Shown here: one piece after another, positions 1 to 64,000 of the stretch
How the letters are laid out: every line of letters begins with the position of its first letter
How positions within the stretch are numbered: position 1 is the first letter of the stretch
Assembly (NCBI RefSeq): GCF_008830185.1
Contig: NZ_WAGX01000005.1
Location: 558,001-622,000 of the forward strand
From: Candidatus Galacturonatibacter soehngenii
Lineage (GTDB): Bacteria > Bacillota > Clostridia > Lachnospirales > Lachnospiraceae
Reading direction: 5' to 3'
Length of the DNA: 64,000 bases
Notes under the pieces: model-generated
Told to the model about the DNA's origin: nothing
Database searches by the model: none
The model's input: only the letters and a program-made list of their open reading frames with translations
Program-made: the position numbers and the translations under genes

Positions 1-815
1 TTATGGAACTCTTCATTTAGCTTCTGGAAATAACGTTTTGCAGTCGGTGTCATATTGTAGTCAATTACTTTTTCTGTCTTAGGATCTACAATACAACTTC
101 CGTCATTTGCATATCCATCTAAGAACAATGGTGCATTTTCAAGACAAAAATATCTCCAGTCATCACATAGAATCGTATATGGTATGTTTGCTGTTCCATC
201 CTCCATGGTTGGATTTGCTTCATTGTATCGCTCTATCAAATCAAAGTACTCATCCATTGTGGTTATTTTAGGATATCCTGCCCATTTAAGAACACGGGTC
301 TGAATCCAAAATGCCTCATCGTTATGAGTTGTTTCTATATTTTCTCCATAGCTATTATTAAATTGCGGTATCCAGTATATGTGACCATCTGATTGTCTTA
401 ATTTATCCCATTCTTCCTCTGTGAAGAAATTTTTAATATTTGGATAGTCATCTAAATAATCATCTAATGCTACAAGCGCCCCTGCATCATAAAGTTGCGC
501 CGTTCCATCACTTCCGCAAATAAAATCAGGATACTCCCCACCTGCAATTAATGTTCCTACTGCTTCTTCTGCAGTTTGCCCTGTGAGCCAGGTTTCTTTT
601 ACTTTAGCTCCTGTAATCTCAGCTATCATTTGCTGAATTTCATTGTCATCATTAATTTCATTTCCAGGTACTGCAAAAAATGCAGTGTATTCTCTGATTT
701 CTTTTCCCCCGTCTGTTGTGGTCTTGCTTGTTTGTGCATCTTTTGCACACCCCATCATGGTTGCCGCTGCCATGGTTAACACCATAAATGCAGCAGTAAG
801 TTGTTTTCTTTTCAA
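1..815 (-). CDS. Extracellular sugar-binding lipoprotein of an ABC transporter (3' part beyond the window edge)
   Basis: Solute-binding lipoprotein that should capture a carbohydrate outside the membrane and deliver it to an ABC permease lying beyond the left edge. The start is TTG at 813-815, chosen because AGGGAGGTAA sits just upstream; the peptide opens with a short basic stretch, a hydrophobic core and the lipobox-like MMGC, giving a lipid-anchored Cys near residue 23. About 271 codons are visible and the frame is still open at base 1. The sequence (an early EYTAFFAVPGNE stretch, later IYWIPQFNNSYGE) resembles the LplA/YtcQ type that works with YesM/YesN regulators, and such a pair lies immediately upstream on the same strand. 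The substrate cannot be told. Confidence 0.85.
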   Translation of the reverse strand, partial: MKRKQLTAAFMVLTMAAATMMGCAKDAQTSKTTTDGGKEIREYTAFFAVPGNEINDDNEIQQMIAEITGAKVKETWLTGQTAEEAVGTLIAGGEYPDFICGSDGTAQLYDAGALVALDDYLDDYPNIKNFFTEEEWDKLRQSDGHIYWIPQFNNSYGENIETTHNDEAFWIQTRVLKWAGYPKITTMDEYFDLIERYNEANPTMEDGTANIPYTILCDDWRYFCLENAPLFLDGYANDGSCIVDPKTEKVIDYNMTPTAKRYFQKLNEEFH

Positions 816-896
816 TTTTATTACCTCCCTTTCTCTTTCTACTTTCATTTTACTTTTCTTCCCCTTAAAAACAACAGGTCAAACTAGATAAAAGAA

Positions 897-938
897 CAGG
901 GCAAAATATATAAGTTTTACAAACTATATTTCACCCTG
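897..938 (-). terminator. Hairpin between response regulator and binding-protein gene
   Basis: CAGGGCAAAATATA (897-910) pairs with TATATTTCACCCTG (925-938) apart from two G-U-like positions. Read on the minus strand it follows the response regulator stop and is trailed by a short T-rich stretch, so it probably ends or attenuates the regulator transcript ahead of the binding-protein gene. Confidence 0.55.
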
Positions 939-943
939 CTTCT

Positions 944-2533
944 TTACTCTTTGATTCCCTTACGATATTTGGAAGGCGTACAACCTTTTATTAAAATAAA
1001 ACGATTCACAAAATAATCCAAATCATGGTATCCTACTTCTTTCGCAATCTGATAGATTTTATCATCAGTTCCAAGCAATTGAACAGCAGCCTGCTCAATC
1101 CTATAATTGTTTAAATAATCTTTAAACGACTGACCATATTTTTTTCGAAATAACTGTCCAAGGTAAGCACTGTTTATGTAGTATTTTTTACTTAATTCTC
1201 GAAGTGTTAAATTACTTGCGTAGTTTTCTTTTATTTCCCTGTCTATCTCAAATAAAATCCCACGTGATACATTCTTTCGAAGCTGCTCAAGGTAACTTGC
1301 ATAATCACAGGCAAATTTAGTCAGATGTGTCTTTCCACCACGCATACTTCCCCCTTCAAATGCATTTTCACTGATATAGCGTATCACTTCTTCTTGATTG
1401 ATATCATCATCTTGCTTTGCCGCCAGATGAACCAGCTGAAACAACAAATAGTTGATGTTTAAATCAATTGTTTCCTTTGTAAACTCCATTCGATTCATTT
1501 CGGCATAGAGTTTTTCTACACTTTCTATGATTTTATACTTCTCGTTTTTTTCCACTGATAGTAATAATTCGTCAAGGCTTTGTTTGCATAACACAATTCC
1601 TTTATTGGTTACTTGTACTTCTTCTTCATAAAAATAAAGATGCTTTTTAAGTCGAAATGCCTGAAAAGACCTTAAAATACAAGCCGTTGCATAAGACTTT
1701 GATATCTTAGAAACATCACTTACCGTCTTTCCTACAAACATAACTACCGATACCTTTAAATCCTTCTGTAAAAACTGTAGAAAATGCTCTAAGTAAGCTT
1801 GTTTACTTATGTTCCTTTCTTTTGCCATATAATCACAATATACAAAGCCAATATCATAACTTTTTTCGTGACTAGACACATCAAAAATACAATGTGATTC
1901 ATCCTCTTTTAAAAAATGAAGACATGTCGCATATAATTTACGCTGCATATTTCTTTTTTCTTCATCTGTTTGCTCTTCACTAAGCCCCATGTAATCAATT
2001 TCAATGTGAACATAGCTGACTCCATCTGATAATCTCATATAATTTTTAATGTAAGAGAGATTTTTTTCATCGTATTTTCCAAATATCAAAGATATCATAT
2101 TTCTCGCAAAATAGGCTTTTTCAAGCTCTTGATTCGTTTGCTTTATTTTCTTGCTTCCTTTGTTTAACAAAGAAAGTTTGCGAAGTATTTTAACTAATTC
2201 TGTTTGAATGACTGGCTTTAGTATATAGTCATAACAATCATAGCGAATTGCTTGCTGTGCATAAGCAAAGTCTCCATATCCGCTTAAAATAATAAAATAT
2301 GCCTCTGATATATTCTTCGTTCTGATTCTTTCAAGCAACTCTAATCCGTTCATCACAGGCATCTTTATATCTGCAATAATCAAATCGACCACATTTTCTT
2401 GCAAATACTCAAATGCCTCCATTCCATTAGCAGCTGTCTTGACAATCTCATAACCTTCCTTTTCCCAGTCAATCAATACTTGTAAGCCTTGTACAATAAA
2501 AGGCTCATCATCTACTAATAAAACACGAAGCAT
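944..2533 (-). CDS. YesN-type response regulator, receiver plus AraC DNA-binding domain
   Basis: Cytoplasmic transcription regulator of 529 residues. The N-terminal receiver has the acidic pair D8/D9, the phosphoacceptor D55 in LIIADIKMP and the conserved K106 in YILKP. A long, poorly conserved linker follows, and the last 100 residues are a two-helix-turn-helix AraC domain (LTLRELSKKYYINSAYLGQLF, then YQIAKEVGYHDLDYFV). This is the usual YesN layout. It lies 15 bp after the sensor kinase gene and upstream of a sugar-binding lipoprotein gene, so it most likely switches that transporter on when the kinase senses substrate. The target sugar is unknown. Confidence 0.93.
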   Translation of the reverse strand: MLRVLLVDDEPFIVQGLQVLIDWEKEGYEIVKTAANGMEAFEYLQENVVDLIIADIKMPVMNGLELLERIRTKNISEAYFIILSGYGDFAYAQQAIRYDCYDYILKPVIQTELVKILRKLSLLNKGSKKIKQTNQELEKAYFARNMISLIFGKYDEKNLSYIKNYMRLSDGVSYVHIEIDYMGLSEEQTDEEKRNMQRKLYATCLHFLKEDESHCIFDVSSHEKSYDIGFVYCDYMAKERNISKQAYLEHFLQFLQKDLKVSVVMFVGKTVSDVSKISKSYATACILRSFQAFRLKKHLYFYEEEVQVTNKGIVLCKQSLDELLLSVEKNEKYKIIESVEKLYAEMNRMEFTKETIDLNINYLLFQLVHLAAKQDDDINQEEVIRYISENAFEGGSMRGGKTHLTKFACDYASYLEQLRKNVSRGILFEIDREIKENYASNLTLRELSKKYYINSAYLGQLFRKKYGQSFKDYLNNYRIEQAAVQLLGTDDKIYQIAKEVGYHDLDYFVNRFILIKGCTPSKYRKGIKE

Positions 2534-2548
2534 AGTCGCTTCCTCCCT

Positions 2549-4321
2549 CTATTCTAATATGCAAAACGTTGGAATCTTAATCGTAATTAATGTAAACACC
2601 CCAACTTCACTTTCCACTTCAAAACTCACCTTATTCTTTGTTGCCATTTTCAAACGCAAACACGCATTTAACATCCCTACCCCTTTTTTATTTTTTAATT
2701 GTTCAATGTTTGCGTATTTCATTTTATCTTTTAATTCCTGCAACAACATGGTATCAATTCCTGCTCCCGTATCTTCCACCTCAATGTAAAAATACCCTTC
2801 TTTTTTATAAATTCTTATAAATATCCATCCTGGCGTTGCCTTTGATTCCATTCCATGCACACAGGCATTTTCTACAAAGGTAACAATGGTCAGCTTTGGA
2901 ATTTTAAATTGCTGACAATCTTCTTCTATGTCAAGCTCATAGGAGAGTTTTTCTCCAAATCGATATTTTTGTAGTTCTAAGTAAGCTTTTACAAATTTAA
3001 TTTCTTCCGCTACACTGATATAGTCTGTTCTCCAATCAAAATTTTGCCTCTCCATCAAAGCTAGCTGTTCTACCATATGTGCAGTTTCAAATTCTTGCTT
3101 TAATATACTATGCATACGAATACTTTCTAGAGCATTGAATAGAAAGTGCGGATTGATTTGACTATGTAATGCCAAAAGCTGTGCTTTTTGTCTTTCAATA
3201 TCCATCTCCTGTTCTCTTAGACGGTCAATATACACCGTTTGGATTAGCTCATTAATGGTTCGAACCATGCGGTTATAATTTCGCATAACTGAACCAATTT
3301 CATCTTTTCCTCTTACATTTTTAATTTCAGCCAACTTTTCCTCATCCATGTGCATAAATACTTTGCTTAACTCTTGCAATCGTGTCGTGAAAGAGCGATT
3401 TATTATCATCATAAATATCCAAGGTAAAATAGCATTGATTAGAATCAACAAAAAAATGATAGGCATGTTACTACGTATTTGAGTCACAATCTGTGCTTTT
3501 GGCTTTAATACATATATATCCAAATCCATCCCATATAATGTTATAGACTTTGTGAATCCTACTTTTTTCTTGAGCATAAAGGTATCAAAATCACTTCCGA
3601 CATTGGTATGTCCAGTATTGGATAATATGATTTGATTGTCAAAGCATACAAAAACAGGTGCATCATAATTCATTTTTACAAAGCTACGCACCATACTACT
3701 GTAATCCATATCTAGTTTGACTATCTTCTCACAACTATCCCTCTTATAAAAATTTAGTTTACGAATAAAGGAGATTTTACGCTTTGCATCTACCGCTGGA
3801 CTCTTACTATTATCGTAATAAATGAATAAAGCCATATCTTGATTTGCCATTTGTAAGTACTGATACCATTTTTGTTCTTTTACGGTTTCGAGTCTAGAAA
3901 ACTCTCCTCCATTCACAATGGTAGCATTGTCCGCATACATCGTAATCATAGAATCTGTAATTCCAATACTGCTTTCAAATAAGGAATCCTTCATAAAGGT
4001 TTGATAGCTTAGATAGTAATCCAATTCTGACTTATACTCCTTATCCATAAATTGGTTTACGTATTTATTCATATATATCTTTTTCGTTGCATTTGCTGCC
4101 GATTCAATATCATACGCTAGATTATAGTGTACTGCACTTGCTATATTTTCCATACCGCTTTGCATGGATTTATGCTCGGTTTGTACCACGATGTATAATA
4201 TAACACTATCGGTTAAAATCAAGGGTATTAGTACGCAATAAACGTATAATATGCGAAGCTTTTTTTTAATCTCATAGTCATCTACCCTTCGTATAATCTG
4301 TTGCCACAATTCTCCCATCAC
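2549..4321 (-). CDS. YesM-type membrane sensor histidine kinase
   Basis: 590-residue sensor kinase with a membrane segment near residues 24-46, an extracellular sensing region to about 283, a second membrane segment near 285-307, a HAMP linker, and a His_kinase domain whose phosphorylated histidine is H392 in QINPHFLFN. The C-terminal ATPase part carries the N box (FVENACVHG) and the G box DTGAGID. A GAGGGGGA ribosome site precedes the ATG. It heads a kinase-regulator pair and should phosphorylate the regulator encoded 15 bp downstream. In known YesM systems the extracellular domain responds to a sugar or a loaded binding protein; the ligand here is not visible. Confidence 0.93.
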   Translation of the reverse strand: MMGELWQQIIRRVDDYEIKKKLRILYVYCVLIPLILTDSVILYIVVQTEHKSMQSGMENIASAVHYNLAYDIESAANATKKIYMNKYVNQFMDKEYKSELDYYLSYQTFMKDSLFESSIGITDSMITMYADNATIVNGGEFSRLETVKEQKWYQYLQMANQDMALFIYYDNSKSPAVDAKRKISFIRKLNFYKRDSCEKIVKLDMDYSSMVRSFVKMNYDAPVFVCFDNQIILSNTGHTNVGSDFDTFMLKKKVGFTKSITLYGMDLDIYVLKPKAQIVTQIRSNMPIIFLLILINAILPWIFMMIINRSFTTRLQELSKVFMHMDEEKLAEIKNVRGKDEIGSVMRNYNRMVRTINELIQTVYIDRLREQEMDIERQKAQLLALHSQINPHFLFNALESIRMHSILKQEFETAHMVEQLALMERQNFDWRTDYISVAEEIKFVKAYLELQKYRFGEKLSYELDIEEDCQQFKIPKLTIVTFVENACVHGMESKATPGWIFIRIYKKEGYFYIEVEDTGAGIDTMLLQELKDKMKYANIEQLKNKKGVGMLNACLRLKMATKNKVSFEVESEVGVFTLITIKIPTFCILE

Positions 4322-4532
4322 ATTCCCCCTCTATCATACTGTTCGTCTTAATGGTAAGAGTAATCAGCTTGATAACGGTTAATCATCTATATATTATCGT
4401 TATCATATCAAACCAAATCAGAAAGACCACCCTATAAATTATATCACTTCTCCCTATAAATTAGTGTAAAAAAGTGTCTACTTCACCCTAACACCCACAC
4501 AGGTTACAAATCACTGTCTTTTAATTCTATAA

Positions 4533-4568
4533 AAAGATGCTCCTATAAGTTCGTATAAGAGCATCTTT
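4533..4568 (-). terminator. Terminator of the aldolase/LURP-one operon
   Basis: AAAGATGCTC (4533-4542) pairs perfectly with GAGCATCTTT (4559-4568). On the minus strand the stem runs into TTTTTATAG, a good intrinsic terminator for the gene ending at 4617. The rest of 4322-4616 shows no gene; it should hold the promoter of the sensor kinase gene. Confidence 0.8.
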
Positions 4569-4616
4569 CTATTTGTTATTTTGATTGAAAGTCCCATCAT
4601 CTTTTCATTGATTACC

Positions 4617-5084
4617 TTAATTACGTGAACATTTCTCTGCATCAATTGCAAGCACCAACATAAGTACGTAAAGAGCATCCTGCGGATTTTGAATATCCAT
4701 GGAGTAGGTATCCGTAAAATTCCACAATTCCTTACTTACCGTAGCAACCAAGTGATTTCCCTGATAGATTTCATAGTCCCACTCCATAATATGTCCTTGC
4801 ACTTGCCAGCCATTAAAATCGATGTTGTATTTGGGTGAAAAAAATGTAAATTCTTTGCTAATACATCCAATGTATTGGTCTCTTTTATACAATTCAAACT
4901 TTGGTAAAAAAGTTAACAAAACCTGCTTTACTGTCGCTATATGATTACCTGATCTATCATGTATATGCAAGCGATGGCCAAAGCTTAATTGTCCTTTTAC
5001 ACTATAGATGGTTTCTCCTGTTTCATCATAAATATCATAGCTATCAAGCCATGAGAAAAATCTTTGTTTAAATAATAACTTCAT
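4617..5084 (-). CDS. LURP-one-related (YxjI-like) protein
   Basis: 155-residue protein of the LURP-one-related/YxjI family, a beta-barrel fold with a buried hydrophobic helix related to the Tubby C-terminal domain. The repeated beta-hairpin pattern is visible (KQRFFSWLDSYDIYDETGE, SFGHRLHIHDRSGNHIATVKQ), followed by a C-terminal hydrophobic helix (ALYVLMLVLAIDAEKCS). There is no signal peptide. Biochemical function in bacteria is not known; membrane or lipid association has been suggested for the fold. It is the last gene of a compact minus-strand operon after the aldolase (12-bp gap), but nothing in the sequence ties it to sugar metabolism. Confidence 0.8.
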   Translation of the reverse strand: MKLLFKQRFFSWLDSYDIYDETGETIYSVKGQLSFGHRLHIHDRSGNHIATVKQVLLTFLPKFELYKRDQYIGCISKEFTFFSPKYNIDFNGWQVQGHIMEWDYEIYQGNHLVATVSKELWNFTDTYSMDIQNPQDALYVLMLVLAIDAEKCSRN

Positions 5085-5096
5085 GTTCTCTCCTAT

Positions 5097-5774
5097 CTAC
5101 AATTGATAAAGAAAATGCTGGCCAAAGGTTTCCATCCAATCCTTTTCAAAATCATTGACTGCTTTTGTGATTGCTGGTAGCTGTAAGGCTTCGCAAAGAA
5201 TCTGCGGGGCCATAGTAGCAGACTGTGCACCTGCTATAAAGGCTTGATCAATTTGTCCTGCATTTTTAAAGCTAGCCGCAAGTATCTTTGTTGCATAGTT
5301 ATATTGACGAATCATTGCTGCAAAAGAAGCAATTGTCTCTTTTGGATCAATCCCACTATTTTCCATACGGTTATAGTATGGTGCAATGTAATCTGCTCCT
5401 GCCTCCATCGCTAAGAATCCTTGCTGCTTTGTATAAATGGCTGTCGCAGTCACATTTATATGCTCTTCTTTTAACTTTTTAATTACTTTTATCCCTTCTA
5501 GTGTAACAGGAACTTTGATATACACTTTGTCATCTACTTGCTCCAAAATAGCTTGTGCATCCTTTAACATTCCTAGTGCATCCGAAGCTGTAACTTGAAT
5601 ATGGAGACTTTTATCCATTCCAATCATCGAACGAATCTGCTTCATATGGGAAAAGAATTCAATCTGCCCCTCCTTCTTAACAATGGATGGATTGGAAGTA
5701 ACTCCTGCTATTGTAAAATAGCTTTGGTATGTTTCAATCTCAAATAAATTTGCAGTATCCAATAAGTATTCCAT
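5097..5774 (-). CDS. Transaldolase-like fructose-6-phosphate aldolase (TalC/MipB family)
   Basis: 225-residue class I aldolase of the short transaldolase family (fructose-6-phosphate aldolase or transaldolase-like). The Schiff-base lysine is K87 in VYIKVPVT, and the family signatures IAGVTSNPSIVKKEG near the N-terminus and VTATAIYTKQQ are present. The length matches the short TalC/MipB subfamily (about 215-225) rather than the 320-residue classical transaldolases. It lies 14 bp downstream of a DeoR regulator and opposite a FGGY sugar kinase, which suggests cleavage or transfer on a ketose phosphate derived from the kinase substrate. Whether it acts as an aldolase or a transaldolase cannot be decided from sequence. 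Confidence 0.88.
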   Translation of the reverse strand: MEYLLDTANLFEIETYQSYFTIAGVTSNPSIVKKEGQIEFFSHMKQIRSMIGMDKSLHIQVTASDALGMLKDAQAILEQVDDKVYIKVPVTLEGIKVIKKLKEEHINVTATAIYTKQQGFLAMEAGADYIAPYYNRMENSGIDPKETIASFAAMIRQYNYATKILAASFKNAGQIDQAFIAGAQSATMAPQILCEALQLPAITKAVNDFEKDWMETFGQHFLYQL

Positions 5775-5788
5775 GTCACTTTTCTCCT

Positions 5789-6535
5789 TTATACTGTTGT
5801 AATATTTACTCCCTGACTTTTTATATATTCTAATTCATCCTTTTGAATTCCTGAATCCGTTATAATGCAAGCTACATCCTTAAGATTTAGGTATGATACC
5901 GTTGCATTTTTTTGAAATTTTTCCGATTCTGCTAACACGATCGTATTCTTTGCCGATTCTATCATTGTTTTTAACGTTTCCAGACGAATCAGGTCATTTC
6001 CCATAAAACCATGTTGTCTTGTATAGCCATCCGTACCTACAAATATCTTATCCACAGTAAAACCTTTGATGCAAGCTTTTGTCATAGTTCCCACAAGTGC
6101 CTGCCATTTTTTCTGGTATATACCTCCTAGTAAGACAATGTTAACATCGTTTAAATCCTTTACATAATTTGCTATATGCAACGAGTTCGTAATAATCGTA
6201 ATATCTTTCTTTGCTTTTACTAATTCTTCTGCAAATAGAGCGCACGTAGAACCTGCTTCAATTATTACACTTTCTCCATCTTCCACAAGATTAACGGCAT
6301 ACGCCGCAATTTTCTTTTTTATCTCATAGTGAAATGCCATGCGATAATTAATATTATTTGGATCATTTAAAAGTGCATAGCCTCTTTCTCTTTTTAAAAT
6401 TCCTCTCTGGGAAAGATAATCAAGGTCCTTTCTTATCGTGACCTGTGATGTGGAAAGATGTCTTGCCAACTCATTAACTTCTACCTTTTCATGGAGGCTT
6501 ACATATTCTATCAACTGTGCATGTCTCTCGTTCAT
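5789..6535 (-). CDS. DeoR-family sugar-phosphate-responsive repressor
   Basis: 248 residues. The N-terminal winged helix-turn-helix (VEVNELARHLSTSQVTIRKDL) is followed by a DeoRC effector domain with the phosphosugar-binding pattern (IIEAGSTCALFAEEL, ITIITNSLHIA, VGTDGY). Family members repress sugar catabolic genes and release DNA when a sugar phosphate binds. It is the first gene of the operon with the aldolase and LURP-one genes and is divergent from the FGGY kinase. The shared 156-bp intergenic region carries a perfect 24-bp palindrome (6595-6618), the obvious candidate operator, so it probably controls both directions including its own expression. Confidence 0.93.
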   Translation of the reverse strand: MNERHAQLIEYVSLHEKVEVNELARHLSTSQVTIRKDLDYLSQRGILKRERGYALLNDPNNINYRMAFHYEIKKKIAAYAVNLVEDGESVIIEAGSTCALFAEELVKAKKDITIITNSLHIANYVKDLNDVNIVLLGGIYQKKWQALVGTMTKACIKGFTVDKIFVGTDGYTRQHGFMGNDLIRLETLKTMIESAKNTIVLAESEKFQKNATVSYLNLKDVACIITDSGIQKDELEYIKSQGVNITTV

Positions 6536-6594
6536 ATGCCACTTCCTTATTCCATATTTCTTTTATCATAACATTATGTTATATTCGAGTCAAT

Positions 6595-6618
6595 AATTAC
6601 TTTCGTACGAAAGTAATT
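6595..6618. promoter_or_regulatory. Perfect 24-bp palindrome, candidate DeoR operator
   Basis: The half-site AATTACTTTCGT (6595-6606) is followed directly by its exact reverse complement (6607-6618). It lies between the divergent DeoR repressor and sugar kinase genes, just upstream of the -35 of the kinase promoter. Two more TTTCGT-like half-sites follow at about 6617-6630. Operators containing TTTCG are common for DeoR-family repressors; binding itself is inferred. Confidence 0.75.
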
Positions 6619-6631
6619 TCGTTTTCGTTTG

Positions 6632-6660
6632 TTTACTTTCTTATTTTTTCATGGTACAAT
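6632..6660 (+). promoter_or_regulatory. Sigma-A-type promoter of the sugar kinase gene
   Basis: TTTACT (6632-6637), 17-bp spacer, TACAAT (6655-6660), then AGGGAGGA at 6677-6684 and a TTG start at 6692. Transcription would start near 6667, which rules out the upstream in-frame TTG at 6629 as start. Confidence 0.7.
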
Positions 6661-6691
6661 AGATAAAAATAATATTAGGGAGGAATTCAAC

Positions 6692-8203
6692 TTGACCAAA
6701 TATCTGATTGCACATGATTTAGGGACCTCAGGTAACAAAGCATCCTTATTTTCTACAGATGGTAAATTACTAAAAAGCTATACTGTTTCATATGAAGTCA
6801 ATTTTTACTCAAAGCATTGTGCGGAGCAAAATCCAATGGATTGGTTTGATGCAGTTTGCGTTGCTACAAGTGAAATAACGAAAGACATCAATAAGAAGGA
6901 TGTCCTTGCACTCTCCTTCTCTGGTCAGATGTCTTCTTGTGTCATAGTAGATGAAGATTGTACACCCTTGTATCCAGCACTTATTTGGGCCGATCAACGA
7001 GCTAGCAAGCAGGCCAATGAGCTGATAGAGCGCGTTGGTTTTGAGCGCATGTATGAATTAACAGGTCATCGTGCCAGTGCTAGCTATAGTCTTGAGAAAC
7101 TCATGTGGATCAAAGAAAACGAACCTGAACTCTATGAAAAGACTTACAAAATGCTTTTAGCAAAAGATTTTGTTATTGCTAAGCTTACGAATCAATTTGT
7201 CACCGACTATTCAGATGCCTCTGGTACGAATGCATTGGATTTGAAAAAGCGTTGTTGGTCAACAGAAATCCTAACCGCATCAGGTATTCATCCTGATAAG
7301 CTTCCAACCCTTCACGAGTCAACGGATGTTATTGGCTCACTAACTTTAAAAGCTGCACAGCTTCTAAATCTCACAACAGACACGCTTGTTGTCTGTGGAG
7401 GAGGCGATGGGCCTTGCTCTGCTGTTGGAGCTGGTTGCATTAATCCTTTGGAATTATTTCTTACCTTCGGTACGTCTGCTTGGATTGGCGCAACGACAAA
7501 GGATGTTTTTCTAGATAAGAATAAAATTCTTTTTTGTTTTGCTCATGTTATACCAGGTCACTATATGCCTTGTGGTACAATGCAGGCCGCAGGTAGTGCC
7601 TACTCTTATATCAAGGAAGCATTGTGTCAATCTGAAATCAAAGAAGCAAACGAGCAAAAACTATCTGTTTATGAATTATTGAATGCACAAATTGAAAACT
7701 CCCCTGCTGGTGCAAAGGGACTTATGTTTTTGCCCTACTTGCTTGGGGAGAGAAGTCCACGTTGGAATCCAAATACCTTTGGTAGTTTTCTTGGAATTAA
7801 GATGCATCATGAGAAGGCAGATTATTTACGTGCTGTTTTAGAAGGTGTCGCTATGAATTTAGCACTAATATTTGATGCTTATCAAGAAAGTCTTACGACT
7901 AAAGAAATGATATTCACAGGTGGCGGCGCAAAAGGAGATACCTTAACACAAATCCTCTCCGATGTCTTACAAGTTAGTCTAAAACGTCCTGACCATGTGG
8001 AAAATGCAACTTCCATTGCTGCTGCGTTAATTGCAGGAATCGGCGTTGGTGTGTTTGAGGATTTTTCTGAGATAAAGCGCTTTTTAACGGTGAGTAATTA
8101 TACACATCCAAATAGTAAGAATGCTTTCTTATATCAATCGAAAAAAGAACTCTTTGATAAAGCGTATCATTGTCTTGAGCCTTTGTTTGACGAAACGTTT
8201 TAA
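6692..8203 (+). CDS. FGGY-family carbohydrate kinase (xylulokinase-like)
   Basis: 503-residue cytoplasmic sugar kinase. The two actin-like halves are visible: the phosphate-1 motif AHDLGTSGNKASLF at the N-terminus, the substrate-side motif ALSFSGQMSS, the second ATP motif FLTFGTSAWIG and the adenosine motif MIFTGGGAKGD. These match the xylulokinase branch, which phosphorylates a ketopentose or related polyol with ATP. The start is TTG at 6692, with AGGGAGGA seven bases upstream; it lies downstream of the promoter TACAAT box. With the divergent DeoR repressor and aldolase it forms a small sugar catabolic locus with no transporter alongside. The exact sugar (xylulose or another ketose) is not resolved. 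Confidence 0.9.
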   Translation: MTKYLIAHDLGTSGNKASLFSTDGKLLKSYTVSYEVNFYSKHCAEQNPMDWFDAVCVATSEITKDINKKDVLALSFSGQMSSCVIVDEDCTPLYPALIWADQRASKQANELIERVGFERMYELTGHRASASYSLEKLMWIKENEPELYEKTYKMLLAKDFVIAKLTNQFVTDYSDASGTNALDLKKRCWSTEILTASGIHPDKLPTLHESTDVIGSLTLKAAQLLNLTTDTLVVCGGGDGPCSAVGAGCINPLELFLTFGTSAWIGATTKDVFLDKNKILFCFAHVIPGHYMPCGTMQAAGSAYSYIKEALCQSEIKEANEQKLSVYELLNAQIENSPAGAKGLMFLPYLLGERSPRWNPNTFGSFLGIKMHHEKADYLRAVLEGVAMNLALIFDAYQESLTTKEMIFTGGGAKGDTLTQILSDVLQVSLKRPDHVENATSIAAALIAGIGVGVFEDFSEIKRFLTVSNYTHPNSKNAFLYQSKKELFDKAYHCLEPLFDETF

Positions 8204-8261
8204 ATATTGATTGTCTCTTGTTTCTAATCCTAAGTTTTAATCTTTGGGCTTTATGGTAAAA

Positions 8262-8303
8262 AAAGAAGTTGTTATAAGTTAAGTTTCTTATAACAACTTC
8301 TTT
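8262..8303. terminator. Bidirectional terminator between convergent genes
   Basis: A perfect 17-bp stem, 8262-8278 with 8287-8303, 8-base loop. On the minus strand it is followed by a run of T residues, so it serves the dehydrogenase gene ending at 8314; on the plus strand the tail is weaker (TTTAAAAT) but it can also stop the kinase transcript. Confidence 0.85.
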
Positions 8304-8313
8304 AAAATCCTTA

Positions 8314-9291
8314 TTATTTTTTATCAAAAATCTGTCGTAACGCTTCATCTATTACTTTCGCATTGTTATAGGAATCCTCAAATGTAATTAAAGGTTTTTC
8401 ACCCTCTAATATACATCTGCCAAGCTGTTCTACTTCAAGCATATAATTATGTGGACAGTTTACCATTATTTCTTCCACTCCAGATTGTGTTGTTACTAAA
8501 ATTTTTATATCTCCTTTTGTATTAAATTGAACTGGAACGTGGATTACCCCTGTGTCACCAACAATGGTATATTCACTTCTTTTCGCACTATTAAACGCAC
8601 AATAGGATACTGCCTTTAACCCGCCTTCAAAATCCATGACGATGCAACTACTTACATCTACATTGGTTTCTCCAATTTCACCTGTTGCATATATCTTTGT
8701 TGGTTCTCCTCCTGCGATATGGCGAATGATATTTAAGTTATAACATCCCACATCATAGGTAGCTCCGCCAAATAAAGCATCATCTAATCTAACATCTTTC
8801 TCACGATTCATAAAATAGCTAAAATGAGATTCTATGAACTTAAGATTACCAATTGCGCCTTCTTCCACTAACGATTTTACTTTTTTTGTTAATGGACTAT
8901 GTCGATATGCAAAGGCCTCCATAAGAAACACCTGATTCTTATCAGCCGCCTCCTTCATCTTTAATACCTCATCCGCACTAACTCCCAACGGTTTTTCACA
9001 TAAAATATGTTTCTTTTTCTCTGCCGCTTTTATTGTCCACTCACAGTGAAGCCCATTTGGAAGCGGAATATATATGGCGTCAATTTCAGGATCGTCAAGC
9101 ATTTCTTCATAGCTAGTGTAAGTCTTTACTGGATTAAATTTCTCTTTAAAGCTTTCTAACTTTTCACCGCCACCTCTGCTTGACAATGCATAAAGTTTTG
9201 CATTGTTCGCACTTAAAATTCCTGGAATCACAGAGCTTTCCGCTATTCCTGCACATCCTATAACACCCCAATTTACTATCGATTTGCTCAT
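8314..9291 (-). CDS. Gfo/Idh/MocA-family NAD(P)-dependent oxidoreductase
   Basis: 325-residue dehydrogenase with an N-terminal Rossmann fold (VNWGVIGCAGIAESSVIPG), the family signature EKPLGVSADEV with the conserved lysine, and a C-terminal alpha/beta domain with YDVGCYNLNIIRHI carrying catalytic-region residues. Family members oxidise or reduce the hydroxyl of sugars, inositols or related compounds with NAD(P)H in the cytoplasm. It is the last of three minus-strand genes after an AAC(3)-type acetyltransferase (29-bp gap) and a YciI protein. That unusual neighbourhood gives no clear substrate. Confidence 0.9.
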   Translation of the reverse strand: MSKSIVNWGVIGCAGIAESSVIPGILSANNAKLYALSSRGGGEKLESFKEKFNPVKTYTSYEEMLDDPEIDAIYIPLPNGLHCEWTIKAAEKKKHILCEKPLGVSADEVLKMKEAADKNQVFLMEAFAYRHSPLTKKVKSLVEEGAIGNLKFIESHFSYFMNREKDVRLDDALFGGATYDVGCYNLNIIRHIAGGEPTKIYATGEIGETNVDVSSCIVMDFEGGLKAVSYCAFNSAKRSEYTIVGDTGVIHVPVQFNTKGDIKILVTTQSGVEEIMVNCPHNYMLEVEQLGRCILEGEKPLITFEDSYNNAKVIDEALRQIFDKK

Positions 9292-9320
9292 ATCTTATCC
9301 TTCTTTCTCTTTTATATTTT

Positions 9321-10118
9321 TTACTTTCTGTTTGCATTAATCCATTCAATTGCATAATCTACGAGTTCCCTTTGATTCATACATTTTATATATGTATTAC
9401 CAATTTCAGTTGTTTTAACCCCAATTTGCTTTTCAAAGTTTTCTCCAATCTCTTCAAAGTCCTCTCCATCTACATATAAAGTATCATATGTAATCCACTC
9501 TCTTTTTCCTTCAATTATAACTGCACTGCTTTCCTTTACATCGTGCTTGGATGGGTAATTTGCTAATGCATCTGCTAAATGCAGTGAGGTATTCTTATCA
9601 TATCCCACTCCAATCAATAGCACTTTTGCATTTTGTAAATATAATTTATGAATAGGAGATTCTATACCAAAAATATTGCTGATGTCATGATCTTGAGTCA
9701 GATATTGAGCATGCTTACCTATAGCTGCCACCGAACGTGCTGGGTGATCACTTCGAAATACTCCAGGCCAACTTCGAAACATTTCGGCAACCGCACCCAT
9801 AGTGTTAGTTGGTGTAATATTTTTATCGTAAGCAGGCCAGTTTTCACGTATTGTCTGCCACCATTCTTTTGGTTCATTCCAATGAACGCCTGACTCAGGG
9901 TCTAAGTTCTTCCATGACTGGGTTGGCATCATTATCGTTCCATCGCTACCAACTGCCTCAATGAGAGCTTCTATTACTATTTGTGCCCCTCCACAGACAT
10001 AACCCATTTTACTTAAAGAGGTATGTACAATAACCGTATCTCCTTTAACAACTCCAACTTTTCTTATTGCGTTTATTATATCCTTTTTTAATACTAATTT
10101 TCGTTCAAATGATTCCAT
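9321..10118 (-). CDS. Aminoglycoside N(3)-acetyltransferase-like (AAC(3)/YokD family)
   Basis: 265-residue protein of the antibiotic N-acetyltransferase family, which transfers acetyl from acetyl-CoA to an amino group. Family motifs are clear: VKGDTVIVHTSLSKMGYV, the GGAQIVIEALIEAVG/GTIMMPTQSW block, FRSDHPARSVAAIG and a C-terminal VLLIGVGYDKNTSLHLAD. Base composition matches its neighbours and it sits in a chromosomal operon between a YciI protein and a Gfo/Idh dehydrogenase, so it is probably resident rather than an acquired resistance gene. Many relatives of this type (such as YokD) have little or no proven aminoglycoside activity; the natural substrate is unknown. Confidence 0.85.
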   Translation of the reverse strand: MESFERKLVLKKDIINAIRKVGVVKGDTVIVHTSLSKMGYVCGGAQIVIEALIEAVGSDGTIMMPTQSWKNLDPESGVHWNEPKEWWQTIRENWPAYDKNITPTNTMGAVAEMFRSWPGVFRSDHPARSVAAIGKHAQYLTQDHDISNIFGIESPIHKLYLQNAKVLLIGVGYDKNTSLHLADALANYPSKHDVKESSAVIIEGKREWITYDTLYVDGEDFEEIGENFEKQIGVKTTEIGNTYIKCMNQRELVDYAIEWINANRK

Positions 10119-10132
10119 ATGATACCCCCTAT

Positions 10133-10405
10133 TTATAGCAAATAGTTATTTTCTTGATTCGCAACCGCAAATGTCCTAAGCTCATATGTTTTACAACCAG
10201 ACGCAACAAATGGATCGGACTCTGCAATTTTGACTGCTTCCTCTTTATCTTCCACAGAAAGTATCACCATACCACCTGGAAAATCGGTAAATGGACCACA
10301 TAATACAAGTTGGTTTTGTCGATCTAACTCTTTTAAAAATTCTACATGACTTTGAATTAATGATTCATTGATTGGCAAAAAATTCTTCATTAAATAAACA
10401 TACAT
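10133..10405 (-). CDS. YciI-like small protein
   Basis: 90 residues from the ATG at 10403-10405, chosen because a purine block of seven G residues (10412-10418) lies six bases upstream; a longer in-frame reading from 10465 has no ribosome site. The sequence shows the YciI ferredoxin-like pattern: MYVYLMKNFLPINE, then HVEFLKELDRQNQLVLCGPF and a region DKEEAVKIAESDPFVASGC. YciI proteins are small dimers, sometimes with a catalytic His-Asp pair; here H and D residues are present but no activity can be assigned. It is the first gene of the operon with the AAC(3)-like and Gfo/Idh genes. Confidence 0.8.
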   Translation of the reverse strand: MYVYLMKNFLPINESLIQSHVEFLKELDRQNQLVLCGPFTDFPGGMVILSVEDKEEAVKIAESDPFVASGCKTYELRTFAVANQENNYLL

Positions 10406-10571
10406 ATTTATCCCCCCCGTATTTTGACCTGTAAAAATAGTAACATTAAAACTGTAACAAGACAAGATAGAAAACTCTTAACTTCTTAAAAATGAAGCTT
10501 ATAATCCCTTATAATGGAAATAAACACCAAAAAACAGAAAAAGTATGACAAATAAATGATTCAACATTAAA

Positions 10572-10603
10572 ACGCACTTAATAACAAAGGTTATTAAGTG
10601 CGT
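10572..10603 (-). terminator. Terminator of the fusion oxidoreductase/SDR operon
   Basis: Perfect 14-bp stem, 10572-10585 with 10590-10603, loop AAAG. On the minus strand it lies 44 bp after the SDR stop and is followed by TTTTAATG. Confidence 0.8.
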
Positions 10604-10646
10604 CAGATAAGCGACAACTAAAGTTATAAGGCGTCAACCATATATT

Positions 10647-11423
10647 TTATACAAGTGCTCCTCCGCCATCTACAATAATAAACTGACCTTGTACATAGCT
10701 TGATGCATCACTTGATAGATAAAGAACCGTTCCGTTTAGCTCTCCACGGTTACCAGGACGTCCAGCTGGATTCATCGTGTTATATTTTGTTAGGAATTCT
10801 TCTGATTTAAACAAAGTAGAGCTAGTCATTTCACTTTCAAATAGTGCTGGTCCTATTGCATTTACTGTGATACCATATCTAGCATAGGAGGCTGCCATAC
10901 CTCTTGTTAATCCAACTACAGCTGCTTTAGAGGAATTATAGGAATGTCTGATGAACATATCAAATTTATCCGCAATAATTGCATTTACAGACGCTATATT
11001 GATGACTTTTCCATATCCTCTTTCTTTCATTTGAGGAATTACATACTTACTTGCCAGAAAAATTCCCTTTACGTTCGTATCAAAAGATTTATCCCATTCC
11101 TCTACTGTCATGCTATCTACTCCACCGCGCACCGCTACGCCCGCATTATTCAGTAGGATATCAATATGTCCAAAGGCATTTAATACTGTATCGATTGCTG
11201 TCTTAACACTTTCTTCCTCTGTTACATCACAAACAACAGAAATTACCTTTCTACCAGTCTTTTCAATCTCACTCTTTACTGCATCTAGCTTTTCCACTCT
11301 TCTTGCAAGCAATGCCACATCCGCTCCTGCTTTTGCATAAGCAAGTGCCGCATCTGCTCCTAGTCCTGAGCTTGCTCCTGTTATTACTGCCACTTTACCT
11401 GTTAAATCAAAATAATTATCCAT
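10647..11423 (-). CDS. Short-chain dehydrogenase/reductase (SDR, classical type)
   Basis: 258-residue NAD(P)-dependent oxidoreductase. It shows the cofactor motif TGASSGLG, the structural NNAG, the catalytic Ser in INIASVN, and the catalytic Tyr-Lys pair in the YNSSK stretch, ending with the usual IIVDGGGALV. An AGAGAGGA ribosome site precedes the ATG. It lies 65 bp downstream of the old-yellow-enzyme/decarboxylase fusion gene, almost certainly in the same operon, so it probably oxidises or reduces the same carbon skeleton (a hydroxy- or ketoacid or its product). Substrate is not recognisable. Confidence 0.92.
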   Translation of the reverse strand: MDNYFDLTGKVAVITGASSGLGADAALAYAKAGADVALLARRVEKLDAVKSEIEKTGRKVISVVCDVTEEESVKTAIDTVLNAFGHIDILLNNAGVAVRGGVDSMTVEEWDKSFDTNVKGIFLASKYVIPQMKERGYGKVINIASVNAIIADKFDMFIRHSYNSSKAAVVGLTRGMAASYARYGITVNAIGPALFESEMTSSTLFKSEEFLTKYNTMNPAGRPGNRGELNGTVLYLSSDASSYVQGQFIIVDGGGALV

Positions 11424-11488
11424 ATCTTATATCCTCTCTTTCTTTTTTATGAAAAGGGTTAATACCTTTTTAACAATATAAAATTTAA

Positions 11489-14302
11489 CTAAATACGACC
11501 TGTTTCCATAAAGGCAGTACGGTCATAACGTCCAGTTAGTAAATACGGCATAATTTCATCTGTCTTTAAATTCTCAACTAAATTTAGTTTGTGTACAAGC
11601 AGACTGTTTTTAGAATAAGCACCACCTATTATTGTATGAATTGGAAGCTCTGCCCATGGATCATCGATACTGGATTTTAATTTCATGGTTACCGTTCCTG
11701 GCTCCCATGACTGATAATTATATTCACACTGATTCATCAGCAATGCTCCATTTTGAAAATGAGATACACCATTTTCATCTGGCATACGATCAAAATGAAA
11801 ATAAAATCCGCCTCCAAAGGTCTGTTTACCTGCTGCTGGAAATTGATACAATGCCGCTGTTAGAGGACTATTATATTCTCCTAATTTCATAGTGACATCT
11901 ACAAGTTGCGTTCCTCTTCTTGTAACCCCTGCTGTCACATAATCTTTCTCTCTTCGAATGACAAATTCTGCCCCTAACTTCTTTGGAATGCTTCCATTGT
12001 CTCGCCCACATTGAACTGCCATTTCTGCTCCTGCTCCACCAAGTACCAGTCCCATTGTATAAAGCCCAAGTGTATTTCCATAGGTTGCATAAACTCCTAG
12101 TATTGCTTCGTAATAATCATCAGCAAAGGTTGGGTTGTTTACATGACAGATAGACAATGTCACAACAGGCATGGAAAATGGTTTTAACGGTGGTGGAAGG
12201 ATTCTTTCTATGGCCAAAGGATCCGTAAGATAACTGATATATAATCCCTCTTGGTTATCCATCAAGGATACCTTTCCAAAATTTGCAATATCATCCTTAT
12301 CAAGTTTAAAGCTTGCTGTTTTTTCTACTTTTCTAAATAGCTCTCTTCCAACTTCATAACCAGTTCTTGTTGCTGGGGCTATCGTACCGTCTTTTACAGC
12401 ACTACCGATTACTTTTACATCCATTCCTTGCTCTTGTAACTGTGAAAGTAAGGATTGGTCTGGTTTAAATCCAAGAGAAAGTACAACTGCATCTGTGCAT
12501 ATTTCTACCTCTTCTTTGGTATTTAGGTTTTCTAATCGAACTATATGCTCCTTAATTTCTATAAGCGAATGATTCAATAAATACGTTGCCCCTAATTTAC
12601 TTAGACGGCCACAGACATCTAAGACATTCGTAGGGTTAGCATTTGGCGCAGGTTTATCAAGCATATCTATAATTGTAACTTGATTGTTTTTCTCTGCCAA
12701 ATATTGCGCTGTCTCAAGTCCTGTTAATCCAGCTCCAATCACTGCTATTTTTTTCTTTTCTAATTTTACATCACCTGATAATACAGCTTCAACGCTGTAA
12801 ACATGCTTCTCTTTTATTCCTGGTATCTTTTCTGGTATCACAGATGTTGAGCCAGTCGCAAGAATAACTGCATCTGGTTGATGTTTCATAATTAAATCAG
12901 GTGTAGCATCAGTATTTAATATAACCTCTACTCCCAGTGTCTCAAATTCGTTCTTATAATAATCTGCAATCCACTGCATACGTTCTTTTAATGGTGGTTG
13001 TTTTGCCAAATTAACGGTTCCACCAAGCTCACTTTTTCGATCTATCAAGGTTACTTTTACACCACGAAGAGCTAATGTTTGTGCGGCACACATACCTGCT
13101 GGTCCTGCGCCTACAATCACTACTTTATGTTGTTCTAAATCATATTCTAGATCTCCATACTTTTTCTCTCGTGCATACGTTGGATTAATCGCACATTCAG
13201 GTGGCATACCCGTCGCATTGTATTCACTTAGACTCTCAAAACAGCGAAGGCAAGAAATACATTTACGTAATTCTTTTTCTCTCCCCTCTTGTACCTTTTT
13301 CCCCCAGTTTGCATCCGCATTCCAGCTTCGTCCCATCGATACAAAATCAAGTACTCCTTGTTCTAAGAACTCTTGTGCAACGGCTGGATCTCGAAATACC
13401 GATACCCCAATTACTGGTATTTTCACATGACTTTTGATTGCAAGTAATAAATTCTTTCTCCACCCTTGTGGAAAAGAAATAGGCTCAACACAAGTCATTC
13501 CTGTCTCATATAAACCACAGCTTACATCAATAAAATCGATTCCTGCCTGTTCGAATGCAACAGCAATTTTAATTCCATCTTCTATACGAATGTAATCTTG
13601 TGTTACCCCTGTTTTATCCAAGAATTCCTCCACACTTAAGCGAACACCTATTGGAAAATCAGGACCACAGGCCTTTCGAATCCCCTCAATTATCTCCATA
13701 ACAATTCTAAGACGATTTTCAAAGCTTCCGCCATATTCGTCCTCTCTTTTGTTGGTATAGGGGGATAAAAACTGCTGCAAAAGATATCCATGGGCTGCAT
13801 GTAGTTCTACACCATCACCTCCTGCTTTTTGTACTCTAACCGCTCCATTGATAAATTGCTGAATTAATTCCTTAATCTCTTCTATTGTAAGTGCTCTTGT
13901 TTCTTGCTTTGCCTTTTTGCAAGGAATCGCAGAAGGAGCAACAACTGGTTGCCCACCAAGTAGTGCTGAAACCGTTTCACGTCCTGGATGATGCAATTGT
14001 ATCAAAAGCTTACTTCCATGCTTATGCACTGCCATAGCAAGTTTAGAGAGTGGTTCAATGTGTTTATCCTTTGTAACAGATAGCTGTCTTAAAAGCCCAG
14101 CCCCATGAACATCATTTACCCGAGTAATTTCTGGTATAATAATTCCAGCTCCACCAATGGCTCTTTTTTCATAAAAAGTAATCATGTCCTCTGATGGTGT
14201 TCCATCTAAATTAGCAAGCCCACACCCCATTGGTGACATAACCAGTCGGTTTTTTGTAGTCATTTTACCAATACTTCCTGCTTCAAAAATTTTATTATAC
14301 AT
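11489..14302 (-). CDS. Fusion of a 2,4-dienoyl-CoA-reductase-type flavoenzyme with an acetoacetate-decarboxylase domain
   Basis: 937 residues. Residues 1-340 are an old-yellow-enzyme FMN barrel (HAAHGYLLQQFLSPYTNKR). C348, C351, C354 and C370 are the likely 4Fe-4S ligands. Residues 393-655 form a FAD/NAD domain with GAGPAG (398-403) and GAGLTG (523-528). This is the layout of 2,4-dienoyl-CoA reductase and related enoate reductases, which normally end near residue 650-670. The extra C-terminal part (about 685-937) reads as an acetoacetate decarboxylase domain: YLTDPLAIERILPPPLKP, and IPKKLGAEF with the Schiff-base-type lysine pair K774/K775. Reduction followed by decarboxylation of a beta-keto acid is a plausible joint role but is inferred. 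It shares an operon with the SDR and is divergent from a PucR regulator. Confidence 0.88.
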   Translation of the reverse strand: MYNKIFEAGSIGKMTTKNRLVMSPMGCGLANLDGTPSEDMITFYEKRAIGGAGIIIPEITRVNDVHGAGLLRQLSVTKDKHIEPLSKLAMAVHKHGSKLLIQLHHPGRETVSALLGGQPVVAPSAIPCKKAKQETRALTIEEIKELIQQFINGAVRVQKAGGDGVELHAAHGYLLQQFLSPYTNKREDEYGGSFENRLRIVMEIIEGIRKACGPDFPIGVRLSVEEFLDKTGVTQDYIRIEDGIKIAVAFEQAGIDFIDVSCGLYETGMTCVEPISFPQGWRKNLLLAIKSHVKIPVIGVSVFRDPAVAQEFLEQGVLDFVSMGRSWNADANWGKKVQEGREKELRKCISCLRCFESLSEYNATGMPPECAINPTYAREKKYGDLEYDLEQHKVVIVGAGPAGMCAAQTLALRGVKVTLIDRKSELGGTVNLAKQPPLKERMQWIADYYKNEFETLGVEVILNTDATPDLIMKHQPDAVILATGSTSVIPEKIPGIKEKHVYSVEAVLSGDVKLEKKKIAVIGAGLTGLETAQYLAEKNNQVTIIDMLDKPAPNANPTNVLDVCGRLSKLGATYLLNHSLIEIKEHIVRLENLNTKEEVEICTDAVVLSLGFKPDQSLLSQLQEQGMDVKVIGSAVKDGTIAPATRTGYEVGRELFRKVEKTASFKLDKDDIANFGKVSLMDNQEGLYISYLTDPLAIERILPPPLKPFSMPVVTLSICHVNNPTFADDYYEAILGVYATYGNTLGLYTMGLVLGGAGAEMAVQCGRDNGSIPKKLGAEFVIRREKDYVTAGVTRRGTQLVDVTMKLGEYNSPLTAALYQFPAAGKQTFGGGFYFHFDRMPDENGVSHFQNGALLMNQCEYNYQSWEPGTVTMKLKSSIDDPWAELPIHTIIGGAYSKNSLLVHKLNLVENLKTDEIMPYLLTGRYDRTAFMETGRI

Positions 14303-14337
14303 GCTTTACCTCCACCTTTTTTCTCTTACTTTTCTTA

Positions 14338-14366
14338 AGAATACGTGATAGCCCTTATATTTACAA
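14338..14366 (-). promoter_or_regulatory. Probable promoter of the fusion oxidoreductase operon
   Basis: On the minus strand TTGTAA (14361-14366), 17-bp spacer, TATTCT (14338-14343), 35 bp before the start codon at 14302. It overlaps the start of the duplicated element that also contains the divergent PucR promoter, so one regulator could govern both directions. Confidence 0.5.
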
Positions 14367-14427
14367 CGTGCACCATATATGATAAAAAATTGACAATTTG
14401 TTTATGATGCACTATAGTAAAAGTAAT
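14359..14427. repeat. Duplicated intergenic promoter element, copy 1
   Basis: About 70 bp resembling 17682-17749 over its length: shared blocks are TTTACAACGT, ACCATA, GACA, ATGCAC and ATAGTAAAA in the same order and spacing (one base different). It contains an inverted repeat GTGCACCATA (14368-14377) / TATGATGCAC (14403-14412) around a TTGACA box. Probably a shared regulator site. Confidence 0.65.
14390..14418 (+). promoter_or_regulatory. Sigma-A promoter of the PucR regulator gene
   Basis: TTGACA (14390-14395), exactly 17 bp, TATAGT (14413-14418), 53 bp before the ATG at 14472. The arms of the inverted repeat in the duplicated element flank and touch this promoter, fitting autoregulation. 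Confidence 0.8.
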
Positions 14428-14471
14428 AAAACAACTAAATATTTTGTACATAATTGATAAAGGGGAAAACT

Positions 14472-16001
14472 ATGACATTTACACATTTAGTACAGAAATT
14501 AGCAGAGGAATATGAAATTATACATCTTAGCACAGGGGAGGACCTAGAGATACAAGATATTGCATTTCTAGATAATAAACATGATAACACTTTAAAAAAT
14601 ACGCTATACTTTGGTTATGACAGACAATTCAATAACCTTCTTACTCCTCCCTCTCACTGTATCCTTGCCAAGACCAGCTGCATTCCTAAATTAGAATCTG
14701 AATGTAATGTGATTTTAATTGAAGAAGATTATTTATTTGCTATCTTTAATGATGCTAAGACCTTAATTGATACGACTAGTAATAAAGGTATCTTTGAAGA
14801 ATTAACTGATCTTGCTGATAAAACTCACAGCATAGAAACTGTGATTGATGCTGCTTCGATTAGACTTGGATGCTCCTTACTTTTTTGTGACATGAACTTT
14901 AAAATTATCGCGAGTTCCTCCACCATACCAGTAAAAGATCCTCTCTGGAGTGAGAATACCTTGCAAGGATATTGTTCCTATGATTTCATAAGTGGTGTAC
15001 GAGAACTAAAAGCTGTTCAAAATGCTTCTTCTACCACCGCTGCTATTGAAGTAACTTGCCCACAATCTCCTTACCGCAAATTAACTAGTAAGGTCTTTCA
15101 TAACCAGACTCAAATTGGTTTTTTATTAATGATAGAAGGAGATAATTTAATTCTCCCTTCTCATTTTGATCTTTTAAGCACCATTAGTCATGTCATTAGC
15201 TACACGATTGCGTACTATACCCCTGATTTACTGGAAGGTAATAGTCTATATCACGAATTACTTTACGATATGTTAATTGGTGCTCCTTCCAAAGAAATTC
15301 TACCAAGAATTTCAAAGCTTTATTTTCCTGCAAAAATGAAAGTACTGTTTATTCGACCTACCAGATATATGGGTTCCCAATTTTTAAACAATCTTACCTA
15401 TAAGAAGCTAAAAACTCTGATTCCAGGTACCCATACTACGTATCACAAAAAGGGAATTGTGGCAGTAATTCCACTTAAGGAAGTAGTCGATTTTGGGGTT
15501 GAATTACATGAATTGCTAAAGCGATTATGTCTGGAGGAGCATATCAGAATTGGAATCAGTAATTCCTTTTCTTCCATTGAAAACTTTGTTACTTACTATG
15601 AGCAAGCGCATACTGCCTATGAATTAGGCCAGAAATTAAAGACAGAAGAGCTCCTTTATCACTACCAAGATTATCAAATATTTAAATTATTTTCAGAGAC
15701 AAAACATCCGGATCAATTAGGTCGATTTTGCCATCCTGCATTGACAACGCTTCGTTTGTATGATCATAAGAATAGTTCACAGCTATATAAAACCTTATGT
15801 GTTTATATTGATAAAGGCTGCAATATCAAGTTGACTTCGGAAAGTTTATACATTCATCGGAATTCTCTCGTTTATCGCTTAAATCGAATTGTTGAATTAT
15901 GCGAAATCGATTTTACAGATGTAAACACTGTTTTCCTACTCAGACTTTCTTTTTTAATTGACCGATACAACGAACTAAATACCGATACTGAGTGGAAGTA
16001 A
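14472..16001 (+). CDS. PucR/CdaR-family transcription regulator
   Basis: 509 residues from ATG 14472, with AGGGG at 14461-14465; a TTG 18 bp earlier is in frame but has no ribosome site. The N-terminal half is a sensing region (LSTGEDLEIQDIAFLDNKHD typical of PucR proteins), the middle resembles the GGDEF-like CdaR regulatory segment, and the C-terminal end is the PucR helix-turn-helix (LTSESLYIHRNSLVYRLNRI). These proteins activate catabolic operons in response to the pathway substrate. The divergent arrangement points to the fusion oxidoreductase/SDR operon as its main target. Confidence 0.88.
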   Translation: MTFTHLVQKLAEEYEIIHLSTGEDLEIQDIAFLDNKHDNTLKNTLYFGYDRQFNNLLTPPSHCILAKTSCIPKLESECNVILIEEDYLFAIFNDAKTLIDTTSNKGIFEELTDLADKTHSIETVIDAASIRLGCSLLFCDMNFKIIASSSTIPVKDPLWSENTLQGYCSYDFISGVRELKAVQNASSTTAAIEVTCPQSPYRKLTSKVFHNQTQIGFLLMIEGDNLILPSHFDLLSTISHVISYTIAYYTPDLLEGNSLYHELLYDMLIGAPSKEILPRISKLYFPAKMKVLFIRPTRYMGSQFLNNLTYKKLKTLIPGTHTTYHKKGIVAVIPLKEVVDFGVELHELLKRLCLEEHIRIGISNSFSSIENFVTYYEQAHTAYELGQKLKTEELLYHYQDYQIFKLFSETKHPDQLGRFCHPALTTLRLYDHKNSSQLYKTLCVYIDKGCNIKLTSESLYIHRNSLVYRLNRIVELCEIDFTDVNTVFLLRLSFLIDRYNELNTDTEWK

Positions 16002-16024
16002 AACCTCTCCACATTGCACAAAAA

Positions 16025-16065
16025 ATAGTATGTTGGGAAGCTTAGCAAGCTTCCCAACATACTAT
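16025..16065. terminator. Bidirectional terminator between pucR-type gene and chemoreceptor
   Basis: Perfect 19-bp stem 16025-16043 / 16047-16065 with loop AGC. It serves the converging genes on both sides and overlaps the chemoreceptor stop codon at 16062-16064. Confidence 0.85.
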
Positions 16066-17579
16066 TCATGAGTTGGTTCTAAATACTTATCAAAACGTTT
16101 TGTTGTCTCAATGACTTCACTTAAATACTCTTTTGTTTCATCCGCATTTTGTAGATTCTTTTCACTGATTGCTGCCGCCTCTTCTGAGCTAGCCATAATT
16201 TCTTCAGTTGTTGCAGATAATTGGCTGATGTTATCAACAATATGATTATTTGCTTTTGCAAGCTCAATCAACCTATGATCAATTTCTTCAATGTTATCTG
16301 ACAAAACTAACACATTATCATTTATTTTTTCAAAGCTTTGTGATGCAGTTGCAATCAATCCACCTTGGTTATCCGTTGATTGAATGGACTCTTTTACATT
16401 ATTAGAGGCTTCGATTGCATTTTGATTTAATTCTTCAATAATCGTAGTAATATTCTCCGTGGATTTTCTGGTTTGCTCTGCAAGTTGTCTGATTTCATCC
16501 GCCACTACCGCAAATCCTTTCCCTGCCTCTCCAGCTCTGGCACTTTCAATGGAAGCATTTAATGCTAATAGATTGGTCTGACTTGAAATATTAAATATAA
16601 TATTGGCAATATCATGCACTTCTTTTGTCTTTTCTTGCAGTCGTTGCATGGAATTGACCACAAGTTCATTTGCAGATGCAATATACGTTGATTGCTCCTT
16701 TAAATGATTCATAATTTGAAGTCCTTCTTTAATAGATTCCGTTGAATTATTCGCCACCGTAACCATCTCTTCAGAACGTTGTACTGTTTGATTGATGGAT
16801 TGCTGGATGGATTGTGTCATAACATTTTGCTCTTGTATGTTAATTGCATTTGCTTGTGTCGTTGCTGAAATCTCAGAAATTGACGTATTTACAATTTCAG
16901 TTGATTCTGATAGGTTTTGTACCAACTGATTGCTTTTTGTTGTTTTCGTTTGTACAATCTTTGCGATTTCTAAAATGTCTACTAGCATCTCATTTTGTAA
17001 CTTCTGTTGATCTTTTACAGTATGCAGCATATCGTAAGAAAATCGGTGCCCAATGTCTGTGCACTTGTATATCGTATTCAATGTTAATAACATAATAATT
17101 AATTCCATATAATTTAAAGTCATGTTATCCGCTTTCGATAACATCATAACTATGGTATAGATGATATTGACGATTGCAGTCCACAGACAAAATATTTTGG
17201 ATAGCTTTAAGTCGTAGAACAAAATCGCTGCACATAAAACTGGAATCACACTAATTCTTACAAAGGTATTGCCAGCAAAGATTAAGTAAAAAGAATAAAT
17301 TATCATATAGCTGGTCTGACTCCCCCAGCCAAGCTTATCACTTGTAGGCTTTTTACAATATACTGTCCAGTTAATTGCTATTGCGATTCCACTTAGAAGA
17401 ATAATAATCGCTGTTATCCAAAGTTTTGTTGCATGAATCCGATAGGTATTTAATAACACGAAAGCATATACTACATAAAGTATTGTAGTACCAAGTAACA
17501 TAAACCAGTTGATGGCTTTATTTCTTTGTGCCTTATCATTATACTTTCTTTCTTTTACCCCTTGATTTGTCTTATCCAT
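16062..17579 (-). CDS. Methyl-accepting chemotaxis protein with a multi-span membrane input domain
   Basis: 505 residues. About residues 25-190 hold roughly six hydrophobic segments with no sizeable extracellular domain, so the signal is probably sensed in or at the membrane. The rest is a long coiled-coil signalling domain with the CheA/CheW-binding tip ([36 protein letters not shown], about 345-380). It should relay attractant or membrane-state signals to the flagellar CheA kinase. It is monocistronic, convergent with the PucR gene and divergent from a diguanylate cyclase whose membrane domain has a similar span count. No ligand can be assigned. Confidence 0.92.
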
Positions 17580-17681
17580 TTTTTTACTCCTTATTATCTT
17601 TTGTACTAGACTTAATTAGAAGCTTCACCCTCAAGCCCTACTAAGTGTATCATAGCATAATCATACATAATTCTTTTTAAA

Positions 17682-17749
17682 TTTACAACGTATACCATAA
17701 ATAATAAAGATACGACATTTTTGTATATCATGCACGATAGTAAAAAAAT
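17682..17749. repeat. Duplicated intergenic promoter element, copy 2
   Basis: Counterpart of 14359-14427, between the chemoreceptor and diguanylate cyclase genes. The inverted-repeat arms are weaker here (GTATACCATA at 17690-17699, TATCATGCAC at 17726-17735), and the promoter-like boxes are degraded (ACGACA, 18 bp, GATAGT). A further TGCACCATA lies at 17769-17777. Confidence 0.6.
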
Positions 17750-17767
17750 TCTTATTAGTAATATGGA

Positions 17768-17797
17768 TTGCACCATAAAGCAGAACTATGATATAAT
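17768..17797 (+). promoter_or_regulatory. Likely promoter of the diguanylate cyclase gene
   Basis: TTGCAC (17768-17773), 18-bp spacer, TATAAT (17792-17797), 52 bp before the ATG. The -35 overlaps a TGCACCATA motif shared with the duplicated elements. Confidence 0.6.
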
Positions 17798-17848
17798 ATA
17801 CACAATAATAGCGTAAAACGTCGTATAAAAACATAAGAAGGTGAACCA

Positions 17849-18937
17849 ATGAAAAACTTCGATGAGCTATATCTAAAATGGCGAAAGAATTTTAACTATA
17901 TCGCTTTACTGGTTGCATGTATTACACTTATACTTGAAATAGTGATATCCCCTCTATTATTCCATTATCTTCCTCAAACGATTAAGTTACCAACCTTTCA
18001 ATATATCTTGCTATATATCGTATTACCCTCCTCAATTAATTTTTTACTTGTTATAATCGGACGTCGCTCATTATCATGTAAAAGGCTTTCCGAGCGTGCT
18101 AAAAATTATTACTCTATCATAATCTTATCTACACAATTTCTAGTAATTGCTTGTGTACATAATGTATTTACTATTACCATCACTGTACTTTGCTTCCCAA
18201 TCTTTTTGACTCTTATTTACAGCGATAGAAAAATGACTTCTACAATAACACTTATTACCGTCGTTTTTGTAAGTATTAGCATTGTTTTTGCCTTACTAGA
18301 CTCCTATCCCAATGATACTTTTTTTCTTCTTCATACTTTCGTTGCTTACATATTATTATTTGGCTGTTATATCACAACAATCCTTCTCCTTAATATTGAG
18401 AATGCAAAAAATGATATTTTAAAAGCAAGCTCATTTAAACAGTTACAATTAGAAGAACTTTTAAAATGCGATTCTTTGACTGGTCTACATAATATGTCAA
18501 CTTTTTATAACATGTTAGATACTTGTATTAAGAACAACGAAACGCCTTTAACCATTGCAGTGATTGATATTGACAATTTCAAATTAGTAAATGATACTTG
18601 GGGGCACGAAAAAGGAAACGAGGTTCTCATCTATCTTGCAGCACAGTTACAATTTTCCTGTAATATTTACGGGCATGTGTTTCGCTATGGTGGTGAAGAA
18701 TTTACTATTATTTTCCCCAGAACCTCTCCTTTAGAGGCAAAGACAATGATAGAAACCGCACAGAATAATCTTTATCATTATGTCTTTGATTTTATGCCGA
18801 ATCAACGAATTACTTTTAGTTGTGGTATTGCTAGCTATCCTTCTAGTACATATAGCCCTCAAGATTTTTTTGAGATGGCTGATAAAGTAATGTATCAAGC
18901 AAAGCTTTCTGGGAAAAATAAAGTATTGATTGGTTAA
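17849..18937 (+). CDS. Membrane-bound diguanylate cyclase (GGDEF)
   Basis: 362 residues: about six hydrophobic segments in residues 17-183, then a GGDEF domain with the catalytic GGEEF at 281-285 and the upstream IDIDNFKLVNDTWGH metal/substrate block. It should make cyclic di-GMP from two GTP and so bias the cell between motility and surface life. No inhibitory-site RxxD is evident five residues before the GGEEF motif (the stretch reads NIYGHVFRY). AGAAGGTG precedes the ATG. It is divergent from a chemoreceptor with a comparable membrane input domain, suggesting a shared motility-related role. Confidence 0.92.
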   Translation: MKNFDELYLKWRKNFNYIALLVACITLILEIVISPLLFHYLPQTIKLPTFQYILLYIVLPSSINFLLVIIGRRSLSCKRLSERAKNYYSIIILSTQFLVIACVHNVFTITITVLCFPIFLTLIYSDRKMTSTITLITVVFVSISIVFALLDSYPNDTFFLLHTFVAYILLFGCYITTILLLNIENAKNDILKASSFKQLQLEELLKCDSLTGLHNMSTFYNMLDTCIKNNETPLTIAVIDIDNFKLVNDTWGHEKGNEVLIYLAAQLQFSCNIYGHVFRYGGEEFTIIFPRTSPLEAKTMIETAQNNLYHYVFDFMPNQRITFSCGIASYPSSTYSPQDFFEMADKVMYQAKLSGKNKVLIG

Positions 18938-18957
18938 GGAAAAAGTCTCTTAAAACA

Positions 18958-18995
18958 GAGGAAAGACCAAAAGAAAGTTCTCTTGGTCTTTCCTC
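18958..18995. terminator. Bidirectional terminator between diguanylate cyclase and thioredoxin
   Basis: GAGGAAAGACCAA (18958-18970) pairs with TTGGTCTTTCCTC (18983-18995); the two genes converge on it. Confidence 0.8.
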
Positions 18996-19002
18996 TTATT
19001 CT

Positions 19003-19317
19003 TTACTCTACTACCATTGCTAAAATACTTTGCTTACTTTGAATACCTACAGTGCTCTTTACGATCTTACCATCTTTCATGGAAACAAGGGTTGGAATAC
19101 TCATAACGTTAAAAACCTTGGCAAGCTCTGGTTCTTCGTCTATGTTTACTTTACCGATTTTTGCTGCATGCTTTGTCTCCTCTGCTACCTGATCTACAAT
19201 CGGTGCTACCATTTTACACGGACCACACCAAGTTGCCCAAAAGTCCAGTAAAACGGGTTTATCTGATTTTAAAACCTCTTTTTCAAAATTTTGTTTTGTA
19301 ATCTTTAATGCTCCCAT
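19003..19317 (-). CDS. trxA: Thioredoxin
   Basis: 104-residue thioredoxin, the normal length, with the redox-active WCGPC (C31 and C34) and the cis-proline region MSIPTLVSMKDG. It reduces protein disulfides in the cytoplasm using electrons from thioredoxin reductase, which is not encoded nearby. The start is the ATG at 19315-19317 because GAGGAG lies seven bases upstream; an 11-residue in-frame extension lacks a ribosome site. It is a single gene with its own terminator. Confidence 0.95.
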   Translation of the reverse strand: MGALKITKQNFEKEVLKSDKPVLLDFWATWCGPCKMVAPIVDQVAEETKHAAKIGKVNIDEEPELAKVFNVMSIPTLVSMKDGKIVKSTVGIQSKQSILAMVVE

Positions 19318-19542
19318 ATGTTTACTCCTCTCAAAATAAAATAATTTCATTTGTTGCTTATAATTCTATTATAATGATTTCTCATTATTTATCTGTGATA
19401 GCATCACACACTCTTATCGTACGAATGCATATAATGAATCATTTATACTTTTATCACTTTTACAAGGATTTGCTTTTGTAGTTATTATATTTATGTAAAA
19501 AAAAAGGCTTTGTGCCTGTTTCTTTACAAAACTCACAGCTAA

Positions 19543-19582
19543 AAAAAAATGAGCAAGACTTTTTTTGTCTTACTCATTTTTT
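19543..19582 (-). terminator. Terminator of the cytidylate-kinase-like gene
   Basis: AAAATGAGCAAGAC pairs with GTCTTACTCATTTT around a T-rich loop (one C-A mismatch). It starts five bases after the stop codon on the minus strand and ends in an A/T tract. Confidence 0.75.
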
Positions 19583-19586
19583 ATTC

Positions 19587-20213
19587 TTATTGAATACGTA
19601 TGTTAATGTATTCTTTAATTAGGGTAACTGCTTGTGCAAAGGTTAGTTCACTAGTATTAATACAAAGATCATAATTTGCTGCATTATCCCATCTTCTCTT
19701 TGTATAGTATTCGTAATACGCCGCTCTATGTTTATCAATTGATTCAATCTTTTTTTGTATTTCTTTTCTTGAACCGTGGGACATCTTTTCTAACGTATCA
19801 ATACAATGTTCGAGTGGCGCATGTACAAAGATTCGAATCACATTCTTATGATCCTTTAAGATATAGTCTGCACATCTCCCCACTATAATGCATGACTTCT
19901 CCTCTTCTTTTGCCAGTTGCTTTATTACTTTTGCCTGATAATTAAAAAGATTGTCATTTGAAATGAAATCATCGCTATCTGGTGTAATAATTTCACCAGA
20001 GTAAGATTTTCTCATAATCTTATAAAGAAAGCTTTCCTTAATCTTTTCGTCTGCTTTTCCAAATAGTTCTTCACTAATTCCGCTCTCATCGGATGCAAGG
20101 CGAAGAAGCTCTCTGTCGTAATAATGTATTCCAAGCTCTTCTGAAAGCATCTTTCCTATGGTTCTACCACCACTTCCATACCCTCTTGCAATAGTGATTA
20201 CATATTTACTCAT
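19587..20213 (-). CDS. Cytidylate-kinase-like family protein
   Basis: 208 residues. The N-terminal P-loop-like ITIARGYGSGGRTIGKML and the nucleoside-kinase pattern YDRELLRLASDES, CIIVGRCADYIL and IRIFVHAPLEHCI place it in the cytidylate kinase-like family, which is widespread in Clostridia and distinct from the housekeeping Cmk. A phosphotransfer role on a nucleotide is expected but the substrate is not established. The start ATG at 20211-20213 has GGGAGGG upstream; seven further residues are possible in frame but unsupported. It is a single gene just downstream of the livF end. Confidence 0.82.
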   Translation of the reverse strand: MSKYVITIARGYGSGGRTIGKMLSEELGIHYYDRELLRLASDESGISEELFGKADEKIKESFLYKIMRKSYSGEIITPDSDDFISNDNLFNYQAKVIKQLAKEEEKSCIIVGRCADYILKDHKNVIRIFVHAPLEHCIDTLEKMSHGSRKEIQKKIESIDKHRAAYYEYYTKRRWDNAANYDLCINTSELTFAQAVTLIKEYINIRIQ

Positions 20214-20268
20214 AAAATCCCTCCCAATTATCATTTTTGCTGCTTGGATCTAAGCAAATTATACCATA

Positions 20269-20979
20269 TTATTCTCCTAAATATGCCTTTTTAACAGAAT
20301 CATTTTCCAGTAAATCCTTAGCTGCTCCTTCTAAAACAATATTACCTGTTTCCAGAACATATGCCCTATCTGCAATGGATAATGCTTTTTTGGCATTTTG
20401 CTCTACCACAAGAACAGTTGTACCACTGGCACTGATTTCCTTGATAATATCAAATATTTCGGATACAAATATTGGTGATAATCCCATGGAAGGTTCATCC
20501 ATTAAAATAATCTTTGGATGTGACATTAACGCACGTCCCATCGCAAGCATCTGCTGTTCACCACCACTTAGTGTTCCAGCCATTTGAGATTTTCTCTCTT
20601 CTAGTCTTGGAAAGCGTTTATAAATGACTTTCAGCGTATCTTCGATCTCTTGCTTATCCGTTCTCGTATAAGCACCTAGCTTTAAATTCTCAAGTACGGA
20701 TAAATCTGCAAATACTCTTCTTCCTTCTGGTACATGTGCCATTCCAAGAGAAACAATTTTATGTCCAGGCAACTTTGTAATGTCTTTGCCCTCAAATTCT
20801 ATTTTCCCAGCTTTGCATTTTAATAATCCCGTAACGGTATGAAGAATCGTTGTTTTACCAGCTCCATTTGCACCAATTAGCGCAATTACTTCACCTTGTT
20901 CTACTTCAAAGTTGATACCGCGGATTGCCTGTATCATACCATAACTTACTTCTAAATCTGTTATCTTTAACATTGCCAT
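20269..20979 (-). CDS. livF: Branched-chain amino acid ABC transporter ATPase LivF
   Basis: 236-residue ATPase. Walker A is GANGAGKTT (36-44), the ABC signature LSGGEQQ lies near residue 138 and Walker B is IILMDEPSMGL. The short, signature-typical sequence (FADLSVLENLKLGAYTR, VLVVEQNAKKALSIADRAYVLETG) is that of LivF, which pairs with LivG to power uptake of Leu/Ile/Val or similar amino acids. It is the last gene of livJHMGF, 14 bp after livG. Confidence 0.95.
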   Translation of the reverse strand: MAMLKITDLEVSYGMIQAIRGINFEVEQGEVIALIGANGAGKTTILHTVTGLLKCKAGKIEFEGKDITKLPGHKIVSLGMAHVPEGRRVFADLSVLENLKLGAYTRTDKQEIEDTLKVIYKRFPRLEERKSQMAGTLSGGEQQMLAMGRALMSHPKIILMDEPSMGLSPIFVSEIFDIIKEISASGTTVLVVEQNAKKALSIADRAYVLETGNIVLEGAAKDLLENDSVKKAYLGE

Positions 20980-20993
20980 GCGTTTATCCTCTC

Positions 20994-21752
20994 CTATTCT
21001 CCAAGATATGCTGTAATAACTTCTGGATCGTTTAATACCACCTCAGGTGTACCAGTTGTAAGCTCTGTTCCAAAATTTAACACAGTAAGCTTTTCACAAA
21101 TACCTGTAACCAATTTCATATCATGTTCAATTAATAGGATTGTAATTTCAAATTTGTTGCGGATAAAACGAATGGTATCCATAAGCTCTGCTGTCTCATT
21201 TGGATTCATTCCTGCCGCTGGCTCATCTAATAACAACAGCTTTGGATTGGTTGCAAGAGCCCTTGCAATCTCTAATTTTCTTTGCTCTCCATATGGAAGA
21301 TTGGAGGCTAGAAGACCCGCGTATTCCTTCATTCCAAATACATCCAATATTTCAAGTGCTCTCTGATCCATAGCCGCTTCTGTCTTTTTATATTTGCCAA
21401 GATGAAGTAATCCACTTGCCAAAGAATAATTATATTCGTTATGCAAGGCAACCTTTACATTATCAAGTACTGTCATTTTCCCAAACAAACGAATGTTTTG
21501 AAACGTTCTTGCAACTCCACTTTGGCAAATCTGTGCTGGGTTCTTACCCACCAAATTCGTTCCATCTAATAGAATACTCCCATCTGTTGGAAGATAAACG
21601 CCAGTAAGCATATTAAACACTGTAGTTTTACCAGCTCCATTTGGACCAATTAATCCATACAAACAACCTTTTTCAATGGTTATATTAAAATCATCAACTG
21701 CGCGTAAACCACCAAAGGAAATTCCTAAATTTTTAACTTCTAATAATGCCAT
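20994..21752 (-). CDS. livG: Branched-chain amino acid ABC transporter ATPase LivG
   Basis: 252-residue ATPase with Walker A GPNGAGKTT, a LivG-typical signature NLPYGEQRKLEIARALA in place of LSGGQ, and Walker B LLLLDEPAAGMN. It forms the second nucleotide-binding subunit of the amino acid importer. AAAGGAGG precedes the ATG, three bases after the livM stop, so translation is probably coupled. Confidence 0.95.
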   Translation of the reverse strand: MALLEVKNLGISFGGLRAVDDFNITIEKGCLYGLIGPNGAGKTTVFNMLTGVYLPTDGSILLDGTNLVGKNPAQICQSGVARTFQNIRLFGKMTVLDNVKVALHNEYNYSLASGLLHLGKYKKTEAAMDQRALEILDVFGMKEYAGLLASNLPYGEQRKLEIARALATNPKLLLLDEPAAGMNPNETAELMDTIRFIRNKFEITILLIEHDMKLVTGICEKLTVLNFGTELTTGTPEVVLNDPEVITAYLGE

Positions 21753-21755
21753 GAT

Positions 21756-22727
21756 TTACGCCTCCTTTTTTGTCTTTTTCAATTTTAAAAAGATATCACT
21801 TGATAAAATGCGTTGTTTTATTTGAGAAGAATTAAATATCATCATTGCAATTAGCACAACTGCATATAAGAACATTCTAAATTCATCTGCACTACGTAAC
21901 ATCTCTGGTAATATCGTAAGAATGATAGCGGCAATTACAGAACCTTTTATACTTCCCATTCCTCCAAGTACCACGATAACTAAAATCTCGATCGACTTAT
22001 TATAATCAAATGTAGTTGGTTTTAAAGTACCTACATTATGACCATAAATAACACCTGCAATCCCTGCAAAAAATGCAGCAACCACAAAAGCCATAACTTT
22101 GAATTTACTTACATTAATACCAACTGCTTCCGCTGCAATATAATTATCACGAATCGAGCATACTGCTCTACCTTGTCTTGAATTTACCATATTTTTAATC
22201 GCAAATATCGTGATTACGGTTAAGAAAAATACATATCCAAAATTTTTATAGTTTCCATGAAGTTCAATGTTTGATAATCCCATTGCACCATTGGTAATCT
22301 TTAATGAGTTAATAATTGATTTGATAATTTCACCAAATGCTAAAGTAACAATCGCTAAGTAATCTCCGCGAAGTCTAAGTACTGGTACACCTATAATAAC
22401 ACCGAATAATGATGCCACCAATCCTCCTGCTATGAGCGCAATTGGAAACTCTATTATCATTGGCAGATTTAAGTTCATCGTAACCAATGCCCCTGTATAA
22501 GCTCCTACTGACATAAAGCCTGCATGACCTAGGGTTAATTCGCCAAGAAATCCAGTTGTTAAGTTTAAAGAAACTGCAAGAATTACGTTAATGCATACTG
22601 GAATCAATAAACTTCGAAACTGACGGGTCAATAAATCCCCATAAAGAAGAAATTCAATGGCCGCGAATACAATGACGATAATTGCTAAATTCTTAATAAG
22701 CTGCTTATCTATTTGTTTGTTTTTCAT
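21756..22727 (-). CDS. livM: Branched-chain amino acid ABC transporter permease LivM
   Basis: 323-residue inner-membrane permease with about eight to nine hydrophobic segments and the LivM motif GFLGELTLGHAGFMSVGAY near the N-terminus, plus the EAA-type cytoplasmic loop region around IRDNYIAAEAVGINVSKFK. The ATG at 22725-22727 and a GTG one codon earlier are both within reach of the GGAGG; ATG was taken. It lies 15 bp after livH. Confidence 0.95.
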   Translation of the reverse strand: MKNKQIDKQLIKNLAIIVIVFAAIEFLLYGDLLTRQFRSLLIPVCINVILAVSLNLTTGFLGELTLGHAGFMSVGAYTGALVTMNLNLPMIIEFPIALIAGGLVASLFGVIIGVPVLRLRGDYLAIVTLAFGEIIKSIINSLKITNGAMGLSNIELHGNYKNFGYVFFLTVITIFAIKNMVNSRQGRAVCSIRDNYIAAEAVGINVSKFKVMAFVVAAFFAGIAGVIYGHNVGTLKPTTFDYNKSIEILVIVVLGGMGSIKGSVIAAIILTILPEMLRSADEFRMFLYAVVLIAMMIFNSSQIKQRILSSDIFLKLKKTKKEA

Positions 22728-22742
22728 CACTTGTTTCCTCCA

Positions 22743-23630
22743 TTAAACCTTTTCTTTTCTTATTTTACCAAGCAAACCAGATGGCTTAATTAATAAAACA
22801 AGAACAAGAATACCAAAAACGATTGCATCAGAAAGCTCCGTTGAGATATAAGCCTTTGATAAGCTCTCAATCAATCCTAAGATAATACCTCCAAGCATAG
22901 CTCCTGGAACACTACCAATTCCTCCAAGCACCGCTGCTACGAAGGCTTTGATACCAGGCATCGCTCCAAGCGTTGGCTTTAAAGACTGGTACTGGCAAAC
23001 ATAAAGAATTCCAGCAATGGAGGCAAGCGCAGAACCAATTGCGAAAGTTAATGATATAGTTTTATTTACATCAATACCCATTAACTCAGCGGCACCTTTG
23101 TCTTCTGCCACTGCACGCATTGCACTTCCCATCTTTGTCTTTTGAATAAACCAAGTAAGAGATATCATACAAATCGTTGTTACAATTAATGTAACAACCG
23201 TAATTCCTGAAATTGATAAACCACCAATCTTAATTCCTGCAAATTTAACGATTGATTCCTGTGGAATTGGAGTTGCACCAAAAATCAACAAGGAAACACT
23301 TTGTAATAAAAAACTAACACCGATTGCCGTAATAAGTACAGCTAAAGGTGGTGCCGAGCGAAGTGGTTTGTAAGCCACACGTTCAATTACTACACCAAAT
23401 ATTGTACAAACGACAAGTGATAGAAGTATTGCGAGAATCGCTGGTAAATGAAGTATGGATAAACCAACATAAAGTGCATATGCACCTACCATGATAATAT
23501 CACCATGTGCAAAGTTAATCATCTTTGCAATTCCATAAACCATTGTATAACCAAGAGCAATCAAAGCGTAAATACTACCACTTCGAAGCCCATTTATAAA
23601 TTGCTCTAAAATATTTTGAAGAATTCCCAT
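22743..23630 (-). CDS. livH: Branched-chain amino acid ABC transporter permease LivH
   Basis: 295-residue membrane permease, mostly hydrophobic, with the LivH signature YALIALGYTMVYGIAKMINFAHGD and the loop MRAVAEDKGAAELMGIDVNK that contacts the ATPases. Together with LivM it forms the membrane channel. GGAGGG precedes the ATG. It is separated from the binding-protein gene by 186 bp with two hairpins. Confidence 0.95.
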   Translation of the reverse strand: MGILQNILEQFINGLRSGSIYALIALGYTMVYGIAKMINFAHGDIIMVGAYALYVGLSILHLPAILAILLSLVVCTIFGVVIERVAYKPLRSAPPLAVLITAIGVSFLLQSVSLLIFGATPIPQESIVKFAGIKIGGLSISGITVVTLIVTTICMISLTWFIQKTKMGSAMRAVAEDKGAAELMGIDVNKTISLTFAIGSALASIAGILYVCQYQSLKPTLGAMPGIKAFVAAVLGGIGSVPGAMLGGIILGLIESLSKAYISTELSDAIVFGILVLVLLIKPSGLLGKIRKEKV

Positions 23631-23664
23631 TCTTTTACCCTCCTGCTTTTATAAGCCTTTATCT

Positions 23665-23770
23665 CAGCTGATAAATACAGCCTTTAATTCTTTAAAAGTT
23701 GTATTTATCAACTGAAATCTGTAAAAGATTGATAGCAGGAGTGAGCAACTCCCAAACCATCAATCTTTTA
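23665..23770 (-). promoter_or_regulatory. Two tandem hairpins between livJ and livH
   Basis: First stem CAGCTGATAAATACA (23665-23679) with TGTATTTATCAACTG (23700-23714, one mismatch); second stem TAAAAGATTGAT (23722-23733) with ATCAATCTTTTA (23759-23770), enclosing a GGAGT/ACTCC stem. Neither has a strong T tail outside the stem. Such hairpins after a binding-protein gene usually stabilise its mRNA or partly attenuate the permease genes. Confidence 0.65.
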
Positions 23771-23816
23771 CTATCTATTTCATCACTTCTTTTATGTTAC
23801 ATAAAATATATCATTC

Positions 23817-25007
23817 TTATTCTGCTGTATATTCACCATTTACAATTTTGATAAATTTAGCAGCTTTTTGTGGCTCGCCATCTTCTGTAAAGCTGATTTT
23901 TTCTCCTGTAAGACCATCTACAGAAATCTCAGTCATTGCTTTTACTAAATCTGCTGTTTTTGTTGATGCTGCTTTTTCCAATGCTGCTTTGATTACATAA
24001 ACACCATCGTAACCATCTGCTGCAAACTGATCTGGAGTCGCTTTATAAGCTTCGTTATATTTTGTAACAAAATCAGCGGCTGCTTTATCTCCTGAGAAGA
24101 ATGGACTTAAGAAAGTAGCTCCTTCTACAGTCGCTTTATCTGTAACCGTATCAAGAATTCCATCCCATCCATCGCTACCAAAGAAAGGTAATGTCATAGA
24201 AAGATCTGCTGCCTGCGTTACAATGTGAGATGCATCTCCGTAATAAATTGGAGCAAAAATTGCTTCTGCATCTGTTCCTTTGATTGAAGTAAGCTGTGTA
24301 TTAAAATCTTCTCCATCTGCAAATGCTTCTGCTGTTGTGATTGTTCCACCTAATTCTGCAACCTTTTTTGCAAATGCTTCGTATACACCTGTGCTATATT
24401 CATCTGAATTTTTATAGATAACTGCTACATTTTTAAATTTTAAATCTGTAATCATATGCTCAGCCATTGTCTCTCCTTGTAAAGGATCGGTAAAACAAAG
24501 ACGAAATACGTTAGTGTTCTTTGTAATATCTTGCGCTGAACCTGATGGAGTAAGCATTAATATATCATCTTCTTGTGCTAAATTTGCTACCGCTAAACAA
24601 GAACCTGAAGTAACTGCACCTAAAAGAGCGTCCATTTTGCTATCCATTAATGAGTTATATGCAGTAACTGCTTTATCTGGTGTAGCTTGATCGTCTTCGA
24701 ATTTAAGACTTAATTGAAGTGTCTTATCTCCAACCTTTACGCCACCTGCATCATTAATTTCTTTAATTGCAATTTCTGCGCCTTGTTTTACAGAAATTCC
24801 ATAAGAAGCGGCATCACCTGTAAGAGGTCCAATTCCACCAATTACATATGTTTCTCCACCTGCATTTGCACTAGAATCTGTGCTTGTATCTGTATTTGTA
24901 TCTGTTCCTTGCTTTGTATCAGTTTCTGATTTACTTTGACAGCCTGCAAGTGATGCAAGTGCTAAAGTTGTTGCCAAACCTAAAGCTACTAATCTTACTT
25001 TTTTCAT
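23817..25007 (-). CDS. livJ: Branched-chain amino acid ABC transporter binding lipoprotein LivJ/LivK
   Basis: 396-residue lipoprotein. The signal peptide ends in the lipobox LAGC (Cys near residue 23), followed by a low-complexity Thr/Asp/Ser linker (TDTNTDTSTDSSANAGG) and a periplasmic-binding-type fold with the LivJ start YVIGGIGPLTGDAASYG and the ligand block MLTPSGSAQDITKNTNVFRL. It binds the amino acid outside the cell for LivHMGF. It has a strong promoter (25080-25108) and is the first gene of the operon. Confidence 0.94.
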   Translation of the reverse strand: MKKVRLVALGLATTLALASLAGCQSKSETDTKQGTDTNTDTSTDSSANAGGETYVIGGIGPLTGDAASYGISVKQGAEIAIKEINDAGGVKVGDKTLQLSLKFEDDQATPDKAVTAYNSLMDSKMDALLGAVTSGSCLAVANLAQEDDILMLTPSGSAQDITKNTNVFRLCFTDPLQGETMAEHMITDLKFKNVAVIYKNSDEYSTGVYEAFAKKVAELGGTITTAEAFADGEDFNTQLTSIKGTDAEAIFAPIYYGDASHIVTQAADLSMTLPFFGSDGWDGILDTVTDKATVEGATFLSPFFSGDKAAADFVTKYNEAYKATPDQFAADGYDGVYVIKAALEKAASTKTADLVKAMTEISVDGLTGEKISFTEDGEPQKAAKFIKIVNGEYTAE

Positions 25008-25079
25008 AATATTCCTCCTGTTTCGACTGTGTCATGTGTACGCACATTTGCATCTGCTTAGCGTACAATATCAAAAACA

Positions 25080-25108
25080 AATATACCTTAAATGTGTTAA
25101 AATGTCAA
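25080..25108 (-). promoter_or_regulatory. Strong sigma-A promoter of the liv operon
   Basis: On the minus strand TTGACA (25103-25108), 17 bp, TATATT (25080-25085), about 70 bp upstream of livJ. The leader can form a GTACGC/GCGTAC stem (25038-25043 with 25061-25066). The remaining divergent region to 25297 shows no clear promoter for the plus-strand gene. Confidence 0.8.
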
Positions 25109-25297
25109 TGGAAAAGCGTTATAATGCTTTAGAATGCGTGAAATTGTTCAAATTAAAAAGTATAACGTATGAAGGAAAAACAATTCTATTATCTTGTTAA
25201 AATAGTTAAATTCTAAGAAATAATTCAACAAAATTTGCTTATACTAAAATAGATTACTATTAACAAAGCGATAAAACCTTTCAAAGGAGGTGTTCAA

Positions 25298-27354
25298 ATG
25301 ACAACAACTACAAAGCAACCCAATAGACTGTTACAAGAAAAATCACCGTATCTGCTTCAACATGCTTATAACCCTGTTAACTGGTACCCATGGAGTACAG
25401 ATGCATTTAAAAAAGCTGTAGCAGAAGATAAACCCATCTTTTTATCTATTGGGTATAGCTAACTTGTTATATTTATAGTACTTGTCATTGGTGCCATGTA
25501 ATGGCACATGAATCATTTGAAGACCAAGAGGTGGCTGATTATCTAAATGAACATTTTATATCAATAAAAGTGGATAAAGAAGAAAGACCTGATATTGATA
25601 GTATCTATATGTCTGTATGCCAAGGTCTAACTGGTAGTGGCGGTTGGCCACTCACTATATTTATGATGCCCAATCAAAAGCCTTTTTTTGCTGGAAGCTA
25701 TTTCCCAAAACACTCTCGCTACCAACTGCCTGGATTTTTGGATTTACTAAAGGCCATTCATGAAAAGTGGTTAAAAGACAGAAATGATCTGGTGCATACG
25801 AGCCTTGCAGTTACACAATCATTGCAAAAAGAATCGATGCAAGAGAGTTCGCAAAAGATAAATATAAAGACAATAGAAAAAGCTGCCAAAAATCTACTGC
25901 AACAATTTGATTCAACCTATGGCGGCTTTGGACATGCACCTAAATTTCCAACCCCGCATAATCTAATGTTTTTACTTCGTTATGCCGCTTTAAAACAAGA
26001 TAACATGGCCTTAAAAGCGGTAGAAAAAACACTTGACTCAATGTATCTTGGTGGTATCTTTGATCACGTAGGTTATGGTTTTTCCAGATATTCAACAGAT
26101 GAAAAATGGTTGGTTCCTCATTTTGAGAAGATGCTATATGACAATGCTTTGCTTGTACATGCATACATCGATACCTACCAATATACGGGTAAGCAATCGT
26201 ATAAAGAAATAGCAGAAATGACTCTCGCATATGTAGAGCGAGAATTAACACATCCAGAAGGGGGATTTTATTGCGCACAAGACGCTGACAGCGAAGGTGT
26301 GGAAGGAAAATATTATGTATTTGATCCTAAGGAAATCGAGCAAGTGCTCGGAAAAGAAGATGCAGCATATTTTAATTCCTATTTTGACATCACAAAAGAG
26401 GGAAATTTTGAAGGAAAGAGTATTCCGAATCGAATCAAGTCACTTCACCCCACTACGCCATTGGAAGATAAACGAATCAATGCAATGCGTACTAAAATAT
26501 ATGATTACCGTTATAAGCGAACAACGCTTCATAAAGATGATAAAATACTGACTTCTTGGAACGGAATCATGATTGGTGCTTTTGCAAAAGCTTATAAAGT
26601 ACTGCGTAAAGAAAAATACCTTCATCTGGCACAAGCGGCAGATTCCTTCCTTTGTAATCATTTGACAGATGGTACAACCCTTTTTGTTCATTATCGTGAT
26701 GGTAAGGCAAGTGGTGTAGGCCATATTGACGATTATGCTTTTTATAGCTGGGCTTTATTGGAATTATATGAAGCAACGCTAGAAACGGATTATCTAAGAC
26801 GCTCACTCTCTTGGATTACACAATTAATCGAACTCTTTTTTGATGATACAAGTGGAGGATTTTATTTATATTCTAGTGAGGCAGAGTCCTTAATTGCCCG
26901 TCCCAAAGAAGTATATGACGGCGCTATACCATCAGGAAATTCCGTTGCTGCTTACGTATTGGAAAAGCTATATCGCTTAACGGGGAATTTAAGCCTTCGA
27001 AAAACACTTGATAAACAGCTTAACTTTCTTACTAATGAAGTGGTTCACTATCCAAATGCTTTTTGCTTTTCTATGATGGCATTCATGCAAGAGTTATATC
27101 CTACAAAGGAATTGGTATGTGTCCTTCCAACTGATGAATCCATGGAGGAGTTAAATGAAATGATATCAAGTCATTTTCTTCCTCAATTGTCGATATTGGT
27201 AAAAACGAAACAGACAAAAGAAGCACTCTCTCAATTAGCAGAGTTTAGCAAAGATTACCCTTTGACAACGGATGAACCCTTCTTTTATCTATGTGAAAAT
27301 CATGCTTGTCTTGCCCCTGTTCATGATCTTACAAAAATTATCTCGTTATTATAG
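25298..27354 (+). pseudogene. DUF255/YyaL-type thioredoxin-domain protein, frame broken by a 20-bp insertion
   Basis: Starts at ATG 25298 with a very strong AAAGGAGG (25283-25290). The first 54 codons give the family start ([27 protein letters not shown]) and stop at TAA 25460-25462. The remaining 620-odd residues continue in another frame from 25474, including the CHWC thioredoxin-like motif and a six-hairpin epimerase-like C-terminal part, with no further damage. The change is an insertion of 20 bp (25459-25478) between two TATAG copies; without it the reading is IGYSTCHWCHVM, exactly the family sequence. Full length would be about 678 residues. Function of the family (human SPATA20 relative) is unknown. 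An internal start at 25501 would lack the CxxC and has no ribosome site. Confidence 0.9.
25454..25478 (+). other. 20-bp insertion with TATAG direct repeats inside the YyaL-type gene
   Basis: TATAG occurs at 25454-25458 and 25474-25478. The segment between contains the stop TAA and a small TAAC-TT-GTTA dyad. The TAT codon at 25454 (first frame) and the TAT at 25474 (second frame) are both in the frames to be joined. Confidence 0.85.
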
Positions 27355-27395
27355 AAAAAAGTGGAAAGATTTATTATATCTCTTTCCACTTTTTT
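27355..27395. terminator. Bidirectional terminator between YyaL-type gene and sugar permease
   Basis: Perfect 15-bp stem AAAAAAGTGGAAAGA (27355-27369) with TCTTTCCACTTTTTT (27381-27395), immediately after the plus-strand stop and followed by T residues in both directions. Confidence 0.85.
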
Positions 27396-27424
27396 CTTAT
27401 ATGTAAGGACTCGTTGCCTATCTC

Positions 27425-28252
27425 CTAGCCCTTTACGGCTCCTTCTACAATACTTTTTTGCACCTGATCACTTAAAAGCAGATAGATAAGTATCGTTGGT
27501 ATGGTAGCAATTACAAGTCCAGCTCCAATCTCTCCCCACTTAGTCGTATAAGCCCCTACCATGGACATAATTCCAACCGTTAACGTTTTATACTCTTTCT
27601 TACTTACAAAGGTAACTGCAAACATCAATTCATTCCATGATGAAATATAGGTAAAGATGGCAACTGTTGCAAGTGCTGGTTTTACCAGTGGAAATATTAC
27701 ATTTCCAAAGATACGTATTGTTCCACACCCGTCAATCGCTGCCGCTTCCTCCATTTCGCGTGGAATGGAGGATAGAAAGCTTGCCACAATATAAACAGCC
27801 ATAGGAAGCCCAAACGCCACATAAGGAATGATAAGTGCGAAATATGTATTTAAGATATGAAGTTGTTTGAGTACCATAAATAACGGCAGTAATGCCGCAT
27901 GAATGGGAACCATAAGACCTAGTAAGATGATTTTCATAACGGTCTGCCTTCCTCTCCATATCATTCGTTCAATTGCATATGCACTTGTTGAGGCCAGAAT
28001 AATTACAATCAAAATGGTAATCGACGTAACAAACACACTATTAAAAAAATAATTTAAAACCTTTGCTTCTCCAATGGCACTTAGATAGTTTTCAAACTTC
28101 CATTTATGTGGTAATCCTGCTACATTACCGCCAAATATTTCGGTATTGCTTTTTAAAGAAAAGGTCAAAAGCCAATACAATGGATAGATTTGAATGATAG
28201 CAAATAATATCAAAGCGATTTGTATGCACCATTTTTTCCAATTTCTTTTCAT
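27425..28252 (-). CDS. Carbohydrate ABC transporter permease (MalG/AraQ type)
   Basis: 275-residue inner-membrane permease with six predicted spans and the EAA loop EMEEAAAIDGCGTIRIFGNVIFP, typical of the second permease of family 1 sugar importers. It overlaps the preceding permease gene by one base. It needs an ATPase that is not in the operon; a shared MsmK-type ATPase encoded elsewhere is usual in Clostridia. Substrate unknown. Confidence 0.93.
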   Translation of the reverse strand: MKRNWKKWCIQIALILFAIIQIYPLYWLLTFSLKSNTEIFGGNVAGLPHKWKFENYLSAIGEAKVLNYFFNSVFVTSITILIVIILASTSAYAIERMIWRGRQTVMKIILLGLMVPIHAALLPLFMVLKQLHILNTYFALIIPYVAFGLPMAVYIVASFLSSIPREMEEAAAIDGCGTIRIFGNVIFPLVKPALATVAIFTYISSWNELMFAVTFVSKKEYKTLTVGIMSMVGAYTTKWGEIGAGLVIATIPTILIYLLLSDQVQKSIVEGAVKG

Positions 28253-29130
28253 TACAATACCTCCTTTTCTTTAAATAAAAATCCTAGAAATACCGTAAAC
28301 AAAAGACATTCTAAAATAATAAAGATAGAAATTGCACTTCCATATCCATAATGATACGAATCAAAAATGGTTGTATACATATAGATGCTTGGAACCTCTG
28401 TAGAAAAAAAAGGGCCTCCATTTGTTAAGACATATATTAAGTCAAATACCTTTAATGCTCCTATTAAGGAAAAGGTAACACAGACTTTAAGAATTGGCTT
28501 TAACAGCGGAATTGTAATACGGAATGCGACTTGAACTTTACTAGCACCATCCATAAGTGCTGCTTCTAAATATTCGGGTGGTTGCGATTTCACACCTGCA
28601 TACATAATCAACATATGATATCCCACGTACTGCCAAAGAATCGGAATGAAACTACATAGTAAAGCGGTCTTTTCTTGCCCCAGCCAGTCTTGACTTAGGT
28701 TGGTAAGTCCAAGGTTATCAAGTAACGCATTCAACAATCCATAATCTCCATTGTATATTTTTTGCCAAAGCTGCCCAATTACTACCGTTGAAATAATAAC
28801 TGGAATAAAATATGCCGTACGGTAAAATTTTTCTCCTCTGCTTACGTTAGCGACCACAATGGCCAGTAAAAGAGAAAAAGGAAGTTGGATAAAGATAGAC
28901 AATGCCGCGAATAGTAATGAGTTTTTCACTGAATTTAAAAAGCGCGTATCTTGCACTAATTCTATATAGTTATGTAGACCAATAAAGCTTCCTTTTCCAA
29001 TTCCATCCCAATCTAACATACTATAATAAAAGGAAATAAAAATAGGTATAACAACAATCAGTGTCGTTATAAGAAGCGTAGGTAGTAAAAACAAACATAA
29101 CACTTTCTTATTCGATAATATTTTATTCAT
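28252..29130 (-). CDS. Carbohydrate ABC transporter permease (MalF/UgpA type)
   Basis: 292-residue permease with six spans and the EAA loop EYLEAALMDGASKVQVAFRITIPLLKP. First permease of the sugar importer whose binding lipoprotein is encoded just upstream. It probably forms a heterodimer with the product of the overlapping next gene. Confidence 0.93.
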   Translation of the reverse strand: MNKILSNKKVLCLFLLPTLLITTLIVVIPIFISFYYSMLDWDGIGKGSFIGLHNYIELVQDTRFLNSVKNSLLFAALSIFIQLPFSLLLAIVVANVSRGEKFYRTAYFIPVIISTVVIGQLWQKIYNGDYGLLNALLDNLGLTNLSQDWLGQEKTALLCSFIPILWQYVGYHMLIMYAGVKSQPPEYLEAALMDGASKVQVAFRITIPLLKPILKVCVTFSLIGALKVFDLIYVLTNGGPFFSTEVPSIYMYTTIFDSYHYGYGSAISIFIILECLLFTVFLGFLFKEKEVL

Positions 29131-29181
29131 AATTTCTCCAATAATTATCTGAGTGATTTATCTATTTGTTTGGTTCTAATA

Positions 29182-29205
29182 AGGGGCTGTCATTCGACAG
29201 CCCCT
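29182..29205 (-). promoter_or_regulatory. GC-rich hairpin between binding-protein and permease genes
   Basis: AGGGGCTGTC (29182-29191), loop ATTC, GACAGCCCCT (29196-29205): a perfect 10-bp stem eight bases after the binding-protein stop. There is no T run on the minus strand, so it more likely protects the upstream mRNA or attenuates than fully terminates. Confidence 0.7.
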
Positions 29206-29213
29206 CTCTTATA

Positions 29214-30584
29214 TTAATAAAGCTCTGATGGCTGCAATTTTGACATCTTTTCGGCAAACTCTTGAGGAGTTATCTTTAATGCAAGTAATTCTGCAACCAA
29301 ATTTTTATAGCTTTCTGAATCGTCAGCACTTAAGATGTTATCCCACCATGTAATGTAAGATGTTCCAGTCTCCATAAGCTGTGCGGATTGCTGGCTAAGC
29401 GGTGAAAGCTTGCTTGCATCTACACTAGAAGCATCCCAGCAAGGAAGTCCTGCGCCAGCTTCATAGCCTTCGATTCCGATTCGCTCACTTAAATAAGCAA
29501 GATATTCATAGGCTTCTTTTGGATGTTTGGTATTGGCATTGATGTAATAACCGTCTGAACTTCCACCAGAAAATTCGGTTGCTGTTCCAGCAGCGCCTTC
29601 AATAATAGGAAAAGCGATTGCTTTTACTTTTCCATTGGTAACTGCATCCTCATTTTCAAAGTTTGGATGAATCCAGTTGGCTTGGAATAGCATAGCTCCT
29701 TGACCTGCCGCGAATCCAGATACCATTTCATCATAACTCATACTAAGCATGGTTGAATTAAAAGCACCTGCATTTACTAACTCTTGCATTTTTTCGGCTG
29801 CCTTTACAAAGCCTTCGCTGTTGAATTTGGTTGGATCTTTAAACGCTTCCATTATCGCAGGATTTCCCACCTGTCTTGCGGAAATGATGTCAAACCAGTA
29901 CATACCAGGCCATCTATCTTTTTCTCCTAGAATAATTGGATTATAGCCTGCTGCCTTTAATTTATCAACTGCATCTAATAATTCAGTCCATGTCGTTGGA
30001 TAGGTGGCTCCTGCTTTTTCAAACATTTCCGTATTGCAATATAAGTTTGCTAAGAAGGTAATGGTTGGAAATGTATAAATTTTTCCATTATAGGTGCAAT
30101 TTTCAAGCATACCATCTAATATTTTGTCTTTTACATCACTTGTCAGATATTCATCAATTGGTAATAAATAGCCTGCATCAATATATGGTTTTACAAAGCT
30201 TCCACCCCCAAACATATAAGAAATATCAGGTGCTTCGCCTGCGGCAAAAGCAGTCTTTATTTTTGTCTTATATTGTTCTCCAGTAACCCCTTCTTGTACG
30301 ATGGTTACATTTGGATGAAGCTTTTTATAATCTTCTACAGAATCTTCAATGATTTTTTTAACAGGATCTGTGTCCGTTACAGATTGATGCCAGATGGTGA
30401 TAGTGACCTCTTCCTTGGCTTCCTCCTTTACGTCTTCTTTTATTGACGTATCATCACTGGTTTTGTCCTCAGTTGTTGTGATTGTATCTTTTGTGTCCCC
30501 TTTTGTAGATGTGCCTGCACAAGCCATAAGCTGCATTGTCATAACAGCGCTTAATAATAAGACTCCTACCTTCTTCAATCTCAT
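29214..30584 (-). CDS. Sugar-binding lipoprotein of an ABC transporter
   Basis: 456 residues from the ATG at 30582-30584 (GGGAGG ten bases upstream; the longer frame from 30629 and the ATG touching the ribosome site are less likely). Signal peptide with lipobox LMAC, an acidic Thr/Lys/Glu linker, then a family 1 solute-binding fold (VTITIWHQSVTDTDPVKKI, GAMLFQANWIHPNFE). It should load a mono- or oligosaccharide onto the two permeases encoded downstream. The operon lies directly behind its own YesM/YesN pair, which is expected to induce it. Confidence 0.92.
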   Translation of the reverse strand: MRLKKVGVLLLSAVMTMQLMACAGTSTKGDTKDTITTTEDKTSDDTSIKEDVKEEAKEEVTITIWHQSVTDTDPVKKIIEDSVEDYKKLHPNVTIVQEGVTGEQYKTKIKTAFAAGEAPDISYMFGGGSFVKPYIDAGYLLPIDEYLTSDVKDKILDGMLENCTYNGKIYTFPTITFLANLYCNTEMFEKAGATYPTTWTELLDAVDKLKAAGYNPIILGEKDRWPGMYWFDIISARQVGNPAIMEAFKDPTKFNSEGFVKAAEKMQELVNAGAFNSTMLSMSYDEMVSGFAAGQGAMLFQANWIHPNFENEDAVTNGKVKAIAFPIIEGAAGTATEFSGGSSDGYYINANTKHPKEAYEYLAYLSERIGIEGYEAGAGLPCWDASSVDASKLSPLSQQSAQLMETGTSYITWWDNILSADDSESYKNLVAELLALKITPQEFAEKMSKLQPSELY

Positions 30585-30618
30585 TTCATACATACCTCCC
30601 AGTATAGTTTGTTTGTAG

Positions 30619-30649
30619 AGAATGGCCATTCTTTTACAATAATTATTGT
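30619..30649. promoter_or_regulatory. Two adjacent perfect palindromes upstream of the sugar-binding lipoprotein gene
   Basis: AGAATGGCCATTCT (30619-30632) and ACAATAATTATTGT (30636-30649), each a perfect 14-bp palindrome, three bases apart in the 149-bp gap between the response regulator and the transporter genes. They lie 35-65 bp before the start codon, where an operator or leader structure would be expected. Confidence 0.5.
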
Positions 30650-30733
30650 TTCCTCTATTCTACATGAATGGTACGATAGGAATACATTCATAATTATAAC
30701 TACAACATTCACTTTTTTTGCAGAGAAAATAAT

Positions 30734-32335
30734 TCATTCATTATTTGAACCTCTTCGATATTCACTTAATGAAAAACCTGTCATTTTCTTAAACCAGATA
30801 CTTAGATAATGTGCATCATGAATACCAATACAGGTTCCAATTTCATACCCCTTTAACTCAGAATGAAGCAATAATTCTTTCGCTTTTTCTAAACGAATTT
30901 CAGATAAATATTCGCTATAGGTTTTGCCTACAAAACGTTTAAATAATCGTCCCATATATCCTGCGCTGATATGAAACTTCTCTGCCACTTCATTCATATT
31001 AAGTTGAGGATTATCCATATTTTGAAGCAAGAACTTTTGAATTGCTTCAATCAAATCGCCCTTTTCCTTCTCATTAATACGGGCAATCTCACTTGCGGTA
31101 TAGAGTAAGACTTCTTTGGCAATCTGATACATGGTCGGTAAGTCCAAATCCTTTTCATAGGTTCCCTCTAACTTACTTAACTTTTTATAGTAATCTTCGA
31201 TTTGCATACTTACCATGATTTTTAGGCACCAAGAATAAATATCACCAATTCTTATCTTTGCTTTTTGCAAACCATATTCTTTATCATGTTCAAACAATTC
31301 CCATAGTAAGAGTAGTTGGTCATCTACCTTATCAACCATTCCATTTTGTACCAAGGAAGCAATCTCATTCCAGATACATTGTTCCTCACCCGATACTTCA
31401 AGTTCTAATTTCCCTAGATTCGAATACGAAAGAATGCAGTTATTTGCCTCAAGGCTTCCAACATTCAACGCTTCAATTGCTTCCTTATAAGCCGCCCCAA
31501 GCTTTTGATAACTATTCTTTTTTAAACTAATTCCTATGTTTATGTAACATTTTAATCTAGTTATAATCATCTTTTGTAATAAATCCAGGCACTCGATAAA
31601 AGGCATACTTGGGTTATTATTTGCGACTATGATTCGTCCCAATTCATCTTTAAAGAAAAACAAATACTCATCGCTTTCAAAAAACTGTTCAATCAATTCC
31701 CTCGCTTTTAGATACAGTAAAATATCACTATGCTCCACAAGAAAAGACTTTACTGGTTTGATTTCAATGGCAGCGATTTGAATTCTTGCATCGGTTGGAT
31801 GCAATTTTACTTGATAACTTTCCATCTTTTCTCGAAATACACCATCTTCAATTTTACGATTCATTATCTCAATTAAGAATTTCTCACGAAATACTGGAAT
31901 ATGCTCCTTGATTTGCATTTCAAGTTTTTTGCGTTCTTCTTTTTTGCTTCTTTCTTCAAAAATCTTTGTTCTTATTTTATATAATGAGCTATTTAATGCC
32001 TCCTCTTTAATTGGTTTTAATAAATAATCTGCCACCCCAATTTTTATGCTGCGCATGGCATAATTAAATTCATCATAGCCTGTTAAAATAATGACCTTTA
32101 TTTGCGGAAAGAGATGAATGCATTCTTCACTAAACTCAATTCCATCCATTCCTGGCATGCATATATCTGTGATAATAATATCTGGCTCTAATTCCGAAAG
32201 TTTTTCAAGTGCCTTTTTGGTATTGGAGAATTCTGCTATAATAACTAATCCTAATTTTTCTGCATCAATTTTCATCCGCAAGGATTTTCTTATTAACATT
32301 TCATCATCTACTAGAATTACTTTTAATTGTTCCAT
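30734..32335 (-). CDS. YesN-type response regulator, receiver plus AraC domain
   Basis: 533 residues. Receiver with D10/D11, phosphoacceptor D57 in IIITDICMPGMDG and the conserved Lys in DYLLKPIK; a long linker; C-terminal AraC domain (LNMNEVAEKFHISAGYMGRLFK and YEIGTCIGIHDAHYLSIWFKK). It lies 17 bp downstream of its kinase gene and upstream of the sugar ABC operon, which is its likely target. It differs clearly from the regulator at 944-2533, so the two systems probably read different sugars. Confidence 0.93.
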   Translation of the reverse strand: MEQLKVILVDDEMLIRKSLRMKIDAEKLGLVIIAEFSNTKKALEKLSELEPDIIITDICMPGMDGIEFSEECIHLFPQIKVIILTGYDEFNYAMRSIKIGVADYLLKPIKEEALNSSLYKIRTKIFEERSKKEERKKLEMQIKEHIPVFREKFLIEIMNRKIEDGVFREKMESYQVKLHPTDARIQIAAIEIKPVKSFLVEHSDILLYLKARELIEQFFESDEYLFFFKDELGRIIVANNNPSMPFIECLDLLQKMIITRLKCYINIGISLKKNSYQKLGAAYKEAIEALNVGSLEANNCILSYSNLGKLELEVSGEEQCIWNEIASLVQNGMVDKVDDQLLLLWELFEHDKEYGLQKAKIRIGDIYSWCLKIMVSMQIEDYYKKLSKLEGTYEKDLDLPTMYQIAKEVLLYTASEIARINEKEKGDLIEAIQKFLLQNMDNPQLNMNEVAEKFHISAGYMGRLFKRFVGKTYSEYLSEIRLEKAKELLLHSELKGYEIGTCIGIHDAHYLSIWFKKMTGFSLSEYRRGSNNE

Positions 32336-32352
32336 ATAACCCCTCTCCCTTT

Positions 32353-34077
32353 TTAATACTCTTTCATCTCTACATAAAAATGTATCTGTGTCAATTCACC
32401 ATTTTCAATGCGATAAGAAAAACGCTCTTCATAAATAAGCTGCATTCGTTCAATGGTTCCCCTTAGTCCAAAACTAGTTTGTTCCTCTTTTTGGGATTTA
32501 CTTTTTATATGTTCTAAAATATGAGTTGGTATTCCATCTCCGTCATCCATCACCCAGATATGTAGTATGGTTTTGTCCATCTTGGCTCCAATAAAGATAT
32601 GTCCTATCTCTTCTTTTTCTCGAATTCCATGCTGGAACACATTTTCCACTAAAGGCTGTAAGGTAAGCTTTGGCAAACGATAATTTAGTGCCGATTCATC
32701 TACTGTGATTTGCTCTATGAAGGTATCACTAAATCGAATCTTCATGATACTAATGTAATCTTCTACAATCTTAATTTCTTCTGCTACCGTAAGCATATCT
32801 CTACCTTTACTTACACTCCTTCGGTAAAAGTCACCTAAGGCTTGTACTAGCTCACATACTTTTTTATTTTCTCCCAACATGGCAAGTGCTTCAATGGCAT
32901 CTAACGTATTATATAAAAAGTGAGGCTTCATCTGCTCTTGCATCTCATTTAGCTCTACCCTTCGAATTATTTTCTGCTTTTCTATGGTTTGTCGAATTAA
33001 CAATTGGATTTTTTCAATCATTAAATTATAGCCTTCAAATAAAATCGTAAATTCCTTAAAAAAGGATTTTTCATGTATCTTATAAAATTCACCTGTTTCA
33101 GCCTGCTTCATATGTGTAAGCATTAACTGAATTGGCATTGTCACTGCTCTTGAAATAATGACAGAACCAATCAATATTAAGACGGAACTAATAATAATTA
33201 GTATTATATTAATAGAGAGCATTTCTGTGTTATAGCGCTTCATATCAATCGGTAAGATTCGAAGAATCGTATAACCTTCTTTGGGAATCTTTACCCCAGT
33301 AATCAGATACCTCCCGCCATTGACTTTGATATGCTCCATAAAGCTATCCTTTGTCATGTTATTTAACTTATGATTAAACCTAGCAAATTCCCCTTTATCT
33401 AAAATAGAAACCCCATCCTTACAGATAAAATTATCTTCTTGATCCATAATTACAATTTCTTCACTGCCTTGATCTAGAGCATTTAGATAAGTAGAGCGCA
33501 AGGCATCTATTTTTATATTAATACTATAAAAGCCAATGATTTCAAAATTTTCTAAGTTCTTATAGGGCCGAATCATAGATATTGAATTGGTTTCTTCTTG
33601 TGTCGTAACAACCAGTTCATAGCCTCCTTTTTTTAGCAACACTGGTTCATACCATGTAAAGTCATGTAATGAGTCAATGCTATAAAAGTCATTGGACTGA
33701 TCTCCAATGGATAGGATTTGATTTTTCGAATCAATAAACCACACGGATTCTATCAGGTCTGAGAATTGTGTTTGCGCATAGATTCGTTGGTTTAAAGCAG
33801 ACTGTTCTGAGATATTACCAAATAAATCACCTGAATTCATGACCTTTTGAATGACTTCATCTGCAAGCACTAACTTTGAAAAGTCGTTGGCGCTTTTAAT
33901 AACTGTACTAATCGCGGTCTGGATGGTCTGTAAGGTTGCAATGCTTTCTTCTCCCATTATCTTTTTTTCATGCTCCATATAGACAAATTGAAATGTTCTA
34001 AAATACATTCCAATAATAAATAAAATAACAGCAAAATACAAAAGAATTACCTTTATCTCAAGTCTATGTTTCGTCAT
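32353..34077 (-). CDS. YesM-type membrane sensor histidine kinase
   Basis: 574 residues with a first membrane span near 8-27, an extracellular dCache-like sensing region to about 280, a second span near 288-309, a HAMP linker, the His_kinase box with H386 in QMKPHFLYNTLDAIEAL and an ATPase domain (VENVFQHG, MDDGDGIP). It heads the kinase-regulator pair that precedes the sugar ABC transporter and should report an extracellular sugar. Confidence 0.93.
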   Translation of the reverse strand: MTKHRLEIKVILLYFAVILFIIGMYFRTFQFVYMEHEKKIMGEESIATLQTIQTAISTVIKSANDFSKLVLADEVIQKVMNSGDLFGNISEQSALNQRIYAQTQFSDLIESVWFIDSKNQILSIGDQSNDFYSIDSLHDFTWYEPVLLKKGGYELVVTTQEETNSISMIRPYKNLENFEIIGFYSINIKIDALRSTYLNALDQGSEEIVIMDQEDNFICKDGVSILDKGEFARFNHKLNNMTKDSFMEHIKVNGGRYLITGVKIPKEGYTILRILPIDMKRYNTEMLSINIILIIISSVLILIGSVIISRAVTMPIQLMLTHMKQAETGEFYKIHEKSFFKEFTILFEGYNLMIEKIQLLIRQTIEKQKIIRRVELNEMQEQMKPHFLYNTLDAIEALAMLGENKKVCELVQALGDFYRRSVSKGRDMLTVAEEIKIVEDYISIMKIRFSDTFIEQITVDESALNYRLPKLTLQPLVENVFQHGIREKEEIGHIFIGAKMDKTILHIWVMDDGDGIPTHILEHIKSKSQKEEQTSFGLRGTIERMQLIYEERFSYRIENGELTQIHFYVEMKEY

Positions 34078-34170
34078 TTCAACTATTCTCTCCCCCGTAT
34101 TTAGTTATTTTCTACCATATATAACCAATATACAGCCAAACTGTCAAAATGTAAACCAATGGAATCGCAA

Positions 34171-34216
34171 ATACCCAATCACAGACAAGACGACTCAAGT
34201 CTAAGTGATTGGGTAT
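34171..34216 (-). other. Inverted repeat upstream of the sensor kinase gene
   Basis: ATACCCAATCAC (34171-34182) pairs perfectly with GTGATTGGGTAT (34205-34216), with AGAC/GTCT inside. It lies directly downstream of the esterase terminator (minus strand) and about 95 bp before the kinase start; it may be a second terminator stem or an operator. Confidence 0.5.
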
Positions 34217-34219
34217 AAA

Positions 34220-34258
34220 AAACAAGCGTATCAATCATAGTAAATGATACGCTTGTTT
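34220..34258 (-). terminator. Terminator of the esterase gene
   Basis: AAACAAGCGTATCA (34220-34233) pairs with TGATACGCTTGTTT (34245-34258); on the minus strand a run of six T residues follows. Confidence 0.85.
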
Positions 34259-34288
34259 AGATATTTCTCTTGACAGTTTTTTTCCGCA

Positions 34289-35197
34289 TTATAAAATCGT
34301 ATATTTTTTTAAGAATTCAATAATTTGCTTTAAGGTTTCTTTACAGTAAAAGACACTTCCTCCATGATCGGCATCATCTACACAATAAAATTCAACCTTC
34401 TTTTTATGCTCTACACATTTCTCAAATAACTCTATACTTTGTTCAAATGGTACAACACGGTCCTTATTACCATGCATGATTAACAACGGATCATCATTTG
34501 ATTCATCATTAATAAAGTAAATAGGCGATGCCGTAAGTGCCTTTTCCAAATGATTTGAAAGATGGTCAATACCAAGTATGGCTGTTGCAGGTGAATTTGT
34601 TTCATGCTCAAATGCAGATTCGTAATGATGCATCGAGGCTAAGTTGCTTACCCCATACAAATCAATAAACCCTTTGACACTACAAAGAGGTTCATTCGTA
34701 TAATCAAGCATTCCATTCTTCCAGGTTGCCCAACACATGGTAGACGTATGTCCTCCACTTGAATCTCCTGATACAAAGACATTTTCTAAGTCAACTTGAA
34801 GTTCGTCGCTATGGTTTTGAATATAGCGCATGGCACATTTGGCGTCTAAAATCTGTCCTGGAAATAATGTAACATCACTAAAACGATATTCTACGATTGC
34901 TAAAATGTAACCGTTTGTAACAATATCTTTCAAATCCAATATGTGGTCATTTAAGTTTTGTTTCATCCACGCGGAACCTTGTACATGAAAAAAGAGGGGA
35001 TATTTCTTATGCTCTTCAAGCGACATTGGGTAAACCATTCTAAGCCTTAATTCGATTCCATCTCTCTTACAATAAATGATATCATCACTTATAAATGCTC
35101 TTATGTTATCTTTATCCCCTTTTATTACTTTCGTTCCCTTTGGATAATTAATAACCTTTGGCATCGTTTCATAGCTATATTTCATTTCAGGTACCAT
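34289..35197 (-). CDS. Alpha/beta hydrolase (acetyl-esterase-like)
   Basis: 302-residue cytoplasmic hydrolase. The nucleophile elbow is GDSSGG with S146; the acid and base are likely in GNKDRVVPFEQS and DDADHGG near the C-terminus. The oxyanion region reads FHVQGSAW rather than the HGGG of the hormone-sensitive lipase group. Members of this family remove acyl or acetyl groups from small esters or from decorated oligosaccharides; with sugar transporters alongside, deacetylation of imported oligosaccharides is a guess. No signal peptide is present. Confidence 0.85.
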   Translation of the reverse strand: MVPEMKYSYETMPKVINYPKGTKVIKGDKDNIRAFISDDIIYCKRDGIELRLRMVYPMSLEEHKKYPLFFHVQGSAWMKQNLNDHILDLKDIVTNGYILAIVEYRFSDVTLFPGQILDAKCAMRYIQNHSDELQVDLENVFVSGDSSGGHTSTMCWATWKNGMLDYTNEPLCSVKGFIDLYGVSNLASMHHYESAFEHETNSPATAILGIDHLSNHLEKALTASPIYFINDESNDDPLLIMHGNKDRVVPFEQSIELFEKCVEHKKKVEFYCVDDADHGGSVFYCKETLKQIIEFLKKYTIL

Positions 35198-35259
35198 ATC
35201 TTATCCTCCAATCTATATCTTACGATATTGTTTCAACTATGCTTTTGTTCTATTAAGAA

Positions 35260-36636
35260 TTATATCAAATCATTTGTCCGAAATACACGCCATATTACTC
35301 CTGTATTAGGGATAAAAGCATCTGGGTCTCCCCATATATTTAGTCCTGTATCTATGATATACATTGCACCATCAGGCCCAAATACGAGATGTGATGGTCT
35401 TTCAAAGCCTCCTTCTTTTGATAAAGAGGAGGGAAATCCAGTTTTATTGATAGCAAAAGTACTAATTGACCTTGATTTCATATCTATTTTGGATATGCGA
35501 TGACCTGCATTTGTATAGGATACGACATCACCAACTCTTGTGTGAATTGTACTTCCATACTCCGCCAAATAAACATCCCCATAAGGTCCAAACTCCATGT
35601 TGTAATTAAACTCAAACGATCTTATAGTCGAATTAGGCGGAAACGTGACAAAAGGTCTTGGTGGCACATTTGGCTGATTTTTAAACAAAAGGGTCGGTTG
35701 GACACCTCCTGCTGGTCTAAATCTAGGTGAATTCACTGCCTCTCCTGCTGAATAATCAGGCCAGCCATACCACAAATTAGGAAAAATATAATAAAACTCA
35801 TCTGGCGCATTTTCAATCGGCCTACTTCCTACTGAATTATAGCTATTATTTATTGCATACAGTTGACCACTATTATCAAATCTTAAACAGGAGGGATTGC
35901 GAAATCCCCACGCAACTTGTTCCAAATTGGAACCATCTAAATTTGCCCTTAATATACTTCCTGATGCCTTGATATATTTCTTTCGAACCTCAAATTGTAT
36001 ATTGGGTATTCCATAGGGCGAAAAAGCACCGGTTAATGCAATATCATCTGACAAGCCTTCTGCTAAAATATTGTTTGTTGAAAAATTTTGTCCGCGTAAC
36101 ATGACATAGTCTCCAGAGTAATCACATAAAAGTGGAGAAATCGGTACCCATTCATTGTCATTTCCAACTACTCCACTATTGGTCACTGTCCCCTGTCCAA
36201 AATATAATTTATTGTCTGGTGAAAAAGTAACTGGACTATTATAATGATCTCCATTGCTTGGCAATCCCATGATAATATTTTCTCTTGTACCATCTTTGTA
36301 TATCTTTGTTACAAATCCTCTATGAGACACATAAAGTACACCGTTTAAATAATTTATTCCTGATATGGGAGTGACAAAGTCTTCTGCCACTGTCTCCAAA
36401 TGATTCTCTACTAATTTTAATACTTTAGGATTTCCACTTGCCAATCCTGAATCGGTCAAAAAGATGGCTCCATCCTCATCAAAGACCATACTATTTGGAG
36501 CATTTAATTCCTTTAAAAAAACTTCGATGTTATAACCATTTATAATATAAATATCAGATGGATTTACATATCGCTTTTCTATCGAGTCATTTTGATTGCA
36601 CGAATAGATTTTCCTTCCCTTGTTATCACGAAACAT
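35260..36636 (-). CDS. Six-bladed beta-propeller protein, glucose/sorbosone-dehydrogenase-like
   Basis: 458 residues with repeated propeller motifs (NSMVFDEDGAIFLTDSG, FSPDNKLYFGQGT, GFRNPSCLRFDNSGQLYAINN, FGPYGDVYLAEYGS, HLVFGPDGAMYIIDTGL). This pattern is found in PQQ-type aldose/sorbosone dehydrogenases and NHL proteins. There is no signal peptide, which is unusual for PQQ enzymes, and the organism type is not known to make PQQ, so the enzymatic role is doubtful. The ribosome site is weak (AGG eleven bases before ATG). Single gene; function not assigned. Confidence 0.7.
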   Translation of the reverse strand: MFRDNKGRKIYSCNQNDSIEKRYVNPSDIYIINGYNIEVFLKELNAPNSMVFDEDGAIFLTDSGLASGNPKVLKLVENHLETVAEDFVTPISGINYLNGVLYVSHRGFVTKIYKDGTRENIIMGLPSNGDHYNSPVTFSPDNKLYFGQGTVTNSGVVGNDNEWVPISPLLCDYSGDYVMLRGQNFSTNNILAEGLSDDIALTGAFSPYGIPNIQFEVRKKYIKASGSILRANLDGSNLEQVAWGFRNPSCLRFDNSGQLYAINNSYNSVGSRPIENAPDEFYYIFPNLWYGWPDYSAGEAVNSPRFRPAGGVQPTLLFKNQPNVPPRPFVTFPPNSTIRSFEFNYNMEFGPYGDVYLAEYGSTIHTRVGDVVSYTNAGHRISKIDMKSRSISTFAINKTGFPSSLSKEGGFERPSHLVFGPDGAMYIIDTGLNIWGDPDAFIPNTGVIWRVFRTNDLI

Positions 36637-36749
36637 TCGATTAACCTAGTAATTTTTATTATAATATATTCGAACTTATGAAGTAATTATACAATATATG
36701 AAAAAATTAACGATATTTTTCAACTTCTTAAATGTATTTTGATTTCTAT

Positions 36750-37270
36750 CTATCGATTTTTACTTTCATCTCTTGCCTTTTTGGCCTTTTCAAACTTATC
36801 GACTCCAATATGACAATACCCGTTTGGATTCTTGGTAAGATATTTTTGATGATATTCTTCAGCCTTATAATAGTTCGTAAGTGGTAATACTTCTATGGCA
36901 ATCTTTTCGTCATACTTTTTTTGTAGCTCTTTTATTGATGCAAGTATCATCTCTTCATCTTTGTTATCTGTATAATAGATACCCGTTCGATACTGCGAAC
37001 CAACATCTCCTCCTTGTCGATTGATGGATGTTGGATTAATAACATCATAATAAAGTGTTAAAAGATAAGATAGTCCTATGATATCGTCATCATAGACAAC
37101 TTTGACTGTTTCTGCATGTCCAGTATTGTTATGACATACCTCTTCGTAGGTCGGATTCTTTGTCAATCCATTTGCATATCCAACCTCTGTTTCTAATATT
37201 CCTAAAACATGTTCCAAATATTTTTCCGTTCCCCAAAAGCATCCTCCTGCCAGATATATTTCTTTTTCAT
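36750..37270 (-). pseudogene. msrA: Peptide methionine sulfoxide reductase MsrA, frameshifted in an A tract
   Basis: The body (VLGILETEVGYANG, GHAETVKVVYD, PTSINRQGGDVGSQYRTGIYY, YHQKYL) is clearly MsrA, which reduces methionine-S-sulfoxide in proteins. The proper start is the ATG at 37268-37270, with AAGGAG nine bases upstream. After it the DNA reads ATGAAAAAGAAATATAT; the catalytic GGCFWG block is only reached in another frame. One more A (six instead of five) would give MKKEIYLAGGCFWG and a normal 173-residue enzyme. As written, translation from the ATG gives about twenty wrong residues, and the in-frame ATG at 37217 would omit the catalytic Cys. Second gene of an operon with the glycosylase-like gene 24 bp upstream. 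Confidence 0.85.
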
Positions 37271-37294
37271 AAATAAAATCTCCTTAGATAAGTT

Positions 37295-37906
37295 TCACTT
37301 TATATATCGATGCACTTCTTTTCGAATGATTGGTAATCTTTGCGCTTCAAATTCAGGATAATCTTTGAACCATTTCATATTAAGAGGCGATGGATGGGGC
37401 AAAATATAAGCTGGTTTTCCATTGATTGTTTTGTCCTCAAATGCTAAATCCGAAATCTTTTCGTCTGGAAAAAAATATTTTGCTGCAATTCCACCAATAA
37501 TAATATAGATTTCATTTTCCACAAGCTCCATTTCTCTTCGTAGCCACGTTTTAGAGCAAATCTTTGGGGGATGTCTATCTCCGCCTTTTGAGGCTTTGCC
37601 TGGGTAGCAATGAGCCATTGATACAATATAGAAATTATCAGGATTATAGAATTCCTCGTCTGTTATTTGATACCATTCATTTCGAAGTTTTTTCCCACTT
37701 GCATCATGAAACGGTCTGCCTGTTTCATGAACACTTTTAGATGGTGCCTGACTTATTTGCATGATTTTTGCATTGCAATTCCCAAAAAGAATGGGATGTG
37801 GTTTAAATCCAAACGTCTCTTCACATAGTTGACATTGTGCAATTTGGCTATGAAGTTGTTTTAGTTTTTCCTTGTTATCATTTTTTTGTTCTATTCTTTT
37901 TTTCAT
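37295..37906 (-). CDS. Uracil-DNA glycosylase family protein
   Basis: 203 residues. Family 4/5-like features: an early C-x2-C (CQLCEE), motif 1 as IMQISQAPSKSVHETGRPF, the FYIVSMAHCYPG block, and motif 2 as LPHPSPLN. Such enzymes remove uracil from DNA, using a 4Fe-4S cluster in families 4 and 5; the usual four cysteines are only partly evident (C25, C28, a Cys in AHCYPG and one in KICSKTW), so cluster binding is uncertain. AAGGAAAT precedes the ATG. It is followed by msrA in one transcript, a damage-repair pairing. Confidence 0.75.
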   Translation of the reverse strand: MKKRIEQKNDNKEKLKQLHSQIAQCQLCEETFGFKPHPILFGNCNAKIMQISQAPSKSVHETGRPFHDASGKKLRNEWYQITDEEFYNPDNFYIVSMAHCYPGKASKGGDRHPPKICSKTWLRREMELVENEIYIIIGGIAAKYFFPDEKISDLAFEDKTINGKPAYILPHPSPLNMKWFKDYPEFEAQRLPIIRKEVHRYIK

Positions 37907-38100
37907 ATTATATTTCCTTAGCTATTTTATATCATCTAGTATTGGTCACACTGCTTACTCTAATGCTTAAAATAATTATATAATGTTTTCATATAAAAAA
38001 ATAGTAATTATTCTTTTTTGATACTTCACTTTATAAAATCTTATGTTTTTAAATTTTCCTAAAAATTCAACATAATAACAACTTTTCGAAACATGTCACA

Positions 38101-38125
38101 TAGAATATGAACTTTTAATATTCTA
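38101..38125. promoter_or_regulatory. Inverted repeat upstream of the GH4 gene
   Basis: TAGAATAT (38101-38108) and ATATTCTA (38118-38125) form an 8-bp perfect dyad 48 bp before the GH4 start in the 266-bp divergent region. Possible operator or promoter-proximal element. Confidence 0.4.
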
Positions 38126-38172
38126 TAATTAATTTGTAATAAAAGCCAAACGAATTTTAGGAGGAAAATAAT

Positions 38173-39495
38173 ATGAAAATTACTTTTATGGGTGCTGGAA
38201 GTACTGTATTTGCAAGAAATGTATTAGGAGATTGCATGTGCACCAACGCTTTAAGAGATAGTGAAATTGCTCTTTATGACATTGATGCCCAAAGACTAAG
38301 TGAAAGTGAAATAATATTAAAAGCAATCAACAAAAACATAAATAATGACAGAGCAGATATAAAATGCTATTTGGGTGTTGAAAATAGAAAAGCGGCTTTA
38401 AAAGACGCTACTTTCGTGGTTAATGCCATTCAAGTTGGAGGATATGATCCTTGTACAATTACAGACTTTGAAATCCCTAAAAAATATGGCTTAAAGCAAA
38501 CCATTGCAGATACAATGGGAATCGGTGGAATCATGCGAGCACTAAGAACCATTCCTGTCATGGCAGAATTTGCAAAAGATATGGAAGATGTTTGTCCTGA
38601 TGCATATTTCTTAAACTATACAAATCCAATGGCTATGCTTACAGGGTTTATGCAACGTTTCACCAAGGTAAAAACAATTGGTCTATGTCATAGCGTTCAA
38701 GTATGCTCTGAACATTTATTAGAGGATTTGGGTATGGAGGATAAACTTGAAGGTAGAAAAGAGCTAATTGCTGGTATCAATCATATGGGTTGGTTATTAG
38801 AACTCTACGATAAAGATGGAAATGATTTATATCCTGAAATAAAGAAGAGAGCGGCTCTCAAGAATTCTAGCAATGAAAAACATAATGATATGGTTCGTTA
38901 CGAATATATAAAGCATCTTGGATATTATTGTACTGAATCTAGTGAACACAATGCGGAATATAATCCATTCTTTATTAAATCAAAATATCCAGAATTAATC
39001 GAAAAATATAATATACCACTAGATGAATATCCAAGAAGATGTATGAAGCAAATAGAAGGCTGGGAAAAAGAAAAAAATGAAATTTTACAAAATGGCAAGA
39101 TTACACATGAACGTTCCAAAGAATATGCTTCTTATATTATGGAGGCAATCGTGACCAATACTCCATATAAAATTGGTGGAAATGTAATCAATACTGGCCT
39201 TATCGATAATCTGCCAGCTGATGCCTGTGTAGAAGTTCCTTGTATGGTTGATGCTATGGGTATTCATCCAACCTATGTTGGCAAACTTCCAACTCAGCTT
39301 GCTGCTATGAATATAAGCAATATAAATGCTCAACTATTAACAATCGAAGCAGCAGTAACCAAAGACAGACATAAAATATATCAAGCTGCCATGATGGACC
39401 CACATACAGCTGCTGAATTATCCATTGATGATATTATAAAAATGTGTGATGAAATGATCGAAGCACATGGGGATTATATGAAAGACTTTAACTAG
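38173..39495 (+). CDS. Family 4 glycoside hydrolase, alpha-galactosidase (MelA)-like
   Basis: 440-residue cytoplasmic glycosidase of family GH4, which cleaves by an NAD+- and Mn2+-dependent redox mechanism. The Rossmann start ITFMGAGSTVFARNVLGD, the NYTNPMAM block, the metal-site GLCHSVQ and AGINHMGW are all present, closest in style to MelA alpha-galactosidases. Related GH4 subfamilies act on alpha-glucosides or uronides, so galactoside specificity is likely but not certain. AGGAGGA precedes the ATG. No transporter is adjacent; it is a single gene with its own terminator. Confidence 0.88.
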   Translation: MKITFMGAGSTVFARNVLGDCMCTNALRDSEIALYDIDAQRLSESEIILKAINKNINNDRADIKCYLGVENRKAALKDATFVVNAIQVGGYDPCTITDFEIPKKYGLKQTIADTMGIGGIMRALRTIPVMAEFAKDMEDVCPDAYFLNYTNPMAMLTGFMQRFTKVKTIGLCHSVQVCSEHLLEDLGMEDKLEGRKELIAGINHMGWLLELYDKDGNDLYPEIKKRAALKNSSNEKHNDMVRYEYIKHLGYYCTESSEHNAEYNPFFIKSKYPELIEKYNIPLDEYPRRCMKQIEGWEKEKNEILQNGKITHERSKEYASYIMEAIVTNTPYKIGGNVINTGLIDNLPADACVEVPCMVDAMGIHPTYVGKLPTQLAAMNISNINAQLLTIEAAVTKDRHKIYQAAMMDPHTAAELSIDDIIKMCDEMIEAHGDYMKDFN

Positions 39496-39526
39496 ACTTG
39501 AAGCATCGAATATAAATAGTCGTATT

Positions 39527-39574
39527 AAAAGCTTCGTTATAAATCAGTTATAACCTGTTTATAACGAAGCTTTT
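39527..39574. terminator. Bidirectional terminator between GH4 gene and PTS operon
   Basis: Perfect 17-bp stem AAAAGCTTCGTTATAAA (39527-39543) with TTTATAACGAAGCTTTT (39558-39574), at the meeting point of converging transcripts. Confidence 0.85.
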
Positions 39575-39617
39575 GCTTAATAGAAAAATATCTTCACCGA
39601 AAGAAATCTTTCTTTCA

Positions 39618-39881
39618 TTATTCACCTAACCCTTGTTCGATGGCTTTTAATAGGCAATCAAGGTCTTCTTTTTCCGTCTCACCACTACATTCTATTTCTA
39701 TTTGAGTACCACACTTGATCCCTGCTGACATAATACTAAAAATACTTTTGGCATTGATTCTTCTCTCTCCCACAATGAGTGTAATATCAGAATCGCAAGA
39801 AGTAGCTATTTTTACTAATTCTCCTGCAGGTCTTGCATGTAATCCATGTGGATTCTGAATCATGATAGTCTGACTAAGCAT
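39618..39881 (-). CDS. HPr-family phosphocarrier protein
   Basis: 87 residues. The phosphorylation site is H15 in NPHGLHARPA, and S46 sits in INAKSIFSIMSAG, as in Firmicute HPr proteins that are also phosphorylated on Ser by HPr kinase. It is the last gene of the PTS operon, so it is probably an operon-dedicated phosphocarrier that feeds the EIIA encoded upstream rather than the housekeeping ptsH, although it could act as both. Confidence 0.9.
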   Translation of the reverse strand: MLSQTIMIQNPHGLHARPAGELVKIATSCDSDITLIVGERRINAKSIFSIMSAGIKCGTQIEIECSGETEKEDLDCLLKAIEQGLGE

Positions 39882-39898
39882 TTCTTACCTCCTCTAAT

Positions 39899-41161
39899 TT
39901 ATATGATTCCATGATGTTGAAACAATATTTTTTCTGCCTCACCATTCCATAGTCCATTATGTCGTTTCACAGATTCCGCTAATTGTTTCAATAATGGATT
40001 TGTTTTTCCTAATTCTTCAAAATCTTCGATTGCTGTAAGTGGCATATCAAATTGCGTATATGTTAATTTTTTACCGCCTGGTATAGAAGGAAGATTTAAT
40101 GTCGCATCGGCAATTGAATCAATTCCCCCTATATGAGTTACCATTACTGCTGGTCTGATTTTTCCTTTTGCCGCAAGTTCAAGAGCCTCCATTAAATCAT
40201 CATTGTTTCCACCTGTCGTACCAATGATATGTGCACTGGTGTAATGTACGTTGTACATATTGATTTCAGAGGTAAAATCATTGTTTGAAGGGCCAGCAAA
40301 GAAATTCATACATCCGTCAAAAGCCAAAAGAGAATCTCCCAGTTCAACTACTGATTTATTTGGTATGTAAACAAATACATCGTCATAGCCATGATAATTC
40401 GTTAATTCCATTAGAGTTTTGTATGGGCCTTCTAGACTGGCTGTATTGATATAAAGAAGTTCAACTCCTTTTTGCGCTGCTTCTTCTGGCGAAATTTTCT
40501 TTTTTGCATCTTCAATTCTTGCATCACTAATATCCGTTACCACAATTCTTTTTGGTTTGTTTTCTGTATATAGTCCATAGCTTACAGCACCCATTCCCAT
40601 TGGACCACATCCACCAAGTATGATGATATTTCCGTCTTTTTTGGTGCCCATGGCATGATTGTAATTTTGTTTGTTTGTATGATAATTGGCATGATAACCA
40701 CCGATGATACAACTCATTGGCTCAGCAAGTGATGCCTCAAAAAAGCTTTCACCATGAAAAGGAAGAAGACAACCTAGTTCCATTACTTCATGAGGCATAA
40801 TGCAATAAGTCGTAGCTCCTCCACAGTACTCATAGGAATATCCAGGAGAATCTAACTTACCCATGTAGTTTAATGCTGGCTGCAATGCAAATTTATCTCC
40901 TACGCTATACTTATCTTTCCATTTTTCTCCTACCTCAACGATAATTCCTGCACATTCATGCCCTATAATAACAGGATTCGTGTCTATGTTTTGAGGCGCT
41001 CTTTTATGCTTTTTTCCTTGTTTTACTAATTTATAGGTTGACATACAAATGCTATCGCTCATTATCTTTACTAATATCTCATCGTCTTTGATCTTTGGCA
41101 GTTCAAATTCTTCTAATCGTAAATCATCTTCCCCATACATTCTTACCGCTTTTGCTCTCAT
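39899..41161 (-). CDS. Zinc-type alcohol dehydrogenase, L-sorbose-1-phosphate-reductase (SorE)-like
   Basis: 420-residue medium-chain dehydrogenase: N-terminal GroES-like catalytic domain with GHECAGIIVEVG (zinc/active-site region) and a Rossmann part IIILGGCGPMGMGAVSYG. It is longer than standard alcohol dehydrogenases (about 350) and matches the SorE group that interconverts a ketose 1-phosphate and a hexitol 6-phosphate. Position between a 1-phosphofructokinase gene (13-bp gap) and HPr in a mannitol-type PTS operon supports a sugar-phosphate substrate. A typical mannitol-1-phosphate dehydrogenase is absent. Precise sugar unknown. Confidence 0.8.
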   Translation of the reverse strand: MRAKAVRMYGEDDLRLEEFELPKIKDDEILVKIMSDSICMSTYKLVKQGKKHKRAPQNIDTNPVIIGHECAGIIVEVGEKWKDKYSVGDKFALQPALNYMGKLDSPGYSYEYCGGATTYCIMPHEVMELGCLLPFHGESFFEASLAEPMSCIIGGYHANYHTNKQNYNHAMGTKKDGNIIILGGCGPMGMGAVSYGLYTENKPKRIVVTDISDARIEDAKKKISPEEAAQKGVELLYINTASLEGPYKTLMELTNYHGYDDVFVYIPNKSVVELGDSLLAFDGCMNFFAGPSNNDFTSEINMYNVHYTSAHIIGTTGGNNDDLMEALELAAKGKIRPAVMVTHIGGIDSIADATLNLPSIPGGKKLTYTQFDMPLTAIEDFEELGKTNPLLKQLAESVKRHNGLWNGEAEKILFQHHGII

Positions 41162-41174
41162 ACTCTACACTCCT

Positions 41175-42104
41175 TTATAATTCTATGACTTCAATCATTT
41201 GTTTCAATTCCTCTATTAGTTCTTTACTTGGTGGTTTCGTTCCGTGTGTTGTCACAGCACCTGCTGATACTGCTACTGCAAGCTTTACACATTCCACGAG
41301 CTCAACTCCTTTTGAAAGACTATAGACCAATCCAGCTACCATTGCATCCCCTGCCCCTACTGTAGAATGGGCTTTTACTTTAATACCAGGACACTTTATC
41401 ACTCGTTCATTCGTAAGAAACAGTGCGCCCATTTGCCCAAGTGAAATAGCTACTAAGCTGCTCCCTTTTAAAAGCAACTCTTTTCCCATGTCTAAAAGCT
41501 CTTCTTGAGTGACTCTATAATCCTTACCAAAGTACTCCTCTAGTTCAATTCTGTTTGGCTTAATGTAATCAGGTTTCCCTTCCATTCCTTTTGCAAATAG
41601 TTCTGCGTCTGCATCTAAGAATACCTTTGCTCCTTTTTCTTTCACAAGCGGTATCAGCGTCTGATAGATGTCATTTTCTATGCCTCTTGGGATACTCCCT
41701 GCAAAAACAAATATTGCTTCATCATTTGCATAATGAATTAGTTTTTGCGTCAATTCCTCTAACTCTTTACTTGTAACAACTGGTCCAGGTTCGTTTAACT
41801 CCGTAACAATTCCATTTTCTTCAACTATCTTTAAATTCACACGAGTTTCATCCTTGATAGGAACAAAATCACTTTCGATTCCAAACTTTGCTAAACTTTC
41901 TTCAATCTGCCTTCCTGTTCCACCACCACAAAATCCAGTTGCAATGGATTCACCACCCATAGCCTTTATAGTCTTTGATACGTTGATACCTTTTCCACCA
42001 ATATCCCATAGACAATTTTGAAGTCTGTTTAAGTTTCCTCTCTCAAGCTGTTTTATTTCAGCTGTCTTGTCGATTGCTGGATTCATTGTGACCGTAATTA
42101 TCAT
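41175..42104 (-). CDS. 1-phosphofructokinase-family hexose kinase (PfkB superfamily)
   Basis: 309 residues. PfkB signatures: N-terminal VTMNPAIDKTAEIKQL and GGKGINVSKTIKAMGG, C-terminal STVGAGDAMVAGLVY with the catalytic Asp. Sequence style fits FruK (fructose-1-phosphate to fructose-1,6-bisphosphate) or the related tagatose-6-phosphate kinase. The start overlaps the stop of the EIIA gene by four bases, indicating translational coupling. It should bring the PTS product into glycolysis. Confidence 0.88.
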   Translation of the reverse strand: MIITVTMNPAIDKTAEIKQLERGNLNRLQNCLWDIGGKGINVSKTIKAMGGESIATGFCGGGTGRQIEESLAKFGIESDFVPIKDETRVNLKIVEENGIVTELNEPGPVVTSKELEELTQKLIHYANDEAIFVFAGSIPRGIENDIYQTLIPLVKEKGAKVFLDADAELFAKGMEGKPDYIKPNRIELEEYFGKDYRVTQEELLDMGKELLLKGSSLVAISLGQMGALFLTNERVIKCPGIKVKAHSTVGAGDAMVAGLVYSLSKGVELVECVKLAVAVSAGAVTTHGTKPPSKELIEELKQMIEVIEL

Positions 42105-42544
42105 AGGGCACTTTCCTCCTTTTTCGTTTCTACTAAAATCTCATAAATCGTATCAATATCACTGTTTATTATACGATTTACGTTTTCCATTTCAGATAAT
42201 TTATCTGCTATATTTGCCAGAATCGCTAGATGCTCATCTCCCACACCTGCAACTCCTATGACTAGATTTACTTTATCACTTCCCCAGTTGGTACCTTCTG
42301 GAAATACCATAACGGCAATGCCTGATTTCTTAATTGCTCCTTTGGAAGCTTCTATTCCATGGGGTAACGCAATTTGATTTCCAATGTTGGTAGAAAAGGA
42401 CTCCTCTCTTAACAGCATGGCTTCTATATAACTTTCCTCAACATAACCGCTTTCATATAACTTCTTACCTATTTGACGTATTACTTCTTCTTTATCTGCT
42501 GCTTTGCAATTAATCTCAATGTTCTCTTTTTTTAAAAGTTCCAT
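42101..42544 (-). CDS. PTS EIIA component, mannitol/fructose type
   Basis: 147-residue cytoplasmic EIIA domain with the phosphorylated H62 in IALPHGIEASK, equivalent to the active histidine of mannitol EIIA. It takes phosphate from HPr (last gene of the operon) and passes it to the EIIB domain fused to the EIIC protein encoded two genes upstream. AGAAAGAGGTGG precedes the ATG. Confidence 0.92.
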   Translation of the reverse strand: MELLKKENIEINCKAADKEEVIRQIGKKLYESGYVEESYIEAMLLREESFSTNIGNQIALPHGIEASKGAIKKSGIAVMVFPEGTNWGSDKVNLVIGVAGVGDEHLAILANIADKLSEMENVNRIINSDIDTIYEILVETKKEESAL

Positions 42545-42662
42545 CTAACCACCTCTTTCTGGTTCTATTATAAATTCTTAAATCTGTCTATACAAGAAAA
42601 GCAAATTTGACTTTGTCATCATATCTTGTAGACATTTTTAATCTTCTTTTTTGTCCTATTCT

Positions 42663-44762
42663 TTAAATAAACTCTAAATATTGCTTAAAATACTGTCTTA
42701 AAATCCTCTCCAAGCATTCTTTTAATTCTTCTTTTTCACCCTGAAATACTAAATGTAAAAATTCTTTATTTTCAATTAGCTGACTACTCAAACAGCCCAT
42801 AATATCACTATTTATTGCTGTCTGTTCATCTTCTGGAATCAACATGATAACCACTGCTTTTACCCCTTTAAAGTATGGGTCTGCAAAATAAGTGCGATCC
42901 TTTGTTACACATACTGAAAAGTTAGGCTTTACCACGCCTTTTGTTCTTGAATGCAATAGAGCAAATCCATATTCTGGTATCATTTGAGAGGATATTTTTT
43001 CTCTTCTCATAATGTCCTCTTGGATTTGTAGTCTATTCCTATTAAAAGGTGATATTTTTTCAGAAATTGCAACTAAAAGCTCTTCAAAGTAAATAGACTC
43101 ACTTACCTTCATAAACTGAAAATCTTTAATAATACCTTTGATTTGATTGATGCAGATATTAATATGCTCTAATTGTCTGCTAAACTCTCCTTCTCCATGA
43201 TTGTTATTGGAAGTTTTTGAATAAAATGTAACCTTATCTTCAATCATGGTAAGCTCAGTCTCACTTAGGATTTCACTCACTTTTAAGATATCTGCTTTTG
43301 TATCACCAAGTTCAATATTGGAGATGATAAAGTCTAAATTTTTTAATACACCAGGGGTCAAATCTCTTTGCCCATATGTGTATATTTGAACTCGATCTTT
43401 TAGAAAATTTTTTAACTGTGAATGCATCAGTCTTGATATCCCAATTCCACTTGCACATATAATACCAATGTTTACCTTTCTAAGGCTTTCTTTTCTGTCA
43501 AGAAGTCGAACTTCAGCCGCCCCAAAATGCATAGTTAAATATCCAATTTCATCCTTTGGAACCAAAAATCCATACTTTTTCTCAATATAGTCTCCCACTC
43601 TTAAACAGCTTTCATAAGTTTTTGCATAGGCAACTTGTATCTGAGATAATAACGGATTGCTAATTGATAACCGATTCTTTAACCTAAAAAAGGTAGGCTT
43701 TAGATGAGCTAAAAGACCTAGTATAAATTCTTCATCTTGTTTTAAATCATAAGCTATTTGGGGATCATAAATATCAGTGATTTCGTTGATTAATTCCAAA
43801 AGTTCTTCTCTTACAGCCACATCCTTTTCATACTCTTCTTCTATGTTGGCTGACTGAATTTTGGCTCCACTTACATGAAGCAGTATATAGGCGATTTCAC
43901 CTTTTGGAATTTTAACTGCAAATATACGCTCTAACGATTCAGCTATTCTATAGGCTAATTGATGATCTTCATGATAAAGAAATTGATTCCATGTTTTTGA
44001 ATCTTCTTCTATAAATTCTTGACTTTTAATTCTCATAATTGCTATTGTTATATGCATTATTAGAGAATAATAAGATTCATTGGTAAAGCGTGTCAATTTC
44101 TTATCTGTTACTTGTTTTAGACACAACATTACTTGCTTTAAAACCTCATAATCTATTAATTGAAAGATACCTTTATTTTCTTTTTTGTAATAGTCTTCTA
44201 ATACTTCTAATTTCTTTTCTTCAATTGCAACTTTAAAATCATCGGTATCAGAATTCTCATCAATAAAACTTTTCACCGCAAGGCGATAGTTCTTTTCACT
44301 ACCCTCAAGTGCCACTCCATACCCTTGCTTTCGAATTAATGTTAAATCAAACCTTTTAAACCAATACTCAATTGCTTCCATATCATTACTTATGGTCGCT
44401 TCACTTACTCCAAAAATATTTCTATAATAATAAAGTTTCTTTGGTTCTCTATCCTTTAATACTTCTAAAATGAGACCATTTCTTCTTTTTTCTTTGTCAA
44501 TATAATCAAACGTCTCTTTGGATTGCAATTCCTTTAGCAGTTGTTTCTTGCTATCTTCCTCACCCTCCATCCAGATACCTGTTCCAGCCTTGGTATTCAG
44601 ACTTAATCCATATTTCTTTAAGAACCCTTGTGTATTATCCAATTCTCTTTGAACCGTTCGCTTACTTACCTTAACATCATCTGCCAGTTTTTTAACTGAT
44701 ACCACCTTATCCTCATTTAATAGTATTGTAAATATCTGTATGAGACGCTGTGATAAAATCAT
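42663..44762 (-). CDS. MtlR-type PTS-regulated transcription activator
   Basis: 699 residues in the usual order: N-terminal helix-turn-helix domains (VSVKKLADDVKVSKRTVQREL), two PRD regulatory domains (about 190-410), an EIIB-like domain with C436 in IGIICASGIGISRL, and a C-terminal EIIA-like domain with H604 in ALLHSRTKG. In characterised relatives phosphorylation of these sites by HPr and EII components sets activity according to substrate flow and glucose. It lies inside the operon it should control, between the EIICB and EIIA genes, as in several Firmicute mannitol operons. Confidence 0.93.
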   Translation of the reverse strand: MILSQRLIQIFTILLNEDKVVSVKKLADDVKVSKRTVQRELDNTQGFLKKYGLSLNTKAGTGIWMEGEEDSKKQLLKELQSKETFDYIDKEKRRNGLILEVLKDREPKKLYYYRNIFGVSEATISNDMEAIEYWFKRFDLTLIRKQGYGVALEGSEKNYRLAVKSFIDENSDTDDFKVAIEEKKLEVLEDYYKKENKGIFQLIDYEVLKQVMLCLKQVTDKKLTRFTNESYYSLIMHITIAIMRIKSQEFIEEDSKTWNQFLYHEDHQLAYRIAESLERIFAVKIPKGEIAYILLHVSGAKIQSANIEEEYEKDVAVREELLELINEITDIYDPQIAYDLKQDEEFILGLLAHLKPTFFRLKNRLSISNPLLSQIQVAYAKTYESCLRVGDYIEKKYGFLVPKDEIGYLTMHFGAAEVRLLDRKESLRKVNIGIICASGIGISRLMHSQLKNFLKDRVQIYTYGQRDLTPGVLKNLDFIISNIELGDTKADILKVSEILSETELTMIEDKVTFYSKTSNNNHGEGEFSRQLEHINICINQIKGIIKDFQFMKVSESIYFEELLVAISEKISPFNRNRLQIQEDIMRREKISSQMIPEYGFALLHSRTKGVVKPNFSVCVTKDRTYFADPYFKGVKAVVIMLIPEDEQTAINSDIMGCLSSQLIENKEFLHLVFQGEKEELKECLERILRQYFKQYLEFI

Positions 44763-44793
44763 TTATTTCCCTCCTTTCTTATTTGAAACAGAT

Positions 44794-44839
44794 GCGGAAC
44801 AGATGTTTTGCAATTAACAAATGCAACCTTCTGTTCCGC
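44794..44839 (-). promoter_or_regulatory. Hairpin between EIICB and activator genes
   Basis: GCGGAACAG (44794-44802) pairs with CTGTTCCGC (44831-44839), with an inner TTGCA/TGCAA stem. It begins eight bases after the EIICB stop on the minus strand and has no T run, so it is more likely an mRNA-processing or attenuation element than a full terminator. Confidence 0.6.
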
Positions 44840-44846
44840 TACTTAA

Positions 44847-46214
44847 TTATAACTTTAATTCTTCTACTAATAAATCATATTCCGGAGCAGACATGAAATT
44901 CTTGATAAGTACTAATTTGGCTCCTGGACAACTACTAGCCGCACGTTCCTTTAACTCTTCATGTGTCACAACGACTTGCGCACCTTCTGGTATTGAGGAT
45001 ACGGAAGCATGCACAACACTTATATCATTAAGTCCTGCTGATGCTAATTTCTTTTTTAAAATGGTCGCTCCCATTGCACTTGAGCCCATTCCTGCATCAC
45101 ATGCAAAAACAATACTCTTTACATTTTTTGCGGTTTTTAAATCCACTAATCCTTTGGAAGCGTCTTTCATTTCTTTTACTTTTTCTTTTGCTGCCTCTAA
45201 ATCCTCTACCCTTCCAAAAGCCTTTAGAAGTGGTATGGCTACAATACAAGATACCGCACAAGATATAATTACAGACAGAATAACTCCTAAATAACTGTCT
45301 CTTGCTGTCATTCCAAGAACCGCAAATATACTTCCTGGAGAAGCTGGACCTGCAAGACCTGCTCCAAAGATACTAAGTGTAAATACTCCACTTGCTCCTC
45401 CTGCAATCGCTGCAAGTAATAAAATTGGATTCATGAGGATATATGGAAAATAAATTTCATGGATACCACCTAGGAAATGAATGATAATGGCGCCTGGAGC
45501 GGAGCTTTTTGCATCTCCTTTTCCAGCTAAGCAATAAGCAAGTAAAATACCAAGACCTGGACCTGGATTTGCTTCTAACAAAAAGAATATGGATTTACCT
45601 GTTTCCGCTGCTTGCTGCATACCCATTGGTGATAAGATTCCATGATTTACTGCATTATTTAAAAATAATATTTTTGCTGGTTCTATAAAAAGACTTACCA
45701 AAGGTAAGATTCCATGATTAACAAAGAAACCTACACCCATTTCCATAACTGTGTTTAATCCTGATACAATCGGACTAACACCAGCATATCCGATAAGAGC
45801 AAGAATTGCTCCTAAAATACCCAATGAAAAGTTATTAAATAGCATCTCAAAACCTGCTGGTATTTTATTTTCTACCGCTTTATCCAGTTTCTTGATTAGA
45901 TATCCACTTAAAGGTCCCATTAACATAGCACCTAAAAACATTGGTACATCCGCCCCAACGATTACACCCATAGTTGCAATCGCACCGATTACTCCTCCTC
46001 TTACACCAGCAACATTTTTACCACCAGTATAAGCAATTAGTATCGTCAATAGATACGAGGCCATAGGCCCTACCAGTTCTGCTAGTTTTTCATTTGGAAG
46101 CCAGCCAGTTGGTATAAACAAAGCTGTTATGAATCCCCATGCAATAAAAGCTCCGATATTTGGCATTACCATACCACTTAAAGCTCTGCCGAATGTTTGA
46201 ATTCTTTCTTTCAT
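44847..46214 (-). CDS. PTS EIICB transporter, mannitol type
   Basis: 455 residues: a hydrophobic EIIC translocation domain (about 1-340, many spans; NIGAFIAWGFITALFIPTGW, GGIHEIYFPYILMNP with the conserved GGIHE) and a C-terminal EIIB domain with the phosphorylated C372 in VFACDAGMGSSAMG. This is the MtlA layout without the fused EIIA, which is encoded separately downstream. It imports and phosphorylates a hexitol or related sugar; the downstream enzymes (ketose-1-phosphate-type dehydrogenase, 1-phosphofructokinase) suggest the substrate may not be plain mannitol. First gene of the operon. Confidence 0.92.
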   Translation of the reverse strand: MKERIQTFGRALSGMVMPNIGAFIAWGFITALFIPTGWLPNEKLAELVGPMASYLLTILIAYTGGKNVAGVRGGVIGAIATMGVIVGADVPMFLGAMLMGPLSGYLIKKLDKAVENKIPAGFEMLFNNFSLGILGAILALIGYAGVSPIVSGLNTVMEMGVGFFVNHGILPLVSLFIEPAKILFLNNAVNHGILSPMGMQQAAETGKSIFFLLEANPGPGLGILLAYCLAGKGDAKSSAPGAIIIHFLGGIHEIYFPYILMNPILLLAAIAGGASGVFTLSIFGAGLAGPASPGSIFAVLGMTARDSYLGVILSVIISCAVSCIVAIPLLKAFGRVEDLEAAKEKVKEMKDASKGLVDLKTAKNVKSIVFACDAGMGSSAMGATILKKKLASAGLNDISVVHASVSSIPEGAQVVVTHEELKERAASSCPGAKLVLIKNFMSAPEYDLLVEELKL

Positions 46215-46295
46215 ATCTTACCCTCTCTTCGATTCAAATTAAATAGCACATTGCCTTTAAGAACTGATTGGCCAATCTCTTCTTAAGTTACTTTT

Positions 46296-46324
46296 ATTAT
46301 AAATATAGCCTAACAAATATTCAA
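46296..46324 (-). promoter_or_regulatory. Promoter of the PTS operon
   Basis: On the minus strand TTGAAT (46319-46324), 17 bp, TATAAT (46296-46301), about 80 bp before the EIICB start. The 405-bp gap 46215-46619 otherwise holds the hairpin at 46478-46518, a TTATCG/CGATAA dyad (46456-46475), and no gene. Confidence 0.75.
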
Positions 46325-46477
46325 CTTATTAAAAATTCTTTTTGTCACTATTTAATAATGACATGGTTGAAAAACTATTTTTTTTAGTAAATTTTATAGC
46401 TATGTTTAGTTTTCATAAAAGATTGTAAGTCAAAACAGACAATTGATTCAAATGATTATCGTTAGATAGCGATAACG

Positions 46478-46518
46478 AAAGGTCATGTATTTCATGCAAG
46501 CATGAAACAATGACCTTT
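46478..46518 (-). terminator. Long hairpin downstream of ligD
   Basis: AAAGGTCAT (46478-46486) pairs with ATGACCTTT (46510-46518), enclosing TTTCATG/CATGAAA. It lies about 100 bp after the ligD stop on the minus strand and probably ends the ku-ligD transcript, though the T tail is poor. Confidence 0.6.
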
Positions 46519-46619
46519 ACCTTTCACAATTATTGCAATACTCTCTTCTAATATAGCATTCCCCTCTTCACAAAATATTAAGTGTAATCAATATAATTAT
46601 AAAATCAGTTGAATAAAGG

Positions 46620-49052
46620 CTATTTTAGCATTTGGTTATCGTGAAAAAAATTCTTCCAAGGATCATCAGCGTTTATTCTTAGAAGTGCTTCTTGCATATC
46701 TATCCCATCAGGAGCAATTGTTTCTAACTCTTCCCACGAAATTGGCATAGATACCTTTGCCCCTTTTCTTGCTCGCAGGGAGTATGGTGCAACGCTTGTA
46801 GCCCCTCTTCCATTTCTAATCCAGTCAATGAATATCTTTCCTTTTCGATTTGCTTTCCTTACATTGCTTGTATAGCGGTCTGGCCACTTTTTCTCCATGA
46901 CTTCGGCAACTTTTCTGGCAAAATCATGAAATGTATCCCAAGAAACTGAAGGCTTTAGTGGCACTACAACATGATACCCCTTACCTCCACTGGTTTTAAG
47001 ATAAGAATGCAAAGATAGCTCACTTAAAATGCTTTTCACATCGTATACTCCCTGACGAACTCTATCTAATTCCATTCCCTCATCTGGATCTAAATCAAAT
47101 ACCATCATATCTGGTTTTTCAAGTGTATTGTAACTACTTCCCCACGTGTGAAATTCAACTGTTCCCATTTGAACCTCATATAAGATTCCCTTGGTATCTT
47201 CCACATAAAAATACTCTTCCACCTCCCCGTCACCATTTGTAACAGGAACTGTAATTATCCCTTTACTATCAGCTCCTGGATGCTTTTTATAAAAGCAATT
47301 TTGAGAAATTCCTTTGGGGCATCTAACAGTGGTTAGAATCCTTTGCTTCATGTAAGGAAGCATACGTTTTGATACCTTTTCATAGTACTTTACCACATCT
47401 AATTTGGTTAGACCGCTATCATCATAAATGACTTTATCTGGGTTGGATATTTTGATTCCTTCAAATATAAGGTGATTTGCTGTATTGGATTCCATTGTCT
47501 CCTCCACTCTACTTACTGATGCTAAGGGTTGTTGTATCTCCCTTGTTATTTCAGTAGGCTCTTTATCTTTTCGCAGTCCTTTATAACTAGCCTGCCTGAG
47601 TTGATTTTCTTTCGTCCACTCTGCAAATTTAATTTCTGCTACTAAGCCTGGTTCAAGCCAAGTGATCACTTCTCCTGGTTTTGATTTTGGTGGAACATGA
47701 AAGGGAGAGTCCATTCGTTTTATGTCTTTAAATTCATTTTCTAACCGTTTCATCTCCCCTTCACTAATACCTGTTCCCGCACGTCCTGCATAAATCAGTT
47801 TATCCCCTTCAAACACGCCAAGTAATAGTGCACTTACTCCACTTACTCGTTTGTCCGTAAGTGTAAATCCTCCTATTACAAACTCCTGCCTCTTATCACA
47901 TTTTAGTTTAATCCAGTCACCATTTCGTGTTCCGCTGTAGATAGAACCAATTTTTTTACCAACAATTCCTTCCATTCCAGTCTCATTGGCTGCTGCAAAG
48001 CTTTCCTTACCTTTTCCTTTGATATAGCGACTATAAAATAGATTTTTAGGTGCATCTTTCATTAAATTCAATAAGATATCTTTTCTTTCAATTATGTCTT
48101 TTTCTCGTAAGTCCTCTCCATCAAGAGCAAGAAGATCAAAAATAATATAGGTTAATGATTGGGATTTGGCATTCTTTAAATAATTTTGCAGTGCTTGAAA
48201 ATCGGTCTTTCCCGTTTCATCCGTGATGACCATTTCTCCATCTAGCACCATTGCCCTTCCCTTTGCCCATTCAACCAATGCACGTGCAACGTGATAAAAT
48301 CGATTGTGATAATCGTTTCCATTTCTGGTTAAGAGCCTTACCTGATTGCCCTCTATATAAGCAATGATTCGATACCCATCGTATTTTAGTTCGTAAATCC
48401 AATTTTCATCTTCAGGTATCTCTTTTACTAACTTTGCTAATTGTACATTTGTCTGTTCAAAAGGATTCTTTGTAAATTTTACTTTCTCACCCTTTTCTAT
48501 CTCCTCCATCGTACGCCCTGTTCGAATACTTGTATCGTATCCTAGAAGATCATTAGACTCTTTGCTGTATTCATCTTTTTCTTTTAACAGCAACCAGTTA
48601 TCTTTTGTCTCTCCTTCTTTGGGCTTTAAACGAATCAAGGCCCATTTTCCTACTAACCGTTTTCCTTTTAACGTAAATTTTAACTCACCTTTTTTGAGTC
48701 CTTCTTCAACGTTTTTATAAGGTTCCCATATTCCTTCATCCCAAAGCATAACGGTTCCACCACCGTATTCTCCTTTTGGAATTATTCCTTCAAAATTTCT
48801 GTATTCTAGCGGATGATCTTCTACTTGAACTGCAAGTCTTTTATCAAGCGTATTGTTAGATGGACCTTTTGGAACTGCCCAGCTTAATAAGACACCTGCC
48901 CATTCAAGTCGAAAATCATAGTGATCCCTTCTAGCCATATGGTGTTGTATTACAAATCTCAGACACTCTTCCTCTTGGTCTGATTTTCCTTCTGGCTCTA
49001 AGGTTTTTGTAAAATTTCTTTTTTCTTTATATTCGCTTAGTCTTGTATTCAT
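46620..49052 (-). CDS. ligD: ATP-dependent DNA ligase D (phosphoesterase-ligase-polymerase)
   Basis: 810-residue NHEJ repair enzyme in the order PE-LIG-POL. PE domain about 1-145 (FVIQHHMARRDHYDFRLEW, with the His/Asp metal ligands), ATP ligase domain about 200-510 with nucleophile K223 in ELKYDGYRI, polymerase domain about 535-805 with the catalytic DLD at 653-655 (FDLDPDEG) and KTSGGKGYHVVVP. It fills, trims and seals broken DNA ends brought together by Ku. The ku gene ends two bases upstream, so the two are co-translated. Confidence 0.95.
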   Translation of the reverse strand: MNTRLSEYKEKRNFTKTLEPEGKSDQEEECLRFVIQHHMARRDHYDFRLEWAGVLLSWAVPKGPSNNTLDKRLAVQVEDHPLEYRNFEGIIPKGEYGGGTVMLWDEGIWEPYKNVEEGLKKGELKFTLKGKRLVGKWALIRLKPKEGETKDNWLLLKEKDEYSKESNDLLGYDTSIRTGRTMEEIEKGEKVKFTKNPFEQTNVQLAKLVKEIPEDENWIYELKYDGYRIIAYIEGNQVRLLTRNGNDYHNRFYHVARALVEWAKGRAMVLDGEMVITDETGKTDFQALQNYLKNAKSQSLTYIIFDLLALDGEDLREKDIIERKDILLNLMKDAPKNLFYSRYIKGKGKESFAAANETGMEGIVGKKIGSIYSGTRNGDWIKLKCDKRQEFVIGGFTLTDKRVSGVSALLLGVFEGDKLIYAGRAGTGISEGEMKRLENEFKDIKRMDSPFHVPPKSKPGEVITWLEPGLVAEIKFAEWTKENQLRQASYKGLRKDKEPTEITREIQQPLASVSRVEETMESNTANHLIFEGIKISNPDKVIYDDSGLTKLDVVKYYEKVSKRMLPYMKQRILTTVRCPKGISQNCFYKKHPGADSKGIITVPVTNGDGEVEEYFYVEDTKGILYEVQMGTVEFHTWGSSYNTLEKPDMMVFDLDPDEGMELDRVRQGVYDVKSILSELSLHSYLKTSGGKGYHVVVPLKPSVSWDTFHDFARKVAEVMEKKWPDRYTSNVRKANRKGKIFIDWIRNGRGATSVAPYSLRARKGAKVSMPISWEELETIAPDGIDMQEALLRINADDPWKNFFHDNQMLK

Positions 49053-49054
49053 AT

Positions 49055-49828
49055 CTAAGCTGGTTCCTTATCTTTTTGAGCTTTTTCAACACTTGCTTTG
49101 AGTGCTTCCATAAGATCAATTACTTTACCAGCACTATCTGGCTCGGCTGCAACAATTTCCTTGCCAGATACCTTTGTTTCAATTAATTCACGAAGTCTTG
49201 ACTGATATTCATCTTTGTATTTGGACGGATCAAATGGGGTATCCATAGAATTTATTAAGATTTTAGCCATATTTAGCTCTTGCTCTGATACTTCTGGCTT
49301 TGTGTATGGCTTTTGAAGTTCTTTGATTTCATCTGCGTAAAACATGGTAGATATTAAAACACCATCTTCACGAGGAATGATTGCCATTAAGGTATCCTTT
49401 GTACCCATAACGGTTTTGCCTATGGCAATTTTTTGCTCATTCATTAAGGCGGAGCGAAGTAACTCAAATGCCTTCTCTCCGCCTGCCTCTGGTACAGCCT
49501 GGTAAGTCTTTTCATAATAAACAGGGGATATTTGGTTCAATTGAGCAAAATGTAAGATTTGAATTGATTTTTCTTTTTCTGTCTTAATTTTCTCAATTTC
49601 TTCCTCTGTAATAACAACATACTTATCTTTATCGTATTCAAATCCTTTCACGATGTCTTGTGTGCTAACCTCTTTGCCACAGTGAGCACAGGTCTTTTTG
49701 TATCGAATACGACTATTATCCTCTTTATGAAGTTGATTAAAATGTATGTCATTATCTTTTGTTGTTGTTAACATAGCAATTGGAATTGCCACCATTCCAA
49801 ATGTAATAACTGATTTACGTGATACCAT
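49055..49828 (-). CDS. ku: Bacterial Ku protein
   Basis: 257 residues from the ATG at 49826-49828, preceded by GAGGAGGTG; twelve more residues are in frame but unsupported. The Ku core is clear (ITFGMVAIPIAMLTTT, NQLHKEDNSRIRYKKTCAHCGKEV, IVKGFEYDKDKYVVITEEEI), followed by a Lys/Glu-rich C-terminal tail. It binds double-strand DNA ends as a homodimer and recruits LigD. First gene of the ku-ligD operon; in spore formers such operons often act in spores or at germination. Confidence 0.95.
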   Translation of the reverse strand: MVSRKSVITFGMVAIPIAMLTTTKDNDIHFNQLHKEDNSRIRYKKTCAHCGKEVSTQDIVKGFEYDKDKYVVITEEEIEKIKTEKEKSIQILHFAQLNQISPVYYEKTYQAVPEAGGEKAFELLRSALMNEQKIAIGKTVMGTKDTLMAIIPREDGVLISTMFYADEIKELQKPYTKPEVSEQELNMAKILINSMDTPFDPSKYKDEYQSRLRELIETKVSGKEIVAAEPDSAGKVIDLMEALKASVEKAQKDKEPA

Positions 49829-49923
49829 AAGTAAACACCTCCTCAGGTTATTGTTTCCAACCAAACGCTAAGTATTCTAAAAAGTGTTTTCTTTTACTAT
49901 GAACTCTGCTTAATTATTAACTA

Positions 49924-50361
49924 CTACAGCTCTTTCTTCCATTTCATTTCATACTCTATTTCCTTTGTATTCTCATCTATCTTTTCTTCGGTTATCACAA
50001 AGCCTTCTCTTAGATAGAATTGTACTGCTCTCTCATTTTTTTGATAGACATCAAGTGTTAACTCGTCTAAGTTATTTTTACAATGAGCTAGTAATTTTTT
50101 CCCAATTCCTTTTGACTGCATTTTATTAGATACAAATATACCAGCAATATAATTGTCCATTAAGCCCACAAAAGCCTGAATGGTGTCTTCTTCTTGGTAT
50201 GCATAAATAGTTGCCTGCGGCATCATCTCTTTTACTGCTTCATAATTGCTTTGCCAATAATTACGATCTATAAAATCATGTGCTTGGATATTCGTCTCAA
50301 GCCATAGCTTCATAATTCTATCTAACTGTTCGCCTTCTAATAATTCAATCTTTTTAATCAT
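49924..50361 (-). CDS. GNAT-family N-acetyltransferase
   Basis: 145 residues from ATG 50359-50361 with AAAGGAGAG upstream. The acetyl-CoA-binding motif A is visible as IFVSNKMQSKGIGKKLLAHC, followed by LTLDVYQKNERAVQFYLREGFV. It should acetylate an amine (small molecule or protein N-terminus), substrate unknown. Single gene between ku-ligD and a chemoreceptor; the YwnH/PhnO-like style does not narrow it further. Confidence 0.88.
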   Translation of the reverse strand: MIKKIELLEGEQLDRIMKLWLETNIQAHDFIDRNYWQSNYEAVKEMMPQATIYAYQEEDTIQAFVGLMDNYIAGIFVSNKMQSKGIGKKLLAHCKNNLDELTLDVYQKNERAVQFYLREGFVITEEKIDENTKEIEYEMKWKKEL

Positions 50362-50573
50362 TTTTATCTCTCCTTTCAACATACGATATCATTGTAACAT
50401 ATATGTCAACCCCTATCATATCGGTTACTGGGAAATTATATTTATTAAATTATTCTAAAATCCCTTTGTAACTTGCTAAGTAATGCCGATATATATTTTT
50501 AGTAAACTATAACAAAAATTATGGGAACAGCGTCTCAAGACGATATGAACCTTAAACTGAAAGGAAAGGTATT

Positions 50574-51404
50574 ATGGAAGACTTACACAACAATGATATT
50601 ATTAATGCTTTAAAAATAAGCATTCCATATTTAAGACAATTAACAAAGGATGATTTGGTTATCACCTTATTTATTGATGGAATCTGTGATAGCTGTTACT
50701 GTGATCCAAACTCTGACGCTGGGGTTGAACCTGGTTTTGATATGAGCAACGACCCTAGTCTACTTGAAGTATTACGAACAGGAAAACCCGTTCACAATGT
50801 ACTTCCTAGAGAATTATTTGGTAAGGCAATTGAGGGAGAAGTTGTTCCAGTTAAAAACAGTAACAATGAAGTAATTGCAGTTCTAACCTCTGGATATGAA
50901 ACAGAAAAACTATTTCAAGTAGAAGCCTCTAGTTTTGAATTATCTGAATCCATTGACCAAATCAATCAAACAATTGGAAACATTTCTTCGAGTGCTGAAA
51001 GCCTCAATCATCAAATAAAAGTTATAAAAGATTGTTTACAAGAGATTACGAGTGAAATTCAAAACATTAATAAAGAAGTCGACAACATACAAAAGAGTGC
51101 AAATCAGTCGAACATGCTTGCATTAAATGCATCCATTGAAGCAGCAAGAGCTGGGGAAGCGGGACGTGGATTTACGGTAGTAGCAAGTGAAATGGGGAAA
51201 TTCTCCAAAGACAGTACTGCTTCAGCTAAAAGAATCAATGATAAAATAACAAAGCTATTATCTTACGTTGATCAATTAAACGATCAATCCAACCAAGCAA
51301 ATGAAATATCTGAAACTCAAAAAACTGGAGTTGACCATATTCTAGATGCCATTCATACGATTTCAAAGAATGCAAAAGAATTAAATGAACTTGCAAAAAG
51401 CTAA
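50574..51404 (+). CDS. Small soluble methyl-accepting-type signal protein with an N-terminal Cys cluster
   Basis: 276 residues without any membrane segment. The first 130 residues form a small input domain with C38, C41 and C43 in [11 protein letters not shown], a possible metal or redox site. The C-terminal part is a truncated chemoreceptor signalling helix with the conserved tip [22 protein letters not shown], but it is shorter than in normal receptors and lacks one full methylation helix region. It should act in the cytoplasm on CheA/CheW-type partners. GAAAGGAAAGG precedes the ATG. It is a single gene, with no chemotaxis genes nearby. Confidence 0.85.
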
Positions 51405-51413
51405 ATAACCTAT

Positions 51414-51460
51414 AAACGGTAACCTTTATTCGTAACAATACGAAAGGAAGGTTACCGTTT
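51414..51460. terminator. Bidirectional terminator downstream of the small chemoreceptor
   Basis: AAACGGTAACCTT (51414-51426) pairs with AAGGTTACCGTTT (51448-51460), enclosing TTCGT/ACGAA. The next gene converges from the right. Confidence 0.85.
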
Positions 51461-51490
51461 TTATATTATATAGATAAGCTATGTTTTTTA

Positions 51491-52432
51491 TTAAGCATCC
51501 AATGAATGTCTCTCTCCGATTTGGAAATCATCCGCATGCTCAAACATATATTTTACTGTAATTGGCTCATCTCCTGTTAGCTTTTTAAAATCATCTGTAA
51601 ATTCTGCCATCTTACCTAGACGTATTGCCTGTGCAAAGGTCACCATGCCCTCTGATGAAAACGGAGCTTCTGACCCCTTTTGAAATACGCCATCTGTTGT
51701 TCTTGGAACTCCCATTGCATCAAAAATAGCATAATTTTCTTCATCTGTAATCTCTTCATATACAACGTGATTCCCTGTTGCTTCATTACCATACGCAACA
51801 AAATCAGCAATCGTCATAAGTTCTTTTCCATTTATATTTAGTATTGCTTCGTGATAATCTTTTGTTACCAATGCATGGGCAACAGCCTTTGCGCAGTCTT
51901 TTCTTGATATATAAGCCATCTTTCCATTTCCTTGGCTATTTTTTAGGGTACCGCCCATTTTAACAAAGGTAAAATAATTGGTTATCATTGCTTCTGCATA
52001 CTGAGAGTTACGCAGAAAGATAAAATCAAGGCCTTTTTCTTGTATATATTTTTCTGTAAATGCATGATCGATTTTCTCAACACTTGGATTCGTCTCATCG
52101 GCTGCGTTTACCAGTGATGTATAAATGATTTGCTTTACACCTGCTTCTTTCGCCGCATCCACTACATTCTTATGTGCATTTTGCCTTTTCTTTCCCACAA
52201 ATGGCATGGAGATGAGAGCTAGTTTCTCAGCACCTTGAAATGCCTGCACTAGTCCTTCTGGTGAATTAAAGTTTGTCACTCTTGTTTCAACACCCATTTG
52301 TGAAAACTCTTTTAACAATTCGCTATTGTAGCCACAAAAAATAAGCTTGTCCTTATCCACGAGCTGCAAAAGATATCTCGCTGCCTGATTCCCTAAATTT
52401 CCGTCAACACCAGTTAATAATAATTTTCCCAT
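51491..52432 (-). CDS. NmrA-like NAD(P)-binding protein
   Basis: 313 residues. The atypical-SDR cofactor motif is KLLLTGVDGNLGNQAARYLL, with KQIIYTSLVNA and a YISRKDCAKAVAHAL segment as in QorB-type NAD(P)H:quinone oxidoreductases and NmrA redox sensors. It may reduce quinones or sense the NAD(P) state. A LysR regulator gene lies upstream on the same strand and may control it. Typical family length is about 280-310. Confidence 0.83.
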   Translation of the reverse strand: MGKLLLTGVDGNLGNQAARYLLQLVDKDKLIFCGYNSELLKEFSQMGVETRVTNFNSPEGLVQAFQGAEKLALISMPFVGKKRQNAHKNVVDAAKEAGVKQIIYTSLVNAADETNPSVEKIDHAFTEKYIQEKGLDFIFLRNSQYAEAMITNYFTFVKMGGTLKNSQGNGKMAYISRKDCAKAVAHALVTKDYHEAILNINGKELMTIADFVAYGNEATGNHVVYEEITDEENYAIFDAMGVPRTTDGVFQKGSEAPFSSEGMVTFAQAIRLGKMAEFTDDFKKLTGDEPITVKYMFEHADDFQIGERHSLDA

Positions 52433-52529
52433 ACGCTCTACACCTTTCTTATTTGCTTTTAGTAATTTGTTGCTCTATCTATATGCTATGACAAAAAAAT
52501 AACAAAGTCCAATAGAAAAAACGTATGAC

Positions 52530-53423
52530 CTATTGCAAAAACGAATTCTGCATATACTTTAAAAAGGTATGTAATGCATCATTTGTATTTTCCTTCAAAA
52601 ATCCTGCAACGATTTCAAATTTATGTTGTGAATTCTTAAGTGGTATCAGTTTTACGTTTTGACCGATATAGGAGGATTGATAATTATCTGGAAAAAATCC
52701 AATTAAATTCTCTGTAACAATATAAAATAATTCAGTTTCCACATCATCTACTGTTCTTTGAATTTTTGGCTCATATCCTTCTTCTATGGCTCGTTGAATC
52801 ATTTGGTAATAGGAAGTTCCTATCACAGTCGGATTCAGCATGACCAGTGGATACTCATATAATTCATTGATATGTATAAACGATGCATGATAAAGAGGAT
52901 GTGTTTTACTAACCATTGCACAATAATTTCCTTGATATAGCGATTGTGTTAAAATATTTTGACTATCATACAATTCGGAGTCAAACGTGATTGCCATATC
53001 ATATATCCCCTTTTTTAGATATTCTGCAATATCTTTTAATAATACTTTATTAAGTTGAATCTTTATGTTTGGATGCTCTTTTTGAAATGGTGGTATGATT
53101 TCTAACAGCAGTTGAATATCAGTTGAAGCAGCATATTCAATGCTAATTATCTGTTCACATCCTTGTTGATAAATCATCATCTTTGTTTTCATCTGGTTGT
53201 ATTGCTTCCACAGTAAAATTGCTTCACTGTAAAATAGCCTTCCTGCTTGGGTTGGTTCAACCGGAATCTTTTTTCTATCAATTAATAAAACACCAAACTC
53301 TTTTTCTAAGGAAGCAATTTGCTGACTAATTGTAGTCTGAGAGACATAATTTTTTTTCGCTGTATCTGTAAAATTTTTACACTCTACTAGATCAATAAAA
53401 TATTTTATTTTTTCTATATTCAT
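52530..53423 (-). CDS. LysR-family transcription regulator
   Basis: 297 residues with the N-terminal helix-turn-helix (FTDTAKKNYVSQTTISQQIASLEKEFGVLLIDR) and a periplasmic-binding-like effector domain. Family members bind as tetramers and usually control an adjacent gene; the candidate is the NmrA-like gene 97 bp downstream on the same strand. Effector unknown. Confidence 0.92.
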   Translation of the reverse strand: MNIEKIKYFIDLVECKNFTDTAKKNYVSQTTISQQIASLEKEFGVLLIDRKKIPVEPTQAGRLFYSEAILLWKQYNQMKTKMMIYQQGCEQIISIEYAASTDIQLLLEIIPPFQKEHPNIKIQLNKVLLKDIAEYLKKGIYDMAITFDSELYDSQNILTQSLYQGNYCAMVSKTHPLYHASFIHINELYEYPLVMLNPTVIGTSYYQMIQRAIEEGYEPKIQRTVDDVETELFYIVTENLIGFFPDNYQSSYIGQNVKLIPLKNSQHKFEIVAGFLKENTNDALHTFLKYMQNSFLQ

Positions 53424-53464
53424 GCTTTCTCCTTTAAAACTGGTGCTTTACTAGTTTTCATTGG

Positions 53465-53935
53465 TTATCTATGATGAAACAAAATACCTGCAAGTGGTTC
53501 TTTCTTTTTAATTGTACCATCTTTCATTTTTATTACTTCAAAAATATCTTTATGTTCCTTCACGGTAATACTTACCTCAATATGATACCCTTGCTCCTTC
53601 ATTTCATAAAAATCACAATCAAAAAGAGCGTCTCCAACCTCTACATGTTGCTTCTCTTCTACAAAACATTTAATAAATGCTCCATTTAGTTGTACAATAT
53701 CGTTTCCGATATAAATCCATATTTTCACACCTTCTGCTGTTTCGATTATAATGGAATGCTTTTCTTTTGCTATGGACTCTATTACACCTGCAACGGGAGA
53801 TAAGATTTTATTACTACTTGGGCTAATTGATACCCCTCTACCAAAAAGTTCGTATTGAAAGACTGCATCTTTTATCTGACTTACAGGAATAATTTCCCCA
53901 TTTACTGGGCTATATACCATCAATTTATTGTTCAT
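53465..53935 (-). CDS. EIIA-Glc-like PTS protein without the phosphoacceptor histidine
   Basis: 156 residues with the full EIIA-Glc fold pattern (VSISPSSNKILSPVAGVIESI, GAFIKCFVEEKQHVEVGDALFDCDF). The first active-site histidine is kept (H60 in KEKHSIIIETAEG), but the phosphorylated one, expected in an LVHIGIDTV-type stretch, is Tyr75 here (IWIYIGNDIV). It therefore probably cannot carry phosphate and may be a regulatory or decoy EIIA, or a decaying gene. It is flanked by a LysR gene and an RpiR regulator, with no EIIBC nearby. AGGAGGTAAC precedes the ATG. Confidence 0.85.
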   Translation of the reverse strand: MNNKLMVYSPVNGEIIPVSQIKDAVFQYELFGRGVSISPSSNKILSPVAGVIESIAKEKHSIIIETAEGVKIWIYIGNDIVQLNGAFIKCFVEEKQHVEVGDALFDCDFYEMKEQGYHIEVSITVKEHKDIFEVIKMKDGTIKKKEPLAGILFHHR

Positions 53936-54037
53936 AGTGTTACCTCCTTTTTGATTAATCCCAAACAGAATATAACACTCTATATTATGAACTTCAATGG
54001 AACTAAAATTATTTGTTCGAATGGTTCATAACTTTTT

Positions 54038-54910
54038 TTATAAATCCGTCTTTTTTGACACTTTAGTGTCATAATATATTTCTTTGTCATATAAGTAATT
54101 CATGATATGCCCTCGCGCTACAATTTCATCATAATCATTTACTAACATTCCTGTTACAAAAATATCCATCATATAATTCACACATTGACTGATTAATATA
54201 AACCCTGTTTCACTTTGCATTGCTTTTTCTGGTAAACGAAGCACCTCATCACAGCTTTTTTCTATTTCCTCTGCAATAGGACCTACCACCCCTACCACAT
54301 AGACTCCCATTCTTTTTAAAACTTCGGCTTCGTGAATTGCGAGGGGATTATTTCCGGAAAAGGTCATTATAAATGCCATTATTTTTGTTTTTTTTAGATT
54401 TGCTGCTAAATAACGTTCATTTAATGTGTTATAAGCTTTGCTCTCAATTCCAAATGAATTGAATTTTTGTGCAACGGATTCTAGCAAAGTATATCCAAAT
54501 CCTGTTGCATAAAAATCAATTTGATTCATTCTACGCATTCGATTTAGAATACGCTGAAATAAATTTTTATTGTTACATAGATTTACTTCTTCTATCGTAG
54601 ATTTATATATTTCAGGTAATGTCACTATAATATCGTTAATTGTACTGTTTTTATCAAATTTTAAATTCTTCTTTTTCCTATATTCGCTACTATTACGCTC
54701 AAAATATAATATTTTTTTCAGTTCTTGATAGCCTGAAACATCCAGTTTTTTACATAAGCGTACTACAGTTGATTTACTTGTAAATGTGGCCTTTCCTAAT
54801 TCTTCACAACTCATTTTTTGAAACGCTTCTGGTGACTGTAAAATGAATTCTGCGATTGCTTTTTCTTGACTGGTAAAATTATTTTTTCTTTCTAGTTTTT
54901 CAATTATCAT
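54038..54910 (-). CDS. RpiR-family transcription regulator
   Basis: 290 residues: N-terminal helix-turn-helix (FTSQEKAIAEFILQSPEAF, KATFTSKSTVVRLCKKLDVSGY) and a C-terminal SIS sugar-phosphate-binding domain (MNQIDFYATGFGYTLLESVAQKF, IMAFIMTFSGNNPLAI). It probably represses or activates the EIIA-like gene 102 bp downstream in response to a phosphosugar. Confidence 0.92.
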   Translation of the reverse strand: MIIEKLERKNNFTSQEKAIAEFILQSPEAFQKMSCEELGKATFTSKSTVVRLCKKLDVSGYQELKKILYFERNSSEYRKKKNLKFDKNSTINDIIVTLPEIYKSTIEEVNLCNNKNLFQRILNRMRRMNQIDFYATGFGYTLLESVAQKFNSFGIESKAYNTLNERYLAANLKKTKIMAFIMTFSGNNPLAIHEAEVLKRMGVYVVGVVGPIAEEIEKSCDEVLRLPEKAMQSETGFILISQCVNYMMDIFVTGMLVNDYDEIVARGHIMNYLYDKEIYYDTKVSKKTDL

Positions 54911-55013
54911 GATACGTCTCCTTGTTTCATACGATGAAAGATATATACCTTGAACTTTATGAATGACTTATTTTCTCTTATTAGTTTACCATATTCTCTC
55001 TTAGTATGAGTAC

Positions 55014-56300
55014 CTAAATAAGCTTAATAATATCAAATAATGAATTAATAATTGTCCATACTTGGGCATTGTATATCATAATATTCCATACTCCGTTACC
55101 ATATAAATGATTCTCTTTTATTACTTGCATCAGTGCAAGTAAACTTCTCGCATCGATAAACCAAACGATATGTTGTTGTCTTACATTCTGATCCAACTCA
55201 TAAAAATAAAAAAATGGAGTTTGAGATATATCGTCAAACTGTATTACAGAATTTGTCTCATATGCCAATCCTAACACAGAATTAATGGAAAGTGAATTTG
55301 CTTTTGATAGATAAGGTACATAAGGAAGTCTCCAATCATAACCAATCACTGGTTTTCCAATACTTATTTTATCATTTGGTACACTTAATGAAACAAAATC
55401 AATTAACGCTTTTACGTAATTAATATTACTCACTGGCTCAGGTGGTCCATAATTCGTTCCCCATACAAATCGCATAAAAATAAATCCACTAATATATTCT
55501 GTAAATTGTGAGTAATCAATTTTAACAACTGTTGTTTGTGTTTCTTCTACGGATACATCGTAGTTTATGGTAATAAAAAAATATAAATTTTCTTCTTTTA
55601 TTTTTTCGGATATCTTTTTGACAAAGTTAACATAAAGTTCTGTATTTTCCTCATTAAGATTATAAAATATTATATTAACTCCTAAATATCCTTTCTCCTT
55701 AATAATCTGCCTAAAACGCTCTATGATTTGATCTTGTAATTTTTCGCTTAATAGTAATTGATAATCTAGTTCTATATTTTGTTCACCGAATGGCGTTAAT
55801 GTTGTTAAAAGCATAAGCGGTATTACATTGTACTCCTTTGCTGTTTCAATTAAGCTTGAATCCTCCTCAAAGGTAATGATATTTCCTTCAGAAGTGATTG
55901 TATAATTAAAAACTGATAAATACGTTAGGTTTGGCAATGTTCGAATCAAAGTATTCTTGCCTAAATAAGGGTAACAAAAACCATTGGTTGCAATGCTTCC
56001 TGTTGTATCATAACGAACTATGATTGTCTCGTTTGCAATTAATTCTCTTGTTGTAAGAAATGGGTTATTTCGAAGCAGTTGCATTTTAGTAACCTGATAT
56101 AAATCAGCTATTGTATCTAGCGTTTCGTTTGGTTGAACCGTATGTGTTTGCTTGGGATATGTTATTACCAAAGCTTGACCTTCTACTAGATTACTAATAG
56201 AGCTTAATCCATTATCTAGAATTAATTTTTCTGTACTGATACCATACTTACGTGCTATTGATGTGAATGTATCTCCCTTTTGAACTATATATATTTCCAT
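55014..56300 (-). CDS. LysM/GH18-like spore protein with a degenerate active site
   Basis: 428 residues. Two LysM peptidoglycan-binding domains (about 2-48 and 51-97; IYIVQKGDTFTSIARKYGIS and HTVQPNETLDTIADLYQVT) precede a GH18-like barrel, the layout of the spore-cortex hydrolases YaaH/SleL. The catalytic DxxxxDxE of these enzymes would fall at residues 206-213, but here the stretch reads LGVNIIFY, so the acids are replaced. There is no signal peptide, as is usual for proteins assembled on the spore from the mother cell. It is probably a structural or binding protein of the spore layers rather than an active N-acetylglucosaminidase. Confidence 0.82.
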   Translation of the reverse strand: MEIYIVQKGDTFTSIARKYGISTEKLILDNGLSSISNLVEGQALVITYPKQTHTVQPNETLDTIADLYQVTKMQLLRNNPFLTTRELIANETIIVRYDTTGSIATNGFCYPYLGKNTLIRTLPNLTYLSVFNYTITSEGNIITFEEDSSLIETAKEYNVIPLMLLTTLTPFGEQNIELDYQLLLSEKLQDQIIERFRQIIKEKGYLGVNIIFYNLNEENTELYVNFVKKISEKIKEENLYFFITINYDVSVEETQTTVVKIDYSQFTEYISGFIFMRFVWGTNYGPPEPVSNINYVKALIDFVSLSVPNDKISIGKPVIGYDWRLPYVPYLSKANSLSINSVLGLAYETNSVIQFDDISQTPFFYFYELDQNVRQQHIVWFIDARSLLALMQVIKENHLYGNGVWNIMIYNAQVWTIINSLFDIIKLI

Positions 56301-56472
56301 ATGTATTCACTCACTATAACTCTTTGAAACTAATATATTGTTTCTTTAATTAAAAAAGTACATTAACTCTAACCTCATTTTGTTATAAATTTTTTTAAAT
56401 TTCATTGGTATAAAACGATTATGGTTGGTAACAATATTCTTATCAAATAACCCAATTCTAGGAGGAATTAAA

Positions 56473-56676
56473 ATGAATAATAATAGTCAAGACAAATCAA
56501 CCAATTACAGTAACTCAACAAATACTTCAACAAACAAATCTAGTAAATCCAAAGTTTCAAACAAATCTAGTAATTCAAATAGCTCCAATAGCTATAACAA
56601 CAATAATAATAACTACAATAACGATAGCTCTAATAACTCAACCGATTCTAACAATAACAACAACAATAATAACTAA
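56473..56676 (+). CDS. Small Asn/Ser/Thr-rich protein
   Basis: 67 residues from ATG 56473, with a perfect AGGAGG seven bases upstream. More than half of the residues are Asn or Ser, with Thr, Tyr and Lys, ending in runs of Asn (NNNNNNNN). It has no cysteine, no signal peptide and almost no hydrophobic residue. The clear ribosome site and the terminator at 56776-56828 argue for real expression. It is divergent from the LysM spore-type gene, and a coat or matrix component is possible, but no family is recognised. Confidence 0.7.
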   Translation: MNNNSQDKSTNYSNSTNTSTNKSSKSKVSNKSSNSNSSNSYNNNNNNYNNDSSNNSTDSNNNNNNNN

Positions 56677-56775
56677 TTACTAGTTTTGAAGTAGTAACGA
56701 TATTGCTAATAATATATATTTAACCACTTCATGATAAGTTGGATAAATATCATATTTGAGTGTGTAAAATGAAAT

Positions 56776-56828
56776 ATACTCCCCCTTATTATAGATAGTT
56801 TTAAACTATTTATTATGAGGAGGAGTAT
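56776..56828 (+). terminator. Terminator of the Asn-rich gene
   Basis: ATACTCCCCCTTATTATA (56776-56793) pairs, with two mismatches, with TATTATGAGGAGGAGTAT (56811-56828), an inner ATAGTTT/AAACTAT stem, then eight T residues. The rest of 56677-56991 (315 bp) holds only AT-rich spacer and the upstream region of the next gene. Confidence 0.85.
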
Positions 56829-56991
56829 TTTTTTCTTGATTATTCTACCTTTTTTAACTATTCATTTCATTTATTACAATTTAGGAAATTTCCATTACAG
56901 TTTTATAAACTCAATAGAATACAATTATTTTTTGTGATACGATGAGTGTAATAAATTTGATTATAAAATAGGAGTTTCTAGGAGGTAATTT

Positions 56992-58293
56992 ATGAAAAAT
57001 CAAAAGCAATTACAGAATATATATTTTTACAAATCCAAAACAAGCTTCATTATACTCTTATTGGTGACACTACTTTTAAATGGCTGTGCTAACTCTTCAC
57101 CCCCACCAAATCAAGAGCCAACTGTACCTGAGGTGTCAAAGGAAGTTAATTCCAAGAAAGAAACGGCAACAAATGAGAATCAAGTCACTACAATAGAAAA
57201 TACGGCTTCTACAATAGAAAGTGATAACTCGTACCAGATAGTAACGAAAGAGTATAACAAAGATAATATTCATATTAAATACCCTCAGTTAAGTGGATTG
57301 TCCGATGAGAAAAAGCAGACTGCGCTCAATGAATTCATTGAAAATGATATTTTAGACAGTCAAGTAAATCGTATCTATGAAAGCAATATTGCAAACGAAA
57401 CAACGCCTTTAAGTCTCGACCTTGATTATCAAGTTAAGTTAAGTACACCTGACGTATTAAGCTTTGCTTTTGAAGGCTCGTCCTATATAGAGGGAGGCGC
57501 TCACCCAAATAGCTTTTTGTATGGACTTACACTTGATTTACAAAATCAGAAAAAGTTATACCTTAGTAATTTTACTGATATTAATATGGAACTGATTGAA
57601 AAAATAAAAAATGCAAAGACAGTTTCGAATCAGTCTCTTGGTGACATTAATGATGAAATGGCAGAAAGTATAAAGACTTATCTTAACAATAATTTGGAAA
57701 CACTAGGAACTGGTTTTATGATTTGGTCTTTGGAGCATGGTAGCGAATCAAACTTTTATGTAACAGACGAATCATTATTTGTTAGTTTAGATGTTGGTCA
57801 TGTATTAGGTGACTATGCTGCATTTGAAATTCCAGGTCTTAATATTGCTAATTTTGCGCAAACCTATAATTCCAACTTATGCTTACCGACTGAAAATCTT
57901 GTTGTACGATTTGATATGAAGGATTCTGATAAAACATTAGCCGTTTGTATGGATAAGCAAAAGAACTATCTTGTTTACCGATTTGGTACTAAAGATAAGA
58001 TAGAATTTGAATACCCTGAAAAGAAAGATAATTCATGGTCCAATTTCTCCTATCTCCATCAGGACAATGCTGGGGAGAGTCAATCTGAAACGCTTACTAC
58101 CTTAACATTTCAAAATGGCGATTATGAATATGTAGTATATGAACGTTTGGCAAATCAGACTACTTTTGTTGGAGTGAAAATCATCAACCTTTCTACTAAA
58201 AAAGAAACGGATAGACAAGGAGATGCTTCTACATTTGCTGGTGTTTGGTATGATGTTGAAGAAACTTATAAGAATGTATCTACCACTCCTTAA
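56992..58293 (+). CDS. Lipoprotein with DUF3298/RsiV-type domain
   Basis: 433 residues. Signal peptide ending in the lipobox LLNGC (Cys about 32), a Glu/Thr/Asn-rich linker to about 80, then a DUF4163/DUF3298-like domain whose hallmark IEGGAHPNSFLYGLTLDLQNQKKLYL is well kept; a further C-terminal region of about 150 residues is not recognised. These domains occur in anti-sigma factor RsiV and in the peptidoglycan deacetylase PdaC, but no catalytic deacetylase part is present here. AGGAGGT precedes the ATG. A surface-exposed, possibly ligand-binding role is likely. Confidence 0.8.
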   Translation: MKNQKQLQNIYFYKSKTSFIILLLVTLLLNGCANSSPPPNQEPTVPEVSKEVNSKKETATNENQVTTIENTASTIESDNSYQIVTKEYNKDNIHIKYPQLSGLSDEKKQTALNEFIENDILDSQVNRIYESNIANETTPLSLDLDYQVKLSTPDVLSFAFEGSSYIEGGAHPNSFLYGLTLDLQNQKKLYLSNFTDINMELIEKIKNAKTVSNQSLGDINDEMAESIKTYLNNNLETLGTGFMIWSLEHGSESNFYVTDESLFVSLDVGHVLGDYAAFEIPGLNIANFAQTYNSNLCLPTENLVVRFDMKDSDKTLAVCMDKQKNYLVYRFGTKDKIEFEYPEKKDNSWSNFSYLHQDNAGESQSETLTTLTFQNGDYEYVVYERLANQTTFVGVKIINLSTKKETDRQGDASTFAGVWYDVEETYKNVSTTP

Positions 58294-58347
58294 CGTTTAT
58301 ATGTACCTTTAAAATCTTTATTTACTTTTATAAATCATTAAATTCTT

Positions 58348-58395
58348 AAACTGAATGGGGAATTTTGTTTGATAACAAAATTCCCCATTCAGTTT
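58348..58395. terminator. Long terminator stem after the DUF3298 lipoprotein
   Basis: A perfect 22-bp stem, 58348-58369 with 58374-58395, loop TGAT. It separates the lipoprotein gene from the converging collagen-like gene. A second weak dyad (AACGCTTT 58403-58410 / AAAGCGTT 58433-58440) follows, closer to the collagen gene end. Confidence 0.85.
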
Positions 58396-58500
58396 GTAGA
58401 CAAACGCTTTTAAAGACGAAGAGTTTAAGAACAAAGCGTTCTCATTTTATTACGTAAGCAGAATTTTCTTTTGCTGTAGCGTTACAATCAGCCTCTATAC

Positions 58501-58954
58501 TTAACCAATTGTGAGAAATACCGTAACAGCAACTCCTCTACTGAGTGCTCCAACACCAGCGCTAGTAGTAATTTGAACTGATAATAGCGTTCCTTGAGTA
58601 ACCGCTACACTTCCTGTACCTGTTGCAAGACAATTTGGTGTCTCCTCTGTATTAGGACCAGTAATTGTAGCCGTAATTCCAGTAGTAGTAGGAGCTTCAA
58701 ATCCACAAGGACTCGTATAAATTGTAGCTGTAACTGTTTCTCCTTCTGGAATTGTGTTATCCCTGATATTTAATATTAATCCGACAATCGTTGTATTTAC
58801 AGGTATCGTAACAGTACTTGTTGAAAATAAAGGCTCTGCTGATGAAGTGCCAAGTCCAACCCATCCGCCATCACCTACCGATTGATCTGTTGCTAAATAT
58901 ATTGTTGTAGCTCCTGAACCAGTCGTTCCTGTTGCTCCCGTGGCTCCTGTGGCT
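58501..58954 (-). pseudogene. C-terminal part of a collagen-like (BclA-type) surface protein, separated by the inserted element
   Basis: Open frame without its own start. It begins with Gly-X-Thr repeats ([16 protein letters not shown]) and runs into a 135-residue C-terminal domain (ATTIYLATDQSVGDGG, then IPVNTTIVGLILNIRDN, ending VAVTVFLTIG and TAA at 58501-58503). The domain resembles the beta-sandwich C-terminal domains of BclA-like exosporium glycoproteins and of clostridial collagen-like spore proteins. The matching repeat part lies 3.8 kb away at 62779-63398 on the same strand, and the joined sequence is in frame (358 codons). The surface location of the product is inferred from the family. 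Confidence 0.85.
58931..58954. repeat. 24-bp direct repeat, left border of the element (attL-like)
   Basis: Identical to 62755-62778; begins GTTGCTCCCG and ends CTGTGGCT. It is part of the collagen repeat coding sequence, so the exact crossover base cannot be fixed within it. The collagen repeats contain many near-copies, so part of the identity could be coincidental. Confidence 0.75.
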
Positions 58955-58957
58955 GCC

Positions 58958-58973
58958 TGTATTTTATGACAAC
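58958..58973. repeat. Inverted arm at left element end
   Basis: TGTATTTTATGACAAC; its reverse complement differs from 62732-62747 at three positions. Lies three bases inside the direct repeat. Candidate recombinase-binding half-site. Confidence 0.6.
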
Positions 58974-59023
58974 GCTGCGTAAATTATAATGAAAATGAAT
59001 AAAATCGCTTTTTACTGATTTTA

Positions 59024-60691
59024 TTATTCTCTACAACGGTTAGCTCTTTTCTGTTTTTCAAGCAACTCTACTATGCGCCGGTGTTGATCTGCAAAATTAA
59101 AGTTAATCGTTACGTCACCACCCTCATGGATATAAATAACTTTGATTAGCTCGACAACAATCCCCCGTTCAAGACTGCATATATTCTTGTACTTATGAAA
59201 AGCGTCAAAATAAGGATTATCAGAAGTTACTCCCTGCACTAAATTCTGTTTTTCTTCTTCAAGTTTGGCTATGTTCTGTTTTAATTGCTGTTTCTTTTTC
59301 TCAAACTCTTTTTTCATGCATTGGTATTCCTCACGGGTAATATCGCCGTTTTTCCAATCCATATAAAGCCCTGTATCAATACCTAAAATCCTTTCAAGCT
59401 CTTGTTTTTGGCGCTTGATTGAAGCCATCAGCCGCTTTGAAACGATTCGGGGAGCGGACGCCTTGTTTATGTCATTGATAAGCTCTGCCATGCTGTCAAT
59501 CAGTTGGATTTGCTTTTGAATGGTTTCCAAAACAATACTTTCAAGCATATCACTTCTTATGGAATGTCTAGTACAAAAACCTGTCGTATTATTTGTTCTG
59601 CAGGCATAGTACACATGATTTTTTGATATTCTTCGTCCCATTGATTTTCCACAATCGGCACAACGCAGAAAGCCGGAAAAGATGTATAGCTGACCTGAGT
59701 GTGGAGCGGTTCTCGTGTTCCTTTGCATTAGCTTTTGTGCTTTGTCAAAAGTTTCTTTGTCTATAATTGGTTCATGGGTGTTTTCAACAATAAACCACTC
59801 GTTTTCGGGTGTGTTAATCCTTGTATGTACCTTATAGCTTTTTACTTTCTGCTTTCCCTGCACCATATGACCTAAGTACATTTGATTGGTAAGAATTGCA
59901 GTAATGCTCCGGGCAGACCAAAGTGGTTCATTGTTCACAATGGTGGGATTATAGTACTTCATTCCATTTTGTCGTTTATAAGCGGTGGGGCAAGGAATTC
60001 CCATACCAATGAGCTTTTTTACAATTCCGTTTTTGCTCATGCCCTCTCGCACAAACCAATGAAAAATATCCTGCACAATCGGAGCGGTTTCATTATCCAC
60101 AACTAAGTGGTGTTTGTCATCTGAGTCTTTTAAATAGCCATATGGTGCAAAGGCTCCGATAAACTCACCTTTTTTTCGTTTCATGTTAAAAGTCCCCCGA
60201 ACTTTGATTGAGGTTTCCCGACAGTGATTTTCATTGTACATACTCTGGATAGAAACGCCCATTTCGTATACTTCATCAGGGTTTTTGTAGCTATCTAGTT
60301 TGGGAAGCTCCAAAGAAATAAACCTCACATCTTTAACTACAAACAAATGTTGCAAATACTTTTTGCACTCCCAATCATTACGGCTCAAGCGCGACAGATC
60401 TTTGACTATGACACAATTTACAATTCCCCTGTCAATATCTTCAAGCATGCGCTGAAAGTTTTCTCGGTCGCTATCTATACCAGTGTAGCCGTCATCAATA
60501 TAAATATCCACAAGTTGTATTTCTTCCTCAAGCATGAGGTTTTCTAAATATTCTTTTAATCGTTGACGTTGGTTTTTTACGCTGTAGCTTTCGTCATTTC
60601 CGTCCTCTCTGGATAGCCGTATATATAAAGCCACTTTCCAAAGAACGAGGATTCGTTTGGTTTTATCAAGGCTTTTTCTTACACGAGCCAT
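59024..60691 (-). CDS. Large serine recombinase (site-specific integrase/excisionase)
   Basis: 555 residues. The resolvase domain carries the nucleophile S27 in YIRLSREDG and the DLSRLSRN motif; then the Recombinase domain (FAPYGYLKDSDDKH, ARSITAILTNQMYLG), a zinc ribbon (CADCGKSMG with YYACRTNNTTGFC), and a coiled-coil-rich C-terminal region. This is the TnpX/TndX type that cuts and rejoins attP and attB through a covalent Ser-DNA intermediate. GGGAGGTATA precedes the ATG. It lies at the left end of the element and should catalyse its insertion and, with a directionality factor, its excision. The stop is about 50 bp from the end arm. Confidence 0.96.
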   Translation of the reverse strand: MARVRKSLDKTKRILVLWKVALYIRLSREDGNDESYSVKNQRQRLKEYLENLMLEEEIQLVDIYIDDGYTGIDSDRENFQRMLEDIDRGIVNCVIVKDLSRLSRNDWECKKYLQHLFVVKDVRFISLELPKLDSYKNPDEVYEMGVSIQSMYNENHCRETSIKVRGTFNMKRKKGEFIGAFAPYGYLKDSDDKHHLVVDNETAPIVQDIFHWFVREGMSKNGIVKKLIGMGIPCPTAYKRQNGMKYYNPTIVNNEPLWSARSITAILTNQMYLGHMVQGKQKVKSYKVHTRINTPENEWFIVENTHEPIIDKETFDKAQKLMQRNTRTAPHSGQLYIFSGFLRCADCGKSMGRRISKNHVYYACRTNNTTGFCTRHSIRSDMLESIVLETIQKQIQLIDSMAELINDINKASAPRIVSKRLMASIKRQKQELERILGIDTGLYMDWKNGDITREEYQCMKKEFEKKKQQLKQNIAKLEEEKQNLVQGVTSDNPYFDAFHKYKNICSLERGIVVELIKVIYIHEGGDVTINFNFADQHRRIVELLEKQKRANRCRE

Positions 60692-60777
60692 TATACCTCC
60701 CGCCCTTTATAACCATATTTTAATTCACTATAGTTAAACTAAAAAGTCATTTAATATGATGTGTATGCTCATATTTC

Positions 60778-61038
60778 TTAGACTTTTTTTAAGCTGATAA
60801 AAAAGTCTTTCATTTTGTTTTTTAACTCATTACCCGTAGGCTCAAACCTTATTCGAACAACACTATCACCACACAAAAAGCAATAAGGGTTTTTCACCTG
60901 CTCTAAATAATTTATCATTCTTTGTTCCAGGGGTAGGTTCGTATCAATCATGATTCCACGAATATCCACAAGCCCAGTTTTATCTATCTTTTCTATTCCT
61001 GACTGGCTCATTTTGTCCAGTTGTTTTACTGTCAACAT
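60778..61038 (-). CDS. Small recombinase-associated protein (DUF6870-like)
   Basis: 86 residues from ATG 61036-61038 with AAAGGAGGGGG upstream. The sequence (LVDIRGIMIDTNLPLEQRMI, then NPYCFLCGDSVVRIRF) resembles small proteins found directly upstream of serine recombinases in Firmicute elements, which I place in DUF6870 from memory. It has a CxxC pair but no evident helix-turn-helix. Its constant position suggests a helper or directionality factor for the recombinase 86 bp downstream, but no activity is known. Confidence 0.65.
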   Translation of the reverse strand: MLTVKQLDKMSQSGIEKIDKTGLVDIRGIMIDTNLPLEQRMINYLEQVKNPYCFLCGDSVVRIRFEPTGNELKNKMKDFFISLKKV

Positions 61039-61166
61039 TTGTTCCCCCTCCTTTTAGGTATTCAATACAGCATATGAAAGACCGCTTGTACGGTATGTTG
61101 TCGAAAAAAGAGGTCATATCACACCCAACTTTTCGCTTTTCACAAAATGATCTATGAGAGCGCAAA

Positions 61167-61206
61167 AAAGAACGGAATACAGATTAATTACTGATTACCG
61201 TTCTTT
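61167..61206 (-). terminator. Terminator between hicB and the recombinase module
   Basis: AAAGAACGG (61167-61175) pairs with CCGTTCTTT (61198-61206); on the minus strand a run of T residues follows. It separates the toxin-antitoxin cargo from the DUF6870/recombinase pair. The remaining 61039-61166 shows no supported gene. Confidence 0.75.
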
Positions 61207-61283
61207 TATAATTGTTTACACTAAAAATATATCTTCAACATAATGAGTAATGTTTTGAAGTTTCAATGCTATCGAATATTTAC

Positions 61284-61583
61284 TTATCCAAAGAACTGAA
61301 TTTTACTCATATCAATATCTTGCTTATTATATCGAATGAGGACAGCTCTTTCATTCTCACTTAACTTAATGTTATCTAATGGCGTAGGTATCGGAAGGTG
61401 CTCTTGTACCTTATCAACTAAACATAACTGTAAGACATCTAGCGCCATTGTCAAGCCCTCACTATCATTCCTAGCACAAGTGTTGGCTTCTGGTATGTCT
61501 GGAAAAGTAATTGATATACCATATCTCTCCTCATTACTATCATATTCATCATAATTAAATATTGCATAATACTCAACGTCCAT
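61284..61583 (-). CDS. hicB: HicB-family antitoxin
   Basis: 99 residues with the HicB RNase-H-like fold pattern (YYAIFNYDEYDSNEERYGISITFPDIPEANTCARNDSEGLTMALDVLQ). It would neutralise the HicA mRNA interferase. GAGG upstream overlaps the stop of the preceding hicA remnant. The toxin frame next to it is broken (61595-61805), so this copy may be an orphan antitoxin. No DNA-binding domain is visible at the C-terminus. Confidence 0.82.
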   Translation of the reverse strand: MDVEYYAIFNYDEYDSNEERYGISITFPDIPEANTCARNDSEGLTMALDVLQLCLVDKVQEHLPIPTPLDNIKLSENERAVLIRYNKQDIDMSKIQFFG

Positions 61584-61594
61584 AGATATACCTC

Positions 61595-61805
61595 CTAATT
61601 AATCCATCCTGCCTGTCTCCAAATATTTCTTAAAGTTCCAATCGGGATTTCATGGTTTGGACGTGGTTAGGAACGGTTACAGTTCTATTACCCTTTTTCC
61701 ACTTTTCATGACTACCACTTTGCCCTGTCTTTTGAAATCCCTCTCTTTTTAATCGCTGTTGAAACCTAGCAAAATAGGAAAATGGAGGTTCGGATGATAC
61801 TTTTC
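61595..61805 (-). pseudogene. HicA-type toxin remnant with a frameshift
   Basis: On the minus strand one frame reads QQRLKREGFQKTGQSGSHEK and continues through RTVTVPNH, the HicA pattern with the GSH motif. The expected ending (HEIPIGTLRNIWRQAGWIN, stop TAG at 61595-61597) lies in another frame. The shift falls within about 61655-61672. There is no good start codon with a ribosome site at its 5' end either. The hicB start follows 11 bases after the stop. The toxin is therefore probably inactive. Confidence 0.75.
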
Positions 61806-61811
61806 TAATTC

Positions 61812-62153
61812 TTAATTTCCTTGAGATACTATTTTTAGCCAGTTATTATATTTCTCATCATTAAAATAATATAATGCCTTTTTTGCATAATCCTCTGCTA
61901 TGTGTTCAGAGTGTGGTGGTGTTAAAGCGGTAAAAATGTAATATGAGATAAGGTAGCATATATAAGCCAATTCCTTTTTCGAATTTTGCTCTTTTAAATA
62001 AATGTATTCATTTTGTAAATGAAAAAAAACATTGATTGCCTCTATCTCATTACACTGTGCATAAAGATTGTCCAAATCTGTTTCTGTTAATTCCATTACA
62101 ATCTCTATAGGAATTTCAGAGCTTTCATAAGAAAAATATTCCATAATATCCAT
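61812..62153 (-). CDS. Hypothetical acidic protein of the element cargo
   Basis: 113 residues, GAAGGTGAAAG upstream of the ATG. Mostly alpha-helical and acidic, with an early SYESSEIPIEIVMELTETDL and a middle aromatic stretch ELAYICYLISYYIFTAL. No signal peptide. I recognise no family. It lies directly downstream of the secreted toxin-like gene, where an immunity protein would be expected, so that role is a reasonable guess only. Confidence 0.6.
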   Translation of the reverse strand: MDIMEYFSYESSEIPIEIVMELTETDLDNLYAQCNEIEAINVFFHLQNEYIYLKEQNSKKELAYICYLISYYIFTALTPPHSEHIAEDYAKKALYYFNDEKYNNWLKIVSQGN

Positions 62154-62201
62154 TCTTTCACCTTCCGTTGCTATTTGTTTTTGAGCCGTCTTTTAACACT
62201 T

Positions 62202-62576
62202 TTATAAGTATAGGTGATACATCTGTCCACTTGCAACAACAATTGCTCCGGCTGCTGTTATAACAACTTCTCCAGCACCTGGTATCCACCATGTTCCAGC
62301 CACCAATGCTATTGCACTATAAGTAGTGCCACCTCCTGATGAAGATGTCTCTTTTACAATAGCAGTATCAAGTAGTTAAATAAATTGTTCTTTAGTATAG
62401 TATACACCGTTTATATATACCCCTGTTTCAGTAAGATAATTGATTCCAGTAGATGTTTTTTGGGATACATTTTGATTACCGGTAGAAGATTCACTTGCCA
62501 TAGAAGTAAAACCCGATGTAAGCACCATGGATAAAATTAATATAAAGCTTAAAACTCTGCTTGTCAATTTTTTCAT
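62202..62576 (-). pseudogene. Secreted toxin/bacteriocin-like protein with one in-frame stop
   Basis: A clear signal peptide (MKKLTSRVLSFILILSMVLT) starts the frame at 62576. A TAA at 62376-62378 ends it after 66 residues (KEQFI), but the same frame continues for 58 more codons to TAA 62202-62204 with plausible protein: LLDTAIVKETSSSGGG, then a Gly/Ala-rich hydrophobic stretch (YSAIALVAGTWWIPGAGEVV) of the kind seen in secreted bacteriocin or polymorphic-toxin leaders. One base change (CAA, GAA or AAA to TAA) would explain it. Nonsense mutation is the simplest reading; readthrough is possible but unsupported. Confidence 0.6.
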
Positions 62577-62731
62577 ATTTTACATCTCAAGATAAATCCC
62601 GCTTTGAGTTCGTCTTTCTTCCGGTGCATATGATTTCAATCATGTTGTCAACAATTTTATTCATACAGTTATTGGCAGTATAAGAGCCTTGAAGAAAAAA
62701 TCGTACTTAATATCCTGTAGTAAACACCGTA

Positions 62732-64000
<1,269 letters not shown>

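Follow-up and report, generated by a model that had tools for sequence, protein, structure and literature searches.

What does a protein do that carries a flavin-dependent ene-reductase and a domain of the acetoacetate decarboxylase (ADC) superfamily in one polypeptide? Such a protein is encoded in the DNA analysed here, a stretch of 64,000 nucleotides from Candidatus Galacturonatibacter soehngenii (hereinafter the window). The gene is a single unbroken open frame on the minus strand, with its ATG at 14302 and its stop at 11489. An earlier note, made from the sequence alone, had described a reductase with FMN, Fe-S, and FAD/NAD parts fused to an ADC domain, and the Pfam domains were all found in one frame of 937 residues:

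11489..14302, minus strand: fused gene, 937 aa, ene-reductase (Old Yellow Enzyme (OYE), BaiCD-like architecture) plus ADC-superfamily domain
13271..14293, minus strand: FMN barrel (Oxidored_FMN), residues 4-344, Pfam 241.4 bits
13193..13261, minus strand: 4Fe-4S cysteines C348, C351, C354, and C370
12416..13126, minus strand: FAD/NAD(P)H domain (Pyr_redox_2), residues 393-629, Pfam 111.4 bits
11573..12262, minus strand: ADC-superfamily domain (PF06314), residues 681-910, assigned by Pfam (154.6 bits) and by fold
11978..11983, minus strand: codons of K774 and K775, opposite K115/K116 of Clostridium acetobutylicum ADC in the alignment to 3bh2

The Oxidored_FMN match and the ADC match in this gene are each the sole one in the window's own genome.

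The distribution of the fusion was determined with the ADC part of 11 fusions, which was used to scan one-per-species genomes and gave 77 related loci, many of them metagenome-assembled and a few sharing one assembly. By tblastn, the fusion is complete in one frame in 70 of the 77 loci. The remaining seven comprise two in which a contig end truncates the fusion, two that are cut within the ADC part and are uninformative, and three that are broken: L109 is without the greater part of the reductase, L163 has an interruption close to the linker, and L167 has an internal deletion. Because the scan patterns were taken from fusions, unfused genes with another ADC type would be missed. In a sample of 397 genomes from the window's family, 22 have an ADC-family match, which lies inside a long fused frame in 10 (the window's included); in a sample of 398 genomes from the phylum, 14 have a match (12 over the cut-off), and the window's own is the one fused case. 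The Bacillota hosts include Anaerocolumna, Lachnotalea, Lacrimispora, Hespellia, Robinsoniella, Murimonas, Clostridium cadaveris, Ruminiclostridium cellobioparum, Acetobacterium, and Mogibacterium, and those among the Actinomycetota include Olsenella and Tractidigestivibacter; the carriers are bacteria of animal guts, rumens, and other oxygen-free places. Among plasmids, 2447 records have a match, none of which covers 80% of the fusion. No description of a reductase-ADC fusion was found in the literature searched, a set that most subscription papers lie outside.

The start, M-Y, is at the aligned position in 68 of the 70 complete relatives; L135 (contig end) and L157 differ. Compared with the window, the 70 relatives average 71.0% identity in the barrel, 58.4% across the Fe-S and FAD part, 51.5% in the linker, and 67.8% in the ADC part. 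The ADC part is thus almost as conserved as the barrel and looks like a working part rather than a drifting one.

The reductase half has all the parts of a long-form OYE, namely an FMN barrel with the motif H168-x2-H171-x-Y173, four cysteines, and a pyridine nucleotide domain. We take the H-x2-H-x-Y motif to mark the OYE class. H168, H171, Y173, Y265, and the four Fe-S cysteines are invariant in all 71 complete fusions (the window and its 70 complete relatives). By its sequence, the reductase half is an intact OYE-type ene-reductase. The best NCBIfam match is BaiCD (NF041087), which aligns to residues 2-654 over its full profile length with 452 bits; the same three-part reductase is found in BaiCD and the gut 5-beta-reductases. 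This score is far under the BaiCD cut-off of 825, so the protein is not BaiCD proper. Mycofactocin OYE 2 (444 bits against a cut-off of 793) and long-form bilirubin reductase (NF045599, 403.6 bits against 750) were rejected in the same way. The best solved relatives are 2,4-dienoyl-CoA reductase (1ps9) and 2-naphthoyl-CoA reductase (6qkg), the latter being the nearest solved chain. The earlier note had called the enzyme a dienoyl-CoA-reductase type, which holds for the architecture but not for the active site. Specifically, the two His of the fusion's H-x2-H-x-Y motif are replaced by M and E in 1ps9, where a His also aligns with Y265; 2,4-dienoyl-CoA reductase proper was therefore rejected.

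The same note had read the cysteine spacing as unusual. The spacing itself is as it stated (C348-x2-C351-x2-C354-x15-C370), but it is not unusual: x2-x2 is found in 24 of 24 fused reductases, in 3 of 3 from split operons, and in 10 of 26 other long reductases, as well as in the solved structure 6l6j. The x2-x3 spacing is found in 14 of those 26, and two are unresolved by the pattern.

The C-terminal part belongs to the ADC superfamily both by profile and by predicted fold, and it retains the lysine pair, so that on these points the refuting condition set out in the earlier note does not apply. The PF06314 score of 154.6 bits compares with a cut-off of 29.8 (E 4e-45). An AlphaFold model of the domain, built from 34 sequences, has a pLDDT of 92 and a pTM of 0.89, and Foldseek matches it to the ADC fold with an E value of 7e-17. 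VIA-align was used as a second look at the Foldseek matches, with weight given only to the entries present in its list. The best match is C. acetobutylicum ADC (3bh2; EC 4.1.1.4), with Z 25.1 and rmsd 2.9 over 232 aligned residues at 16% identity, followed by two other solved ADCs, 3bgt (Z 24.8) and 3c8w (Z 24.6). Swit_4259 (5upb), the Streptomyces bingchenggensis aldolase-dehydratase (4zbt, 6eej), MppR (4jmd), and a Methanoculleus protein titled ADC come next at Z 22.6 to 21.6, after which the scores drop far lower, to Z 7.8. By fold, the domain thus ranks a little closer to true decarboxylases, at Z 24.6-25.1, than to the aldolase-dehydratase, at 22.2-22.6; in PDB sequence searches with the domain, true ADCs were the only matches above noise. 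The aldolase-dehydratase, MppR, and Swit_4259 (Z 21.8 to 22.6) have the fold of the ADC half but only 11-16% identity to it, and are not part of a reductase fusion. The aldolase-dehydratase is presumably Sbi00515, and we assume for Swit_4259 an activity that groups it with that enzyme and MppR. In PMC7820114 and PMC10367076, MppR is described as an aldolase or cyclase that works through a lysine.

The model of the full-length protein is less sure than that of the ADC domain, with a pLDDT of 80.7 and a pTM of 0.71. Values below 50 are found in the Fe-S region (351-366), in the linker (660-677), in residues 768-771, which adjoin the lysine pair, and in three other stretches.

The pocket residues were compared by counting along 3bh2, which places R29 at Q684, E61 at S717, E76 at E732, and K115/K116 at K774/K775. 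We take these five positions to have the functional roles generally assigned to them in C. acetobutylicum ADC, and R29 and E61 to be required for decarboxylation. In the canonical ADCs (the nine highest-scoring stand-alone loci by Pfam in the family and phylum samples), the five positions are R, E, E, K, and K in nine of nine, whereas in the complete fusions they are Q, S, E, K, and K in 71 of 71. The lysine pair, which the earlier note had pointed out in IPKKL, lies within GSIPKKL and is present in every complete fusion, the window included, as is the equivalent of R108. Thus the fusion shares the fold, the lysine pair, E76, and R108 with C. acetobutylicum ADC, but it has Gln and Ser for R29 and E61, the residues that characterize acetoacetate decarboxylase proper, and a reductase is attached. 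As judged from these alignments, the Schiff-base apparatus is retained, and at two polar positions of the pocket the same substitutions recur in every fusion. The fold with its Schiff-base lysine is common to true ADCs and the aldolase-dehydratase branch and does not tell them apart, whereas loss of R29 and E61 with the lysines kept would fit superfamily enzymes that ceased decarboxylating. It singles out no one reaction, because many non-canonical ADC-family genes are also without the two residues. Specifically, ADC domains at split loci keep E, K, and K and have A and F (L045, L067) or E and Y (L055) at the R29 and E61 positions, and most other low-scoring ADC-family genes in the alignment likewise are without R and E.

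The gene lies in a compact operon opposite a regulator:

10571..10604, minus strand: terminator-like hairpin of 15 pairs with a T-run, after the SDR gene, the probable end of a two-gene operon
10647..11423, minus strand: SDR-family dehydrogenase, 258 aa, second gene of the operon, 65 bases downstream of the fusion
14364..14416, no strand assigned: conserved intergenic block, a likely operator region that overlaps a promoter-like site
14454..16001, plus strand: PucR-type regulator, 515 aa, divergent, separated from the fusion by 151 bases

The SDR in the operon and the diverging PucR regulator had both been noticed before and are confirmed, and the idea of one compact route is supported. The regulator matches HTH_30 with 65 bits and GGDEF_2 with 22.7 bits, slightly under the cut-off of 24.5. 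The hairpin is one of four terminator-like sites in the window against 2.6 expected, and each of the remaining ones forms 5 to 8 pairs. The promoter-like site, at 14390-14418 on the plus strand, points towards the regulator (TTGACA-17-TATAGT, 11 of 12); a promoter scan gave 23 sites in the window against 15.7 expected. The intergenic block, of about 50 bases, is common to 12 upstream regions that were aligned, a selection from close relatives among the 77 loci. Searched with up to 3 mismatches, it has one match in the window and a single site per genome in seven of seven genomes, while the control gave zero. Because the pattern was built from these loci, the informative part of this search is the absence of further sites: in the seven genomes, there is no site beyond the operon's own.

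Both partners recur at the related loci. By tblastn, a divergent PucR homologue is found at 57 of the 77 loci and a dehydrogenase on the same strand within 400 bases at 54; 48 loci have both, nine have PucR only, six have the dehydrogenase only, and 14 have neither. The last group includes all six Olsenella-type loci, three loci on short contigs (L145, L167, and L170), and four loci (L129, L136, L137, and L139) that have neither partner despite several kilobases on both sides. The dehydrogenase is variable in type, being drawn from several SDR subfamilies (up- or downstream), a tandem double SDR, or a zinc alcohol dehydrogenase (L122). That the type of partner is exchanged while its position is kept suggests that a carbonyl/alcohol step is needed. 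Beyond PucR and the dehydrogenases, no general conserved neighbour was found at the 77 loci, the largest other cluster being present at eight, and no conserved transporter cluster stood out. These neighbours were read from gene lists that keep the longest frame, in which antisense frames hid some genes (e.g. at L112, L126, and L127).

Fused and unfused forms were related to each other in a tree of reductases. Its 53 reductase halves comprise 24 drawn from the 71 fusions, three from split loci, and 26 others, and it was made by a quick method that carries no bootstrap, with a midpoint root for drawing only. The 24 fused reductases form one side of a single branch with an SH-aLRT of 100. A wider branch of 31 rows (SH-aLRT 99) joins the fusions with the three split-locus reductases and four reductases that have no ADC neighbour.

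Among 29 places with an unfused ADC gene in the family and phylum samples, three have such a reductase within about 1.5 kb. Split operons with the order PucR / OYE-ADC-SDR were found at two loci (L179 and L088), in genome G457, which belongs to family f56 of the phylum, and in genome G173, which belongs to the window's family. A third split locus (L090; genome G143) has ADC-OYE, with no PucR or SDR homologue nearby. In four further genomes of family f56 (G896, G918, G940, and G948, with loci L180-L183; 148 genomes searched), PucR is followed by ADC-SDR, with the reductase not adjoining. The SDRs beside the unfused ADC genes at the five f56 loci are 53-55% identical to the window's SDR. The matching order of the split operons indicates that the activities belong together, and whether fused or separate, these enzymes tend to be kept in company with one another and with the regulator. 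On haloarchaeal plasmids, distant ADC genes are flanked mostly by acyl-CoA and hydantoinase-type genes; in three such stretches no OYE is annotated, and two have an LLM-class flavin oxidoreductase.

A comparable arrangement exists among gut 5-beta-reductases. According to PMC12238238, 61 of the 257 homologues considered there carry a C-terminal fusion with a 3-beta-HSDH/isomerase, and for two of them activity has been demonstrated. The partner there is a Rossmann 3-beta-HSDH, whereas the partner in the window has the ADC fold, and the regulators given in that paper are of the AraC, AcrR, and MerR families, as against the PucR type here. The window fusion is thus of the same general kind as the 5-beta-reductase fusions, with a different partner domain.

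Four readings of the locus were weighed. The first, that the fusion arose by local accident or misassembly and means nothing for function, could appeal to the three broken or partly deleted loci among the 77, but because the fusion is complete in 70 homologous loci from many assemblies, this reading is refuted. The single branch of the tree and the promoter block common to the 12 aligned regions also speak against it, and we give it practically no weight. A link to steroids has more substance: the module would reduce a steroid-like or other lipophilic enone, like BaiCD and the 5-beta-reductases, while the ADC half would do no more than bind or position the substrate. Among NCBIfam profiles the reductase half matches BaiCD best, the published gut fusions offer a parallel (PMC12238238), and at L125 a fusion of OYE and 3Beta_HSD lies directly upstream. 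This neighbour, however, passes the BaiCD cut-off with 1090 bits, far above the score of the window's protein, the adjacency is found at one of the 77 loci, and a hairpin with a T-run lies between the two genes. In addition, an idle domain would not need an invariant lysine pair and an invariant pocket Glu. We regard this reading as quite unlikely.

Whether the ADC half still decarboxylates is a closer question. It may be a beta-keto acid decarboxylase with a pocket re-shaped for a substrate other than acetoacetate, acting before or after reduction of the double bond, while the SDR makes the keto acid from a hydroxy acid. The closest fold and the closest sequences are those of true ADCs, the equivalents of K115, K116, E76, and R108 are retained in 71 of 71 fusions, and a dehydrogenase is a sensible companion for a decarboxylase. 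The uniform replacement of R29 and E61, present in all nine canonical ADCs, argues against decarboxylation, and the ADC domains of split operons are without the two residues as well. We therefore consider the decarboxylation of a keto acid, as first proposed for this locus, doubtful as written, and the version with a re-shaped pocket a possibility that we lean against. Overall, the observation of the fusion was right and broader than first thought, and the chemistry proposed with it is partly supported; the plant aromatic or terpenoid origin suggested for the substrate is conjectural.

Because a conjugated enone is what an OYE reduces, we favour, tentatively and as one joint proposal, a bifunctional enzyme in a dedicated, self-contained module of divergent PucR, fusion, and dehydrogenase, in which an ADC half of the Schiff-base aldolase/dehydratase type and the OYE share an enone. 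Specifically, the ADC half would bind a ketone or a 2-oxo acid through K774, and catalyse through it a reaction different from the decarboxylation of acetoacetate, most likely an aldol condensation or cleavage or a dehydration or hydration, as in the aldolase-dehydratases of the superfamily. The alpha,beta-unsaturated carbonyl made or consumed there would be the substrate of the FMN barrel, which would reduce the C=C bond, NAD(P)H supplying the electrons by way of FAD and the Fe-S cluster. The adjoining dehydrogenase would interconvert carbonyl and alcohol, and PucR would sense the substrate and switch this operon alone. The superfamily offers precedents for such chemistry: the PDB title of 6eej reads 'aldolase-dehydratase in covalent complex with dienone product', and MppR, according to PMC7820114, is an aldolase acting in the condensation of pyruvate with an aldehyde. 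The scheme also draws on the single branch of fused reductases, the split operons, the exchanged dehydrogenases, the fixed pattern of pocket residues, and the one operator-like site per genome. Against it stand the closer fold match to true decarboxylases, the 14 loci with neither partner, split locus L090, the four reductases of the wider branch that have no ADC neighbour, and the low model confidence at residues 768-771. The most specific form of the scheme, in which a lysine Schiff base serves one polypeptide to form or cleave a C-C bond, or to eliminate water, the flavin domain of the same chain then reduces the enone, and a third enzyme reduces the carbonyl, is speculative, and we think it rather unlikely to hold in full.

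Each half of the protein falls in a known superfamily, but joined they constitute a widespread family of bifunctional enzymes. A series of reactions that is testable in vitro is suggested by the fusion, by the split operons, and by the exchange of dehydrogenases, and a regulator dedicated to a single operon offers a route to the inducer. A natural catalyst with Schiff-base and ene-reductase activities in one chain would be useful to biocatalysis. If the most specific form of the scheme is true, gut and other anaerobes would possess a compact aldol/ene-reduction cascade.

A BaiCD-type protein is encoded upstream of the fusion in one of the 77 related loci, L125. This 1154-aa protein (L125:339-3803, plus strand), immediately upstream of the fusion locus, scores 1090 bits against BaiCD, above the cut-off, and contains a C-terminal Epimerase/3Beta_HSD region. 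In this arrangement it resembles the 5-beta-reductase fusions already published.

Three loci (L130, L142, and L146) contain a second, divergent reductase copy near the fusion. The copy is truncated by the locus end and may be one of the entire fusion. In Olsenella profusa, a second OYE (L157:6949-8475) immediately follows the fusion, and may be broken because its frame stops early, at 508 aa. On the side occupied by the second copy in L130, L142, and L146, six other loci (L140, L144, L149, L152, L155, and L158) carry a 3-hydroxyacyl-CoA dehydrogenase homologue, that of L140 exceeding the NF006143 cut-off. The PucR and SDR neighbours are absent from Olsenella-type loci, exemplified by L161 and L159, and the genes upstream of the fusion there are:

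L161:1548-2573, 3-hydroxyacyl-CoA dehydrogenase
L159:3-2191, GCV_T-like gene and MFS transporter

Several loci, the following two among them, have a double SDR of ~600 aa, joined head to tail, as the partner dehydrogenase:

L142:6990-8780, double SDR partner
L165:6710-8704, double SDR partner

One further gene lies near the operon in the window:

9321-10118, minus strand, Antibiotic_NAT (aminoglycoside 3-N-acetyltransferase family)

It was rejected as a resistance call because its score of 203.5 is below the NCBIfam AAC(3) cut-off of 270.

ADC-family genes are also found on haloarchaeal plasmids (L184, L185, and L186), amid acyl-CoA genes and genes for hydantoinase/oxoprolinase-type subunits; L184 also has an annotated acetone carboxylase gamma subunit. 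These plasmid loci represent another setting of uncharacterised ADC-like enzymes.
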